Below, piece by piece: positions 1 through 44,530 of a stretch of 44,530 nucleotides of DNA; position 1 is the stretch's first letter; every line of letters begins with the position of its first letter. The DNA is from Candidatus Lambdaproteobacteria bacterium RIFOXYD2_FULL_50_16. GTDB lineage: Bacteria; SAR324; XYD2-FULL-50-16. Where the stretch lies: contig MFNE01000008.1 in the NCBI GenBank assembly GCA_001783695.1, forward strand, positions 1 to 44,530, in the 5' to 3' direction. A model generated the notes under the pieces. That model had not been told where the DNA came from. It made no database searches and saw only the letters and a program-made list of their open reading frames with translations. The translations under genes were made by a program, and so were the position numbers.

Positions 1-66
1 CGGGGAAAACCGCCTCACAAAGGGGAAATTTCAGTGAAAAAACGAGCCGAAAAGCCGGAAAGTTAG

Positions 67-279
67 CTACCTTGAACTATGCAGCGGTCTTTCTTTGCTG
101 ATCTGGGATTGGAGGGCGCTAAAGCTTGAGCGCTCGTAAGGCTCGGTTTGGTCGGCCAGCCAATGCGCCAAGGCGTCTTCGGCCATTTCTAGGGCCTCTT
201 CCCTCGTATCCCCGTAGGTAATACAACCAGGCAGAATCGAAGGGCAACCGCAAGGTGATAAATGGAACTTTGGAAAAGT
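67..279 (-). pseudogene. HicB-family antitoxin remnant, 5'-truncated
   Basis: An open frame of 70 codons on the minus strand ends at TAG (67-69). It contains the HicB signature: PGCITYGD, then TREEALEMAEDAL and HWL, which is the core of the HicB/YcfA-partner antitoxin fold. The first two beta strands normally found before the PGC motif are missing. The frame opens at a stop codon (280-282) and has no ATG, GTG or TTG before the motif, and it runs directly into the cfpA terminator (286-314). No HicA toxin is visible in the 66 bases downstream. I read this as the decayed 3' part of a hicB gene; translation from a rare start codon cannot be excluded. Confidence 0.65.
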
Positions 280-285
280 TTAGGC

Positions 286-314
286 AAAAAAAACCCGGCA
301 GGGCCGGGTTTTTT
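286..314 (-). terminator. Rho-independent terminator of cfpA, probably bidirectional
   Basis: The arms CCCGGC (294-299) and GCCGGG (303-308) enclose a 3-nt loop and are flanked by A and T runs that extend the pairing to 12 bp. On the minus strand the stem ends in a T run, 45 nt after the cfpA stop codon. The A run on the other side means it could also stop plus-strand transcription. Confidence 0.9.
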
Positions 315-358
315 AGAGGAGATGGAGACCCGAAAAGGCGGTAAAGCCCAAGGTATGC

Positions 359-2257
359 TTAGCCCCGGCTCATTTCGGCGAGCTTTTCGCCCTCTTCGAA
401 CAGGGAAACAAACCGGCGCTCTTTGGTCGGCTCGATGCGGTGTTCTTGTTTGGGGTATTCTAGGATCGACTGGTCCGCGAAGGGCTTAGTGATCCGGTAC
501 ATAAACTCGGAAAGCACGTTCGAGAGTGCGTTCATAGTGGTCCGTTTCTTTTTGACCGTGGTAATGTCCACCTCGACCAAAAGGCCTTGCTGCAAGTGAT
601 AAGGGTTGACCAACCCTGAGAAGGCCAACGCTTGGTCTTCTAAGAAGTTGATCCGCTCCTCGATCACAAAACGGTCGCGCGGGTGTTGATTTTTATAGAT
701 CTCTAAGACCTTCTTTTTCATCAAGTCCAACTGCTTCTTGATGGTTTCATTGGTCCGAGCATTCGTCCGCGCATCGGTTTCGGCTTGGCTGGGCTCTTGG
801 AAGAGAACCTCACTCCAGGTCCGTTCTTCGCCAGTGCTGGTCTCAACCGGGGTTTCAGGACCCCGGCCTTTTTGGCGTGGATCCACAGCCGGGGCAGCCT
901 TGCCACCACCCAGAAATTGATCAGCAATATCTTTGTAACTTTTGATACTTTTATCTTTGCGGTAGCCAGCGTACACCTTTTCCACCACTTCAGCAGCCCG
1001 GTTGACCTGCGATAATAGGGCGGCCGATTGTTCGTCAAAAGCGGTTTTCATGGCGTTGACTTGCTGGCGATCCAGGTACGACATTCGAATGGCGTAGGTT
1101 TCGTCGGGCAACTCGCGGGCGTTGGTTTCGGCGTATTCGCGGATCACACAAACCCGCCCGTTTTTCAGGTTGTCTAACGACTGGAACCCCATCTTGGCCG
1201 TATCTAAAATGCTAGTCATCATGTTGACCGCATTGTTAAAGCCCTTATGCAGAATATGGGCTTCGTCCAAGATATGTTTGAGGTTTTCCCGAATATTGGT
1301 GGGATCGTATTCGGCGGTGGGCATTTCAAAGAAGGTGTCTTCTAAGGAATCAATAAATTTCTTAGCAATCACCTCATAACACTTGTTGCCTGGATCGGCT
1401 AAGTCGTTATCAAAGCCGATGTAACTCTCCAAGGCCTTCAATTTTTCAAAGACTACTTGGTCGCTCGAAAGCGTAGGTTGGTCGTCTTCGGTCAGGCTTT
1501 GGTTAATACGATTAATTTTTTCGTCGATCTGCCGATGGAAATGATTGGAGATAATTTCCTTTAAAATCTGCTGGATCGGCCTTTGGTAGTGATAGATCGG
1601 CACCCTTAAATCATTATCGGCGATGTTAAAAGCCAACCTAATGTCCATAACCGTTTTGGGCTTTAAACCGTTTGATTTAAAGCTACACTTAACCAAACAA
1701 TAACTAGACTCGTTGCGGATAAAGGCCCCGGCGTCGGTTTTTTGAGCCAAAATAGTGCTGGTGCCCTGCTCGATCTCGTTTAAGGAGCGCTCAATATGGC
1801 CTTGCAAATGGGTATAAGCATTGCCAGCAGCTTGTTCTACAGCCCTAGTGGTAAAGGTTTTGTCCTGGCCCAGGCGGGTCATCAGATCGGAGATAAACCT
1901 AGGGGTGTAGCGGGAAAGTTGCGAGTATTCCTCGCGATCTACCAAATTGCGGTATTTTTTGGATAACTCATCTTCAACCGTCACCAAATAACGGTTGAGC
2001 ATGTTTTGAAGGTTTTGGTTGTAATAGTTGTGGACCTTGGATTTGATCCCACCCATTACATCAAGCTTGGTCAGCACCTCAGGAGGCAACTTGGCGGAGA
2101 CGTGGTTGAGGATCTTCGAGACCTCTTCATCTACCAACAAACCCGATTCGGAATATTCGTCGCGTCCGTCTCGAAAAATACTGTTCCTGGACCCGATAGC
2201 ACTTGCGCGCTCAGGATGGATAAATTCGGGACCGCGGGCGATCTTTTCTCTGCTCAC
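359..2257 (-). CDS. cfpA: Cytoplasmic filament protein CfpA
   Basis: This 632-residue soluble, strongly helical protein matches my memory of spirochaetal CfpA, the subunit of the ribbon-like cytoplasmic filaments that run beneath the membrane along the periplasmic flagella in Treponema. Recognisable stretches are KLPPEVLTKLDV, HNYYNQNLQNMLNRYL and VEDELSKKYRNLVD near the N-terminus, SILDTAKMG and CVIREYAET in the middle, and NPYHLQQGLLVEVD near the end. Its length is close to the roughly 680 residues I recall for the T. pallidum protein. A region around residues 455-500, rich in Gly, Pro and Thr, looks like a flexible linker. There is no signal peptide or membrane segment. I chose GTG at 2257 because GAGGAG lies 6 nt upstream; the in-frame TTG at 2263 directly abuts that site. 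The gene is monocistronic, between its own promoter and terminator. Confidence 0.85.
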   Translation of the reverse strand: MSREKIARGPEFIHPERASAIGSRNSIFRDGRDEYSESGLLVDEEVSKILNHVSAKLPPEVLTKLDVMGGIKSKVHNYYNQNLQNMLNRYLVTVEDELSKKYRNLVDREEYSQLSRYTPRFISDLMTRLGQDKTFTTRAVEQAAGNAYTHLQGHIERSLNEIEQGTSTILAQKTDAGAFIRNESSYCLVKCSFKSNGLKPKTVMDIRLAFNIADNDLRVPIYHYQRPIQQILKEIISNHFHRQIDEKINRINQSLTEDDQPTLSSDQVVFEKLKALESYIGFDNDLADPGNKCYEVIAKKFIDSLEDTFFEMPTAEYDPTNIRENLKHILDEAHILHKGFNNAVNMMTSILDTAKMGFQSLDNLKNGRVCVIREYAETNARELPDETYAIRMSYLDRQQVNAMKTAFDEQSAALLSQVNRAAEVVEKVYAGYRKDKSIKSYKDIADQFLGGGKAAPAVDPRQKGRGPETPVETSTGEERTWSEVLFQEPSQAETDARTNARTNETIKKQLDLMKKKVLEIYKNQHPRDRFVIEERINFLEDQALAFSGLVNPYHLQQGLLVEVDITTVKKKRTTMNALSNVLSEFMYRITKPFADQSILEYPKQEHRIEPTKERRFVSLFEEGEKLAEMSRG

Positions 2258-2263
2258 CTTCAA

Positions 2264-2269
2264 CTCCTC
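2264..2269 (-). promoter_or_regulatory. Ribosome binding site deciding the cfpA start
   Basis: GAGGAG on the minus strand sits 6 nt before the GTG at 2257 and 0 nt before an in-frame TTG at 2263. The spacing favours GTG as the start. Confidence 0.7.
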
Positions 2270-2318
2270 AAAGGGTGACGCCTAATGGGGAACCCTAGAC
2301 AAAGGGTTACTTGCCGAA

Positions 2319-2347
2319 ATCATGCGGTTTTGGGCGGCCAATGTCAA
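2319..2347 (-). promoter_or_regulatory. Sigma70-type promoter of cfpA
   Basis: On the minus strand a perfect -35 TTGACA (2342-2347) is followed by a 17-bp spacer and a -10 CATGAT (2319-2324, 4 of 6). Transcription would start near 2312, giving a leader of about 55 nt. That leader contains a small inverted repeat, AACCCT/AGGGTT, at 2291-2308, which could form a 5' hairpin. Confidence 0.65.
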
Positions 2348-2392
2348 TCGAAAAAGCCTTTGTTTATCTTCGGCTAGCCTCGCTTGTCCAGA

Positions 2393-3055
2393 TCAAGGTT
2401 GGATATCCTCGGGGCTTTGATAAAATAGGCTGCGATCTGAAAACTCTAGGCGGGCGCTGCCCTTGAGGCCGGAGAAGATGAGGGAGAAGGGTTTGTCGCC
2501 AAGGGGCACTTCCCGGTTAAGCTTGGGGAAGCTGATCCGGTATAATTCCACCCAGCGGTCAACCGGCTTAAAATACTTAGTTAAAAAAATATGTTCTTGA
2601 TCCCGTTTGGCTAATTTTTTAACATTTACCGGCCTCAAGAGGTCCGACTCGTCGTCGCCTAAAAAGACCTGCCAATGGCTTGAGGGCTCCCCAAATTCTG
2701 GTTTTTCGGTGTCCCCTGTGTAGATCACCACCACAAAAGAATAAAAATTTTGGTAGTCCTCCACTTCCCTGGCCCACTTGGCTTCGGCTTGGACGGGAGG
2801 GTAAAAATAGGCCTTAGATTGTTCATCTAAAAAAGCTTTGCGGTAGGAAAGGTCGCGAAATAAAGCGTCCACCACAAAAACCGTGTCATAGTCTAAATAA
2901 ACGTTGCCTGATTTGAACCGACCCTCCAAGAGTGCTTGGGTTTTATCGTCTTTGGCCTCCCAACTGCTGATTAGGTTGGTTTGACCGTCCCGGTTGCGTG
3001 CAGAGGAGCAACCCAAGAGGACAAGGCTTAATAAAATTAGGCAAAACCGGTTCAC
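2393..3055 (-). CDS. Lipoprotein of unknown function
   Basis: This is a 220-residue protein that I do not recognise. It begins with a type II signal peptide: Asn-Arg, a hydrophobic stretch and the lipobox LLGC, with the acylated cysteine at residue 16. The mature part is mixed alpha/beta with many aromatic residues and no cysteine motif. The start is GTG and overlaps the TGA of the preceding gene by 4 bp (GTGA), so the two are translationally coupled. It is the last gene of an operon that also encodes a solute-binding protein, which suggests an envelope role. No terminator is obvious before the cfpA promoter. Confidence 0.8.
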   Translation of the reverse strand: MNRFCLILLSLVLLGCSSARNRDGQTNLISSWEAKDDKTQALLEGRFKSGNVYLDYDTVFVVDALFRDLSYRKAFLDEQSKAYFYPPVQAEAKWAREVEDYQNFYSFVVVIYTGDTEKPEFGEPSSHWQVFLGDDESDLLRPVNVKKLAKRDQEHIFLTKYFKPVDRWVELYRISFPKLNREVPLGDKPFSLIFSGLKGSARLEFSDRSLFYQSPEDIQP

Positions 3056-3477
3056 CGTTCCCCCGATAAAAGTTCTTGCGCCAGGTTGCGAGACGTAAAG
3101 GCCAAAACCAGCAAATAGCCACTAAGTCCAATTATTTGAGCCCAATAGGCCCCGTTTGCCCCTTGGCCTTCAGAATTCGGAAAGTCGCCGAAACCGATGG
3201 TGACCGATAAACCAAAGATTGCCACCGCCCCGGCCATTAAGAGCCGGTCGGTTAACCGGCCCATAGTCCAAGGGTCTTGGGAAGCAGTCCAAAACATAAT
3301 CCCCCAGCCAAACACCAATACCGCTATAATCCGGTCTTGGTAGGACTCCGAAGGGATATCATAAAAAATAAACAGGCCCGGTAGCTTAACTCCGGCAAAA
3401 TGGGCGAAGGCCACCAGGAAAAAATAGACCGCTCCGAGCCGAAGAAGGTAACCGGTGATCTGGGTTTTGCTAGCCAT
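3052..3477 (-). CDS. Small four-helix inner-membrane protein
   Basis: A 141-residue hydrophobic protein with four likely membrane helices, at roughly residues 8-28, 46-64, 76-96 and 110-128. A polar, Gly-rich loop (GFGDFPNSEGQGANGAYW) precedes the last helix. I do not recognise the family. It starts 3 nt after the solute-binding protein gene and overlaps the lipoprotein gene by 4 bp, so it belongs to the same operon. There are no transporter or enzyme motifs. Confidence 0.75.
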   Translation of the reverse strand: MASKTQITGYLLRLGAVYFFLVAFAHFAGVKLPGLFIFYDIPSESYQDRIIAVLVFGWGIMFWTASQDPWTMGRLTDRLLMAGAVAIFGLSVTIGFGDFPNSEGQGANGAYWAQIIGLSGYLLVLAFTSRNLAQELLSGER

Positions 3478-3480
3478 TTG

Positions 3481-5250
3481 TTAGCGTTTTAAACCAAAGG
3501 GGTCCGCCTCTTCAGGCAAGCGGGGGAACGATTTGGAACTTTTCATGGCCGCTTCAGTCGCCTTTTTTTCTGTCTCGTCGATCCAAAGCAGGCTTAATTC
3601 CATCCCGGTTTTAGTGGTAAAACCCTGGGGGCCTTTAAGGTAGCGCCACCACAACAGGCGGCTGTGGTCGCTGCGCCAAAAAGGGATCAAGAGGGCTTGT
3701 TGGTGGACCACTCCTTCAATCTGATAAATAGCTTGCACGCGCTTTTTTTCGTCGAGGTCGTATTCGAAGGTTTCGATCAACTGGTCCACCTTCGGGTCTG
3801 CAAACTGGAAAAGATTGTTGGTCCCTTTGATGGCGTTTTCTGAGTGGAGGAACTGGCGCGGGTCTGGGAATTGGCCGCCAGAATATACCAGAATCAGGGC
3901 CATGTAACTGCGCTCGTCAAAACTTTTATAAAGAGCTGCGCCATCTAAGAGTTTGATATCTAGGTCAATCCCCGCCTTTTTGGCGGTTTCTTTGTAAAAG
4001 CTTAGGTATTTAAGCCAAGCCTGTGATCCGGTCGAGGCCACAATCCGCAGAGGCTGCCCGCCTTTGGTACGAATCCCTTCAGGGCTTTTAGGACCGGTCC
4101 ACCCGGCTTCGTCTAGGAGTTGATCCGCTTTCTTTAAATCAAAGGGATAGGTCTTGGTTTGGGGGTTTTTATAGGGGGCGTAGGTATCAAAAAAATTATG
4201 CTGCCGCTGGTCGAGGCCGTAAAGAAACTTTTCGTTGATACTCTCAAAGTCTAGGGAATAGGCCAAAGCTTGGCGTACTTTAATATCAGACAAGATCGGG
4301 TCTTTTAAATTCATCATCAACCCCCGAATCCCGGCCGGGGTGTCGATGTAAATCTTTTGTTTGTTAACCCACCCTTTTTGGATGCCCTCGAAATCGGTTT
4401 GTTTGACCCATCGGGTTGAGTCGGTGACCCCGTACATCTCAAAGGTCCCCTTTTTAAATTGCTCAAATTCGACCTCTTCGGTCCGCACCACTCGAATCTC
4501 GACCTTGTCAAAGTTATACTGACCTTGAAACCGGGCCTTTTTATCTCCCCACCAATCTTTTAGCCGTTCGAAGGTGACCGACTTGCCTTTTTGAAAGTCG
4601 TTAAGCACGTAAGGCGTAGCGGTGACCAGCGGTTGCCAGTTGGTTTTTTTGACCCAATTTTTATCAAGCTTAATGGCGTGGCGAGGCATGGGGTCCAGAT
4701 CCATCTCGTATAATATCCGCCAACTTGGCTTTTTAGCGACAATTTTAATGGTGTGGTCGTCTATCTTTTCTACCGATTGATAGTGGTCCCTAATGTATTG
4801 GTTGTAAAAGGGGGCCTCAATATCTTTGGACTGCAAAAAATCGAAGGCAAACAAAAAATCATCTGCCGTGATCGGCTTGCCATCGGACCAACGAGCATCT
4901 GGGTCTAGGCGGTAATAAACGGTCTGGTTATCCTTCAGCACGGCCCATTCGGTCGCCAAATTGGGGATCAAGGCGCGGGTGTTGGGGTGTAGCCGGGTTA
5001 GCCCCATCATCCCAAACTCCCGATTAAAACTAACAAACGCCCCAGAATTGCTGTTGGGGCCGTAAAGTCTAAAGGTCAGCGGGAAGGTCTGAATCGCCGC
5101 GTGATAGGTACCACCCCGTTTGGCGTCTGGGCTAGCGAAGGTCGGCTGCTCACCCCCGTTTTCCCAAACCAATCCGTCGGGTAGGGGTTGAGCACCCAAA
5201 AAATAAGTGGGTAAAACTGCTAAAAGCGCCAAGGCAATCAAAAAACGCAT
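3481..5250 (-). CDS. Family 5 extracellular solute-binding protein, YejA-like
   Basis: A 589-residue periplasmic binding protein of an ABC peptide-type transporter (SBP_bac_5 fold). Family features are AKRGGTYHAAI at the mature N-terminus, LATEWAVLKDNQTVYYRLDP, WSDGKPITADDFLFAFDF and VRQALAYSLDFESINEKF. The preference for long N-terminal Arg/Gly motifs and the overall length resemble YejA rather than OppA. I start at ATG 5250 because it gives a compact signal peptide (MRFLIALALLAVL then a GAQ cleavage region). In-frame ATG 5283 and TTG 5307 would only add a basic N-terminal extension, and neither has a good ribosome binding site. No permease or ATPase gene is in the window, so it either serves a transporter encoded elsewhere or acts as a sensor or chaperone. 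Confidence 0.85.
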   Translation of the reverse strand: MRFLIALALLAVLPTYFLGAQPLPDGLVWENGGEQPTFASPDAKRGGTYHAAIQTFPLTFRLYGPNSNSGAFVSFNREFGMMGLTRLHPNTRALIPNLATEWAVLKDNQTVYYRLDPDARWSDGKPITADDFLFAFDFLQSKDIEAPFYNQYIRDHYQSVEKIDDHTIKIVAKKPSWRILYEMDLDPMPRHAIKLDKNWVKKTNWQPLVTATPYVLNDFQKGKSVTFERLKDWWGDKKARFQGQYNFDKVEIRVVRTEEVEFEQFKKGTFEMYGVTDSTRWVKQTDFEGIQKGWVNKQKIYIDTPAGIRGLMMNLKDPILSDIKVRQALAYSLDFESINEKFLYGLDQRQHNFFDTYAPYKNPQTKTYPFDLKKADQLLDEAGWTGPKSPEGIRTKGGQPLRIVASTGSQAWLKYLSFYKETAKKAGIDLDIKLLDGAALYKSFDERSYMALILVYSGGQFPDPRQFLHSENAIKGTNNLFQFADPKVDQLIETFEYDLDEKKRVQAIYQIEGVVHQQALLIPFWRSDHSRLLWWRYLKGPQGFTTKTGMELSLLWIDETEKKATEAAMKSSKSFPRLPEEADPFGLKR

Positions 5251-5315
5251 AACCAATTTCCGAAGGAGGTTTGGGGCTATCATAGGAGTAATGGAGCTAA
5301 GTCTCAACCGCCAAA

Positions 5316-5708
5316 TTAGGTGATTTGCCAGGCAAAGCTATCTGGATCCTTCGAATCATAGGGGCGCGAGCAAAGCGCGGTTTGCCCGATCGGTAATTTT
5401 CCAGGATTTTTTACTGCATGGCCCCAGCCAGGTTCGACCAAGCAGGCGAGCATCATGGGCCCGACAAAATTTTTGCTTTGTGTGTGTTCTGACCCGGGGG
5501 CACGCCAAAAGATTTCGATTAGATCCGCTACCTGAAAAATCAAAATCTCACGTTTTTTCAGGTGGTAATGATTCCCCCTAAGGGCCCCTGGAAAAAAGGT
5601 AGCAAAATGCAAATCCGCAATCTGGCCAATAAAATGGTAACATTCTTGCGGCAGTTCGAAACTATCGCCCCGATGGTCCCCTCGATTTTTGATCTCAAAA
5701 ATCTTCAT
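5316..5708 (-). CDS. Cupin-fold protein related to sugar epimerases
   Basis: A 130-residue single-domain cupin. The motif RGNHYHLKKREILIF gives the first cupin box (metal-binding His pair), and PGWGHAVKNPG is the second. This pattern is seen in the C-terminal cupin of capsule biosynthesis proteins (WbjC/CapF type) and in dTDP-4-dehydrorhamnose 3,5-epimerase relatives. A catalytic role is not certain; the protein may simply bind a sugar or metal. Its start overlaps the preceding SpoIIAA-like gene by 4 bp (ATGA), and its stop is 8 nt before the earliest possible start of the solute-binding protein, so it is tightly embedded in the operon. Confidence 0.7.
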   Translation of the reverse strand: MKIFEIKNRGDHRGDSFELPQECYHFIGQIADLHFATFFPGALRGNHYHLKKREILIFQVADLIEIFWRAPGSEHTQSKNFVGPMMLACLVEPGWGHAVKNPGKLPIGQTALCSRPYDSKDPDSFAWQIT

Positions 5709-6064
5709 CCGTTTTTAATCCAGGCCCAGGCCTCTTCGACTTGACCCTCTTCAAAATATTGGGTGAGTGTAGAGACAAAAAACGCCCCAAATTGCGTCAA
5801 AAGGCGTTCCCAAAAGTGGTCGCCGATCACGGCTAAATGGGATATTTGGTTGATGTGTTTAATTAAAAATTGCAAATCTTCTAAGGCCGCCATCGGGTCC
5901 ATGCCGGTCCAATGTTTCATCTCTACGAGCAACCTGATCTTCCCGTGAGCCTCAATCGCGGCTTCCAAATCTTTTATAACCGTTTCGATTTCTTCGGTCG
6001 TAACCCGACCCGAAATCTGGTATCCCAAGACCTCGGCGGCGCTGCCCGCTAACTTTTGGTACAT
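5705..6064 (-). CDS. SpoIIAA-like (STAS-fold) protein
   Basis: A 119-residue protein of the SpoIIAA-like family (PF11964/DUF3478). It starts with a beta strand (VLGYQISGRVTTEE), followed by a helix, the central strand IRLLVEMKHWTGMD, a helix (LEDLQFLIKHI), the strand LAVIGDHFWERLL, and a C-terminal segment YFEEGQVEEAWAWI. The EEAWAWI ending is characteristic of the family. Members are thought to be lipid- or membrane-associated regulators, but their function is not established. A clear ribosome binding site (AAAGGGGAG) precedes ATG 6064. It is the first gene of the five-gene operon 6064-2393. Confidence 0.8.
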   Translation of the reverse strand: MYQKLAGSAAEVLGYQISGRVTTEEIETVIKDLEAAIEAHGKIRLLVEMKHWTGMDPMAALEDLQFLIKHINQISHLAVIGDHFWERLLTQFGAFFVSTLTQYFEEGQVEEAWAWIKNG

Positions 6065-6082
6065 TTTTGCTCCCCTTTGTTT

Positions 6083-6103
6083 TAAACTGACCGATACAGT
6101 TTA
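6083..6103 (-). promoter_or_regulatory. 21-bp palindrome, candidate operator of the SpoIIAA-like operon
   Basis: TAAACTG (6083-6089) and CAGTTTA (6097-6103) form a perfect 7+7 bp inverted repeat with a 7-bp spacer, about 20 bp before the start codon. On the minus strand TAAACT could be a -10, with TGGTCA 17 bp upstream as a weak -35. The repeat would then overlap the promoter, as expected for a repressor site. The promoter reading is inference. Confidence 0.45.
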
Positions 6104-6187
6104 GCTGGATTGTCTGGGCTTGACCAGCGGGCAATGCCCATAAGGGCAGTCAAAGGGGGGCGTGGGTTTATTAGGCCGCTTTTGACC

Positions 6188-6217
6188 CCCAAGGTTTAGA
6201 AACTTAAACGCTTTGGG
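6188..6217 (-). other. Imperfect hairpin after the last TerB-like gene
   Basis: CCCAA and GTTTA (from 6188) pair with TAAAC and TTGGG (ending at 6217), directly after the stop codon at 6218-6220. There is no T run after the stem on the minus strand, so it is not a standard terminator. It may stabilise the 3' end. Confidence 0.3.
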
Positions 6218-6751
6218 TTAGGCAATTGGGGCTTCTGGGTTGACCACCGGTTCAGCATCGCTTTTTAGGGCATCACCTTCTATATGGACGGGGGCGTGCG
6301 CGTTAACTTGGTGCCCGGTCAGTTCATCAAGTCTCGATTTTAATTCAATCTCTTTGCCAAAGGCCGCCGCCATTTGTTCAGCCCAAGCCATCAGTTCATG
6401 CTTGCCGTTTACAAATCCCAGGCACTCGATAATCTGGCGGAGTAGTTTTTTTTCTTCTGGCGAAAATTCTGAATCAGTGGAGGCAGTTAAGACCACTTCT
6501 GAAAAAATGTCCCAAGCCCGAACCGCAGGCAGGCCCACCAGCGGCTTAAAGGGGGACATAAAATAAGCAGAAGACATAGCTTTTTTAATAGCGGTCATAT
6601 CGCTACTGCCAGCCAGCCCTGCTAGGGCCCAAAACAGGATACGCTGTTCGGTTGACTCGACCTTTTTATCCGCCATAACCATCCGCCCAATGGCCTTGTA
6701 AAGCCAGTTGCGCTCTTCTGAATCGAGCTTGGCAATAATGTCTTGTCGCAC
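6218..6751 (-). CDS. TerB-like protein, paralogue 1
   Basis: A 177-residue all-helical protein of the TerB-like superfamily. Residues 1-150 align with the next two genes: ERNWLYKAIGRMVMADKKVESTEQ near the N-terminus, RAWDIFSEVVLTASTDSEFSPEEKKLL in the middle, and IIECLGF. The acidic helix starts AD-KV--TEQ and D-EFSPEE match the paired acidic motifs of TerB folds. The last 30 residues form an Ala/Pro-rich tail absent from the other copies. GTG is the start, preceded by AGAGGAG. It is the third gene of a TerB-like operon. Despite the family name I see no other ter genes, so tellurite resistance is not implied. Confidence 0.75.
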   Translation of the reverse strand: MRQDIIAKLDSEERNWLYKAIGRMVMADKKVESTEQRILFWALAGLAGSSDMTAIKKAMSSAYFMSPFKPLVGLPAVRAWDIFSEVVLTASTDSEFSPEEKKLLRQIIECLGFVNGKHELMAWAEQMAAAFGKEIELKSRLDELTGHQVNAHAPVHIEGDALKSDAEPVVNPEAPIA

Positions 6752-6793
6752 CGTTCTCCTCTAGCTTTTAGCGCCCTTTTTTTTGTTACTTGT

Positions 6794-7249
6794 TTAGGCT
6801 TTTGGTTGGGGAATAATTTGATTTAATCTGACGGCAAACCCGTTTTCAATGGAGTGGGCTTTGGCCATTAATTCTATCCATTGGAAGATGGGTTCACGGC
6901 CTAATTCTGCGAAACCTAGGCAGTCCATAATATTGTTTAAATAGGCTTTTTCTGCCGTAGCCAACCTTGCATCTACTACAGCAGTGCGGACCAATTCAAC
7001 AAACAGGGCCCAAGCCCGCTCTGGCGTGATCTCGCGGGGCGCGGTCAAGGGCCTTGAGAAGGATTCAGAACGCATTAAATCCTGCACGTCCATCATGTCT
7101 AGGCTTCCGGCCAAGGCTTGCATAACCTCGTTAAACTCGTTTTGCTCGGTGTTGTCGAGCCGTTCATCGATCAGCACCAATTTGGCCACCGCCCGGTAGA
7201 GCCAGCCCCGCTGCTCCTCGCTAAGCATTCGCAGTACTTCAATTCGCAT
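6794..7249 (-). CDS. TerB-like protein, paralogue 2
   Basis: A 151-residue helical protein homologous to its two neighbours, with EEQRGWLYRAVAKLVLIDERLDNTEQ, ERAWALFVELVRTAVVDARLATAEK and IMDCLGF. It is the most divergent copy: the motif ADKKVD of the other two is IDERLD here. It starts at ATG 7249, with GAGGTC upstream and 13 nt after the preceding paralogue. A gap of 42 nt separates it from the next. It has no signal peptide or membrane segment and is probably cytoplasmic. Confidence 0.75.
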   Translation of the reverse strand: MRIEVLRMLSEEQRGWLYRAVAKLVLIDERLDNTEQNEFNEVMQALAGSLDMMDVQDLMRSESFSRPLTAPREITPERAWALFVELVRTAVVDARLATAEKAYLNNIMDCLGFAELGREPIFQWIELMAKAHSIENGFAVRLNQIIPQPKA

Positions 7250-7262
7250 CTGACCTCATTGG

Positions 7263-7709
7263 TTAACGTTCAATATAAAGATCAAGGCGGCGGGCGAAGG
7301 CTAATTCCTCACTGCGCAGGTTCACCATTTTTTCGACCCAGCTAAACAGTGCGGCTCTGGCTTCTTTTTTAAATCCCAAGGCGTCCATGATCTGGTTTAA
7401 CAGATCCAACTCCTCTTGCGCTAGTTCAGCGTCACTAACAGCGGTGCGGATTAACTCGGAAAAGATATCCCAAGCCTTGTCGCGCGGGATGTGTTGCATC
7501 GGGGTGAACTTGGCCAGAAAGTCGGCAGACGCCAAGACCCGCTTGGCATCGGCGATTTGGTGTTCATCGGCGATGAGACTAAGGGCATCAAAGAGTTCGG
7601 CCTGCTCGTTAATATCTACCTTTTTGTCGGCCATAATGATCCGGCCAATCGCCTTAAAGAGCCAATTCCGTTGTTCTTGGTCAAGCCGACTGATGATTTG
7701 TCTGCGCAT
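7263..7709 (-). CDS. TerB-like protein, paralogue 3 (first gene of the triplet)
   Basis: A 148-residue helical protein. It shares with paralogue 1 almost the whole motif RNWLFKAIGRIIMADKKVD and with both neighbours the block KAWDIFSELIRTAVSDAEL, then IMDALGF. It is the first gene of the operon, with ATG 7709 and a weak upstream GGGAA. A possible promoter lies in the 112-bp gap upstream (TTGGCA, 17 bp, TAAGCT on the minus strand), but it is weak. The family (TerB/DjlA N-terminal-like) is often found in stress or envelope contexts and the biochemical role is unknown. Confidence 0.75.
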   Translation of the reverse strand: MRRQIISRLDQEQRNWLFKAIGRIIMADKKVDINEQAELFDALSLIADEHQIADAKRVLASADFLAKFTPMQHIPRDKAWDIFSELIRTAVSDAELAQEELDLLNQIMDALGFKKEARAALFSWVEKMVNLRSEELAFARRLDLYIER

Positions 7710-7821
7710 TAAGTTCCCTGTTAAGCCCGCCTAGATAGGTTCAAGGCGGCCGATTTAGCCCTAGATTTGCCCCAAGCTTAACCTAACCAAAAGCAACTGC
7801 CAATAGACCTTATAGCCTAGG

Positions 7822-8187
7822 CTATCGGTGGTGGACCACAGCTTCCAAGTTGTATCCGTCAAGGTCCAAAATAAAGGCGGCGTAATAGTCGGGGTGGTAT
7901 TGGGGCCGGTATCCAGGCCGTCCATTGTCTTTAGCCCCTTGGTCTAAGCCAACCTGGTAAAAGGCTTGCACCGCCCCTTGGGATTTGGCCCGAAAGGCCA
8001 GGTGAAGCGGTCCAAACGGTTGGGTTGCCTGACTAAGCCAAAATTCGGGTTTTTTCTCAAAGTTAAACACACAGAAGAATCCAGGGCGGTAAAGCCCCCG
8101 TTGATATCCTAAAGTGGCTAGGAGGGGCTCATAAAAAGCCACCGACCGGGCTAGGTCTTGGGTGGGAAGGCTAACGTGATCAATCAA
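7822..8187 (-). CDS. VOC (glyoxalase/bleomycin-resistance) superfamily protein
   Basis: A 121-residue vicinal-oxygen-chelate protein made of two beta-alpha-beta-beta-beta modules. It opens with MIDHVSLPTQDLARSVAFYEPLL, whose His4 is a usual metal ligand. A second ligand candidate is the His in PLHLAFRA, and the Glu in YNLEAV near the end fits the third position. DYYAAFILDLDGYNLE is the typical last strand pair. The substrate cannot be told from the sequence; close relatives are often annotated as glyoxalase-like or lyase-like. The ATG is only 11 nt after the sucCD terminator, so it either relies on readthrough or has a promoter overlapping that hairpin. Confidence 0.85.
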   Translation of the reverse strand: MIDHVSLPTQDLARSVAFYEPLLATLGYQRGLYRPGFFCVFNFEKKPEFWLSQATQPFGPLHLAFRAKSQGAVQAFYQVGLDQGAKDNGRPGYRPQYHPDYYAAFILDLDGYNLEAVVHHR

Positions 8188-8198
8188 AACGAACCCCT

Positions 8199-8228
8199 AA
8201 AAAAAAACCCGGACGAGCCGGGCTTTTT
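8199..8228 (-). terminator. Rho-independent terminator of mdh-sucC-sucD
   Basis: On the minus strand CCCGG, a 5-nt loop and CCGGG are followed by nine T residues; A and T runs extend the stem. It lies 23 nt after the sucD stop codon. Confidence 0.9.
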
Positions 8229-8251
8229 GGATGAAAACAACACTAAAAAAT

Positions 8252-9127
8252 CTAAGGTTTATAAACCTCAGACATGCAGTTACCAATCTCGGCAGCGGTT
8301 TGGGCGACCAGGACCCCGGCCTTGGTTAAGGCGGAAATCTTGGATTCAGCCGAACCTCCAGAGCCAGAAACAATCGCCCCGGCGTGGCCCATGCGGCGCC
8401 CAGGAGGGGCGGTTTGGCCGGTGATGTAGCTGACCATTGGTTTTTTGACATATTCCTTGATAAACTCGGCGGCCTCTTCTTCGGCGTTGCCCCCAATCTC
8501 ACCAATCATAGCAATTGCTTCGGTGCCTGGGTCATCCTGGAACATCCGCAAGCAGTCGATAAAGTTGGTCCCGTTGATCGGGTCCCCGCCGATACCGATA
8601 CAGGTAGATTGGCCAAAGCCGTTGGCATTAAGCTGGGCTACGGTTTCATAGGTCAAGGTGCCCGAACGTGAAACCACGCCCACTTTGCCTGCGCGGTGAA
8701 TATGCCCAGGCATGATCCCCACCTTGCACTGCCCTGGAGTGATCACACCTGGGCAGTTGGGGCCAACCAACCTAGACTTGCTGCCTTTAAGAGCTGCCGC
8801 CACGGCGATCATGTCGTTGACCGGGATCCCTTCAGTGATACAGATAACCAACCGAATCTCGGACTCAATGGCCTCTAATATGGCGTCCGCCGCGAACGGA
8901 GGTGGAACAAAAATCAAGGAACAATCAGCGCCAGTGTTATAAACGGCGTCGCGAACCGTGTTAAAAACCGGCTTGTCTAAATGGAGGCTGCCACCCTTGC
9001 CGGGGGTAACCCCACCAGCAATTTGGGTGCCTTCATAGGCGAGGCAGTTTTTTGCATGCAAGGTGCCTTGGGCTCCGGTAAAGCCTTGGACAATAATCTT
9101 GGTGTCTTTATTAACCAGTACGCTCAT
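8252..9127 (-). CDS. sucD: Succinate-CoA ligase, ADP-forming, alpha subunit
   Basis: A 291-residue subunit that, with SucC, interconverts succinyl-CoA and succinate with formation of ATP or GTP in the TCA cycle. It has the CoA-binding Rossmann domain ([20 protein letters not shown]), the motif [13 protein letters not shown], and the phosphohistidine loop [15 protein letters not shown], whose His is transiently phosphorylated. The length is typical of the family. It starts at ATG 9127 with AAGGGGAT upstream and follows sucC by 9 nt. It is the last gene of the operon, before the terminator at 8199-8228. Confidence 0.97.
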
Positions 9128-9136
9128 GTTATCCCC

Positions 9137-10321
9137 TTAGCCTTGATGAGTGGAAAGTTCGACCGCCTTACGTGCTGCCGGGCCGAATCCATCGACCATA
9201 ATCAGCTTGTTTCCTAGGCCAGACTGGGTAATGATTTCATGGGCCAACTCGGCGTTGGTGCCTTCAAGACGAACCACTACCGGAATTTTAAGGGATACCT
9301 TTTTAAAGGCCTGCACCACACCGTTAGCGATGATGTCACAACGAACAATACCGCCGAAGATGTTGATCAAAATACAGTTGACGTTTGGGTCTTGGGTGAT
9401 AATGCGGAACGCGTTTTCCACCCGATTCTCGTCAGCGGTGCCACCTACGTCCAAGAAGTTGGCTGGGGAGCCGCCGTAAGTGGCCAAGATATCCATGCTG
9501 GCCATCGCCAAACCTGCCCCGTTGACCATACAGCCGATCTTGCCATCGAGTTTGATAAAGTTCAAATCGTGGTTAGAGGCTTCTACTTCGGCTGGGTCTT
9601 CTTCGTCCAAGTCGCGAAGAGCCAAGGTTTCTGGATGCCGGTACAAGGCATTCGAGTCAAAACTCATTTTGCAGTCTAGTGCCAAGAGCCGCTCGTCGCC
9701 TGTGACAATCATGGGGTTGATTTCTAACAGGTCGCATCCCTCAGCCATAAAGGCGTTATAAAGCCCGCTGAAAAAGCCATGTGCTTGGCGAAGCACCTTG
9801 GGGCCAAACTTATCAAGACCCAAGCCAAAGGCCAGACGGCTGGTTTGGTAGGGGCGCAGGCCGATAACCGGGTTTACATATTCTTTTAAAATCTTCTCTG
9901 GTGTATGGGCCGCTACCTCTTCAATGTCCATCCCCCCCTCGGTCGAAGCCAGAAGCACAACCTGCTTGCTGGCCCGATCAACTAAAACCGAGAAATAAAG
10001 TTCGGTTTTAATATCCATCCCTTCTTCAACCAAAACGGTCCGCACCTTTTGGCCTTCGGGGCCTGTCTGGTGGGTGACTAGCTGCATACCCAGGATTGCG
10101 GTTGCATTAGCTTTGACCGCTTCGGTACCTTTAGAAACCTTTACCCCGCCGCCCTTTCCGCGCCCACCGGCGTGAATTTGGGCTTTAACTACCTTAACCT
10201 CGCCTTCGAGCTTGGCCGCTTGGGTAAGGGCGTCTTCAACGGTTTTGGCTACATGCCCCTTAGGCACGTTGACCCCGTATTTGGCGATAATCGCTTTCGC
10301 CTGATATTCGTGAATCTTCAT
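9137..10321 (-). CDS. sucC: Succinate-CoA ligase, ADP-forming, beta subunit
   Basis: A 394-residue ATP-grasp subunit that carries the nucleotide and succinate sites. It starts MKIHEYQAKAI, with the ATP-grasp motifs VVKAQIHAGGRGKGGGVK, LLEINPMIVTGDERLLALDCK (metal-binding Glu/Asn) and the C-terminal GGIVRCDIIANGV nucleotide loop. No strong Shine-Dalgarno is seen before ATG 10321, so coupling to mdh or another mode of initiation may apply. A stable hairpin lies in the 56-bp gap to mdh. Confidence 0.97.
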   Translation of the reverse strand: MKIHEYQAKAIIAKYGVNVPKGHVAKTVEDALTQAAKLEGEVKVVKAQIHAGGRGKGGGVKVSKGTEAVKANATAILGMQLVTHQTGPEGQKVRTVLVEEGMDIKTELYFSVLVDRASKQVVLLASTEGGMDIEEVAAHTPEKILKEYVNPVIGLRPYQTSRLAFGLGLDKFGPKVLRQAHGFFSGLYNAFMAEGCDLLEINPMIVTGDERLLALDCKMSFDSNALYRHPETLALRDLDEEDPAEVEASNHDLNFIKLDGKIGCMVNGAGLAMASMDILATYGGSPANFLDVGGTADENRVENAFRIITQDPNVNCILINIFGGIVRCDIIANGVVQAFKKVSLKIPVVVRLEGTNAELAHEIITQSGLGNKLIMVDGFGPAARKAVELSTHQG

Positions 10322-10348
10322 GTGGTAGTTGTTAAAACGGGTTGGTTA

Positions 10349-10366
10349 GGGGGCAAAAAAGCCCCC
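10349..10366 (-). other. Intercistronic hairpin between mdh and sucC
   Basis: GGGGGC and GCCCCC flank a 6-nt loop. On the minus strand (coding sense) the loop is TTTTTT and the 3' side is TAACC, so it lacks the T run of a terminator. It may stabilise or help process the mdh transcript and could change the mdh to sucCD ratio. Confidence 0.5.
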
Positions 10367-10377
10367 CCAAAAAAGGC

Positions 10378-11466
<1,089 letters not shown>

Positions 11467-11598
11467 GCGAAAGTTTCCCGACTCAATGGGCAACTACCGA
11501 TTGAATTGCACGGTTGGTTAAGTTCCTTATAAACCTTAAAAAGAAGATGATCAACAATTCCAATCGGCATTTGAAAAATTATCCTTCGCTTTGCTGAA

Positions 11599-12195
11599 AT
11601 GGAAAAAACCCTGTTTCGTTCGATTTGGTTAAGGCCTTTGATGGGGGGCTTGTCTCGCCTCTTTTTTGGCGCTTCGGGCTGGCGGATTGAGGGGCAGTTT
11701 CCCCCTGATAAAAAAATCGTGATCATTGGCGCTCCGCACACCAGCAACTGGGACTTTCCCTTTTTAGTGCTCACTGGATTTTATCTTCGCCGGGAGTTTC
11801 ACTGGTTGGTTAAGGATTCGGTGTTTAAGTCCCCTTTAGGCGGATTGGCCAGACGGGCTGGCGGGATTGCGATTGACCGTAGTCATTCAGAACACCGGGT
11901 CGAGGCGTTTGCCCAAGCCTTTGGCGCGGTTGATGAACTCGCTTTGATTATCGCCCCCGAAGGTACCAGGAGCAAAAAGGAACGCTGGAAAACCGGTTTT
12001 TGGCATATTGCCAAAGCGGCGCAAGTGCCCGTTGTTCCTTGCTGGATCGATTATCCGGGCAAGGTGGTGGGGATCGGAGAACCCTTTTGGCCCAGTGAGG
12101 ACCTAGAGGCAGATTTGAAAAAAATGGCGGCGTTTTACCAACCCCAATGGGCCAGACACCCAAAACTCTACACCCCGCCCTTAAGCGAAAGTTAG
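11599..12195 (+). CDS. PlsC-family lysophospholipid-type acyltransferase
   Basis: A 198-residue glycerophosphate acyltransferase-like protein. The catalytic HX4D motif is HTSNWD (in GAPHTSNWDFP), and the substrate-binding motif is PEGTRSK. The basic GGIAIDRS block lies between them, as in 1-acylglycerol-3-phosphate acyltransferases. It is shorter than PlsC (about 240 residues) and belongs to the small soluble subgroup with the HTSNWD motif. The acceptor lipid is unknown. It is read alone on the plus strand and overlaps the convergent DUF2834 gene by 4 bp at its end. A possible TATAAA box lies at 11539-11544, with a poor -35. Confidence 0.85.
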   Translation: MEKTLFRSIWLRPLMGGLSRLFFGASGWRIEGQFPPDKKIVIIGAPHTSNWDFPFLVLTGFYLRREFHWLVKDSVFKSPLGGLARRAGGIAIDRSHSEHRVEAFAQAFGAVDELALIIAPEGTRSKKERWKTGFWHIAKAAQVPVVPCWIDYPGKVVGIGEPFWPSEDLEADLKKMAAFYQPQWARHPKLYTPPLSES

Positions 12196-12527
12196 GATTT
12201 TTTAAGGTACTGGCGCTCGGCGGCGGACTCCCTAAGGTAGAGGAATAGGGGCAAGCTAAAACAGGGGCCTAAGGTAAAGGTGGCGGCAATCACCCAGCCT
12301 TTGCCCTTGATCTTAAGCCTCATCCCATCGCCATAAATCATCAAACTCAAAACCAACCCGGTCAACAGTAAATCGGCCCAGATCATTTTGATCACTGGGT
12401 TGGATTGCAAAAGATTGACAAAAAGGCCCAAATCGACCCCGTTTTCTAACAAAAACGGCAAAAATTCCAACCACGGCAACAAGAGCCCTAGGCCAGCGCA
12501 AAGCAAATAAAGCTGTTTGAGGTTCAT
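12192..12527 (-). CDS. DUF2834 family membrane protein
   Basis: A 111-residue protein with three likely membrane helices: residues 4-24 (with LLPWLEFLPF), about 46-66 (the typical DUF2834 core IWADLLLTGLVLSLMIYGDGMR) and 78-98. The function of the family is unknown. It starts 9 nt after the DUF2914 gene and is therefore the last gene of the rmlA operon. Its 3' end overlaps the acyltransferase gene tail to tail by 4 bp. Confidence 0.8.
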   Translation of the reverse strand: MNLKQLYLLCAGLGLLLPWLEFLPFLLENGVDLGLFVNLLQSNPVIKMIWADLLLTGLVLSLMIYGDGMRLKIKGKGWVIAATFTLGPCFSLPLFLYLRESAAERQYLKKS

Positions 12528-12536
12528 CAGGGGATC

Positions 12537-13811
12537 CTAATGTAGGTGGTAAGCGAGGGGGGAGACAGGTTGATTGACCAATTTGACTTCGAAATTAACC
12601 TCCCCAATCAGGCGATTTTCTCTGGCAACTAATTCAACCCGCCACTGGCCTGGTTCAGTCTTGGTTTTTTGGTGAACATTGCGCCAGCCTGAGGGGCGGC
12701 CTCCGATGATTGTGACCTTGCGTTGTTCAATAAAAACCCATTGGGCTTGGATCGTATCGTACCAAAACCAGCGGGTAGAGACCTCTTCGACCAGACCTAT
12801 GGGGGCATATAGGGCAAAAAAGGCCACCATTTGGTCTCCCGGCGCATAATGAAAGGGACGGTCTGATTCGCGCCAAAACTGGTACCAAGGGGCGGGCTCG
12901 AAACCCAGTTTGTATTGGTCCCCTTTGATCTCCCAACTGTGATAAATGCCCGCATGTTTAAGCGAGAGTGGCACCGGCGGGATTAGGTTCGCCCGATAAA
13001 GCCCTGCCAACCCAGAAAACATCAACAGGACTAGTCCAATGCCAAGATATAGTTCTTTATCGCGTGTGATCACCCCGGCCTGGAAAAAAAAAGCCCAGAT
13101 TAGAATCACCAAGAGACCGCTAAACAGCCCTGCCCAAAGGAACAGGTCGTAACCCATACGGCCCAATAAGATGGGGAACAAAAAGGCAAAAAAACTATGG
13201 CTCACCAGCTGGCACATGGCCAATTGCAAATAGAGATTTCCCAAGCGGCGCTTAAACACCTCGACCGCTACCATCATAGAAACCAAGAGCCCCACAAACA
13301 AAAGGTTTTTAGAAAAACTGGCGCTTTGAAAGTAAAAAACCACATAAGCCGAAAATAAGGAGCCTAAAAAAAACTGCATCCCAGCCGGGTAATAGTCGGC
13401 ATATTTTAAAAGTCTAGGGTTTTTGGCCAATAATCCTTTGGCCTGGAGGTTCGAGAGTATTACAAAAGATAAGACTAGGATTAAATATAGGGCCAGGATC
13501 AGGTTGTCACGGAGCCGGTCGATTCGGGTTAGGGTAAATGAATCCCAAAGGAACCCAGCAAAAAAGGTGAGAACAGGTTGGTATTTTTGATACCGCCAAT
13601 AAAAGGACTCAACCCTTTTAAATTGGCGGTTTTCAGTGCGCAGCCGGTTGACCCGGCCTTGGGTTTGCACCCCTAGTTTGAGCCCAGTTTCTTTGGCTTT
13701 ATCAACTAAAACACCCCCGGTCTCTTTGGCTATAGTCGCCAGCTCGTCTTTGGTTTGGCCAAGGGACTTTTTGCCTTTTTCAAAAACCTTGGAGACCCGC
13801 TCCTTGTCCAT
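12537..13811 (-). CDS. Multi-pass membrane protein with C-terminal DUF2914 domain
   Basis: A 424-residue protein. Residues 1-70 are charged and helical (DKERVSKVFEKGKKSLGQTKDEL), probably a cytoplasmic coiled segment. Residues 75-275 hold about seven or eight membrane helices. The C-terminal 130 residues form a beta-rich domain with the DUF2914 pattern: RWFWYDTIQAQWV, IIGGRPSGWRN and PGQWRVELVARENRLIGEVNF. The family is often near glycan genes, but its role is not known. It begins 2 nt after rmlA, so the two are co-transcribed. A role in envelope glycan transfer or sensing is only a guess from the neighbour. Confidence 0.75.
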   Translation of the reverse strand: MDKERVSKVFEKGKKSLGQTKDELATIAKETGGVLVDKAKETGLKLGVQTQGRVNRLRTENRQFKRVESFYWRYQKYQPVLTFFAGFLWDSFTLTRIDRLRDNLILALYLILVLSFVILSNLQAKGLLAKNPRLLKYADYYPAGMQFFLGSLFSAYVVFYFQSASFSKNLLFVGLLVSMMVAVEVFKRRLGNLYLQLAMCQLVSHSFFAFLFPILLGRMGYDLFLWAGLFSGLLVILIWAFFFQAGVITRDKELYLGIGLVLLMFSGLAGLYRANLIPPVPLSLKHAGIYHSWEIKGDQYKLGFEPAPWYQFWRESDRPFHYAPGDQMVAFFALYAPIGLVEEVSTRWFWYDTIQAQWVFIEQRKVTIIGGRPSGWRNVHQKTKTEPGQWRVELVARENRLIGEVNFEVKLVNQPVSPLAYHLH

Positions 13812-13813
13812 AG

Positions 13814-14683
13814 CTATAGCCCCTCTGCCACCTCATACAAAAACTGGCCATAGGCGGTTTTTTCGTAGGTTTTAGCGTGTATTAAGAGTTTAGCTTTATC
13901 AATATACCCCTTGCGGTAAGCGATTTCTTCTAAGCAGCCTATTTGCAAGCCTTGGCGCTCGATGATGGTGCGGATGAAGTTGGAGGCTTGCAAAAGGCTT
14001 TGATGGGTGCCCGTGTCGAGCCAGGCAATGCCGCGGCCTAGCTTTTCCACTTGCAGACTGCCTTCTTCTAAGTAGCGGCGGTTGAGGTCAGTAATCTCTA
14101 ATTCACCCCTTAGAGAGGGTTTTTGCTCTTTGGCATATTGCGGGGCGTATTTGTCGTAAACGTAAATCCCGGGGACGGCGAAGTGGCTTTTGGGTTTGGC
14201 CGGTTTTTCTTCTAAACTAATCGCCTTGCCCGCCTTGTCGAACTCAATCACCCCGTAAGCCTCTGGGTCTTTGACATAGTAGCCAAAGATCTTGGCACCA
14301 CTGGTGATCTGGCAGGCCTCTTCAATGATTTTAGGGAAGCCTTCGCCATAAAAAATATTGTCCCCTAAGATTAGGGTGCAGCCTTGCCCGTCTAAAAACT
14401 CTTCACCAATAATCAGGGCTTGCGCTAGCCCGTCGGGACTGGGTTGCTCTGCGTAGGTGAACTGGATTCCCCACTCGGAACCGTCGCCTAAGAGTTCTTT
14501 AAAGCGGGGCAGGTCACTGGGGGTCGAGATAATTAATAGTTCCGTGATCCCCGCCAGCATCAGGCTGGAGATGGGGTAATAGATCATTGGTTTGTCGTAA
14601 ATGGGCATCAGTTGTTTCGAGACCACCTTGGTCACCGGGTATAGCCTCGTTCCCGATCCGCCAGCCAATACAATCCCTTTCAT
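13814..14683 (-). CDS. rmlA: Glucose-1-phosphate thymidylyltransferase
   Basis: A 289-residue nucleotidyltransferase that makes dTDP-glucose from glucose-1-phosphate and dTTP, the entry step to dTDP-deoxysugars. It has the N-terminal signature [11 protein letters not shown], the catalytic [34 protein letters not shown] and [20 protein letters not shown]. Length and motifs are canonical for RmlA. ATG 14683 has AAGGAA upstream. It heads an operon with the DUF2914 and DUF2834 genes. The sugar-modifying genes at 15917-18275 presumably use its product, although no 4,6-dehydratase (rmlB) is in the window. Confidence 0.95.
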
Positions 14684-14809
14684 CGGTTCCTTGCGTTAAG
14701 GTTTGGTTGTGATCTTAAGCCCATCGAACTCCTTGGGCAAGTGGCCTTGGGGTCGCTTTGGACAGAGGGATAGAATTTTATTAATTAGCTTACGGTCTTG
14801 GGTTATTTG

Positions 14810-14868
14810 GCCTATAATAGGCACGGGAGGTTGGGCCATAAAAGTAAATAAAATAATAGGTCCGACCT
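14810..14868. other. Palindrome-bearing divergent gap between rmlA and the 148-residue gene
   Basis: The 312-bp gap 14684-14995 has no gene. It holds a perfect 13-bp palindrome, GCCTATAATAGGC (14810-14822), which contains a consensus TATAAT, and an 11-bp palindrome, AGGTCCGACCT (14858-14868). Both could be operator sites for the divergent genes. No -35 of good quality accompanies the TATAAT on either strand. Confidence 0.35.
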
Positions 14869-14880
14869 TAGGACTGGTTA

Positions 14881-14909
14881 TTGCAAATAAATTTTAAGGC
14901 TGGTATATA
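14881..14909 (+). promoter_or_regulatory. Candidate promoter of the 148-residue gene
   Basis: TTGCAA (14881-14886), a 17-bp spacer and TATATA (14904-14909) form a plausible sigma70 promoter, giving a leader of about 80 nt before ATG 14996. Confidence 0.5.
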
Positions 14910-14995
14910 TCGTTACCTGCATATGTAAGGGCTAAAACAACACCAGCTACAAGGTCTCGGGCATAAAGCCCAAGGCCAGGACCCCTGGAGAAACC

Positions 14996-15442
14996 ATGCA
15001 TTACGAAGACTTAATTACCGACCTCCCCGGCGCAAAGCGGGAATTGGTTTTGTTTAGCTTGGTTTTGTTTATGTTGACCACCGTCAATGCGGGCATGCTT
15101 TTTGTGCGCGGTTATCCCTTAATTCAGCATCGCCAATACGATTTTGAGACCACCTTTGAGTTCAGAGAGATCATGCACGATGGTGATTTGCGGTTTAAGG
15201 CTTGTTTCCATAAATCGGTGGCCGGAGGATTTTACCTCTGCTTTTTATTTCCACCACCAAAGTCGATGGCTTTAAGAGAAGGGCGCTACAGCCCTGAGCA
15301 TTTTGAGCGTATCTTTGTGGATACCGAATACACCAAAAAGTATGTCGATCAATTTCGGGAAAGGCGGGTCGATTTAAGTGGCTTTGATGTGGTCAAAACC
15401 AAAGACAGCTACCGCGTCACCCCTATCTTCTACAGACGCTAA
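14996..15442 (+). CDS. Unrecognised 148-residue protein with one membrane segment
   Basis: I do not recognise this protein. Residues 17-37 (ELVLFSLVLFMLTTVNAGM) form a probable single membrane anchor near the N-terminus. The rest is soluble, rich in aromatic and charged residues, with the blocks EFREIMHDGDLRFKACFHK and DTEYTKKYVDQFRERR. It has a GGAG ribosome binding site 6 nt before ATG, its own candidate promoter at 14881-14909, and a shared bidirectional terminator after its stop. This arrangement argues that it is a real, monocistronic gene. Confidence 0.75.
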   Translation: MHYEDLITDLPGAKRELVLFSLVLFMLTTVNAGMLFVRGYPLIQHRQYDFETTFEFREIMHDGDLRFKACFHKSVAGGFYLCFLFPPPKSMALREGRYSPEHFERIFVDTEYTKKYVDQFRERRVDLSGFDVVKTKDSYRVTPIFYRR

Positions 15443-15458
15443 GCCTATTCAAGACTAG

Positions 15459-15492
15459 AAAAAACCTGCCCCTTAAAAAGGCGGGTTTTTTT
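15459..15492. terminator. Bidirectional terminator between convergent genes
   Basis: CCTGCC (15465-15470) pairs with GGCGGG (15480-15485, one G-U pair) around a 9-nt loop. A and T runs on either side give T tails in both directions. It ends the 148-residue gene on the plus strand and the gtrA operon on the minus strand, and it overlaps the gtrA stop codon. Confidence 0.85.
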
Positions 15493-15886
15493 AATGTTTC
15501 TTAAAAACAAAAAACTTCTGGCCCACAAACTGGGAGATTACCACCAAGCATAAGGCTAAAAATTGGCTTAAATATTGGTCCAGGCCAAAATGCTCAACCA
15601 ACACCCATAGGACTGCGAGGTTGATCCCAAAGGTAATCAGGACGGTAATAACCATCTTGCCAAACAGGGTCGAGGTGGTTTTCTCATGGTGACCAAAGGT
15701 GAAACGTTTGTTCAGCCAAAAACCCACCAAGGTGCCCAAGATATATTCGGAGGCTAAGGCATAGGTATAATCAACCCCCAAATATACTAGGCTGGCGTAA
15801 AAGCCATAGGTCAAGGCGGTGTTAAACCCACCTACTAGATTAAATTTGACTAGTTCAACTAAGGTTTGTTTGAGCGAACCGCTCAT
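15491..15886 (-). CDS. GtrA-family membrane protein
   Basis: A 131-residue protein with four membrane helices. GtrA signatures are KFNLVGGFNTALTYGFYASLVYLG in the first helix, GFWLNKRFTFG before the third, and QKFFVFKKH at the C-terminus. GtrA proteins are thought to flip polyprenyl-phosphate-linked sugars or to assist GT2 polyprenyl-phosphate glycosyltransferases, and the gene directly upstream is such a transferase. It is the last gene of the dTDP-sugar operon (30-nt gap from the GT2 gene); its stop lies inside the bidirectional terminator. Confidence 0.9.
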   Translation of the reverse strand: MSGSLKQTLVELVKFNLVGGFNTALTYGFYASLVYLGVDYTYALASEYILGTLVGFWLNKRFTFGHHEKTTSTLFGKMVITVLITFGINLAVLWVLVEHFGLDQYLSQFLALCLVVISQFVGQKFFVFKKH

Positions 15887-15916
15887 GGGAGGGCCAGGTG
15901 AAGGGTTGGAGTACAG

Positions 15917-16825
15917 CTAGAGCTTTTCTAGCTTAACCACCCACTGTGGGGTTTTGTTTTGGTCGAGGTATTGTTTGCCCAGGTATTCGCCAATTAGACC
16001 TAAAAACACAAATTGCAGCCCACCTACAAAAAAGATGGAGGCGATGGTCGAGGTCCAACCCAGGGGCACCGATGGGTTGATGATTTTATCGATCATAAAA
16101 TAGACCCCTAACACAAAACTTAACCCGGCCACACAAAACCCCAAAAAGGTTAAGTAACGCATTGGTTTGATCGAAAAATTGATAAACATATTAAGCCAAA
16201 GATTTACCAATTTACCCAAGGTATAACTGGACTGCCCCTCATCTCTGGAGAGGTGCTCGACCTCAACCGAGGTGATCGACTGGGTGGCCCGCAGGATCAA
16301 TCCATCGATATAGGGGAAAGGCCCCCGATACTTGATCACCTCATCCACCACGGGCTTGGCGATGACCTTAAAGCTCGAAAGGTAGAGGTCTTTTGGCTTG
16401 CCCAGCATAGCGGTAGCAACTCGGTCATTAAAACGGCTGCCCAAATTACGAAACCAATGGTGCTTTTTAACAGGGTAACGGGAATAAACCACGTCATATT
16501 GCTCGGCGTGCGCCAAAAGCTTTTTGATCTCTTCCGGCGGGTTTTGAAAGTCATCGTCGATAATGGCGACATAGTCGCCAGTGACATAATTAAGCCCGCA
16601 AATCACGGCGTTGTGCTCCCCAAAATTACGCCGAAGCGAAATAAACTTAACCTCGGGATGCTCATCGGCAGCAGCGATGCAGTGGGACTCGGTGTCGTCA
16701 GTGCTGCCGTCGTTAACCAAAACAATCTCGATCTCTTGGCCCTCGAAAGTCTCTAACACCGCTCTTACTAATCGGCGGATTCGCTCCCCAGCGAAGTAAA
16801 CGGGTACTACCACCGAAAGCTTCAT
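15917..16825 (-). CDS. GT2 polyprenyl-phosphate glycosyltransferase, GtrB/ArnC-like
   Basis: A 302-residue enzyme. The GT-A fold shows the nucleotide-binding start [29 protein letters not shown], and the metal-binding acidic motif [14 protein letters not shown]. Two C-terminal membrane helices lie at about residues 223-245 and 258-282, as in ArnC/GtrB. It probably transfers a sugar from a nucleotide donor to undecaprenyl phosphate, and GtrA would then translocate the product. ATG overlaps the aminotransferase stop by 4 bp. The order aminotransferase, GT2, GtrA suggests that the donor is the amino sugar made by this operon. Confidence 0.9.
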
Positions 16826-17913
16826 CGGTAAGCCTCCAAAGCTTCGATCACTTGATTGGTCTCAGACTCGGACAAGCAGGGGCCCATGGGCAGGCTTAAA
16901 ATCCGTTGATGAATCGCTTCAGTAATGGGGAAGCTTAGGTGCTTCCATTCGCTGTAAGCCTTTTGTTGATGAGGTGGTACTGGGTAATGAACCAAGGTGC
17001 CTATACCCTTAGCCTTTAAATATTCAGCCAATCGGTCTCGCTCGTCTGTTTGGATTACAAACAGGTGCCAAACATGGCCCGCTTTGGGGCCAGATTGGGG
17101 TAATTCGATTAAAGGGTTCTTGATCCCAGCCAAATATTGGGCAGCGCGGGCTTGGCGGTGTTGGTTTTCGGGGTCTAGGTGAGGTAGCTTCGCGGCTAAG
17201 ACAGCCGCCTGCAATTCGTCGAGCCGAGAGTTGACCCCTTTGACCTCATTATAATATTTCTTGTGGCTGCCGTAGTTGCGGAGGCTTCTTAAGCGCTCTG
17301 CTAATTCAGGGTCATTGGTGGTCACCGCGCCCGCATCGCCCAGGGCACCCAGGTTTTTGCCGGGATAAAAACTAAAACCCGCTGCGTCCCCCAAATTCCC
17401 CGCCCGGCGTCCATCTGGGGACAGGGCCCCGTGGGATTGGGCGCAGTCTTCGATCACTTTTAGGTGGTGTTTTTGGGCGATAGCATTAATGGCGGCCATG
17501 TCGGCCAATTGGCCGTAAAGGTGCACCACTAAAATAGCTTTGGTTTTTGGGGTGATCAGTCGCTCGATCTCGTTGGGGTCTAGGTTATAGGTCTTAGGGT
17601 CAGGCTCTGCCAAAACGGGCGTCAGTTGGTTGGCGCTGATGGCTAAGATACTGGCAATATAGGTGTTAGCCGGGACAATTACCTCGGCGCCGGGATCAAA
17701 CCCGTAAGCCCGCAAAATCAGGATCAGGGCGTCTAACCCGTTGGCCACCCCAATCGCTTCTTTTGTGCCGCAGTACAAGGCCCAAGACTTTTCAAAGGCG
17801 GTAAGTTCCTGCCCCATAATATACCAGCCTGAATCGAGGACACGCTCCATGGCTTGGGCAATGGCGTCCCGGTAGGGCCTGTTGACTGCTTTAAGGTCCA
17901 AAAAGGGAACCAT
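16822..17913 (-). CDS. DegT/DnrJ/EryC1 sugar aminotransferase
   Basis: A 363-residue PLP enzyme of the sugar-aminotransferase family. It starts [17 protein letters not shown]. Motifs are [25 protein letters not shown], and the PLP lysine in [28 protein letters not shown] and HLFVIQT follow. Because a dTDP-hexulose 3,4-ketoisomerase lies directly upstream, the most likely reaction is C3 amination of dTDP-3-keto-6-deoxyhexose, as by FdtB or QdtB, giving a Fuc3N- or Qui3N-type sugar. The start shares one nucleotide with the ketoisomerase stop (TAATG). Confidence 0.9.
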
Positions 17914-18275
17914 TAATAACCCTCGTCAATATAATCGGTTGGATCGTATTCTTCGGATGCCAGCACTAACAGCACACAGTTGTCTTGCCAGTTTTCCATA
18001 ATATGCCAGTCTTCTGGCTCTAAAAGCAGGAGTTTGGCCGCATCGTCCAGTAGGAAACTTTGTTGCTGTTTCCCATCGTGGTTTTGAATCACACAAGAGC
18101 CCGTAACCGAGACCAAAGCCTGGACACATTTTTTGTGTCGGTGCCCACCTCGGGGACCGGTGGCCCCGTAGATATAGTAAACCCGCTTAATTTCAAAGGG
18201 TATAATCTTTTCGATTACCGTCAAAAACCCCCTTTGCGGGTCGCCTAGTTTAGGCAGAGATAACAAACGGGCCAT
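17913..18275 (-). CDS. dTDP-4-oxo-6-deoxyhexose 3,4-ketoisomerase, FdtA/QdtA-like
   Basis: A 120-residue cupin of the WxcM-like/FdtA family, which moves the keto group from C4 to C3 of dTDP-6-deoxy-4-ketohexose. Signatures are [25 protein letters not shown], the catalytic [14 protein letters not shown], and [12 protein letters not shown]. From this sequence I cannot tell FdtA (galacto product) from QdtA (gluco product). It is the first gene of the operon, followed by the aminotransferase; the upstream region holds a promoter inside an inverted repeat. Confidence 0.88.
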
Positions 18276-18334
18276 GAGGTATTAGCATTAGGTTTGACGC
18301 CCCTTTTACCCAGAAAAATAGCAAGCAAAGGGAT

Positions 18335-18376
18335 CAAGCGTTGTGCAATATAAAACGCTTGGCCTAAATAAATCAA
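18335..18376 (-). promoter_or_regulatory. Promoter and operator-like inverted repeat of the amino-sugar operon
   Basis: On the minus strand TTGATT (18371-18376), an 18-bp spacer and TATATT (18347-18352) form a candidate promoter. A perfect 8+8 bp inverted repeat, CAAGCGTT (18335-18342) and AACGCTTG (18354-18361) with an 11-bp spacer, surrounds the -10. A bound repressor or regulator there would control the operon directly. The regulator is not in the window. Confidence 0.5.
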
Positions 18377-18399
18377 GCCCCACTCTGCCAAGAAGTGGT

Positions 18400-18428
18400 T
18401 TGTCAAGATTGAGGGATTGGTGAATAAT
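18400..18428 (+). promoter_or_regulatory. Promoter of the signalling operon 18486-23503
   Basis: TTGTCA (18400-18405, 5 of 6), a 17-bp spacer and AATAAT (18423-18428, 5 of 6) make a good sigma70 promoter about 50 nt before the hybrid kinase start. Confidence 0.55.
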
Positions 18429-18485
18429 GATACCTCTGAGCGTTGGGGCTCTAATTGCCCCTACCTAGCCATCTAATATCAGGCT

Positions 18486-21400
18486 ATGAATAACACCAAA
18501 TCGTTGTTGTTAATACTTTTTTTAATCCCTGAACCCCTTTGGGCAGCGGTAGAGCGCCCCTCCCCTCCTTGGGTTTTAATTGGGGTGTTGTTTTTGGCTT
18601 TAACCGCTCTGGCCATGGTTTCTGCCCTTTACTGGCGGGCAAGGAAACTACCGCAGTCCACCCTTTTGGCCCAACTCTATTTTGAAGTGGTGCAAAACAG
18701 CAGCAACGCTGTTTATGCCAAAGACTTAAAGGGTCGTTATTTAATGTTAAACAAAGCCGCCCTGGCCCAACTGGGTCAACCAATAGAAAACCTAATTGGC
18801 AAAACAGATACCGAAATTTCAGGCGAGCTTTTAGGGTCTAAAATCGCGGGAGAAGACCGCCAAGCCTTGGCCCAAGACAAATCCTTATTTTTTGAAGACA
18901 AAATAGAGTTCCAGGGAGCGCGACGCTGGTTTGTGACCAACCGGTTCCCGCTGAAAGACCCTAAAGGTGAGGCTTTTGGGGTATGCGGAATTTCGGTCGA
19001 GATTACCGCACCTATGCGGATCCAAGAGGAAATCGAAAACCGCGAACGCAGCTTTCAACACTTGTTTGAACGCCACGGCGCGATGATGTGGCTTATTGAT
19101 CCGAACAACTGGCAAGTGGTTATGGCCAACGAAGCAGCCCAGGAATTTTTTGGGGTGGACGCCGAGAATATCCTCAAATGCACCCTGACCCAGTTCTCAA
19201 ATTCTTCTGAAGCTGAATTAAGAGAGCACCTGGGCGAGGTATTGAGTGCCGGACGGGCGACCTTTGCGGGGGTGTTTAAAAGTGGGAGTGGAGAACTTAG
19301 AACGTTGCGCTCCCGGGCCAGCCTGATTGAATTTGGGCAGCGCCAACTGATTTTTTCGATTATGTCCGATATCACGGTACACCAAAAAAATCAGGAATCT
19401 TTGGTAGAGTCGGAAGCCCGGTTTAGCCTACTTTCTAGGGTAACCTTTGAGCCAATCCTGATTTTTGAAGACGGCAAGTTGACCGATCTGAACCTAGCGG
19501 CAGAGCGGTTTTTTAGATCCCCTATCGAAGAACTCAAAGGTTCCAGCTTTTTAGAACTGTTTCCCAAGGCTGAGGCTTTAGTTCCTGGGCAAAAGATGGA
19601 TTTATCTGGGGAGCAGGAGGGGCAATTTTATTTTTGGGAATTGACCCCAGAGAGTATGTTTCATCAAGGCAAAGAAAAGACGGTTGTCGCCTTAAACGAT
19701 CTAACCCAGATTAAAAAGGGTCAAGCCGAGTTAGAAGCCAACCACCGTTATTTACAACTCTTAATCGAGGTGATTCCGGCGCCTTTTTTCCACAAGAGCC
19801 CAAGCGGTTTATTGGTAAACTGCAATCGCGCCTTTTTGGAACTTTTGGGGAAAAATCGGGGTGAATGTATTGGGCAATCTATGGCTACACTCTTGCCACC
19901 AAGCGTAGTCGCACGGGTGGAGGAAGAGGAGGCCAAACTGAGCCAAAACGAACCGGCTCAAAGCTTTGAGATGGAATTGTCACTTGGGACCCAAAGGCAA
20001 CTCCTCTGTTCTCATGCCCAACTGTATAACACCCAAGGGAGTTTTCAAGGCGTGGTAGGGGTGATGTTTGACATTACCCAAAGGAAACAAGCCCTACTGG
20101 AATTAGAAAAGACCCAATCCCGTTTGGACCGGGTTATTCAAGGGAGTCGAGACGGGATTTGGGAATGGGAGCTAGCAGGCCCAAGCTTCTATTTCTCCCC
20201 CCGGTTTTTAGAACTGTTGGAACTTGAAGAGATTCCCAGTGGGACAGAAAGCTGGGCGCAAATATTACCTTCTGCCGAGTTTAATAAAGCCACTAAAGTG
20301 ATAACCGAAGACATGGCCTTGGGAAAAAACGAGGTGGAACATTTAATGGAGATTCCGCTTCGTTCAGGGCAAAGCCGCTGGTTGCGCCTTAGAGGGGCGG
20401 TGAGTTATGACGCTAAAGGTAAGCCAGTAAGGCTTTCAGGGGTTTTAGGAGACCTGACCCCCTTTAAAGAGGCTGAAGCTCGCCTAGAAGAGGCCAAACA
20501 AAAGGCCGAAACTGCGGCGCTAGCCAAAGCAGAGTTTCTAACCAACATGAGCCACGAGATTAGGACTCCGATGAACGCGGTTTTAGGTTTTGCTGAACTA
20601 CTAGCCACCGAAATCGAAGACCCAATCCATCAAGGTTATTTAAGCTCCATTAAAAAAGGGGGCCAAAGCCTCTTGACCTTGATTAACGATATTTTAGACC
20701 TTTCGCGCTTCGAAGCAGGTAAGCTACAGTTACGCTTGGAGTCGGTTAATACCCGGGAGCTTTTTAAGGATGTGGCCGATATTTTTGGGCCCAAATTTAG
20801 CCAAAAGGGTTTGTGGCTCAAACTGGAGCTAGACCCCGATCTGCCCAGTTGGATTGTAGTTGACGATGTACGGCTCCGCCAAATTTTGTTTAACTTAGTT
20901 GGCAACGCGGTCAAGTTCACCGAACAAGGCGGGGTGAGACTAGCGGTAAAAGCGCGCCAAAAAGATCAGGTGATGTTGTCGTGCGAATTAGTCATTAGTG
21001 TAATTGACACGGGGATTGGAATTGACTCTTTAGACCGAAACTTCCTGTTTGAAGCCTTTGCCCAAGCCCCTACCGGACGCCCAAAGGCCGCGGAAGGCAC
21101 CGGACTGGGTTTGGCTATTACTGAAAAGCTCGTACATATTATGGGGGGGCAGATCGAAGTGGAGTCGCAACCTGGGCAAGGGAGCCGGTTTACGGTGGTG
21201 CTACCTGGGGTAAATATTGGCAAAAAAATGTCCCACACAGAAATCGAAGGTCAAATCCAAAGCTATCCACAAAGATTCCAGCCGGCAGAAATTTTGATTG
21301 TTGACGACATCGAAACCAACCGGCTGCTGGTTAAAGAAGCCTTAAAACACTCGGGTTTGAATTGCCGGGAGGCTGAAAATGGGCAGCAAGCCTTGATCTT

Positions 21401-21956
21401 GAGTGAGGCCCTCGTGCCCGACCTGATTTTGATGGACCTGCGGATGCCTGTATTAGGCGGGGAGGAGGCGGCAACTCAAATAAGGGCTAATTCGCGCTTA
21501 AAGGGGATACCACTTGTGGCCATGACCGCTTCGATCATGGGGCGGCCTGAACGACTTTTAGAAAATGGGCTTTTTGATGAAATTTTGCATAAACCAATAC
21601 GCTTTGATCGATTGTTTATAACTTTGGCGCGGTTCCTAAAAGCCAAAGTAGAACCGGAAGTAGCCAAAGGCCCAAGCTTTTTAGAAGCACCTACAAAAAA
21701 TCCAGGCACACGAGCGTTAAATCGCCTAAAACCTTTAGAAAATTCCTATCCATCTGTTTTAGAAGGGCAAAACTTCGATCAAATCGCTCAATTTGGCAGG
21801 CGGATCACCGAAATTGCCTTCGATCTGGGAATAAAGCCACTTGAGGACTATGGTCGGAATCTTTTATTTTTGGTACAGGTATTCGAGATTGGTCAGTTAA
21901 ATATCCGCCTAAAAGAATTTCCCTTAATAATGGCTAAACTTCGCGAAGCCCCCTAA
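18486..21956 (+). CDS. Hybrid sensor histidine kinase, five PAS domains and REC
   Basis: A 1156-residue membrane-anchored hybrid kinase. Residues 1-20 look like a signal or first helix, and 26-50 are a membrane helix (WVLIGVLFLALTALAMVSAL). Five PAS-like domains follow at about 60-178, 180-305, 306-410, 415-535 and 545-665; all are predicted cytoplasmic. HisKA has the phospho-acceptor His690 (NMSHEIRTPMN). The ATPase domain (about 800-915) has DTGIGI and GTGLGLAI. A receiver at about 930-1050 has Asp984 (ILMDLRMP) and HKP. The last 90 residues form a helical domain lacking a transfer histidine; it resembles the end of the hybrid kinase at 24618-27479. It leads an operon with the REC-kinase and REC genes. 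Confidence 0.9.
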   Translation: MNNTKSLLLILFLIPEPLWAAVERPSPPWVLIGVLFLALTALAMVSALYWRARKLPQSTLLAQLYFEVVQNSSNAVYAKDLKGRYLMLNKAALAQLGQPIENLIGKTDTEISGELLGSKIAGEDRQALAQDKSLFFEDKIEFQGARRWFVTNRFPLKDPKGEAFGVCGISVEITAPMRIQEEIENRERSFQHLFERHGAMMWLIDPNNWQVVMANEAAQEFFGVDAENILKCTLTQFSNSSEAELREHLGEVLSAGRATFAGVFKSGSGELRTLRSRASLIEFGQRQLIFSIMSDITVHQKNQESLVESEARFSLLSRVTFEPILIFEDGKLTDLNLAAERFFRSPIEELKGSSFLELFPKAEALVPGQKMDLSGEQEGQFYFWELTPESMFHQGKEKTVVALNDLTQIKKGQAELEANHRYLQLLIEVIPAPFFHKSPSGLLVNCNRAFLELLGKNRGECIGQSMATLLPPSVVARVEEEEAKLSQNEPAQSFEMELSLGTQRQLLCSHAQLYNTQGSFQGVVGVMFDITQRKQALLELEKTQSRLDRVIQGSRDGIWEWELAGPSFYFSPRFLELLELEEIPSGTESWAQILPSAEFNKATKVITEDMALGKNEVEHLMEIPLRSGQSRWLRLRGAVSYDAKGKPVRLSGVLGDLTPFKEAEARLEEAKQKAETAALAKAEFLTNMSHEIRTPMNAVLGFAELLATEIEDPIHQGYLSSIKKGGQSLLTLINDILDLSRFEAGKLQLRLESVNTRELFKDVADIFGPKFSQKGLWLKLELDPDLPSWIVVDDVRLRQILFNLVGNAVKFTEQGGVRLAVKARQKDQVMLSCELVISVIDTGIGIDSLDRNFLFEAFAQAPTGRPKAAEGTGLGLAITEKLVHIMGGQIEVESQPGQGSRFTVVLPGVNIGKKMSHTEIEGQIQSYPQRFQPAEILIVDDIETNRLLVKEALKHSGLNCREAENGQQALILSEALVPDLILMDLRMPVLGGEEAATQIRANSRLKGIPLVAMTASIMGRPERLLENGLFDEILHKPIRFDRLFITLARFLKAKVEPEVAKGPSFLEAPTKNPGTRALNRLKPLENSYPSVLEGQNFDQIAQFGRRITEIAFDLGIKPLEDYGRNLLFLVQVFEIGQLNIRLKEFPLIMAKLREAP

Positions 21957-21965
21957 AGAGACCGA

Positions 21966-23078
21966 ATGGTTGGCAGAAACGCTGAAGAGAATAAAAGCTT
22001 TTGTATCTTGATTGTCGATGACGTGGATAAAAATATCCAACTCGTTGCCAACTGCCTTAAGACTGAAGGCTACTCCATGAGTTACGCCCAGTCGGGCGAG
22101 CGGGCTTTAGAAATGGTTAAAGCCCAAGATTTTGACCTGATTTTACTCGATGTGATGATGCCCGGCCTGGATGGGTTTGAGGTCTGCCACCAATTAAAAG
22201 CCGATCCTGAAACCGCGCTGGTGCCCGTGGTTTTTCTGACCGCCAAAACCGACAATGCTTCCTTGGTCCAAGCTTTTGAGATGGGGGCGGTGGATTTTGT
22301 AACCAAGCCTTTTAACGCCAAAGAGTTACGTCTTCGGGTGCGCACCCATTTGAACCTCAAACGGACCCGCGAACGGTTGACCCAAACCAACCAACTGAAG
22401 GATAAGTTTTTTTCCATTATAGCCCACGACCTCAAGTCCCCCGTTAGCTCCCTTTTAGGGCTGGCCCAGGTGCTGGCCGAGGGAATTGATGAGTTTAGCC
22501 CCCAAGAAGCCCAGGGTTTTGCCCAAAAGATATTTGATACAGGTCTGCGCGCCTCCACACTTTTAGACCAGCTACTTGACTGGGCAAGAAGCCATCAGGG
22601 TAAAATGCCCTATGAGCCAACCGAACTTAGTTTAAGTGCTTTGGCCCAAGAAAATTGCGACCTTTTTTCAGAGACGGCTCAGGTAAAGGGGATAACTTTG
22701 GTGAACCTTGTCCCTATGGGGCTTAAGGCCTTTGCCGATAAAAAGTCTATGTCTGTGGTCATTCGCAACCTTTTAGGCAATGCCCTTAAATTTACCCATT
22801 CAGGGGGGTTGGTGGAGTTAGGTGGGGACGTGATTGGGTCGAGGGCACATTTTTGGGTCAAAGACACGGGAAGGGGCATGGAACCTGACCAACTAGAGCG
22901 GATTTTTCGGCTCGACTTGCACAGCTCGACCGAAGGCACCGCAGGGGAAAAAGGCACCGGATTAGGATTGATCCTGGCGCAAGAATTTTTAGAAAATAAT
23001 CAAGCTCAGATAACCGTGAAATCGACCCCAGGTAAAGGGAGTGTGTTCACCTTCGACCTCCCTCTAAATCCTTTTTAG
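21966..23078 (+). CDS. REC-histidine kinase fusion (370 residues)
   Basis: A soluble protein with an N-terminal receiver (residues 12-130, acceptor Asp62 in LLDVMMPGLDGF, switch TAKTD, TKPFN) followed by HisKA with His154 (IIAHDLKSPVSS) and an ATPase domain with N box NLLGNALKF, DTGRGM and GTGLGL. There is no sensor module, so its input is phosphotransfer to its own receiver, probably from the hybrid kinase 9 nt upstream. Its architecture matches the protein at 23487-24605, with long identical stretches in the receiver (LILLDVMMP, DGFE, VFLTAK, TKPFNA), so the two are paralogues on opposite strands. Confidence 0.9.
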   Translation: MVGRNAEENKSFCILIVDDVDKNIQLVANCLKTEGYSMSYAQSGERALEMVKAQDFDLILLDVMMPGLDGFEVCHQLKADPETALVPVVFLTAKTDNASLVQAFEMGAVDFVTKPFNAKELRLRVRTHLNLKRTRERLTQTNQLKDKFFSIIAHDLKSPVSSLLGLAQVLAEGIDEFSPQEAQGFAQKIFDTGLRASTLLDQLLDWARSHQGKMPYEPTELSLSALAQENCDLFSETAQVKGITLVNLVPMGLKAFADKKSMSVVIRNLLGNALKFTHSGGLVELGGDVIGSRAHFWVKDTGRGMEPDQLERIFRLDLHSSTEGTAGEKGTGLGLILAQEFLENNQAQITVKSTPGKGSVFTFDLPLNPF

Positions 23079-23086
23079 GAGGAGTT

Positions 23087-23503
23087 ATGACCCAAAAAAC
23101 ACCCCGTTTTTTAGTTGCCGACGATATTGCGGTGAACCGCCAATTGTTATCTTACTTTCTAAGAGGATATGGGCAGGTGGATTTTGCTCAAGATGGCCAA
23201 GAAGTCTTGGAGAAATTTTTAGCTGCCTATAAAGAAGGGACCTCATACGATGCCATTTTTTTAGACATTATGATGCCGGTTGCCGATGGCCAAGAGGCGC
23301 TGAGGAATATCCGCAGTTTTGAAGCCACCCAAGGCTTGGGAGTCAATAAAGAGGTCAAGGTGGTGATGGTCACCAGTCTAGGAGATTATGACAACCTAAA
23401 GGAAAGTTTAAAACAAGGAGCGGTGGAGTATCTGGTTAAGCCGGTCAAAGAGGCGGGATTTAAACAACTACTCGAACGGCTCGGGTTTAATCGAGTTGGC
23501 TAA
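23087..23503 (+). CDS. Stand-alone receiver (CheY-like) protein
   Basis: A 138-residue single receiver. It has the acidic pocket FLVADDIAVNR, acceptor Asp60 (IFLDIMMPVADG), MVTS, and the conserved Lys in YLVKPVKE. A strong AGGAGG lies 6 nt before ATG, and it follows the REC-kinase by 8 nt. It has no output domain, so it works by protein contact or as a phosphate shuttle or sink in a relay. Its 3' end overlaps the convergent REC-kinase gene by 17 bp. Confidence 0.9.
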   Translation: MTQKTPRFLVADDIAVNRQLLSYFLRGYGQVDFAQDGQEVLEKFLAAYKEGTSYDAIFLDIMMPVADGQEALRNIRSFEATQGLGVNKEVKVVMVTSLGDYDNLKESLKQGAVEYLVKPVKEAGFKQLLERLGFNRVG

Positions 23504-24605
23504 CTAACGGTAAAAAAAGCTTGATTTGAGTGCCCGATTGATTGGGATAGTCCTGGTGGTCCTTGCTTTTTACCTCAATCCGCCCGTTGTAAAGACCTAC
23601 AAACTTCTGTACCAGCGGCATACCAAACCCGGTCCCGGTCTCCCCAGAGGTGCCTAAGCGGCTGGTGGATTTACTAATGTCAAAGAGCTGGTTTACCATT
23701 ACTCTAGGAATGCCAATTCCTTGATCGTTAATTTGGATCAAGACTTCCCTTTCTTTGATTTCTCCAAGAACTTGAATTATTCCGTTTGGCTTGGAAAACT
23801 TAATCGCGTTGGTGATTAGGTTATTAAACACCGAGTTTACAAAGGAAAGCGGCTCGACCATAATCATCAGGTCCCGTTCGATTTTCACCTCCACCAGAAT
23901 CCCTTTAGCCTTAATTTTAGACTCTAATATCATCAACGAGCGCGCCACTAAGTCGGACGCTTTAAAAGGTTTTAGTTCGACTTGAAACTTGCCTTCTTCA
24001 ATCGCGCGCATCTTGCGCACCATTTCAATCAAACCCAACCCATTTTCAGCACTCGACTGCATTATCTTAGAAAAACCTTCAATGTTTTCGCTCAGATCAG
24101 CTATATCGAGACTCAAAAAACTTAATATACTGCCAAAGCTGTTGGCTAAATCATGACATAAAATGTGGAGTAATTCTTTGCGTTCCTCGTTTTGCTTGGC
24201 AATCTCACGGCGAGAAAAGGTGATTTCTAAGTGATTTTTAACCCGAACCAAAAGCTCGATAGCGTTAAAGGGTTTGGTAATATAGTCCACCGCTCCTAAC
24301 GCAAACCCTTTTATGATGTCTTCGGTTTCCACTTTGGCCGTCAAAAATATGACGGGAATTTGGGAGGTAATGGGGTCTGACTTCAGGTGGGAGCAGGCCT
24401 CGAACCCGTCCATTTCGGGCATCATCACATCTAACAAGATCAGATCAGGCAAGAGCTTAGCCGCAGCATCAATGGCTTGACGCCCATTTTGGGCGACAGC
24501 TACCTGAAAACCTTCGGTTTTTAAGATTGAGCCTAATACTTGGATGTTCCTTAAGGTATCGTCAACAATCAGGACCAGTGCTTCATCATACTTAAACTTA
24601 TTCAC
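23487..24605 (-). CDS. REC-histidine kinase fusion (372 residues)
   Basis: The receiver occupies residues 8-128 (acceptor Asp59 in LLDVMMPEMDGF, FLTAK, TKPFNA). The kinase core has His151 in CHDLANSFGS, N box FNNLITNAIKF, G1 DQGIGI and G2 GTGFGM. The HDLANS box departs from the usual HEhRTP, as in many kinases that follow a receiver. Paralogous to the 370-residue protein at 21966-23078. It follows the large hybrid kinase gene by 12 nt on the minus strand and is its probable partner. Confidence 0.9.
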   Translation of the reverse strand: MNKFKYDEALVLIVDDTLRNIQVLGSILKTEGFQVAVAQNGRQAIDAAAKLLPDLILLDVMMPEMDGFEACSHLKSDPITSQIPVIFLTAKVETEDIIKGFALGAVDYITKPFNAIELLVRVKNHLEITFSRREIAKQNEERKELLHILCHDLANSFGSILSFLSLDIADLSENIEGFSKIMQSSAENGLGLIEMVRKMRAIEEGKFQVELKPFKASDLVARSLMILESKIKAKGILVEVKIERDLMIMVEPLSFVNSVFNNLITNAIKFSKPNGIIQVLGEIKEREVLIQINDQGIGIPRVMVNQLFDISKSTSRLGTSGETGTGFGMPLVQKFVGLYNGRIEVKSKDHQDYPNQSGTQIKLFLPLVSQLD

Positions 24606-24617
24606 CTAGGTCCTTGA

Positions 24618-27479
24618 TTAAAGGTCGGCTTGGGCCCAACGGCGTAGGTCGGCTACCATTTCTGGGTAGCGACCCAAGATGCGGGCTAGATCAACTATAT
24701 TAAACATCTGCGCGCTTTCCCCAAGAACCTTGGCCCAATTTTCTAAAGCGGGGCAGCGGCCTTTTTGGCACAAATTAGAAATCTCTTGGGCAAATTCTTC
24801 GACTTGATTAATTACTTGGGTATCTTTGACCTGTTCCCACTTTTCCATCAAGGGGCCTTCGAGCTCGGCAATTAGTTTTTGATCAATCGGAATAAATGTC
24901 GGTGAAGGTTCAACCTTAGATACCCCATTCGCGCCCTCTTGATAGGGCAAAAAGCGTTTTAGGTGGAAAAATAACTCGGACTTGGTCAAAGGTTTTCTTA
25001 GGTATCCTTCGAAGTGTTTTCGAATCTCCTGCTCTGTAGAGCGCATTACCGATGCAGTTACGCAAATAACTGGGATCTTAGTAGTTACCGGATTTTTACT
25101 TAATTCCTTGACCGCTTCCATGCCGTCCATGATGGGCATTTTATAGTCCATCAAAATCAGGTCTGGGGGCTGGTTTGTCGCCATTTGTACTGCTTCGGCG
25201 CCGTCACCGGCCTCTTCAAAACTAAAGGGTTGCCCTTCTAGGTATGCCCGGAAAAGGTCCCGGTTAAGGGCAATGTCGTCCACTAAGAGTAGTCGTGCCG
25301 GGGCAAACTGAATCGTTGATTCATTGGCAATAATCTGCTCTAAAGTGTGGTCAGGGTCAATCTCAGCGATGATCACTTGGGGCAAGGTAAAATAAAACTG
25401 GCAGCCTTGACCTAGGTCGGATTCAACCCAGATCTCCCCACCCATCATTGAAACCAATCTCCGGCAAATGGCCAAACCCAATCCGGTCCCGCCAAAATTA
25501 GCATTGGACTGGCCCGGTGATTGTTCAAAGGCCCCAAAGACAAGGGACTTAAATTGGGGGTCCAGTCCAATGCCGGTGTCTTGAACCAGAAATCTTAGGT
25601 TTACCAATTCAGAGGTTAAAACCAAAACCTCAACGGTAACCTTAATTTGCCCATGGGCGGTAAATTTGATCGCATTACCAACTAAGTTAAGCAACACCTG
25701 GCGCAGCCGGGTTTCATCTAACATTAAACTTGGCGGAACTCGGGGGTCCATTTCTATTACTAACTCCAAGCCTTTTTCCTTGATTTTTTGGGAAAAAATT
25801 TGGGTTACGTCTTGGATCACTTGGGCGATGGATACGGGGGTAATTTCTAAGGTTAATTTACCCGCCTCGACCTTGGATAGGTCTAAGATATCGTTAATCA
25901 AAGCCAAGAGATTTTTGCCAGAAGCATTAATACTTTCTAGGTATTGCTTAGACTGGTTGTCTTTAATTCGACCTTTAAGTATCTCGGCAAACCCCAAAAT
26001 GGCGTTCATAGGGGTTCTGATCTCGTGGCTCATGTTGGCCAAAAATTCGGACTTCGCCCGAGTCGCCTCTTCGGCCCGATCTTTGGCCTTAATCATCTCC
26101 AGTTCTTGCGCCTCTCTTTGCAGCCAAATGTTAAGGGCCATAAAGATGACCGCCCCTAAACAAAAGGTCAGTATAAAAAAGACAATCCCCGCTTTGATCC
26201 TAAGCTGCAAAGCTAAGGTGTCAATTTGCGCTTGGGGGATATAACTTAAAAGGATCAAACCAAAATCAGGTTGCCCTTCCCAAGCGATAGATCCGGCGAA
26301 ATGATTATAAGCTTTGTAAACACCGATCTTATGTTGCACAAACCAGCCCTCTTGGGTTTGAAATACTTCACCTTGAACCCCTTGGTTTTTAATGCGTCTC
26401 CAGGCCTGAGGGAAGTATTGGCTTAAATACCTTTGTCCTACTTGGGGCTCATCAACTATAGCGACCCGGCTTGGTTTTACTTGGTTTCGTTTTTTAAAAC
26501 TGGCTTTTTGATTATTGTGAGCGGTGCCCATGCGAGACTGGTCAAAGATTTGACCGTCTGCATTAGAAATAAAAAGTTGGCTTTGCCCATAGGCGTGAAT
26601 CTGTTGAAGATTGGCCAATAGATGATCTACCGGGAAGTCGAGTAGTACCACCCCTAAACGGTTTCCTTTAAGATCAAAGATGGGCTTTGAGAGTTGCATC
26701 TCCCAATGGGCCGCCAAGTCCTCTGGGTCCTTTTGGAAAAGGAAGGGGGATATATATAAATGGTCTTTGTTTAGGTTTAAGCCCACTTCCACCGCAGGGT
26801 TCGAAATCTTTGGATTTAATCCCGCCTTAGGGGTGATCTGAGCGGTTTTATCATAAAAAACCCGGACCTGCTCCACCCGATTTAGATCAATAAAACTAGC
26901 GGAGGAATAGATCTTGTTAACTTTAGTGAAATTAACAAATTCTTTTTGCAAAATCTTATAGAGTTCATCTGGAGTGAGTTCGCCGTATGCTAAATGGCTT
27001 TGGAGATAGTTGAGGTCTGCGAAAATCATCTCAAGCTGGTGATGGGCACGGTCGTGTTTAATCTGGCCTAGCCGTTCCTCATGTTCGACAATCGCCGATT
27101 GTTGTTCACTAAGCTCGGTGCGGTAATACCCGGTCATCATAACCCCCACCACCAAGGTCACCAGCAAAAAGGGGGCTAAAAACATGCGGAACAAGCGAGG
27201 AAGATATCCTTGCACCTCAATGTCTTGGAGATTAGGTAAAGCCGAAAAAATGGGCCCAACCGTTTGGCTTTTAAAAAAGATAAAATAGGTCACCGGAGTG
27301 ACTACCAAGGTCAGCACACTGGCATCTACCAAAGCCTCTAATAAGGGCGAGCGCAATTCCCCAAACAAGGGGATAAACAACATAATCGCCACTTCAATAG
27401 AAAAGACCAACACCCCGATTTTAAGGAAAATCGGCATCAAATTATTTGCTAGTTGTTGGACCTGTTTCTCTAATGTCAT
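24618..27479 (-). CDS. Hybrid sensor histidine kinase with extracytoplasmic Cache-type sensor
   Basis: A 953-residue protein. Membrane helices lie near residues 14-34, 46-68 and 97-118. A large extracytoplasmic region (about 120-425) has Cache features: the helical start EERLGQIKHDRAHHQLEMIF, then DFPVDHLLANLQQI and FISNADGQIFD. A final helix follows at about 430-455. Then come a short coiled coil, HisKA with His485 (NMSHEIRTPMN), an ATPase domain (DTGIGL, GTGLGLAI) and a receiver with Asp778 (ILMDYKMP, TAS, RKP). The C-terminal 80 residues are helical, without a transfer His, and resemble the C-terminus of the kinase at 18486-21956. It is divergent from the gene at 27669, across a 189-bp gap with no convincing promoter. 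Confidence 0.9.
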   Translation of the reverse strand: MTLEKQVQQLANNLMPIFLKIGVLVFSIEVAIMLFIPLFGELRSPLLEALVDASVLTLVVTPVTYFIFFKSQTVGPIFSALPNLQDIEVQGYLPRLFRMFLAPFLLVTLVVGVMMTGYYRTELSEQQSAIVEHEERLGQIKHDRAHHQLEMIFADLNYLQSHLAYGELTPDELYKILQKEFVNFTKVNKIYSSASFIDLNRVEQVRVFYDKTAQITPKAGLNPKISNPAVEVGLNLNKDHLYISPFLFQKDPEDLAAHWEMQLSKPIFDLKGNRLGVVLLDFPVDHLLANLQQIHAYGQSQLFISNADGQIFDQSRMGTAHNNQKASFKKRNQVKPSRVAIVDEPQVGQRYLSQYFPQAWRRIKNQGVQGEVFQTQEGWFVQHKIGVYKAYNHFAGSIAWEGQPDFGLILLSYIPQAQIDTLALQLRIKAGIVFFILTFCLGAVIFMALNIWLQREAQELEMIKAKDRAEEATRAKSEFLANMSHEIRTPMNAILGFAEILKGRIKDNQSKQYLESINASGKNLLALINDILDLSKVEAGKLTLEITPVSIAQVIQDVTQIFSQKIKEKGLELVIEMDPRVPPSLMLDETRLRQVLLNLVGNAIKFTAHGQIKVTVEVLVLTSELVNLRFLVQDTGIGLDPQFKSLVFGAFEQSPGQSNANFGGTGLGLAICRRLVSMMGGEIWVESDLGQGCQFYFTLPQVIIAEIDPDHTLEQIIANESTIQFAPARLLLVDDIALNRDLFRAYLEGQPFSFEEAGDGAEAVQMATNQPPDLILMDYKMPIMDGMEAVKELSKNPVTTKIPVICVTASVMRSTEQEIRKHFEGYLRKPLTKSELFFHLKRFLPYQEGANGVSKVEPSPTFIPIDQKLIAELEGPLMEKWEQVKDTQVINQVEEFAQEISNLCQKGRCPALENWAKVLGESAQMFNIVDLARILGRYPEMVADLRRWAQADL

Positions 27480-27668
27480 TATGTGTGCATAGACTAAGCT
27501 TACCCTAAATTACAGTGTACTAAAGCTAACATGGGAGCCAACAAATGTCTATTTTTTGTGTGCCCAAAAAACCCTGTTTTTTTAAATTGAGTACTTGGGC
27601 GAAACTTTTGCATATGTTACCCTCTTAACTGTGCCCTGGGCCATAAAGATTTTGGAGGCGACTTGCCA

Positions 27669-29642
27669 ATGAGAACCGATATTTTGGTTGTTGACGACGA
27701 TTTAATATTTCACCAGCTCTACAAAGCCCATTTTGCGCCCGAGGTCAAGGAAGGGCGCTACCGCATCTTTGACGCGCATTATGGCGAAGAGGCGCTTGGC
27801 CTGCTCTCTAAAGAGCCGGGTATTGAGTTGGTGATCAGCGATCTACAAATGCCGGGAATGGACGGATTGGAATTGATGGCCCAGATCCGTAAAACCCGCC
27901 CTGATTTGCCGGTTATTGTGGCCTCAGCCTTTGGTGAGTTGACCAATATTCGCCAAGCCATGAACCAGGGGGCCTTTGACTTTATTAATAAACCAGTCGA
28001 TTTTGCCGATTTAAAACAAACGGTCGAAAAAGCGATCAAGTCGGTGGCCCAGCGCCGCGCCCTTAAGGCAGCCAAGCAAAAAGCAGAGACCGAACTAAGC
28101 CGTTTAGAGCGGACTTTAGAGCAGGTGTCAGGGGGCTTATTTCTACTAGACCCTGCAACCTTCAAATTTGTTTATGCTAACCTCCGAGGTTTAGAAATAT
28201 TAGGATTGCCCTTAAACGAACTTCTTAATCAGGATTTAAGTTTTTTACTTGGGCCAGCAGGACTATCCGCCCAGCTTAACGCTCTGGCCCAATTACAAGC
28301 GGGCAGCATACCCAGGGTTGAGGTAGAGTGCCGCTACGCTACCCAAGGCAACGAGCCTCAACCCTACGAAGCGGTTATTCAATATGCCCAAATGGGCCTT
28401 GACGAGAAGCGTTTGGTGCTGAACCTGTGGAACATTTCCAAACGCAAATTGCTTCAACAAAAACACCAAATGTTGGCCAAAGCGATTGAGCAGGTTAAAG
28501 ACCATATAATGATCACAGATCAAGACAATCACATTCAGTTTGTTAACCCTACCTTCGAAAAAGATACAGGTTATAGCTTGGAGGAGATCGAGGGGAAGAA
28601 TCCAAGTATTTTAAAAAGCGACCGTCATCAGCCCCAATTTTACCAGCGGCTTTGGGAACAAATTTTGAGCGGACGGTCTTGGGAAGGGGAGTTAATCAAT
28701 AAAAAGAAAGACGGTAGTTTCTATTGGGCCGAATCGACCATCTCGCCAGTGTTTGGGGAGGATGGTAAAATAGTTAATTTTGTGCAAGTCGCCCGCGACC
28801 GCACCAAAGAGCGAGCGTTAAAAGCGCAGCTTTTGCAGTCCCAAAAGATGGAGTCCATCGGCACCTTGGCGGGGGGAATAGCCCATGAAATCAACAACCC
28901 GATTGGGTTTGTTTATTCGAACCTAGGCTCATTGCAAGAATACTTGGTAGATTTTATGGACCTGCTCAAGCTCTACCATGGGCTAGAGGTGTTTGTAGAT
29001 ACCTCGGACAAAAAAATTAAACAGGTTATCGACGAAATTGAAGCCAAAAAGAAAGAGGTCGATCTTGAATTTTTGTTATCAGACCTACCTGGCTTGGTTT
29101 CAGATACCCTAGAAGGGGCCGAACGGGTGCGAGGGATTGTGCAAAACCTCAAAGACTTTTCTCATGTCGATTCGGCGATTTTGGAGCCCACTGATCTCAA
29201 TGAGGGCCTGAAAAAAACCCTCAAACTATTAGCGGCAGAGCTTAAATATAAGGTTGAACTTAAAACCGAATTTGGGCTTTTAAAAATGGTGGACGGATTC
29301 CCTCAACAATTAAACCAGGTTTTTTTAAACCTGATCTTAAACGCCGCCCAGTCGATCGAGACCAAAGGCACCATTTCCATCACCACCGAAATGGATAAAG
29401 ACTTTGCGGTTATAAAAATCAAAGATACCGGTTGTGGGATATCCGAAGAAAACCTGTCTCGCCTATTTGAACCCTTTTTTACCACCAAAGACGTGGGCAA
29501 GGGCACTGGGCTTGGTTTGGCGGTTAGTTATAACATAATCAAAAAACACCAAGGTAAAATCCTGGTTGACTCAAAATTGGGCGTCGGGACCCAATTTACC
29601 TTACGCTTACCCCTACACCCCAAACTTATTAACGAGGCCTAG
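27669..29642 (+). CDS. REC-PAS-PAS-histidine kinase
   Basis: A 657-residue soluble kinase. An N-terminal receiver (acceptor Asp58 in VISDLQMPGMDG, NKPVDF) is followed by a helix, a first divergent PAS (about 150-260), a second clear PAS (about 270-390: DHIMITDQDNHIQFVNPTFEKDTGY), then an NtrB-type kinase core with His406 (GGIAHEINNPIGF), a long helical insertion, N box FLNLILNAAQS, DTGCGI and GTGLGLAVS. I start at ATG 27669, 10 nt after GGAGG; the in-frame TTG at 27663 is 4 nt from it and would add two residues. It precedes the triple-receiver gene by 3 nt and is its likely phosphate source. Confidence 0.9.
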   Translation: MRTDILVVDDDLIFHQLYKAHFAPEVKEGRYRIFDAHYGEEALGLLSKEPGIELVISDLQMPGMDGLELMAQIRKTRPDLPVIVASAFGELTNIRQAMNQGAFDFINKPVDFADLKQTVEKAIKSVAQRRALKAAKQKAETELSRLERTLEQVSGGLFLLDPATFKFVYANLRGLEILGLPLNELLNQDLSFLLGPAGLSAQLNALAQLQAGSIPRVEVECRYATQGNEPQPYEAVIQYAQMGLDEKRLVLNLWNISKRKLLQQKHQMLAKAIEQVKDHIMITDQDNHIQFVNPTFEKDTGYSLEEIEGKNPSILKSDRHQPQFYQRLWEQILSGRSWEGELINKKKDGSFYWAESTISPVFGEDGKIVNFVQVARDRTKERALKAQLLQSQKMESIGTLAGGIAHEINNPIGFVYSNLGSLQEYLVDFMDLLKLYHGLEVFVDTSDKKIKQVIDEIEAKKKEVDLEFLLSDLPGLVSDTLEGAERVRGIVQNLKDFSHVDSAILEPTDLNEGLKKTLKLLAAELKYKVELKTEFGLLKMVDGFPQQLNQVFLNLILNAAQSIETKGTISITTEMDKDFAVIKIKDTGCGISEENLSRLFEPFFTTKDVGKGTGLGLAVSYNIIKKHQGKILVDSKLGVGTQFTLRLPLHPKLINEA

Positions 29643-29645
29643 GCG

Positions 29646-31007
29646 ATGGACTATTTAGAATCTATCCGAGCCGATTTAATTCACAAGGCTAAAATTCTGA
29701 TTGTTGACGACGAGCCCCAAATCCTTTCAGCGCTCAAACGCGAATTAAGGGGCGAAGGGTTTCAGATTGTCACCTTAGATAGTCCGATGGAGGCGCTTTT
29801 AGCGATTCAAAGGGAAGAATTTGCTTTGATTGTTTCGGATAATCGAATGCCCGGCATGACAGGGCTCGATTTTTTAGCCAAAGCCAAAACCATCGCCCCG
29901 ATTACCAAACGGATCTTACTGACCGGCAAAACCGAACAAATCGATGCCATTCGCGCCTTTAATTCCGGGGTTATCCACCGTTTTATGGACAAACCTTGGA
30001 GCAAGGAGGAGCTGATCCAGGCGATCAAAGAGGACATTGATGCTTATTTAGTGGTCAAAATGGAGCAGCGTCTAGACCAGATTAAAATGGCCACTATCAA
30101 GCGCCGCAGCGAACAACTCGACTATGCTAATCGCCAACTACTCGAAGCGAAAACCGAGCTTAATTTAGAGCGTAGCAAAAGCGCCGATACCGAGATCGTG
30201 ATTCCTAAAGAGGTAAAGGTCTTACGATTTTTGCTGGTTGATAAAAACCAAGGTGTCGCCAAAGGGCTGGAAGCGGCGCTAAGGAAGGGGGGGGTCGAAA
30301 ACGTGGCGCTTGCCCCTGATGGGCTTGAGGCACTTAACCGGGTGGATAAAGCGGAAGAGATTTTTGACGTGATTATCTCTGAATGGGACCTGGAAAAGGT
30401 CAGTGGCCTGAATTTATTAAAAACCATCCGCGCCCGCCAGGAGTTACCCGTACAACCTCATTTTATCTTTATCACCAGTCTGTCTAACCGTGAAGCGGTT
30501 GAATATGCCCATCTGGCCCATGCAGACGGCTATTTGCTCAAACCCTTTGAGTTGGGTCGCTTAGTAAACCACCTAAACGAGTTGGTTTCAGGATTAGACC
30601 GTCCTCAAAGGCTTTATACCATAACCGGGATTAAAAAAATGCAGGTTTTGGTAGCCAATCCCGATTCGACTAAACGGCTGTTTTTACAAAAGTGTTTAGG
30701 CACGGTGGAGGCTAAGAAATATTTTCTGGCCGATTCGGGAACCAAGGCACTTAACCTTTTGGTAAAAGAGCATATCGACGTGATTTTATACGACGCTACC
30801 CTAAAAGACCCTACCTGGCAGAATCTGCGCCCTAAACTCGAATCGATCGGGTGCAAAAGTGATCAGCCAATTATGGTGACTAATTATCAATCCCCAGATA
30901 AGCCCGAAGAGAGTGGGGTGGAACCGAAGTTTTGGCTGAAGCCCGGCTTTAGCCAGGACGACTTTAACCGGGTTCTGATCGAATCAATGCAAGCGATTGA
31001 GCCTTAA
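29646..31007 (+). CDS. Triple-receiver protein; only REC1 looks fully competent
   Basis: A 453-residue protein with three receiver-like domains and no output domain. REC1 (about 15-135) has ILIVDDE, acceptor Asp65 (SDNRMPGMTG) and DKPWS, a pattern common in RpfG-type regulators; a helical linker (135-195) follows. REC2 (about 198-320) has DK in place of the paired pocket acids and Glu246 at the acceptor position (ISEWDLEKVSG), with TSLS and LLKPFE kept. REC3 (about 328-450) has NP in place of the pocket acids, although an Asp (383, ILYDATLKD) remains. REC2 may mimic a permanently phosphorylated state. The stop abuts the stop of the next, convergent gene. Confidence 0.85.
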   Translation: MDYLESIRADLIHKAKILIVDDEPQILSALKRELRGEGFQIVTLDSPMEALLAIQREEFALIVSDNRMPGMTGLDFLAKAKTIAPITKRILLTGKTEQIDAIRAFNSGVIHRFMDKPWSKEELIQAIKEDIDAYLVVKMEQRLDQIKMATIKRRSEQLDYANRQLLEAKTELNLERSKSADTEIVIPKEVKVLRFLLVDKNQGVAKGLEAALRKGGVENVALAPDGLEALNRVDKAEEIFDVIISEWDLEKVSGLNLLKTIRARQELPVQPHFIFITSLSNREAVEYAHLAHADGYLLKPFELGRLVNHLNELVSGLDRPQRLYTITGIKKMQVLVANPDSTKRLFLQKCLGTVEAKKYFLADSGTKALNLLVKEHIDVILYDATLKDPTWQNLRPKLESIGCKSDQPIMVTNYQSPDKPEESGVEPKFWLKPGFSQDDFNRVLIESMQAIEP

Positions 31008-31706
31008 TTAAAAGCCCACCAAGTTTACAATCGAACGGGCGATACTCGAGATCTTCGCCCGTTTTGTGTTAAAGACTGCGTGGTAATGTTGAGGGTCTGA
31101 GAGGTCCGCCCCTAAAAAATCCATAAAAAACTGCCGCCTGTTTTGGTCGGATTCCGCAATCGCCTGGGTCGCCTCTTCTAGGGTACAAACGGTGCGGGTT
31201 TTAAAACTATTGATCCGGTATTCTAAGGGGGCGATTAGGCGGAAATGGAAGCAATTGGGCAGTTCAGCCGTAATGACCGATCCACCTCGGCCCACAATAA
31301 TAGCGTGACCCGCCGAAGCCACTGAAAACAGAGTATCTGCGATTCGTTTGTATTTATCCTCGTTGCCTTTGCTCCACTGGCGGCTCAACATCGCCTTGAG
31401 CCGATCCACGGCGGCCGCTTTGTCGCCTAAATGTTCTAAAAACTCTTTGGTGAGGTCGTATTCAGCCTCCAGTTTTTCGATCAAGTTGCTGTCAAAGATG
31501 GTCCAAGTATCCCCAGAAATGTCGTCGAGCAGTTCTTTTATGGCTACGGCCAAAGGGAAACCTTCACAGCCAAACTCGCGACTGATCGTGATGCTCCGGC
31601 TCGACATTATTCGGTTCTCGGTTTCCGCTTCTTTTAAAGCCTTCTCCCGCTGCTGCTCTAACCAGGCCTTAATGGTTTGATCTAGCGCCTTTGAATCATC
31701 GGTCAT
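31008..31706 (-). CDS. Cytidylate-kinase-like family protein
   Basis: A 232-residue P-loop protein of the cytidylate-kinase-like family (Cytidylate_kin2). It starts with a 35-residue charged helix (ALDQTIKAWLEQQREKALKEA), then SITISREFGCEGFPLA, the family's phosphate-binding loop in which the usual SGG is replaced by CEG. It continues with GHAIIVGRGGSVITAEL (the usual second motif), FHFRLIAPLEYRI and DQNRRQFFMDFLGAD. It lacks the classical GxxGxGKS loop, so it is probably not a true CMP kinase; the substrate is unknown. It is convergent with the triple-receiver gene with no gap, and divergent from the V-ATPase operon. Confidence 0.8.
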   Translation of the reverse strand: MTDDSKALDQTIKAWLEQQREKALKEAETENRIMSSRSITISREFGCEGFPLAVAIKELLDDISGDTWTIFDSNLIEKLEAEYDLTKEFLEHLGDKAAAVDRLKAMLSRQWSKGNEDKYKRIADTLFSVASAGHAIIVGRGGSVITAELPNCFHFRLIAPLEYRINSFKTRTVCTLEEATQAIAESDQNRRQFFMDFLGADLSDPQHYHAVFNTKRAKISSIARSIVNLVGF

Positions 31707-31763
31707 CTTGTGGCTCCCTCAACCTTAATCTGTCGGCTTTGACAAAGAATTAACAAAAACAAA

Positions 31764-31792
31764 TTCCCAGGATCGTGGCTATAGGCTATCAT
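31764..31792 (+). promoter_or_regulatory. Candidate promoter of the V-ATPase operon
   Basis: TTCCCA (31764-31769, 4 of 6), a 17-bp spacer and TATCAT (31787-31792, 5 of 6), about 40 nt before the atpE start. A perfect TTGACA lies upstream at 31738-31743 but has no -10 at the right distance. Confidence 0.45.
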
Positions 31793-31835
31793 AGAACCAA
31801 CGCTCAAGCAAAGCATATTGAGTCGAGCCAAGCCT

Positions 31836-32471
31836 ATGAACGATCAAGCGATTCGCACCTCAAACCTAGACCGATTGGTTGAACATATCAAGTCGGAAGG
31901 GATAGAACAGGCCCACCGCGAGGCGGCCTTGATCTTGGCCCAAGCAGAAGAAGAACGCTCTCGAATCTTAGACGAGGCCCAAAAACAGGCAGACGCCTTA
32001 ATCGAAGCCAGTGCCCAAAAGGTGTTAAAAGCCGAGCAGGCCATGACCCAACGACTCAAGATGGCCGGGCGCGACTTGGTTTTGTCTTTAGAAGAGGAAT
32101 TGGTTAAACGGCTCCAGAGTTTTTTAGCACTAAAGTTGGCAGAACCCCTAAATACGGCAGACCTAAAAGACTTTATACTGGCCTTGGCCCAAGGTTTTTC
32201 TGGCCAAGGGCCTTTAAATTTGGAAGTAACCCTTCCTCCTGAGGTTTTGACCCGTTTTGAAACCAGCCTGATCGAGGCCTTTAAATCCAGCCTTGCACAA
32301 GATATCAAGCTCAAAGGGGACCCAAAGATAGGGGCTGGTTTATTGATTTGTGAACAAGGTTCTGACTTCTTTTTTGACTTTAGCGCAAACCGGTTGGCCC
32401 AGTGGTTAGCGGGCCATGCAGGGCCTCGTCTCAAGGAACTCTTTGAGCAGGGCGAGGAGCCTAGTCCGTGA
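31836..32471 (+). CDS. atpE: V-type ATP synthase subunit E
   Basis: A 211-residue peripheral-stalk subunit. The N-terminal half is a long helix rich in Ala, Glu and Lys (EQAHREAALILAQAEEERSRILDEAQKQADALIEA), as in E subunits; the C-terminal half is a mixed alpha/beta cap. ATG 31836 is chosen over TTG 31818, which would only add six residues; neither has a strong ribosome binding site. It is the first gene of the seven-gene V-ATPase operon and overlaps the DUF2764 gene by 4 bp (GTGA). Confidence 0.88.
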   Translation: MNDQAIRTSNLDRLVEHIKSEGIEQAHREAALILAQAEEERSRILDEAQKQADALIEASAQKVLKAEQAMTQRLKMAGRDLVLSLEEELVKRLQSFLALKLAEPLNTADLKDFILALAQGFSGQGPLNLEVTLPPEVLTRFETSLIEAFKSSLAQDIKLKGDPKIGAGLLICEQGSDFFFDFSANRLAQWLAGHAGPRLKELFEQGEEPSP

Positions 32472-32995
32472 GTATCCCTTATCTTTTAGCTAGTTTGCCA
32501 CCGCTACAGTTTGAAGAACCAGCTCCCCTAAGTCAGGCCGAGTTTTTAGAAACCTGCGAAGTCTTACCTCCGGGCCAGCACGCGATTTTAGAAAATATTT
32601 TAAATCACCAGCCTGGGGATTTCGGGGTTGAAGCCTACCGGCAATATTTGGATTTTAAGTGGGGACTCGACCACGAACTGGTTCTTTTAAGGGCCCGTCA
32701 GTTAGGGCTTAGCGAACTAGAAGTGCTGTCGCTCGAACCCTTCCCAGAGGCCCCCTTGCCCCAAGCGGGCGATATCTTAAATGCCCATGACCCCCTAGAG
32801 GCGGAAATACTGCGGCTTCATATGCTTTGGGAGCGGGTCAACCTACTTGAGCCCGCCTGTTTACTCAATTTTAGCCAGCTAGTACTTTATACGATCAAGC
32901 TGAGTTTAATATTTAGAAAGGATCATTTTGACCCAGAACGAGGGACCCAAAAACTTAGCCAAGTTTTAGCACAATTAAGTGAGGGGGTCTTATGA
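32468..32995 (+). CDS. DUF2764 protein, V-ATPase-associated
   Basis: A 175-residue protein in the place held by the unnamed gene of spirochaetal and chlamydial V-ATPase operons (from memory, BB0095 in Borrelia and CT309 in Chlamydia). The DUF2764 start is recognisable: YLLASLPPLQFEEPAPLSQAEFL. The remainder is helical (EAYRQYLDFKWGLDHELVLLRARQLG; ILRLHMLWERVNLLEP). No canonical C/d subunit is in the operon, and an all-helical protein at this position is a reasonable candidate for that role. This is inference. GTG start, coupled to atpE; its stop overlaps the atpA start by 4 bp (ATGA). Confidence 0.8.
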   Translation: MSIPYLLASLPPLQFEEPAPLSQAEFLETCEVLPPGQHAILENILNHQPGDFGVEAYRQYLDFKWGLDHELVLLRARQLGLSELEVLSLEPFPEAPLPQAGDILNAHDPLEAEILRLHMLWERVNLLEPACLLNFSQLVLYTIKLSLIFRKDHFDPERGTQKLSQVLAQLSEGVL

Positions 32996-34731
32996 GTGCG
33001 CAAGGAAGGGTTGAGGGGATCAACGGAAACTTGGTCAAATGCCGCTTTAGTGGGGCGGTGATGCAAAACGAGATTGGTTATGTGCGGACCGAGGGTAAGT
33101 TGTTAAAGGGGGAGGTGATCCGTATTAAAGGCGAGATGGCCGAGTTACAGATCTTTGAAGACACCAAAGGTGTAGGCCGGGGGGACTCGGTTGAGTTCAC
33201 TGGAGCCTTGCTTTCGGCCCAATTGGGCCCTGGGCTTCTAGGTAAGCTCTTTGATGGTTTGCAAAATCCCTTAAACCGTTTGGCTGAAGAAAAGGGCTTT
33301 TTTACGCCCAGAGGTTATCAAATCCCGGCCTTAGAGCCTAGCGATTCCTGGGATTTTACCCCTAAAACCAAGCCCGGTGCAAAGGTTTTGGCCGGGGATT
33401 TGTTAGGCGAGGTGCCCGAGGGGCAGATCAACCATAAAATTATGGTCCCCTTTTTTTTAAAGGGCACTTGGAGCGTTATTCATATAAATCCCGCCGGGAA
33501 ATACCGCCTTGATCAGCCGATTGGCGAGTTGCTGGGGCCCGAGGGACAGAAACATGAGTTGACCCTTTCCTTCTTTTGGCCCGTAAAAAATGCCATTAAG
33601 TTTTATCAAGAACGCCTCGCTCCTAACGAACCTTTGGTCACCCAAGTGCGGATCGTGGATGGCCTTTTTCCGGTCGCCAAGGGTGGCACTTACTGCATTC
33701 CTGGCCCTTTTGGCGCGGGGAAAACGGTTTTGCAACAAATCACAAGTCGATACGCCGAAGTGGACGTGGTGATTCTTGCAGCTTGTGGCGAGCGGGCCAA
33801 TGAGGTGGTGGAGACGATCAAGGAATTTCCAGGCCTTAAGGACCCAAAAACCGGGCGCAGTCTGATGGAGCGCACCATTATTATTTGCAATACCAGCAGT
33901 ATGCCCGTAGCCGCTCGCGAATCCTCGGTTTATACCGCCGTTACCCTGGGGGAATACTACCGGATGATGGGCCTTGATGTGTTGCTCCTCGCCGACTCCA
34001 CCAGCCGCTGGGCCCAAGCACTGCGCGAACGCAGTGGGCGCTTGGAGGAGATCCCTGGCGAAGAGGCCTTTCCCGCCTATTTAGAATCAATGATTGCCGG
34101 ATTTTACGAGCGCGCTGGGAGGGTAAGATTGCGCTCAGGAGGCTTAGGTAGCCTGACCATCGGTGGCACCGTTAGCCCAGCTGGGGGTAACTTCGAGGAG
34201 CCGGTGACTAAAGCCACTTTAAAAGTGGTGGGAGCTTTCCACGCGCTTTCTCGCGAACGCTCTGATGCTCGCCGTTTCCCAGCAATTGACCCTTTAGAAT
34301 CTTGGTCTAAATACCAAGGGATCATCCCCAATTCCCGTCGCTTGGGCATGTCCAATCTATTAAAAACTGCTAACGAAATTGGGCAAATGATGAAGGTAGT
34401 GGGCGAAGAGGGGACTAGTATTGAGGACTATATTACTTTCCTTAAAGGTGAGTTTTTTGACGCCGCCTATTTGCAACAAAATGCCTTTGATGAGGTGGAC
34501 GCGGCCACCGATCAAGACCGTCAAGAAGAGGCCTTTGCTTTGAGTGAAGCTTTAATTAAACAAACCTTTATATTTGAAGACAAAGAAAGCGCTCGGCAAT
34601 ATTTTGCCAAATTGCGGCACCGGTATTTTGATTTAAATTGCACCAAAAGACCAAGCGAGGCCTATGAAAAAGGGCGGCAATCCATCTTGGAAACCTTAAA
34701 AAAGGGAGGCCAAGATGGAGCGGATTTATAA
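32992..34731 (+). CDS. atpA: V-type ATP synthase catalytic subunit A
   Basis: A 579-residue catalytic subunit. The N-terminal beta barrel (residues 1-70) is followed by the V-type insertion ([21 protein letters not shown]). The P-loop is GPFGAGKT at 238-245 (Lys244). The catalytic glutamate region is [10 protein letters not shown], then [33 protein letters not shown]. The P-loop has GAG where many A subunits have GCG. The length is typical. It overlaps atpB by 17 bp. Confidence 0.96.
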
Positions 34732-36028
34732 CCATATTCTGCAAATCGCCGGTAACGTGATTATGGTAGAGGCAGAGGGGCCAAAGTTTGCCGAGCTAGC
34801 CGAGGTGGAATCGGCCCATGGAAAAAGTCTGGCCGAGGTGATCCGTATTGATGGAGAAAAGGTATATTTGCAGGTTTTCGGCGGAACCGCCGGGGTCGCG
34901 ACGAATGACCGGCTCCAATTTTTAGGGCACCAAATGCAGGTTCCCTTTAGTGGCGCCTTGCTGGGGCGAATCTTTGATGGCAAAGGAGAACCCAGAGATA
35001 GTGGGCCAGGGCTTAAAGACCATTTAATCGAAACCGCCGGGCCCTGTATTAACCCGGCGACCAGGGTGATGCCTAGTAAGATGATCCGCACCGGTATCCC
35101 AATGATAGATGTTTTTAACTCGCTAGTGGAGGCACAAAAAATTTCCATTTTTTCCGGTTCTGGCGAGCCCCATAATCAACTGCTCGCCCGCATCGCGCTC
35201 CAGGCGGAAGTGGACGTGATTGTGCTCGGATGTATGGGAGTGTTATATGACGATTACCTTTTTTTTAAAGAAGAACTCGAAAGTTCAGACGCCATTAACC
35301 GGGCCGTCTTGTTTGTCCACACGGCCGCCGATCCGGTGGTAGAGTCTTTAAAGGTTCCTGACTTGGCCTTGGCCGTAGCCGAAAAATTTGCCATTGAAGG
35401 CAAACGGGTTTTGACCTTGCTAACAGACATGACCAACTTTGCCGATGCCTTGAAGGAAATTGCTATTGTCATGGAGCAGGTGCCTTCAAACCGGGGATAT
35501 CCAGGTGATCTATATACCCAACTGGCCCAACGATACGAAAAAGCCGCCGACTTCGAAGGCGCGGGCTCTTTGACTTTGCTTTCGGTGACCACCATGCCCG
35601 CCGGCGACGTAACCCATCCAGTGCCGGATAATACGGGCTATATCACTGAAGGCCAATACTATTTGGCAGGAGGCCGGATTGAGCCCTTTGGGTCTTTATC
35701 GCGCCTAAAACAGTTGGTTAATAAGGAGACAAGGTCCGACCACCGAGGGTTGATGGATGCGTTGATTCAACTTTATGCCGCCTTTAAGGAGGCATTAGAG
35801 AAGCGGGCCATGGGTTTTAAAATGAGCCCTTGGGATCAAAAACTCTTAAAATATGGCGATCTTTTTGAGGCAAAGTTGATGAACCTGGAGGTCAATATCA
35901 CCCTTGAGGAGGCCTTGGACCAGTCTTGGGCTATTTTAGCTGAATGTTTCGAACCGGAAGAAACGCGGCTAAAAACCGAATTAATTGAGACCTATTGGCC
36001 AAAAGCAGGGCATCATGGCTCAACTTAA
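34715..36028 (+). CDS. atpB: V-type ATP synthase subunit B
   Basis: A 437-residue non-catalytic nucleotide-binding subunit. It has [51 protein letters not shown] (the P-loop is replaced by SGSGEPHN, as usual in B), [16 protein letters not shown] and [21 protein letters not shown] 34715 is preceded by GGAGG. The gene overlaps atpA by 17 bp and atpD by 14 bp, typical of translational coupling that sets subunit ratios. Confidence 0.96.
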
Positions 36029-36620
36029 ACTTACTAAAACTGAATTAAAAACGCAAAAGGACCGACTCAAGGCCTATCGCCGATTTTTGCCCACCTTGCA
36101 GGTTAAAAAACAATTATTACAAAAAGAAATACTGCTCGCGCGTGCGACACTAGAGTACGCCCAGGCTGAACTAGCGACCTTAGAGGATGAGGTTAAACCC
36201 TGGATTGCTTGTTTTGGAGAAGAGGCAGATTGGGAAAGTTTAATTAAGATTGAGGAGTTGGTGACCCACACCGAATCCATAGCAGGTATCGAAATTCGCC
36301 GATTTGAGGCAATTAAAATAAAGATTTCGCCTTATAATTTGTATATCGTCCCCTTGTGGGTGGATGGGGCTTTAGAGATTATCGAGCGGTTTTTAAAATC
36401 CACTTTTAAAGCGCGACTGGCCGAAGAGGCCATGAGGCGATTGCAAGCAGAATTAACGGTGACCACCCAGCGGGTCAACCTCTTTGAAAAGGTAAAAATA
36501 CCAGAGGCTAAGCTAGCGATTAATAAAATCACCACCTATTTAGACGATCAAGCCCGAGTGGCGGTGGGTTGGGCGCGGGGGGCAAAGAAAAAATTGGCCC
36601 AAGCGGCGGAGGGCCTATGA
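36015..36620 (+). CDS. atpD: V-type ATP synthase subunit D
   Basis: A 201-residue central-stalk (rotor axle) subunit: two long helices, with [36 protein letters not shown] at the N-terminus and [27 protein letters not shown] near the C-terminus; the latter is the signature of subunit D. I chose ATG 36015 (AQLKLTK), not the earlier 35985 codon that lies deeper in atpB. It overlaps the atpI start by 4 bp (ATGA). Subunit F, which normally binds D, is not encoded in the operon. Confidence 0.93.
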
Positions 36621-38425
36621 TTGAGACTATGAAACGGGTAAGTTTGGTCTTCCCAGCTAAACACAAAGAGCGGGCGCTGCGCCAACTGCAAGAGGTGGGG
36701 CTAATGCATTTAGATCAGCCCCAAGAGTTGCCTCGCCAAGATTGGGCCTTGGGGCTGAGTCAAGCGACCCGCGCTCTGGCGCTGTTTGATCCAGAGCTTC
36801 CAGTTAAAGGCCCCTGGTATCCCAAAGAGGGTAAGGCGAGGATGTTGCGGATTTTGCAGCTTGAAAAACGCCTTTTAGTGACTAGACAAAAAATTCAACT
36901 AAACCAACGCGAGGCGGAGGCAGTTTTGCCTTTTGGCGGATTTTCTTTAGAATCTATCGCCGCCTTAAAAGAAGCCGGTTGGGGTTTGAGCCTTTACCGG
37001 TTGCGGGAGAAGGATTTAGCCTTGATCGATCAAGAAGAGTACTGGTTCCCCCTATTTGAAGAAAACCACCAAAAGGTGATTGCGCTTTTTAGCCCTGCCC
37101 AAAATCCTTATCCTAATATTAATCGTCGCCGATTGCCTCACCACAATTGGGAAGAATTACAAACAATAATAGCTGAAGAAAAAGCGCGGGAAACCAAAAT
37201 GCGCCGGGAATTGGACCATCTACTCACTGAATCGGCCCCTATTTTAGCCTATAAAAGAGAGCTTGAAAATAACCAAAACTTTGAAAAGGCCCAGCTTATT
37301 TTAGGGGCGGCAGAAGGTTTGGGATATATTCGGGGGTATTGCCCGATCTCCCTTTTGCCGGGGCTTGAGGCCTTGGCTAAGCGAGGCAATTACGCCTTAT
37401 TAGAAGAAGAGGCAGACCCAAGCCTTGCGCCTACTAAACTTAAACAAAATCGGTTTTCTGAACTCTTTCGCCCTATTCTTAATTTTATTGGAGTGTTGCC
37501 TGGATACAGCGAACCCGAAGGGGGGGGCGTGTTTATGGTTTTTTTTGCGGTCTTTTTTGCGATGCTGGTGGGGGACGCGGGATACGGGCTGGTAATGTTG
37601 TTTGGTACCTTGGCCTACAAGGGGCTGGCCAAAAATACGCCTGCCCAAATTGTGCCTTTGTTTATTTTATTGGCCTTGACAACTACGGCTTGGGGCGCAG
37701 TGACAGGGTTGTGGTTTGGGGTCAAAGAAGCGCTGGCAATCCAGGTGCTTGCGGCGATGGTGATCCCTGAGTTGTCTGCCTGGGCTGCGGACTCGACGGG
37801 GCTGGTGATCCGGCTATGTTTTTTGATAGGTCTTGGGCAACTGGGGTTGGCGCATTTGTGGCAAATGGTGCGGCTCCAGTCTTGGTACGCCAAAGGGGCG
37901 GAGTTGGGATGGTTTTTGTTGGTCTTCGCCCTTTATTATTTGGCGCTCTATTTTGTGCTAGGAGAAGCAATGCCCCATTTTGTAATGCCGCTGATTGAGT
38001 TGTCTTTGGCCTTGGTATTGATCTTTAGTGAGCAAGGTCAAGGTCGGAGCTTTATCAAAGGGTTGGGCTGGGGGCTGGCCCAATTTCCAGTAAACTTGCT
38101 TAATGCGATCAGCAATTTTTCAGATTTGGTGTCTTATATAAGACTGTTTGCGGTCGGGCTGGCGACCCAACAAATGGCGGTCACCTTTAACGGGCTGGCT
38201 TTGAGTTTGGGTACTGAATCAATCTGGGCTTGGGCTGGGATGATCTTAATTTTACTTCTAGGCCACAGTGTAAATATAATGTTGGCCGCTATTGCGGTAA
38301 TGGTGCATGCGATTCGCTTAAACTTTTTAGAATTCTCCAAACATTTAGGACTCCAATGGACAGGCCAAGCCTACGCCCCTTTTAAGATGTTACAGGGACA
38401 TTTTAGAGGTTTGCCAGGTCGTTAA
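36617..38425 (+). CDS. atpI: V-type ATP synthase subunit I (a-type stator)
   Basis: A 602-residue subunit. The cytoplasmic N-terminal half opens KRVSLVFPAKHKERALRQLQEVGLMHLD and carries coiled regions; the membrane half (from about residue 290) has seven or eight helices. The conserved GDAGYGLVMLF follows the first helix, and SNFSDLVSYIRLFAVGLA carries the essential Arg of the ion path. ATG 36617 is coupled to the atpD stop; the earlier codon at 36569 would make an extension inside atpD. The 339-bp gap before atpK sets it apart from the proteolipid gene. Confidence 0.94.
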   Translation: MIETMKRVSLVFPAKHKERALRQLQEVGLMHLDQPQELPRQDWALGLSQATRALALFDPELPVKGPWYPKEGKARMLRILQLEKRLLVTRQKIQLNQREAEAVLPFGGFSLESIAALKEAGWGLSLYRLREKDLALIDQEEYWFPLFEENHQKVIALFSPAQNPYPNINRRRLPHHNWEELQTIIAEEKARETKMRRELDHLLTESAPILAYKRELENNQNFEKAQLILGAAEGLGYIRGYCPISLLPGLEALAKRGNYALLEEEADPSLAPTKLKQNRFSELFRPILNFIGVLPGYSEPEGGGVFMVFFAVFFAMLVGDAGYGLVMLFGTLAYKGLAKNTPAQIVPLFILLALTTTAWGAVTGLWFGVKEALAIQVLAAMVIPELSAWAADSTGLVIRLCFLIGLGQLGLAHLWQMVRLQSWYAKGAELGWFLLVFALYYLALYFVLGEAMPHFVMPLIELSLALVLIFSEQGQGRSFIKGLGWGLAQFPVNLLNAISNFSDLVSYIRLFAVGLATQQMAVTFNGLALSLGTESIWAWAGMILILLLGHSVNIMLAAIAVMVHAIRLNFLEFSKHLGLQWTGQAYAPFKMLQGHFRGLPGR

Positions 38426-38764
38426 ATGGCCATATTTCGAAAAATCTGGGTAAACCGTTAAAATAGGTGAATAAAATAAAAAAGACAGCCGATGTTGAAT
38501 TATTAACAGAGATTTTATGTATTGATAATTTACTGAAATATAAATAGCATCAGGCGCAGAATTAGCGGGTTTTTGGTTGAGTACCAATTTTAACTTTAAT
38601 GAGGTGCTATGAATCAGGATTTATCGGCATGGTTTGTGACGGTCCAGTAAGGGGGAATTTGGATAATTTGATGTTTTAGAGGTTGTTAAGAGGGAATTTA
38701 GCGGGTTTGGTAGGTTAACGAGGTTAATTGGTTGCAAATTTGGCAAAAGGGCCAGGAGGACAAC
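38426..38764 (+). promoter_or_regulatory. AT-richer gap with candidate atpK promoter and leader
   Basis: This 339-bp gap inside the V-ATPase operon is visibly richer in A and T than the flanking genes. TTAACA, 17 bp, TAATTT and TTGATA, 17 bp, TAGCAT are overlapping candidate promoters within about 38498-38555. A 13-codon open frame (38609-38650, MNQDLSAWFVTVQ) has a GAGG upstream and could be a leader peptide. No strong hairpin was seen. An internal promoter would allow the extra proteolipid synthesis needed for a ring of K subunits; this is inference. Confidence 0.4.
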
Positions 38765-39208
38765 ATGGATTTACTACATAGTTTTGGGGCAGGCGCCTAC
38801 GTCATGGCCCTCACCTTAGCCGCTCTGGGTAGCGCCTTGGGAACCGGGACTACGGGCATGGCGGCGGTCGGCGCATGGCGTAAGTCTTTTTTAAAAGGCA
38901 AAGCCGCCCCCTTTATTTTAGTCGCCTTCGCCTCGGCCCCGCTCTCCCAAACGATTTATGGGATGATCCTAATGAACGCCATTGCCCAAGCACCTGATAC
39001 CGTTGATCCCATGGCCAAACTGATGACCGGCTTCTGGGGCGGCCTCGCGATCGGTGTCTCCGCTTGGTACCAGGGCAAAGCCGGGGCCATGGCTTGCGAC
39101 GCGTTAGTCGATACCAACAAAGGCTTGGGCAACTATATCATGGTCTTAGGCATCATCGAAACCGTCGCCCTCTTTGTGATGGTGTTCTTGATGACCAATT
39201 TGAAGTAA
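38765..39208 (+). CDS. atpK: V-type ATP synthase subunit K (proteolipid)
   Basis: A 147-residue proteolipid with four membrane helices (two hairpins) that form the membrane rotor ring. The second-hairpin ion carrier is Glu132 in LGIIETVALF. Gln103 (YQGKAG) and Ser61-Gln62 (PLSQTIYG) stand where Enterococcus hirae NtpK has its Na+ ligands Gln110, Thr64 and Gln65; the Gln-to-Glu spacing of 29 residues is the same. This favours sodium transport but does not prove it. ATG 38765 has a strong AGGAGG; the upstream in-frame codon at 38732 lies before that site and is not used. Confidence 0.93.
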   Translation: MDLLHSFGAGAYVMALTLAALGSALGTGTTGMAAVGAWRKSFLKGKAAPFILVAFASAPLSQTIYGMILMNAIAQAPDTVDPMAKLMTGFWGGLAIGVSAWYQGKAGAMACDALVDTNKGLGNYIMVLGIIETVALFVMVFLMTNLK

Positions 39209-39327
39209 TCAGTTTTAAGCCCTTCGACGCTTTGGATCTTATAGTTACCTTTGGTTACAAAAATTTACCACTTGTTGATGACCGTTTGGTTGGGGTGGGG
39301 TAGGGTTTTTGGAACCAAGGAGGTGAC

Positions 39328-40347
39328 ATGAAGGCATGGGTGACGGCGGTGACGGCATTGTTGGTGGCATCTTGCACAGGGACTCAGGAGCGGGTGGTGC
39401 AATCTCCAAACTATCGCGACGGGGAATTTCGCAATCTTTATCACGATCTGGAAGCGGAAAAGTTAGGGTTTTGGACCGCCCTAAAATCGCTGAAATTGGG
39501 CAAGCAAGAGCCTTGGCCCGAGTGGCGCGAGACGCCTAGTTTCAAGCCCCAATGGGCCAAATTGGAAGGGTCTGCCGGAGAGGTGGTGCTTTTGGGGCAC
39601 GCCAGTGTACTGGTGCGTTTTGAAGGGCTAAATATTTTAATTGATCCCCATTACTCGTTGCGTGCCTCGCCCCTACCTTTTGGCCCAGCCAAACGGGCAA
39701 GGGCTAATGCGATTGCCTTTGAGGACCTGCCGCCGATTGATCTGGTGCTGATCACCCACGACCACTTCGACCATTTGGACCTGCCTACCCTAAAACGCCT
39801 CGCTCAAACGCACCACCCTCGTTTTGTGGCCGGCTTAGGACATCAAGCACTATTATCCGATATAGGCATCACCGATTTAATCGAACTCGATTGGTGGGAA
39901 ACCCTTGAATACCAAGGGGCTGGCATCCACTTTTTGCCAGCCCAACACTTTAGCTCCCGCTCGATTTTATCGCGCAAACAACGGCTTTGGGGCAGCTTTT
40001 TAATCGAAAAAAAGGGCAAAAAAATCTACCACGCTGGTGACACTGCCATCGGGCCGCATTTTAAGTTGATTGGCGAGCGGTTGGGCCCGATTGACTTGAG
40101 TTTAATCCCTATTGGGGCTTACGCGCCACGGGATTTTATGAGGCATTTTCATTTAGATCCCCCAGAAGCGGTAGCGGCTCATTTGGAATTAAATTCGAAA
40201 AAAAGTTTGGCTATGCATTATGGTTTTTTTATGCTCACCCTAGAGGGCATCGACCAGCCGCTAGAGGCTTTCGCACTGGCCCGCCAAACGCTTTCTCAAC
40301 CTGAATCCTTCTTAGCCCCGCCTTACGGGGAGTTGGTCGCCTTTTGA
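39328..40347 (+). CDS. Metallo-beta-lactamase-fold lipoprotein
   Basis: A 339-residue protein with a lipoprotein signal (LLVASC, acylated Cys16), so it is exported and membrane-tethered. The MBL hydrolase core has GHASVLVRFEGLNILIDP, the zinc motif THDHFDHLD (His144, His146, Asp148, His149), the His in AQHFSSR, HAGDTAIG, and the final His in LAMHYGFF. The pattern, with a trailing YGFFMLTLEG, resembles the NAPE-PLD/UlaG-like branch rather than beta-lactamases; the substrate is unknown. It has a perfect ribosome binding site AGGAGGTGAC. Most known members are cytoplasmic, so the lipobox is unusual. Confidence 0.88.
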   Translation: MKAWVTAVTALLVASCTGTQERVVQSPNYRDGEFRNLYHDLEAEKLGFWTALKSLKLGKQEPWPEWRETPSFKPQWAKLEGSAGEVVLLGHASVLVRFEGLNILIDPHYSLRASPLPFGPAKRARANAIAFEDLPPIDLVLITHDHFDHLDLPTLKRLAQTHHPRFVAGLGHQALLSDIGITDLIELDWWETLEYQGAGIHFLPAQHFSSRSILSRKQRLWGSFLIEKKGKKIYHAGDTAIGPHFKLIGERLGPIDLSLIPIGAYAPRDFMRHFHLDPPEAVAAHLELNSKKSLAMHYGFFMLTLEGIDQPLEAFALARQTLSQPESFLAPPYGELVAF

Positions 40348-40402
40348 GGGTCCCTTTCGCCCTCCTAAGGGCGGCAGAACCCTTCGGCTGCTAACCATCT
40401 AG

Positions 40403-40624
40403 GCTTGTGAACCGAGCGATTTTATGAGGCATTTTTATTTAAGCCCCTCAGAGAGGGCGGCGGCTCATTTGGGATTAAATTTTTTAAACCCCGTTTACCC
40501 AGCATTATGGGGCTTTTATCCCTATCCTAGAAGGGATCGGCAGCCGCTAGAGGCTTTCGCTGGTCTGTCTAACGTTCCCTCACCCTTCTACACCCTGCCC
40601 TATGGGCAGCAGGTCCCCTTCTAA
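40403..40624 (+). pseudogene. Degenerate tandem copy of the 3' end of the MBL lipoprotein gene
   Basis: This stretch reads as a diverged copy of 40117-40347, offset by 286 bp and 9 bp shorter. Shared blocks in the same frame are DFMRHF, then AAHLGLN (AAHLELN in the parent), QPLEAFA, and the ending LPYGQQVPF (PPYGELVAF). Several stretches are nucleotide-identical (GATTTTATGAGGCATTTT; CAGCCGCTAGAGGCTTTCGC). It lacks the whole catalytic part and an upstream start of its own. A stop precedes it in frame, and the key His of LAMHYGFF is lost (PALWGFY). I read it as a partial tandem duplication that is decaying; the frame remains open for 66 codons from ATG 40424. Confidence 0.8.
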
Positions 40625-40748
40625 AAAGCGGGTATAAAAAAAGTTGGGACTCCCCTATCCCCTCTAATAGCCCTACAAACCAGAACGTCCCTGCTTGCCC
40701 CCAACTGGGCTATCCCTCAAAAATAATACTCTATTTTCATCAATTTGA

Positions 40749-40777
40749 TTTACCGCTTACAAACGATCCGATAGACT
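40749..40777 (+). promoter_or_regulatory. Weak candidate promoter of the Big_5/FecR gene pair
   Basis: TTTACC (40749-40754), a 17-bp spacer and TAGACT (40772-40777), each 4 of 6, about 100 nt before the GTG start. The gap 40625-40879 holds nothing else that I can name. Confidence 0.3.
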
Positions 40778-40879
40778 CTGCCAAAGTTTCCGAATAGGGC
40801 CTGCGTGGGTCTTAAAGGGAACAAAGGGGATGTATGATCTGCGATAAAAACCTAAGATTACCCCTGAATTAAAAAAACT

Positions 40880-43591
40880 GTGAAAATACTATCCCGACTA
40901 CCACTGGTTATTTTGATTTTGGCTTTTTGGCCTGGGTCTTCCTTTGCGCAGGATTTGGCCGGGGTCGAGCCTTTGTTTATGCGGTGGGACCCCAAAACCA
41001 ACCAGACCGACCTCTATCTCCTCCTGTACAATAACACCGACGAAGTCATTCGCTATGCGGGTCAAGTGGAGATGTCGAGTGGGCAATTCCAAAAAAAGGT
41101 GACCTTCGATTTGCCCTTTGACTTAGACAAGGGAGAACGGACGATTAAGGTAAAAATCCCAATGACCACTTTTGGCGGCGGGAACTACATCTTGATTGGT
41201 GGAGACTACCTTGTCCTTTCGATGCGGTTGTTTGACGCCAAAAGTGGGGCCTTGGCTGCCGAAAGTTCTAAGTATCAACTAATCATCCCATCAGAACAGA
41301 CCAGTACAGGGCTGCCTCGGCCAACCAAGCCTTGGACCTTATTGTTTGGCGCTGAACCTGAAGAGGTGGCCAAGATATTAACTATGCCTTTTAAAAGGCC
41401 CGACTTGAGTACACTCACCCCGGCTGACTTGAATCAAAAAGTGGTCTGGCAAGCATTAGGGGACTCGGCTCCCTGGGATAAAAAGCTGCTTAAAAGTGTA
41501 AGCCCGATCGCTGGGGCAAAGGGAATTGATCTGCGACCTACCTTCCAGATTACCTTCACCGAGGCGCTTGAGCCTGCAAGTTTGTCCCAAGAACGGGTTA
41601 AGTTGGTGGCGCGAGGTGGAAAAACTAAGGACCAAGAAGTTCCTTTGGCGTTTGATTTAAACAAAGACCAACTTTTGGTCCGACCTAAGGTGGACCTGGA
41701 GGGCTTGACTCAATACCGAGTTAGTATTGACGAGGGTTTTGTTGGAGTTTCGGGGAATCACAACAAGTCAAGAAGCTGGGTGTTTACCACCAAAGAGGAA
41801 GAGATTGTTTTGGAGGTGAGTGGGACCAGCCCTAAAAACGGCGAGATTGATATCCCGGTGAAGTTGGCCGTTAGCCTATTGTTAAGCCAGCCCCCTAATC
41901 CCAAAAGTATCGATAAAAACAAGGTGCGCCTGATGTTAGGCGAGCAACCTGTAGAAGGGAAACTCCTCCTTCGAGGCGATCAATTGATGTTTTTGCCTAA
42001 AGCGCCCCTTTTTAACGAAACTTATTATTACTTTGTATTAGACGGGATCACCGACCTCAAGGGGAGAACTCTTAAACAGGCTTATAGCTTTGGTTTTACG
42101 ACGGAAAAGCAGCATCGTGAGATCCCATTATTAGAAATCGCCAGTATGTACCCAGCCAACCGCACCCGCGACGTAGGGGTGGATTCGGAAATCTGGGTTC
42201 GCTTTAAGCAAAAGATCGATCCTGCAACTATGACTGAAAGTGCGGCTATACTTGAAGCCGATGGGCAGCCGGTGGCCGGGAAGTGGGTTTTAGAGGACGA
42301 CCGAATTCGATTTAAGCCCGAGGCCGAATTACTGTACAATAAAAAGTACCTGGTTCGGGTCACCGAAGCCTTGAAAAATTTGGATGGGGGCGGTCTGAGG
42401 AAAGAGGCGGGCTGGGCATTTATCACCCGTAACAAGGTCGATTACCCAGACCACTTGGACGAAAACGCGCTGATTTTTAGTCCTAGTCACGAGATGGACT
42501 CCTATGTATTAGCCAAAAAGGGGGTCCTCAAAATAGGGGTGACCACCTTCGAACCGATCGAGCAGGTGGATATCAACGGGAAAATGATTAAGGTTCCCAA
42601 AGAAACGCAGATCGAATTTGACTTCCCATACGAGTTAAGCCAGCGAACCACAAAATTCGACGTCTCGGTCGTTACGGATGCAGGATTGGCGAAGAAGTCT
42701 TTTACCATCCATTTAGGAGCTAAAGAGGAAGGAGCAAGCTTTAAACTGATCAATATCCTAGCCGTAAGTATTATAGATAACATCAACAACAAAGCCAAAG
42801 ACGCCACCCACGACGCCGCGACCAAAGAGTCGATTACCATCGTTCCCCAGTTTACTTACCGGTTTTCCAAAGAACATGCGGTAGGTATGAAAGGGATTGT
42901 GCTCCGCGAGAAATATACCAATAAAGCGTATCTTTCCAAAGAAGTAAGCTATACGCAATTGGCTTTTGACTGGGATTGGTCCGATACCTGGGCAGGAAAA
43001 ATGACCAATGCTATCGGATGGAACGATATACGCACTCAAAATGATAAATTGACCCTAGGTACCAACAAGTTATTGGCCGAAACCTTTTGGTCGATAACCT
43101 TAGACCAACCTTGGGACAAAGAGACCGGACTCAAGCAAAAGCTTGAGATAAAAAACAAAAACGCAGTGGCCAAAGCGGCGAAAATAGACGACGAAACCGA
43201 CGCGCAAGAGACAAACCTGACCCTGACCTTTAAAACTAATCTTTGGAACTTAGGAACCCAGTTTGAGGTTCAAAACACCCAAAACCAAGCAGTTGGCAAA
43301 AATCAGGATTTTACAGCCATAAAAGGTTCGTTTAAAATATCAGATAAATGGGGGCCTGTTAGCCCAAGTTTTAAAGCGGATACTAGCATAAAAGACTTTA
43401 ATATATTAAACTCAACCACTGGGATCAAACAAAAAGATGTGGTCACCAACTACCAACTTAAGGCGACCATGACCGGTTGGTTTAAAATCGTTTTTGGGGC
43501 GGATTACAAACTTAAAAAACAAACTAGCAATCTAGTGGGGTCAACCTACGACGTAGGCACCTCTACCTTGAACGCGACCTATATTTGGTAA
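40880..43591 (+). CDS. Exported protein with three Big_5 (Ig-like) domains and a C-terminal barrel-like region
   Basis: A 903-residue protein with a signal peptide (ILSRLPLVILILAFWPGSSFAQ). An N-terminal beta-rich region (25-195) is followed by three Big_5/SbsA Ig-like repeats at about 205-310, 313-412 and 418-520. Each has the pattern P..G..DI/DVG....I...F...ids..SI, then a late FTT-type strand (SWVFTT, FGFTT, WAFIT). Another beta domain lies at 530-620. From about 625 to the end, alternating amphipathic strands with many Trp and Tyr, ending in aromatic YIW, look like an outer-membrane barrel of about 10-14 strands. I infer an outer-membrane protein with periplasmic or surface Ig domains. 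The start is GTG with no clear ribosome binding site. The FecR gene follows 4 nt later. Confidence 0.75.
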   Translation: MKILSRLPLVILILAFWPGSSFAQDLAGVEPLFMRWDPKTNQTDLYLLLYNNTDEVIRYAGQVEMSSGQFQKKVTFDLPFDLDKGERTIKVKIPMTTFGGGNYILIGGDYLVLSMRLFDAKSGALAAESSKYQLIIPSEQTSTGLPRPTKPWTLLFGAEPEEVAKILTMPFKRPDLSTLTPADLNQKVVWQALGDSAPWDKKLLKSVSPIAGAKGIDLRPTFQITFTEALEPASLSQERVKLVARGGKTKDQEVPLAFDLNKDQLLVRPKVDLEGLTQYRVSIDEGFVGVSGNHNKSRSWVFTTKEEEIVLEVSGTSPKNGEIDIPVKLAVSLLLSQPPNPKSIDKNKVRLMLGEQPVEGKLLLRGDQLMFLPKAPLFNETYYYFVLDGITDLKGRTLKQAYSFGFTTEKQHREIPLLEIASMYPANRTRDVGVDSEIWVRFKQKIDPATMTESAAILEADGQPVAGKWVLEDDRIRFKPEAELLYNKKYLVRVTEALKNLDGGGLRKEAGWAFITRNKVDYPDHLDENALIFSPSHEMDSYVLAKKGVLKIGVTTFEPIEQVDINGKMIKVPKETQIEFDFPYELSQRTTKFDVSVVTDAGLAKKSFTIHLGAKEEGASFKLINILAVSIIDNINNKAKDATHDAATKESITIVPQFTYRFSKEHAVGMKGIVLREKYTNKAYLSKEVSYTQLAFDWDWSDTWAGKMTNAIGWNDIRTQNDKLTLGTNKLLAETFWSITLDQPWDKETGLKQKLEIKNKNAVAKAAKIDDETDAQETNLTLTFKTNLWNLGTQFEVQNTQNQAVGKNQDFTAIKGSFKISDKWGPVSPSFKADTSIKDFNILNSTTGIKQKDVVTNYQLKATMTGWFKIVFGADYKLKKQTSNLVGSTYDVGTSTLNATYIW

Positions 43592-43595
43592 CCTG

Positions 43596-44530
43596 ATGAA
43601 GCGTTTTAACCTACTTATACTGATTTTAAGCTTTGCGTTGGTGCTGCCGTCTGCGCCCTTATTTGCAGCAGCAGACCAACCGGCGGGGGTTATGACGGTT
43701 GAAAAAGGGAATATCAAGGTTAGGCGAAATAACAAGGATACCATTTACAAAACCCCTGGAGAAAAGGTTGACCTCTTTAACGGGGATTCGCTACAGACCG
43801 GGGCCAATTCAGAGGCCAAGGTCTTTATTCACTCGAAGGGCGACGAGATTGTCCTTTATTCAAACAGCTTTTTAGGGGTGGAAGACGTTTCTGGCGACAA
43901 GCGGGACTTTAATATGCCTATTGGTAAGGCCCATTTTAAAGTAAAGCCCTTGGCGGTGCCGCTGCCTGCTGGAGCTAAGCGGCCTTTTATGGTTAAAACG
44001 GTCAACGCCTTGGTTGGGGTCAAAGGTACCGAGTTTGTTTTGGGTACGGGGGCCGAAACCACCAGCTTGCTTACCCTAGAAGGCGCGGTCACCATGGCCA
44101 ACGTCGATAGCCCTGGGGTCGAGGTGGTGGTCGCAGAGAATCAGGCTAGTCAAATCACGAAAGCGGACCCTCCGACAGCACCGGTTAAATTGAGCCCAGC
44201 GGCCGTCCAACAGATTATGACTACCGATTCGCCCCAAGCCTTTAACGCGGTTAAATTCGGTGCGCCTGTGACCGATACCGGTGAGAAGAAGGCTGATAAA
44301 AAAGAGGAAAAGAAAGAAGAGAAGAAGGAAGAGAAGAAGGAAGAAAAGAAAGAAGAGAAGAAACAGGAAGAAAAAAAGCAAGAAGCTAAAAAAGAAGAAG
44401 CTAAACCTGGCGACAAAAAGGAAGCTAAAGCTGATGCAAAGCCCCTGGCCAAAGAGGAAGCTAAAGCTGATGCCAAAGGGGACCCGAAAGCTGGGCCTGC
44501 TGCCAAAGCCGAAGGCCCTGCCGGGGATAA
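43596..44530 (+). CDS. FecR-domain protein with Lys/Glu-rich tail (3' end beyond window)
   Basis: At least 311 residues, running off the window. It has a signal peptide (FNLLILILSFALVLPSAPLFAA), then a FecR-type beta domain at about 30-190: GVMTVEKGNIKVRR, GDSLQTGANSEAKVFI, and the FecR core TVNALVGVKGTEFVLG. From residue 230 the chain is low-complexity, with KEEK and AKAD repeats. FecR domains here are extracytoplasmic beta-solenoid or scaffold-like modules and do not imply an iron sigma-factor system. Only 4 nt separate it from the barrel gene, so the two are co-transcribed. Confidence 0.85.
   Translation, partial: MKRFNLLILILSFALVLPSAPLFAAADQPAGVMTVEKGNIKVRRNNKDTIYKTPGEKVDLFNGDSLQTGANSEAKVFIHSKGDEIVLYSNSFLGVEDVSGDKRDFNMPIGKAHFKVKPLAVPLPAGAKRPFMVKTVNALVGVKGTEFVLGTGAETTSLLTLEGAVTMANVDSPGVEVVVAENQASQITKADPPTAPVKLSPAAVQQIMTTDSPQAFNAVKFGAPVTDTGEKKADKKEEKKEEKKEEKKEEKKEEKKQEEKKQEAKKEEAKPGDKKEAKADAKPLAKEEAKADAKGDPKAGPAAKAEGPAGD
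44283..44405 (+). repeat. Purine-rich low-complexity repeat inside the FecR-protein gene
   Basis: An almost pure A/G tract built from irregular GAAGAGAAGAAG-type units, encoding Lys-Glu repeats. It is prone to length change and strand asymmetry (very G/A-rich on the plus strand). Confidence 0.85.

Follow-up and report, generated by a model that had tools for sequence, protein, structure and literature searches.

Background

OmpG and CymA are monomeric porins of 14 strands, and in the FecI-FecR-FecA system a FecR domain lies next to an outer-membrane barrel. Slam proteins have a predicted 14-stranded barrel and an N-terminal domain in the periplasm; about 52% of the putative Slam genes (185 of 353) adjoin a gene with a lipobox (PMC5449769). 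RcsF threaded through OMPs is described as a lipoprotein/outer-membrane barrel complex that spans the membrane (PMC4942254), while Lsa33, with a FecR domain, and Lsa25, with DUF1566, are Leptospira adhesins reported at the surface (PMC3444417).

We describe a barrel gene and a FecR-domain gene at the end of a 44,530-nucleotide stretch of SAR324 DNA, the whole of which is referred to as the window. Together with a lipoprotein gene they make up a cassette that appears to be a means, so far undescribed, of keeping binding proteins at the cell surface. A sequence-only reading of the window had not recognised the pairing of the first two genes as a described system, and our full-text literature search likewise found no description of it. 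The third partner was invisible to that reading, as it lies outside the window. The features are as follows.

40880..43591, + strand: barrel gene, 903 aa, with signal peptide (by eye only), N-terminal domain, three Big_5 domains, Ig-like domain and 14-strand barrel (predicted)
41492..42427, + strand: three Big_5 Ig-like domains (Pfam), the best stretch being residues 419-516
42470..42715, + strand: predicted Ig-like domain preceding the barrel, residues 531-612 (AlphaFold2), expected to be periplasmic and present in relatives too
42740..43585, + strand: predicted 14-stranded outer-membrane beta-barrel, residues 621-902 (AlphaFold2, Foldseek, VIA-align)
43596..44530, + strand: FecR-domain gene, incomplete because an assembly gap follows the last base of the window; its ORF is still open there, and no lipobox is visible by eye
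43788..44090, + strand: FecR domain (PF04773; Pfam)
44250..44528, + strand: start of the variable charged tether, which resumes behind the gap at 44691-44905 of contig C8, stop codon included
C8:44902-48573: lipoprotein ORF, outside the window

Results

The barrel protein

Pfam places Big_5 (PF13205) on three stretches of the 903 aa protein (142.1 bits, E 1.2e-41, cut-off 23.6), the start of the first, at about residue 205, being an estimate from the match ranges. The three N-terminal Ig-like domains of the sequence-only reading are borne out by this match, and structure prediction adds a fourth adjoining the barrel. AlphaFold2 was given residues 517-903 with 12 sequences, each structure prediction covering one chain; the best of five models (pLDDT 82.0, pTM 0.62; remaining four 66.0-73.1) shows an Ig-like domain at about 531-612 and 14 long strands at 621-902, very much where a C-terminal barrel (625-903) had been proposed.

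Foldseek and VIA-align both place this predicted barrel with OmpG and CymA, with a Foldseek E of 1e-7 for OmpG and eleven VIA rows for the two porins (Z 17.5-19.1, rmsd 4.0-4.6, 230-273 residues aligned). It differs from them in that identity in the VIA rows is 6-11%, and in having additional Ig-like domains, predicted to be periplasmic, and FecR and lipoprotein genes as partners. A solved-structure search with the barrel profile gave nothing better than two weak hits, both of them 'Major outer membrane protein' chains (E 0.002). No DUF560-type match was obtained in 45 barrel modules (E 0.1) or in the full 903 aa protein (E 1), Pfam matched no autotransporter barrel domain (type Va) in the 45 modules, and neither these nor the window protein matched a TonB-receptor or plug. 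Sel1 repeats lie before the barrel in one (L076) of six relatives scanned.

Because the number of predicted strands is even, the model's loops on the side where strand 1 begins are shorter than those on the other side (means of about 4 and 8 residues) and the linker from the Ig domain to strand 1 is only about 8 residues, the Ig-like domains should be periplasmic and a surface position is unlikely. Of the surface or periplasmic scaffold suggested earlier, the barrel, the Ig-like domains and the link to FecR are supported.

The FecR protein, its tether and its terminal strand

The FecR gene was expected 4 nt downstream of the barrel gene; both ORFs are present at that spacing, and the second matches FecR at 34.7 bits (cut-off 24). 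By eye, no inner-membrane helix follows its signal peptide. As a correction to the sequence-only reading, the gene runs on past the last base of the window: its ORF is open there, 160 N follow from the next base, and the FecR protein resumes beyond the gap in another frame, with a Gly/Asp/Phe-rich part that ends ...QVVTIEVVH-stop and contains the terminal strand VTIEVVH.

The tether measures 36-528 residues (28 loci). The Lys/Glu-rich tail noted earlier describes some members, in which a Lys/Glu block opens the tail; the block is absent in others, Lys+Arg amount to only 1-2% of the tail in three loci (L040, L048, L076), and most tails are acidic, with a negative net charge in 23 of 27 loci (L009 and L078 left out). 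As the Lys/Glu composition varies between loci, the proposal that the tail binds lipid or peptidoglycan was dropped. What is conserved is a putative C-terminal strand of alternating hydrophobic residues. The pattern hydrophobic-x-hydrophobic-x-hydrophobic occurs within the last 12 residues of 30 of 31 FecR tails, which are mutually related. It is present in 66 of 3798 overlapping windows taken from the tethers (a weak control, with few hydrophobic residues), in 54 of 328 other genes and in one of six non-partner FecRs. One partner FecR (L070) has no terminal strand. A structure prediction (AlphaFold2, 8 sequences) for the FecR protein of locus L093, from Ca. Lambdaproteobacteria RIFOXYD2_FULL_56_26, where none of the three genes is truncated, reached a pLDDT of 39 and, being uninformative, was not used.

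Co-occurrence and distribution

Of the 42 related barrel loci with room for a downstream gene, 41 have FecR in that place, at gaps of -26 to +277 nt, so that the pairing is no accident and the linkage of the two genes holds in relatives. All these loci belong to SAR324, the window's phylum; one barrel (L050) is without FecR. The window's own genome, with eight FecR matches in 3.14 Mb, has three close barrel copies, each with FecR downstream. Distances between barrels correlate with those between lipoprotein domains (r 0.92, 26 loci) and between FecR proteins (0.76, 38 loci), with none of 2000 shuffles as high, a parallel divergence that is partly shared species history; the nearest relatives of barrel and of FecR agree in only 17 of 38 loci.

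Searches in three other phyla, made with no positive control there, gave no match in sets of 291, 4 and 1 genomes (296 in total), which limits, without excluding, wider occurrence. Scanning genome contigs with two peptide patterns, which reaches near relatives only and may omit the window's own genome, gave 12 loci, whose labels read SAR324, Lambdaproteobacteria, Deltaproteobacteria or simply 'bacterium'.

The neighbours scanned, a part of all neighbours, include no sigma factor, no TonB-dependent receptor and no sugar-catabolism family. The locus is set apart from FecI-FecR-FecA by the 14 predicted strands with no TonB-receptor or plug match and by the FecR protein having no inner-membrane helix discernible by eye. 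MotA/MotB-like genes directly precede the members of one paralogue group, which is found in three other genera; they were rejected as a general feature, since they accompany that group only and none of the window's three copies. The promoter scan returned 7 promoter-like sites (8.1 expected) and the terminator scan 18 terminator-like sites (11.9 expected, sd 3.9), of which none lies on the + strand in the spaces separating the three genes, the assembly gap left aside.

The lipoprotein

A lipoprotein with a common N-terminal domain, unnamed in Pfam, is found near 28 of 41 barrel-FecR pairs. Its C-terminal modules are variable: Lcl_C, LamG (lectin-like, in locus L043), Big_2, Big_5, beta-helix, GLUG and RCC1 were all seen. 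The fetched stretches of four loci (L071, L073, L076, L083) contain no such lipoprotein despite having room, and in a fifth (L049) a truncated ORF upstream that resembles it by eye is all there is. A lipobox is present in 20 of 21 sequences, most of them chosen from 32 downstream genes for showing one, so that this count is no independent test; Asp at +2 occurs in none. The stretch of ten residues that follows the lipidated Cys has a mean net charge of -2.1 (n=20), compared with -0.7 in 33 lipobox-like proteins from the same loci (P 0.0015), a loose control in which some families are repeated and clear non-lipoproteins included. Pfam scans, which covered whole proteins for seven only, named no common cargo barrel. 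With the lipoprotein profile, a solved-structure search gave its better matches (Lig and other proteins) at positions 165-228, which belong to the variable part; a single nanobody match, a weak one, fell at 126-201. The two domain kinds of Lsa33 and Lsa25 recur in the cassette as weak NCBIfam matches, whose 31.7 and 30.1 bits come nowhere near the cut-offs of 420 and 260.

Discussion

From the genes and their order, their co-occurrence, the C-terminal strand pattern and the common lipoprotein domain, together with the predicted barrel fold, we infer that the window's genes supply two of the three parts of an outer-membrane complex that would keep a variable lipoprotein, which is probably an adhesin, on the cell surface. 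We give this reading a rough probability of 0.45. Precedents for it are RcsF threaded through OMPs and the Leptospira surface adhesins Lsa33 and Lsa25. An OmpG/CymA-like 14-strand barrel would span the outer membrane, its Ig-like domains reaching into the periplasm, where the FecR head would bind one of them. From this head a flexible, mostly acidic tether of variable length would carry the conserved terminal beta-strand to a beta-edge of its partner, either the lipoprotein's N-terminal domain or a barrel Ig domain, and strand addition there would lock the surface protein to the periplasm. Anchored by its lipid, the lipoprotein itself would dock on the complex through its conserved N-terminal domain, leaving the C-terminal binding modules exchangeable.

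The tether may pass through the barrel. In 45 sequences the inward faces of the barrel are slightly positive on average (net +4.7), and since their charge does not covary with that of the tail (rho -0.20, P 0.30, 29 loci) lumen charge lends threading no support. Unlike in RcsF, the tether would here be a separate FecR protein, and its threading is conjectural. We think it very improbable that there is a trans-outer-membrane linkage of a new kind, in which FecR threads its tether through the 14-stranded barrel to donate its terminal strand to a surface lipoprotein adhesin, and that in some SAR324 genera a dedicated MotA/MotB-like motor drives the complex, moving or tensioning adhesins at the surface.

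The main rival, which we consider unlikely, is that the barrel is a translocon exporting the neighbouring lipoprotein, an analogue of Slam (type XI secretion), with FecR as a periplasmic chaperone or escort. Surface-export signals of Bacteroidota are acidic, as are the residues after the lipidated Cys here, although against the loose control described above. The predicted 14 strands of the C-terminal barrel, an N-terminal domain that loop lengths place in the periplasm and a lipoprotein gene close to 28 of the 41 pairs all recall Slam (PMC5449769), and the Sel1 repeats ahead of the L076 barrel point the same way. The window protein, however, carries Big_5 and other Ig-like domains rather than TPR and has no DUF560-type match, as is true of the 45 modules at E 0.1. 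The lipoproteins have an N-terminal domain in common, whereas a C-terminal barrel is reported for Slam cargo and none was named in our Pfam scans, which took in the whole protein for seven, and export would leave both the FecR gene beside nearly every barrel and its terminal strand without explanation.

That strand is equally unexplained if the cassette serves nutrient uptake, the lipoprotein capturing glycans or other ligands, the barrel admitting them and FecR acting as a periplasmic sensor or binding part. The nearest folds, cyclodextrin porin CymA and OmpG, and the LamG modules would suit such a role; the wide variation of the lipoprotein modules while the rest is kept, and the scanned part of the neighbours, which showed no sigma factor, TonB-dependent receptor or sugar-catabolism family, make it quite improbable. 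More doubtful again is a static envelope scaffold of barrel and FecR, the earlier proposal minus its lipid-binding tail, in which the strand docks back onto the FecR domain of its own chain or does no more than dimerise it. FecR domains are beta structures whose edges could accept a strand, and a FecR model at pLDDT 39 leaves room for docking on its own head, but a tether of tens to hundreds of residues would be odd for cis docking and the strand pattern is found in just one of the six non-partner FecRs.

The three-part complex, if correct, offers in its terminal strand on a freely varying tether a clear, testable contact, and the genes could be rebuilt in a laboratory E. coli. Little is known about the cell surface of SAR324, a phylum that is widespread but uncultured. 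The cassette recurs through it, often in several copies; by presenting exchangeable binding modules, it would tell how cells of this phylum attach themselves to particles or to partners.

The barrel gene and its downstream partner

Two genes close the window:
40880-43591, forward strand: barrel gene, 903 amino acids
43596 to the window end, forward strand: FecR-domain gene, open at the window end

They are separated by 4 nt and lie on a contig of 56,971 bases (C8, bases 1-44530 of which make up the window) in a genome of 3.14 Mb. The sequence-only reading had paired the barrel gene with the FecR gene, and the wider comparison bears this out. From 58 genomes we fetched 52 loci with matches extending into the C-terminal module of the barrel protein (L009, the window's own, and L038-L088), and a profile built from these converged on 56 proteins. 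L069, whose match was confined to the Ig domain (profile positions 1-87), was excluded, and nine loci sit on contigs that stop within the barrel gene or shortly after it (L044, L058, L060, L063, L065, L068, L072, L077 and L085). The linkage amongst the remaining 42 loci is strong: in 41 the barrel gene is followed, in the same orientation, by a FecR gene at a distance of -26 to +277 nt, L050 being the sole locus without one. These 41 include L055 and L064, where the barrel is split over two frames and was counted once via the nearer piece. Over the barrel module the closest named relative, Candidatus Lambdaproteobacteria RIFOXYD2_FULL_56_26, is 49% identical; the remaining 11 named loci are labelled SAR324 cluster bacterium, Deltaproteobacteria bacterium or bacterium. 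A 45-row profile matched 44 of the 52 genomes of the phylum, which we take to be SAR324 (G000-G051), at E 0.001, several of these matches being short or weak and many covering the Ig part only. The window's genome also holds a distant barrel relative (L091, 14483-16756), with a FecR gene directly upstream rather than downstream, at a gap of 0 nt.

Structure of the barrel protein

A Pfam scan finds three Big_5 domains followed by a module of about 375 residues, which has no Pfam match in the window's copy; across 45 such modules, weak matches to Porin_4 (in 20) and BBP2_2 (in nine) occur. In the AlphaFold2 prediction an Ig-like domain precedes 14 long strands; the best model has a pLDDT of 82.0 and a pTM of 0.62, and the others have pLDDT values of 66.0-73.1. 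Foldseek ranks OmpG first (E 1e-7), and VIA-align gives Z 17.5-19.1 against eleven CymA and OmpG rows. Since the predicted connections are shorter at the end where strand 1 has its N-terminus (mean of about 4 residues, vs about 8 at the opposite end), we infer from the model that strand 1 should start at the periplasmic side, with the N-terminal domains in the periplasm.

The FecR tail ends in a conserved strand

The window terminates within the FecR gene because the assembly holds 160 N at this point. Beyond the gap the protein resumes in a different frame, GADFEGGADFGGDFGGDF...QVVTIEVVH-stop; this end resembles the tail of the L043 relative (...QPVQIVITH), and its stop codon overlaps the earliest possible start of the lipoprotein ORF that follows.

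We examined 31 tails, that is, the part behind the FecR domain: those of 30 of the 41 partner genes together with the window's tail beyond the gap, having set aside nine genes cut by contig ends, L078 (early frame stop) and L009 (cut by the gap). A strand of the pattern hydrophobic-x-hydrophobic-x-hydrophobic lies within the last 12 residues of 30 tails, the sole exception being L070, and within the last 8 of 29. The pattern occurs in 66 of 3798 overlapping control windows from the tethers, in 54 of 328 other genes (38 when only the last 8 residues are considered) and in one of six non-partner FecR proteins (0/6 for the last 8), a comparison in which the tails are related, hence non-independent, and the tethers poor in hydrophobic residues. 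The strand is kept even though the part behind the FecR domain can be as short as 36 or as long as 528 residues (28 of 30 rows, L009 and L078 left out; the figure for L057 is too high because its domain match is short). Structure prediction for FecR gave no usable model, and the strand may act in cis or in trans. The mechanism first proposed for the pair holds only in part: the barrel-FecR link is borne out, and a Lys/Glu tail that binds lipid or peptidoglycan is not supported. The tails are mostly net negative (23 of 27 loci, again leaving out L009 and L078).

A lipoprotein gene usually completes the cassette

Usually a lipoprotein gene stands behind the FecR gene. Its members share some 150 residues after the lipidated Cys, and amongst 20 such N-terminal stretches no Pfam family appeared in more than three, those named being module types of the variable part. 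The variable modules further on include Lcl_C in the window's genome and LamG, Big_2, Big_5, beta-helix and GLUG in others. By profile search the lipoprotein lies near 28 of the 41 barrel-FecR pairs, mostly directly downstream; in L051, L059 and L064 it lies on the upstream side of the barrel instead, and in L045 it follows one gene later. In eight of the 13 other pairs the contig stops inside FecR (L054, L056, L061, L066, L067, L074, L075 and L082), and in five the profile found none despite there being room (L049, L071, L073, L076 and L083), L049 having a truncated upstream ORF that by eye is like the window's lipoprotein. Matches occur in 27 of the 52 phylum genomes, the one in G018 covering the variable part only. 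After the window's lipoprotein, a small gene (L009 8637-9140; C8:48636-49139) resembles by eye the lipoprotein's C-terminal Lcl_C domain, and the two fall into one BLAST cluster.

Barrel module and lipoprotein domain diverge in parallel, their pairwise distances correlating at 0.92 over 26 loci; the correlation is 0.69 for barrel and FecR over the same loci (0.76 over 38) and 0.58 for FecR and lipoprotein, length filters having removed three of 41 pairs and two of 28 trios. None of 2000 shuffles reached the observed values, to which species history contributes; the nearest relatives of barrel and FecR agree in only 17 of 38 loci.

Neighbouring genes

At 11 loci in three SAR324 genera (g9, g18 and g25), which belong to another family, a gene of one MotB-like cluster abuts the barrel gene, ending 4-19 nt before it or overlapping it by 11-98 nt. 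At these loci its product has 522-523 amino acids (the L079 copy is broken); the cluster's one further locus, L045, carries its member elsewhere. The gene clusters with genes of a MotA/ExbB family and of a third family at the same loci; in L053, the locus scanned, the domains are MotB_plug and OmpA, MotA_ExbB, and weak MgtE_N and FliG_M. This set directly precedes the barrel gene at L053 8575-12729, L084 8200-12409 and nine similar loci. In a phylum-wide MotB_plug search, the ten matches whose open frames span 522-529 aa and a broken match in G038 fall at these barrel loci, and the three barrel copies in the window's genome show no such linkage. The genes beside the barrel are possibly a motor; since flagellar genes are reported for the phylum in passages of PMC9031357, a flagellar role for these stators is also possible.

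Elsewhere in the window, a short ORF at 40424-40624 matches the C-terminal end of the upstream metallo-beta-lactamase-fold gene at 39328-40347 (41% over 70 columns) and looks like a decayed partial duplicate of it. A V/A-type ATPase gene cluster occupies 31818-39208, where 36569-38425 matches V_ATPase_I (Pfam) and the further subunits were judged by eye from their translations. Three adjacent genes at 6218-7709 (177, 151 and 148 aa) look by eye like mutual paralogues.

Relation to known systems

A full-text literature search, beyond whose reach most subscription papers lie, found no description of the cassette, and the word FecR is absent from the main text of two SAR324 genome papers (PMC9031357 and PMC8364033) and a MotAB survey (PMC12505986). 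In its logic the cassette is akin to Slam-type systems, but by sequence it is not a member of them. We read the barrel, FecR and lipoprotein genes together as an anchoring or display complex for surface lipoproteins in SAR324 bacteria.
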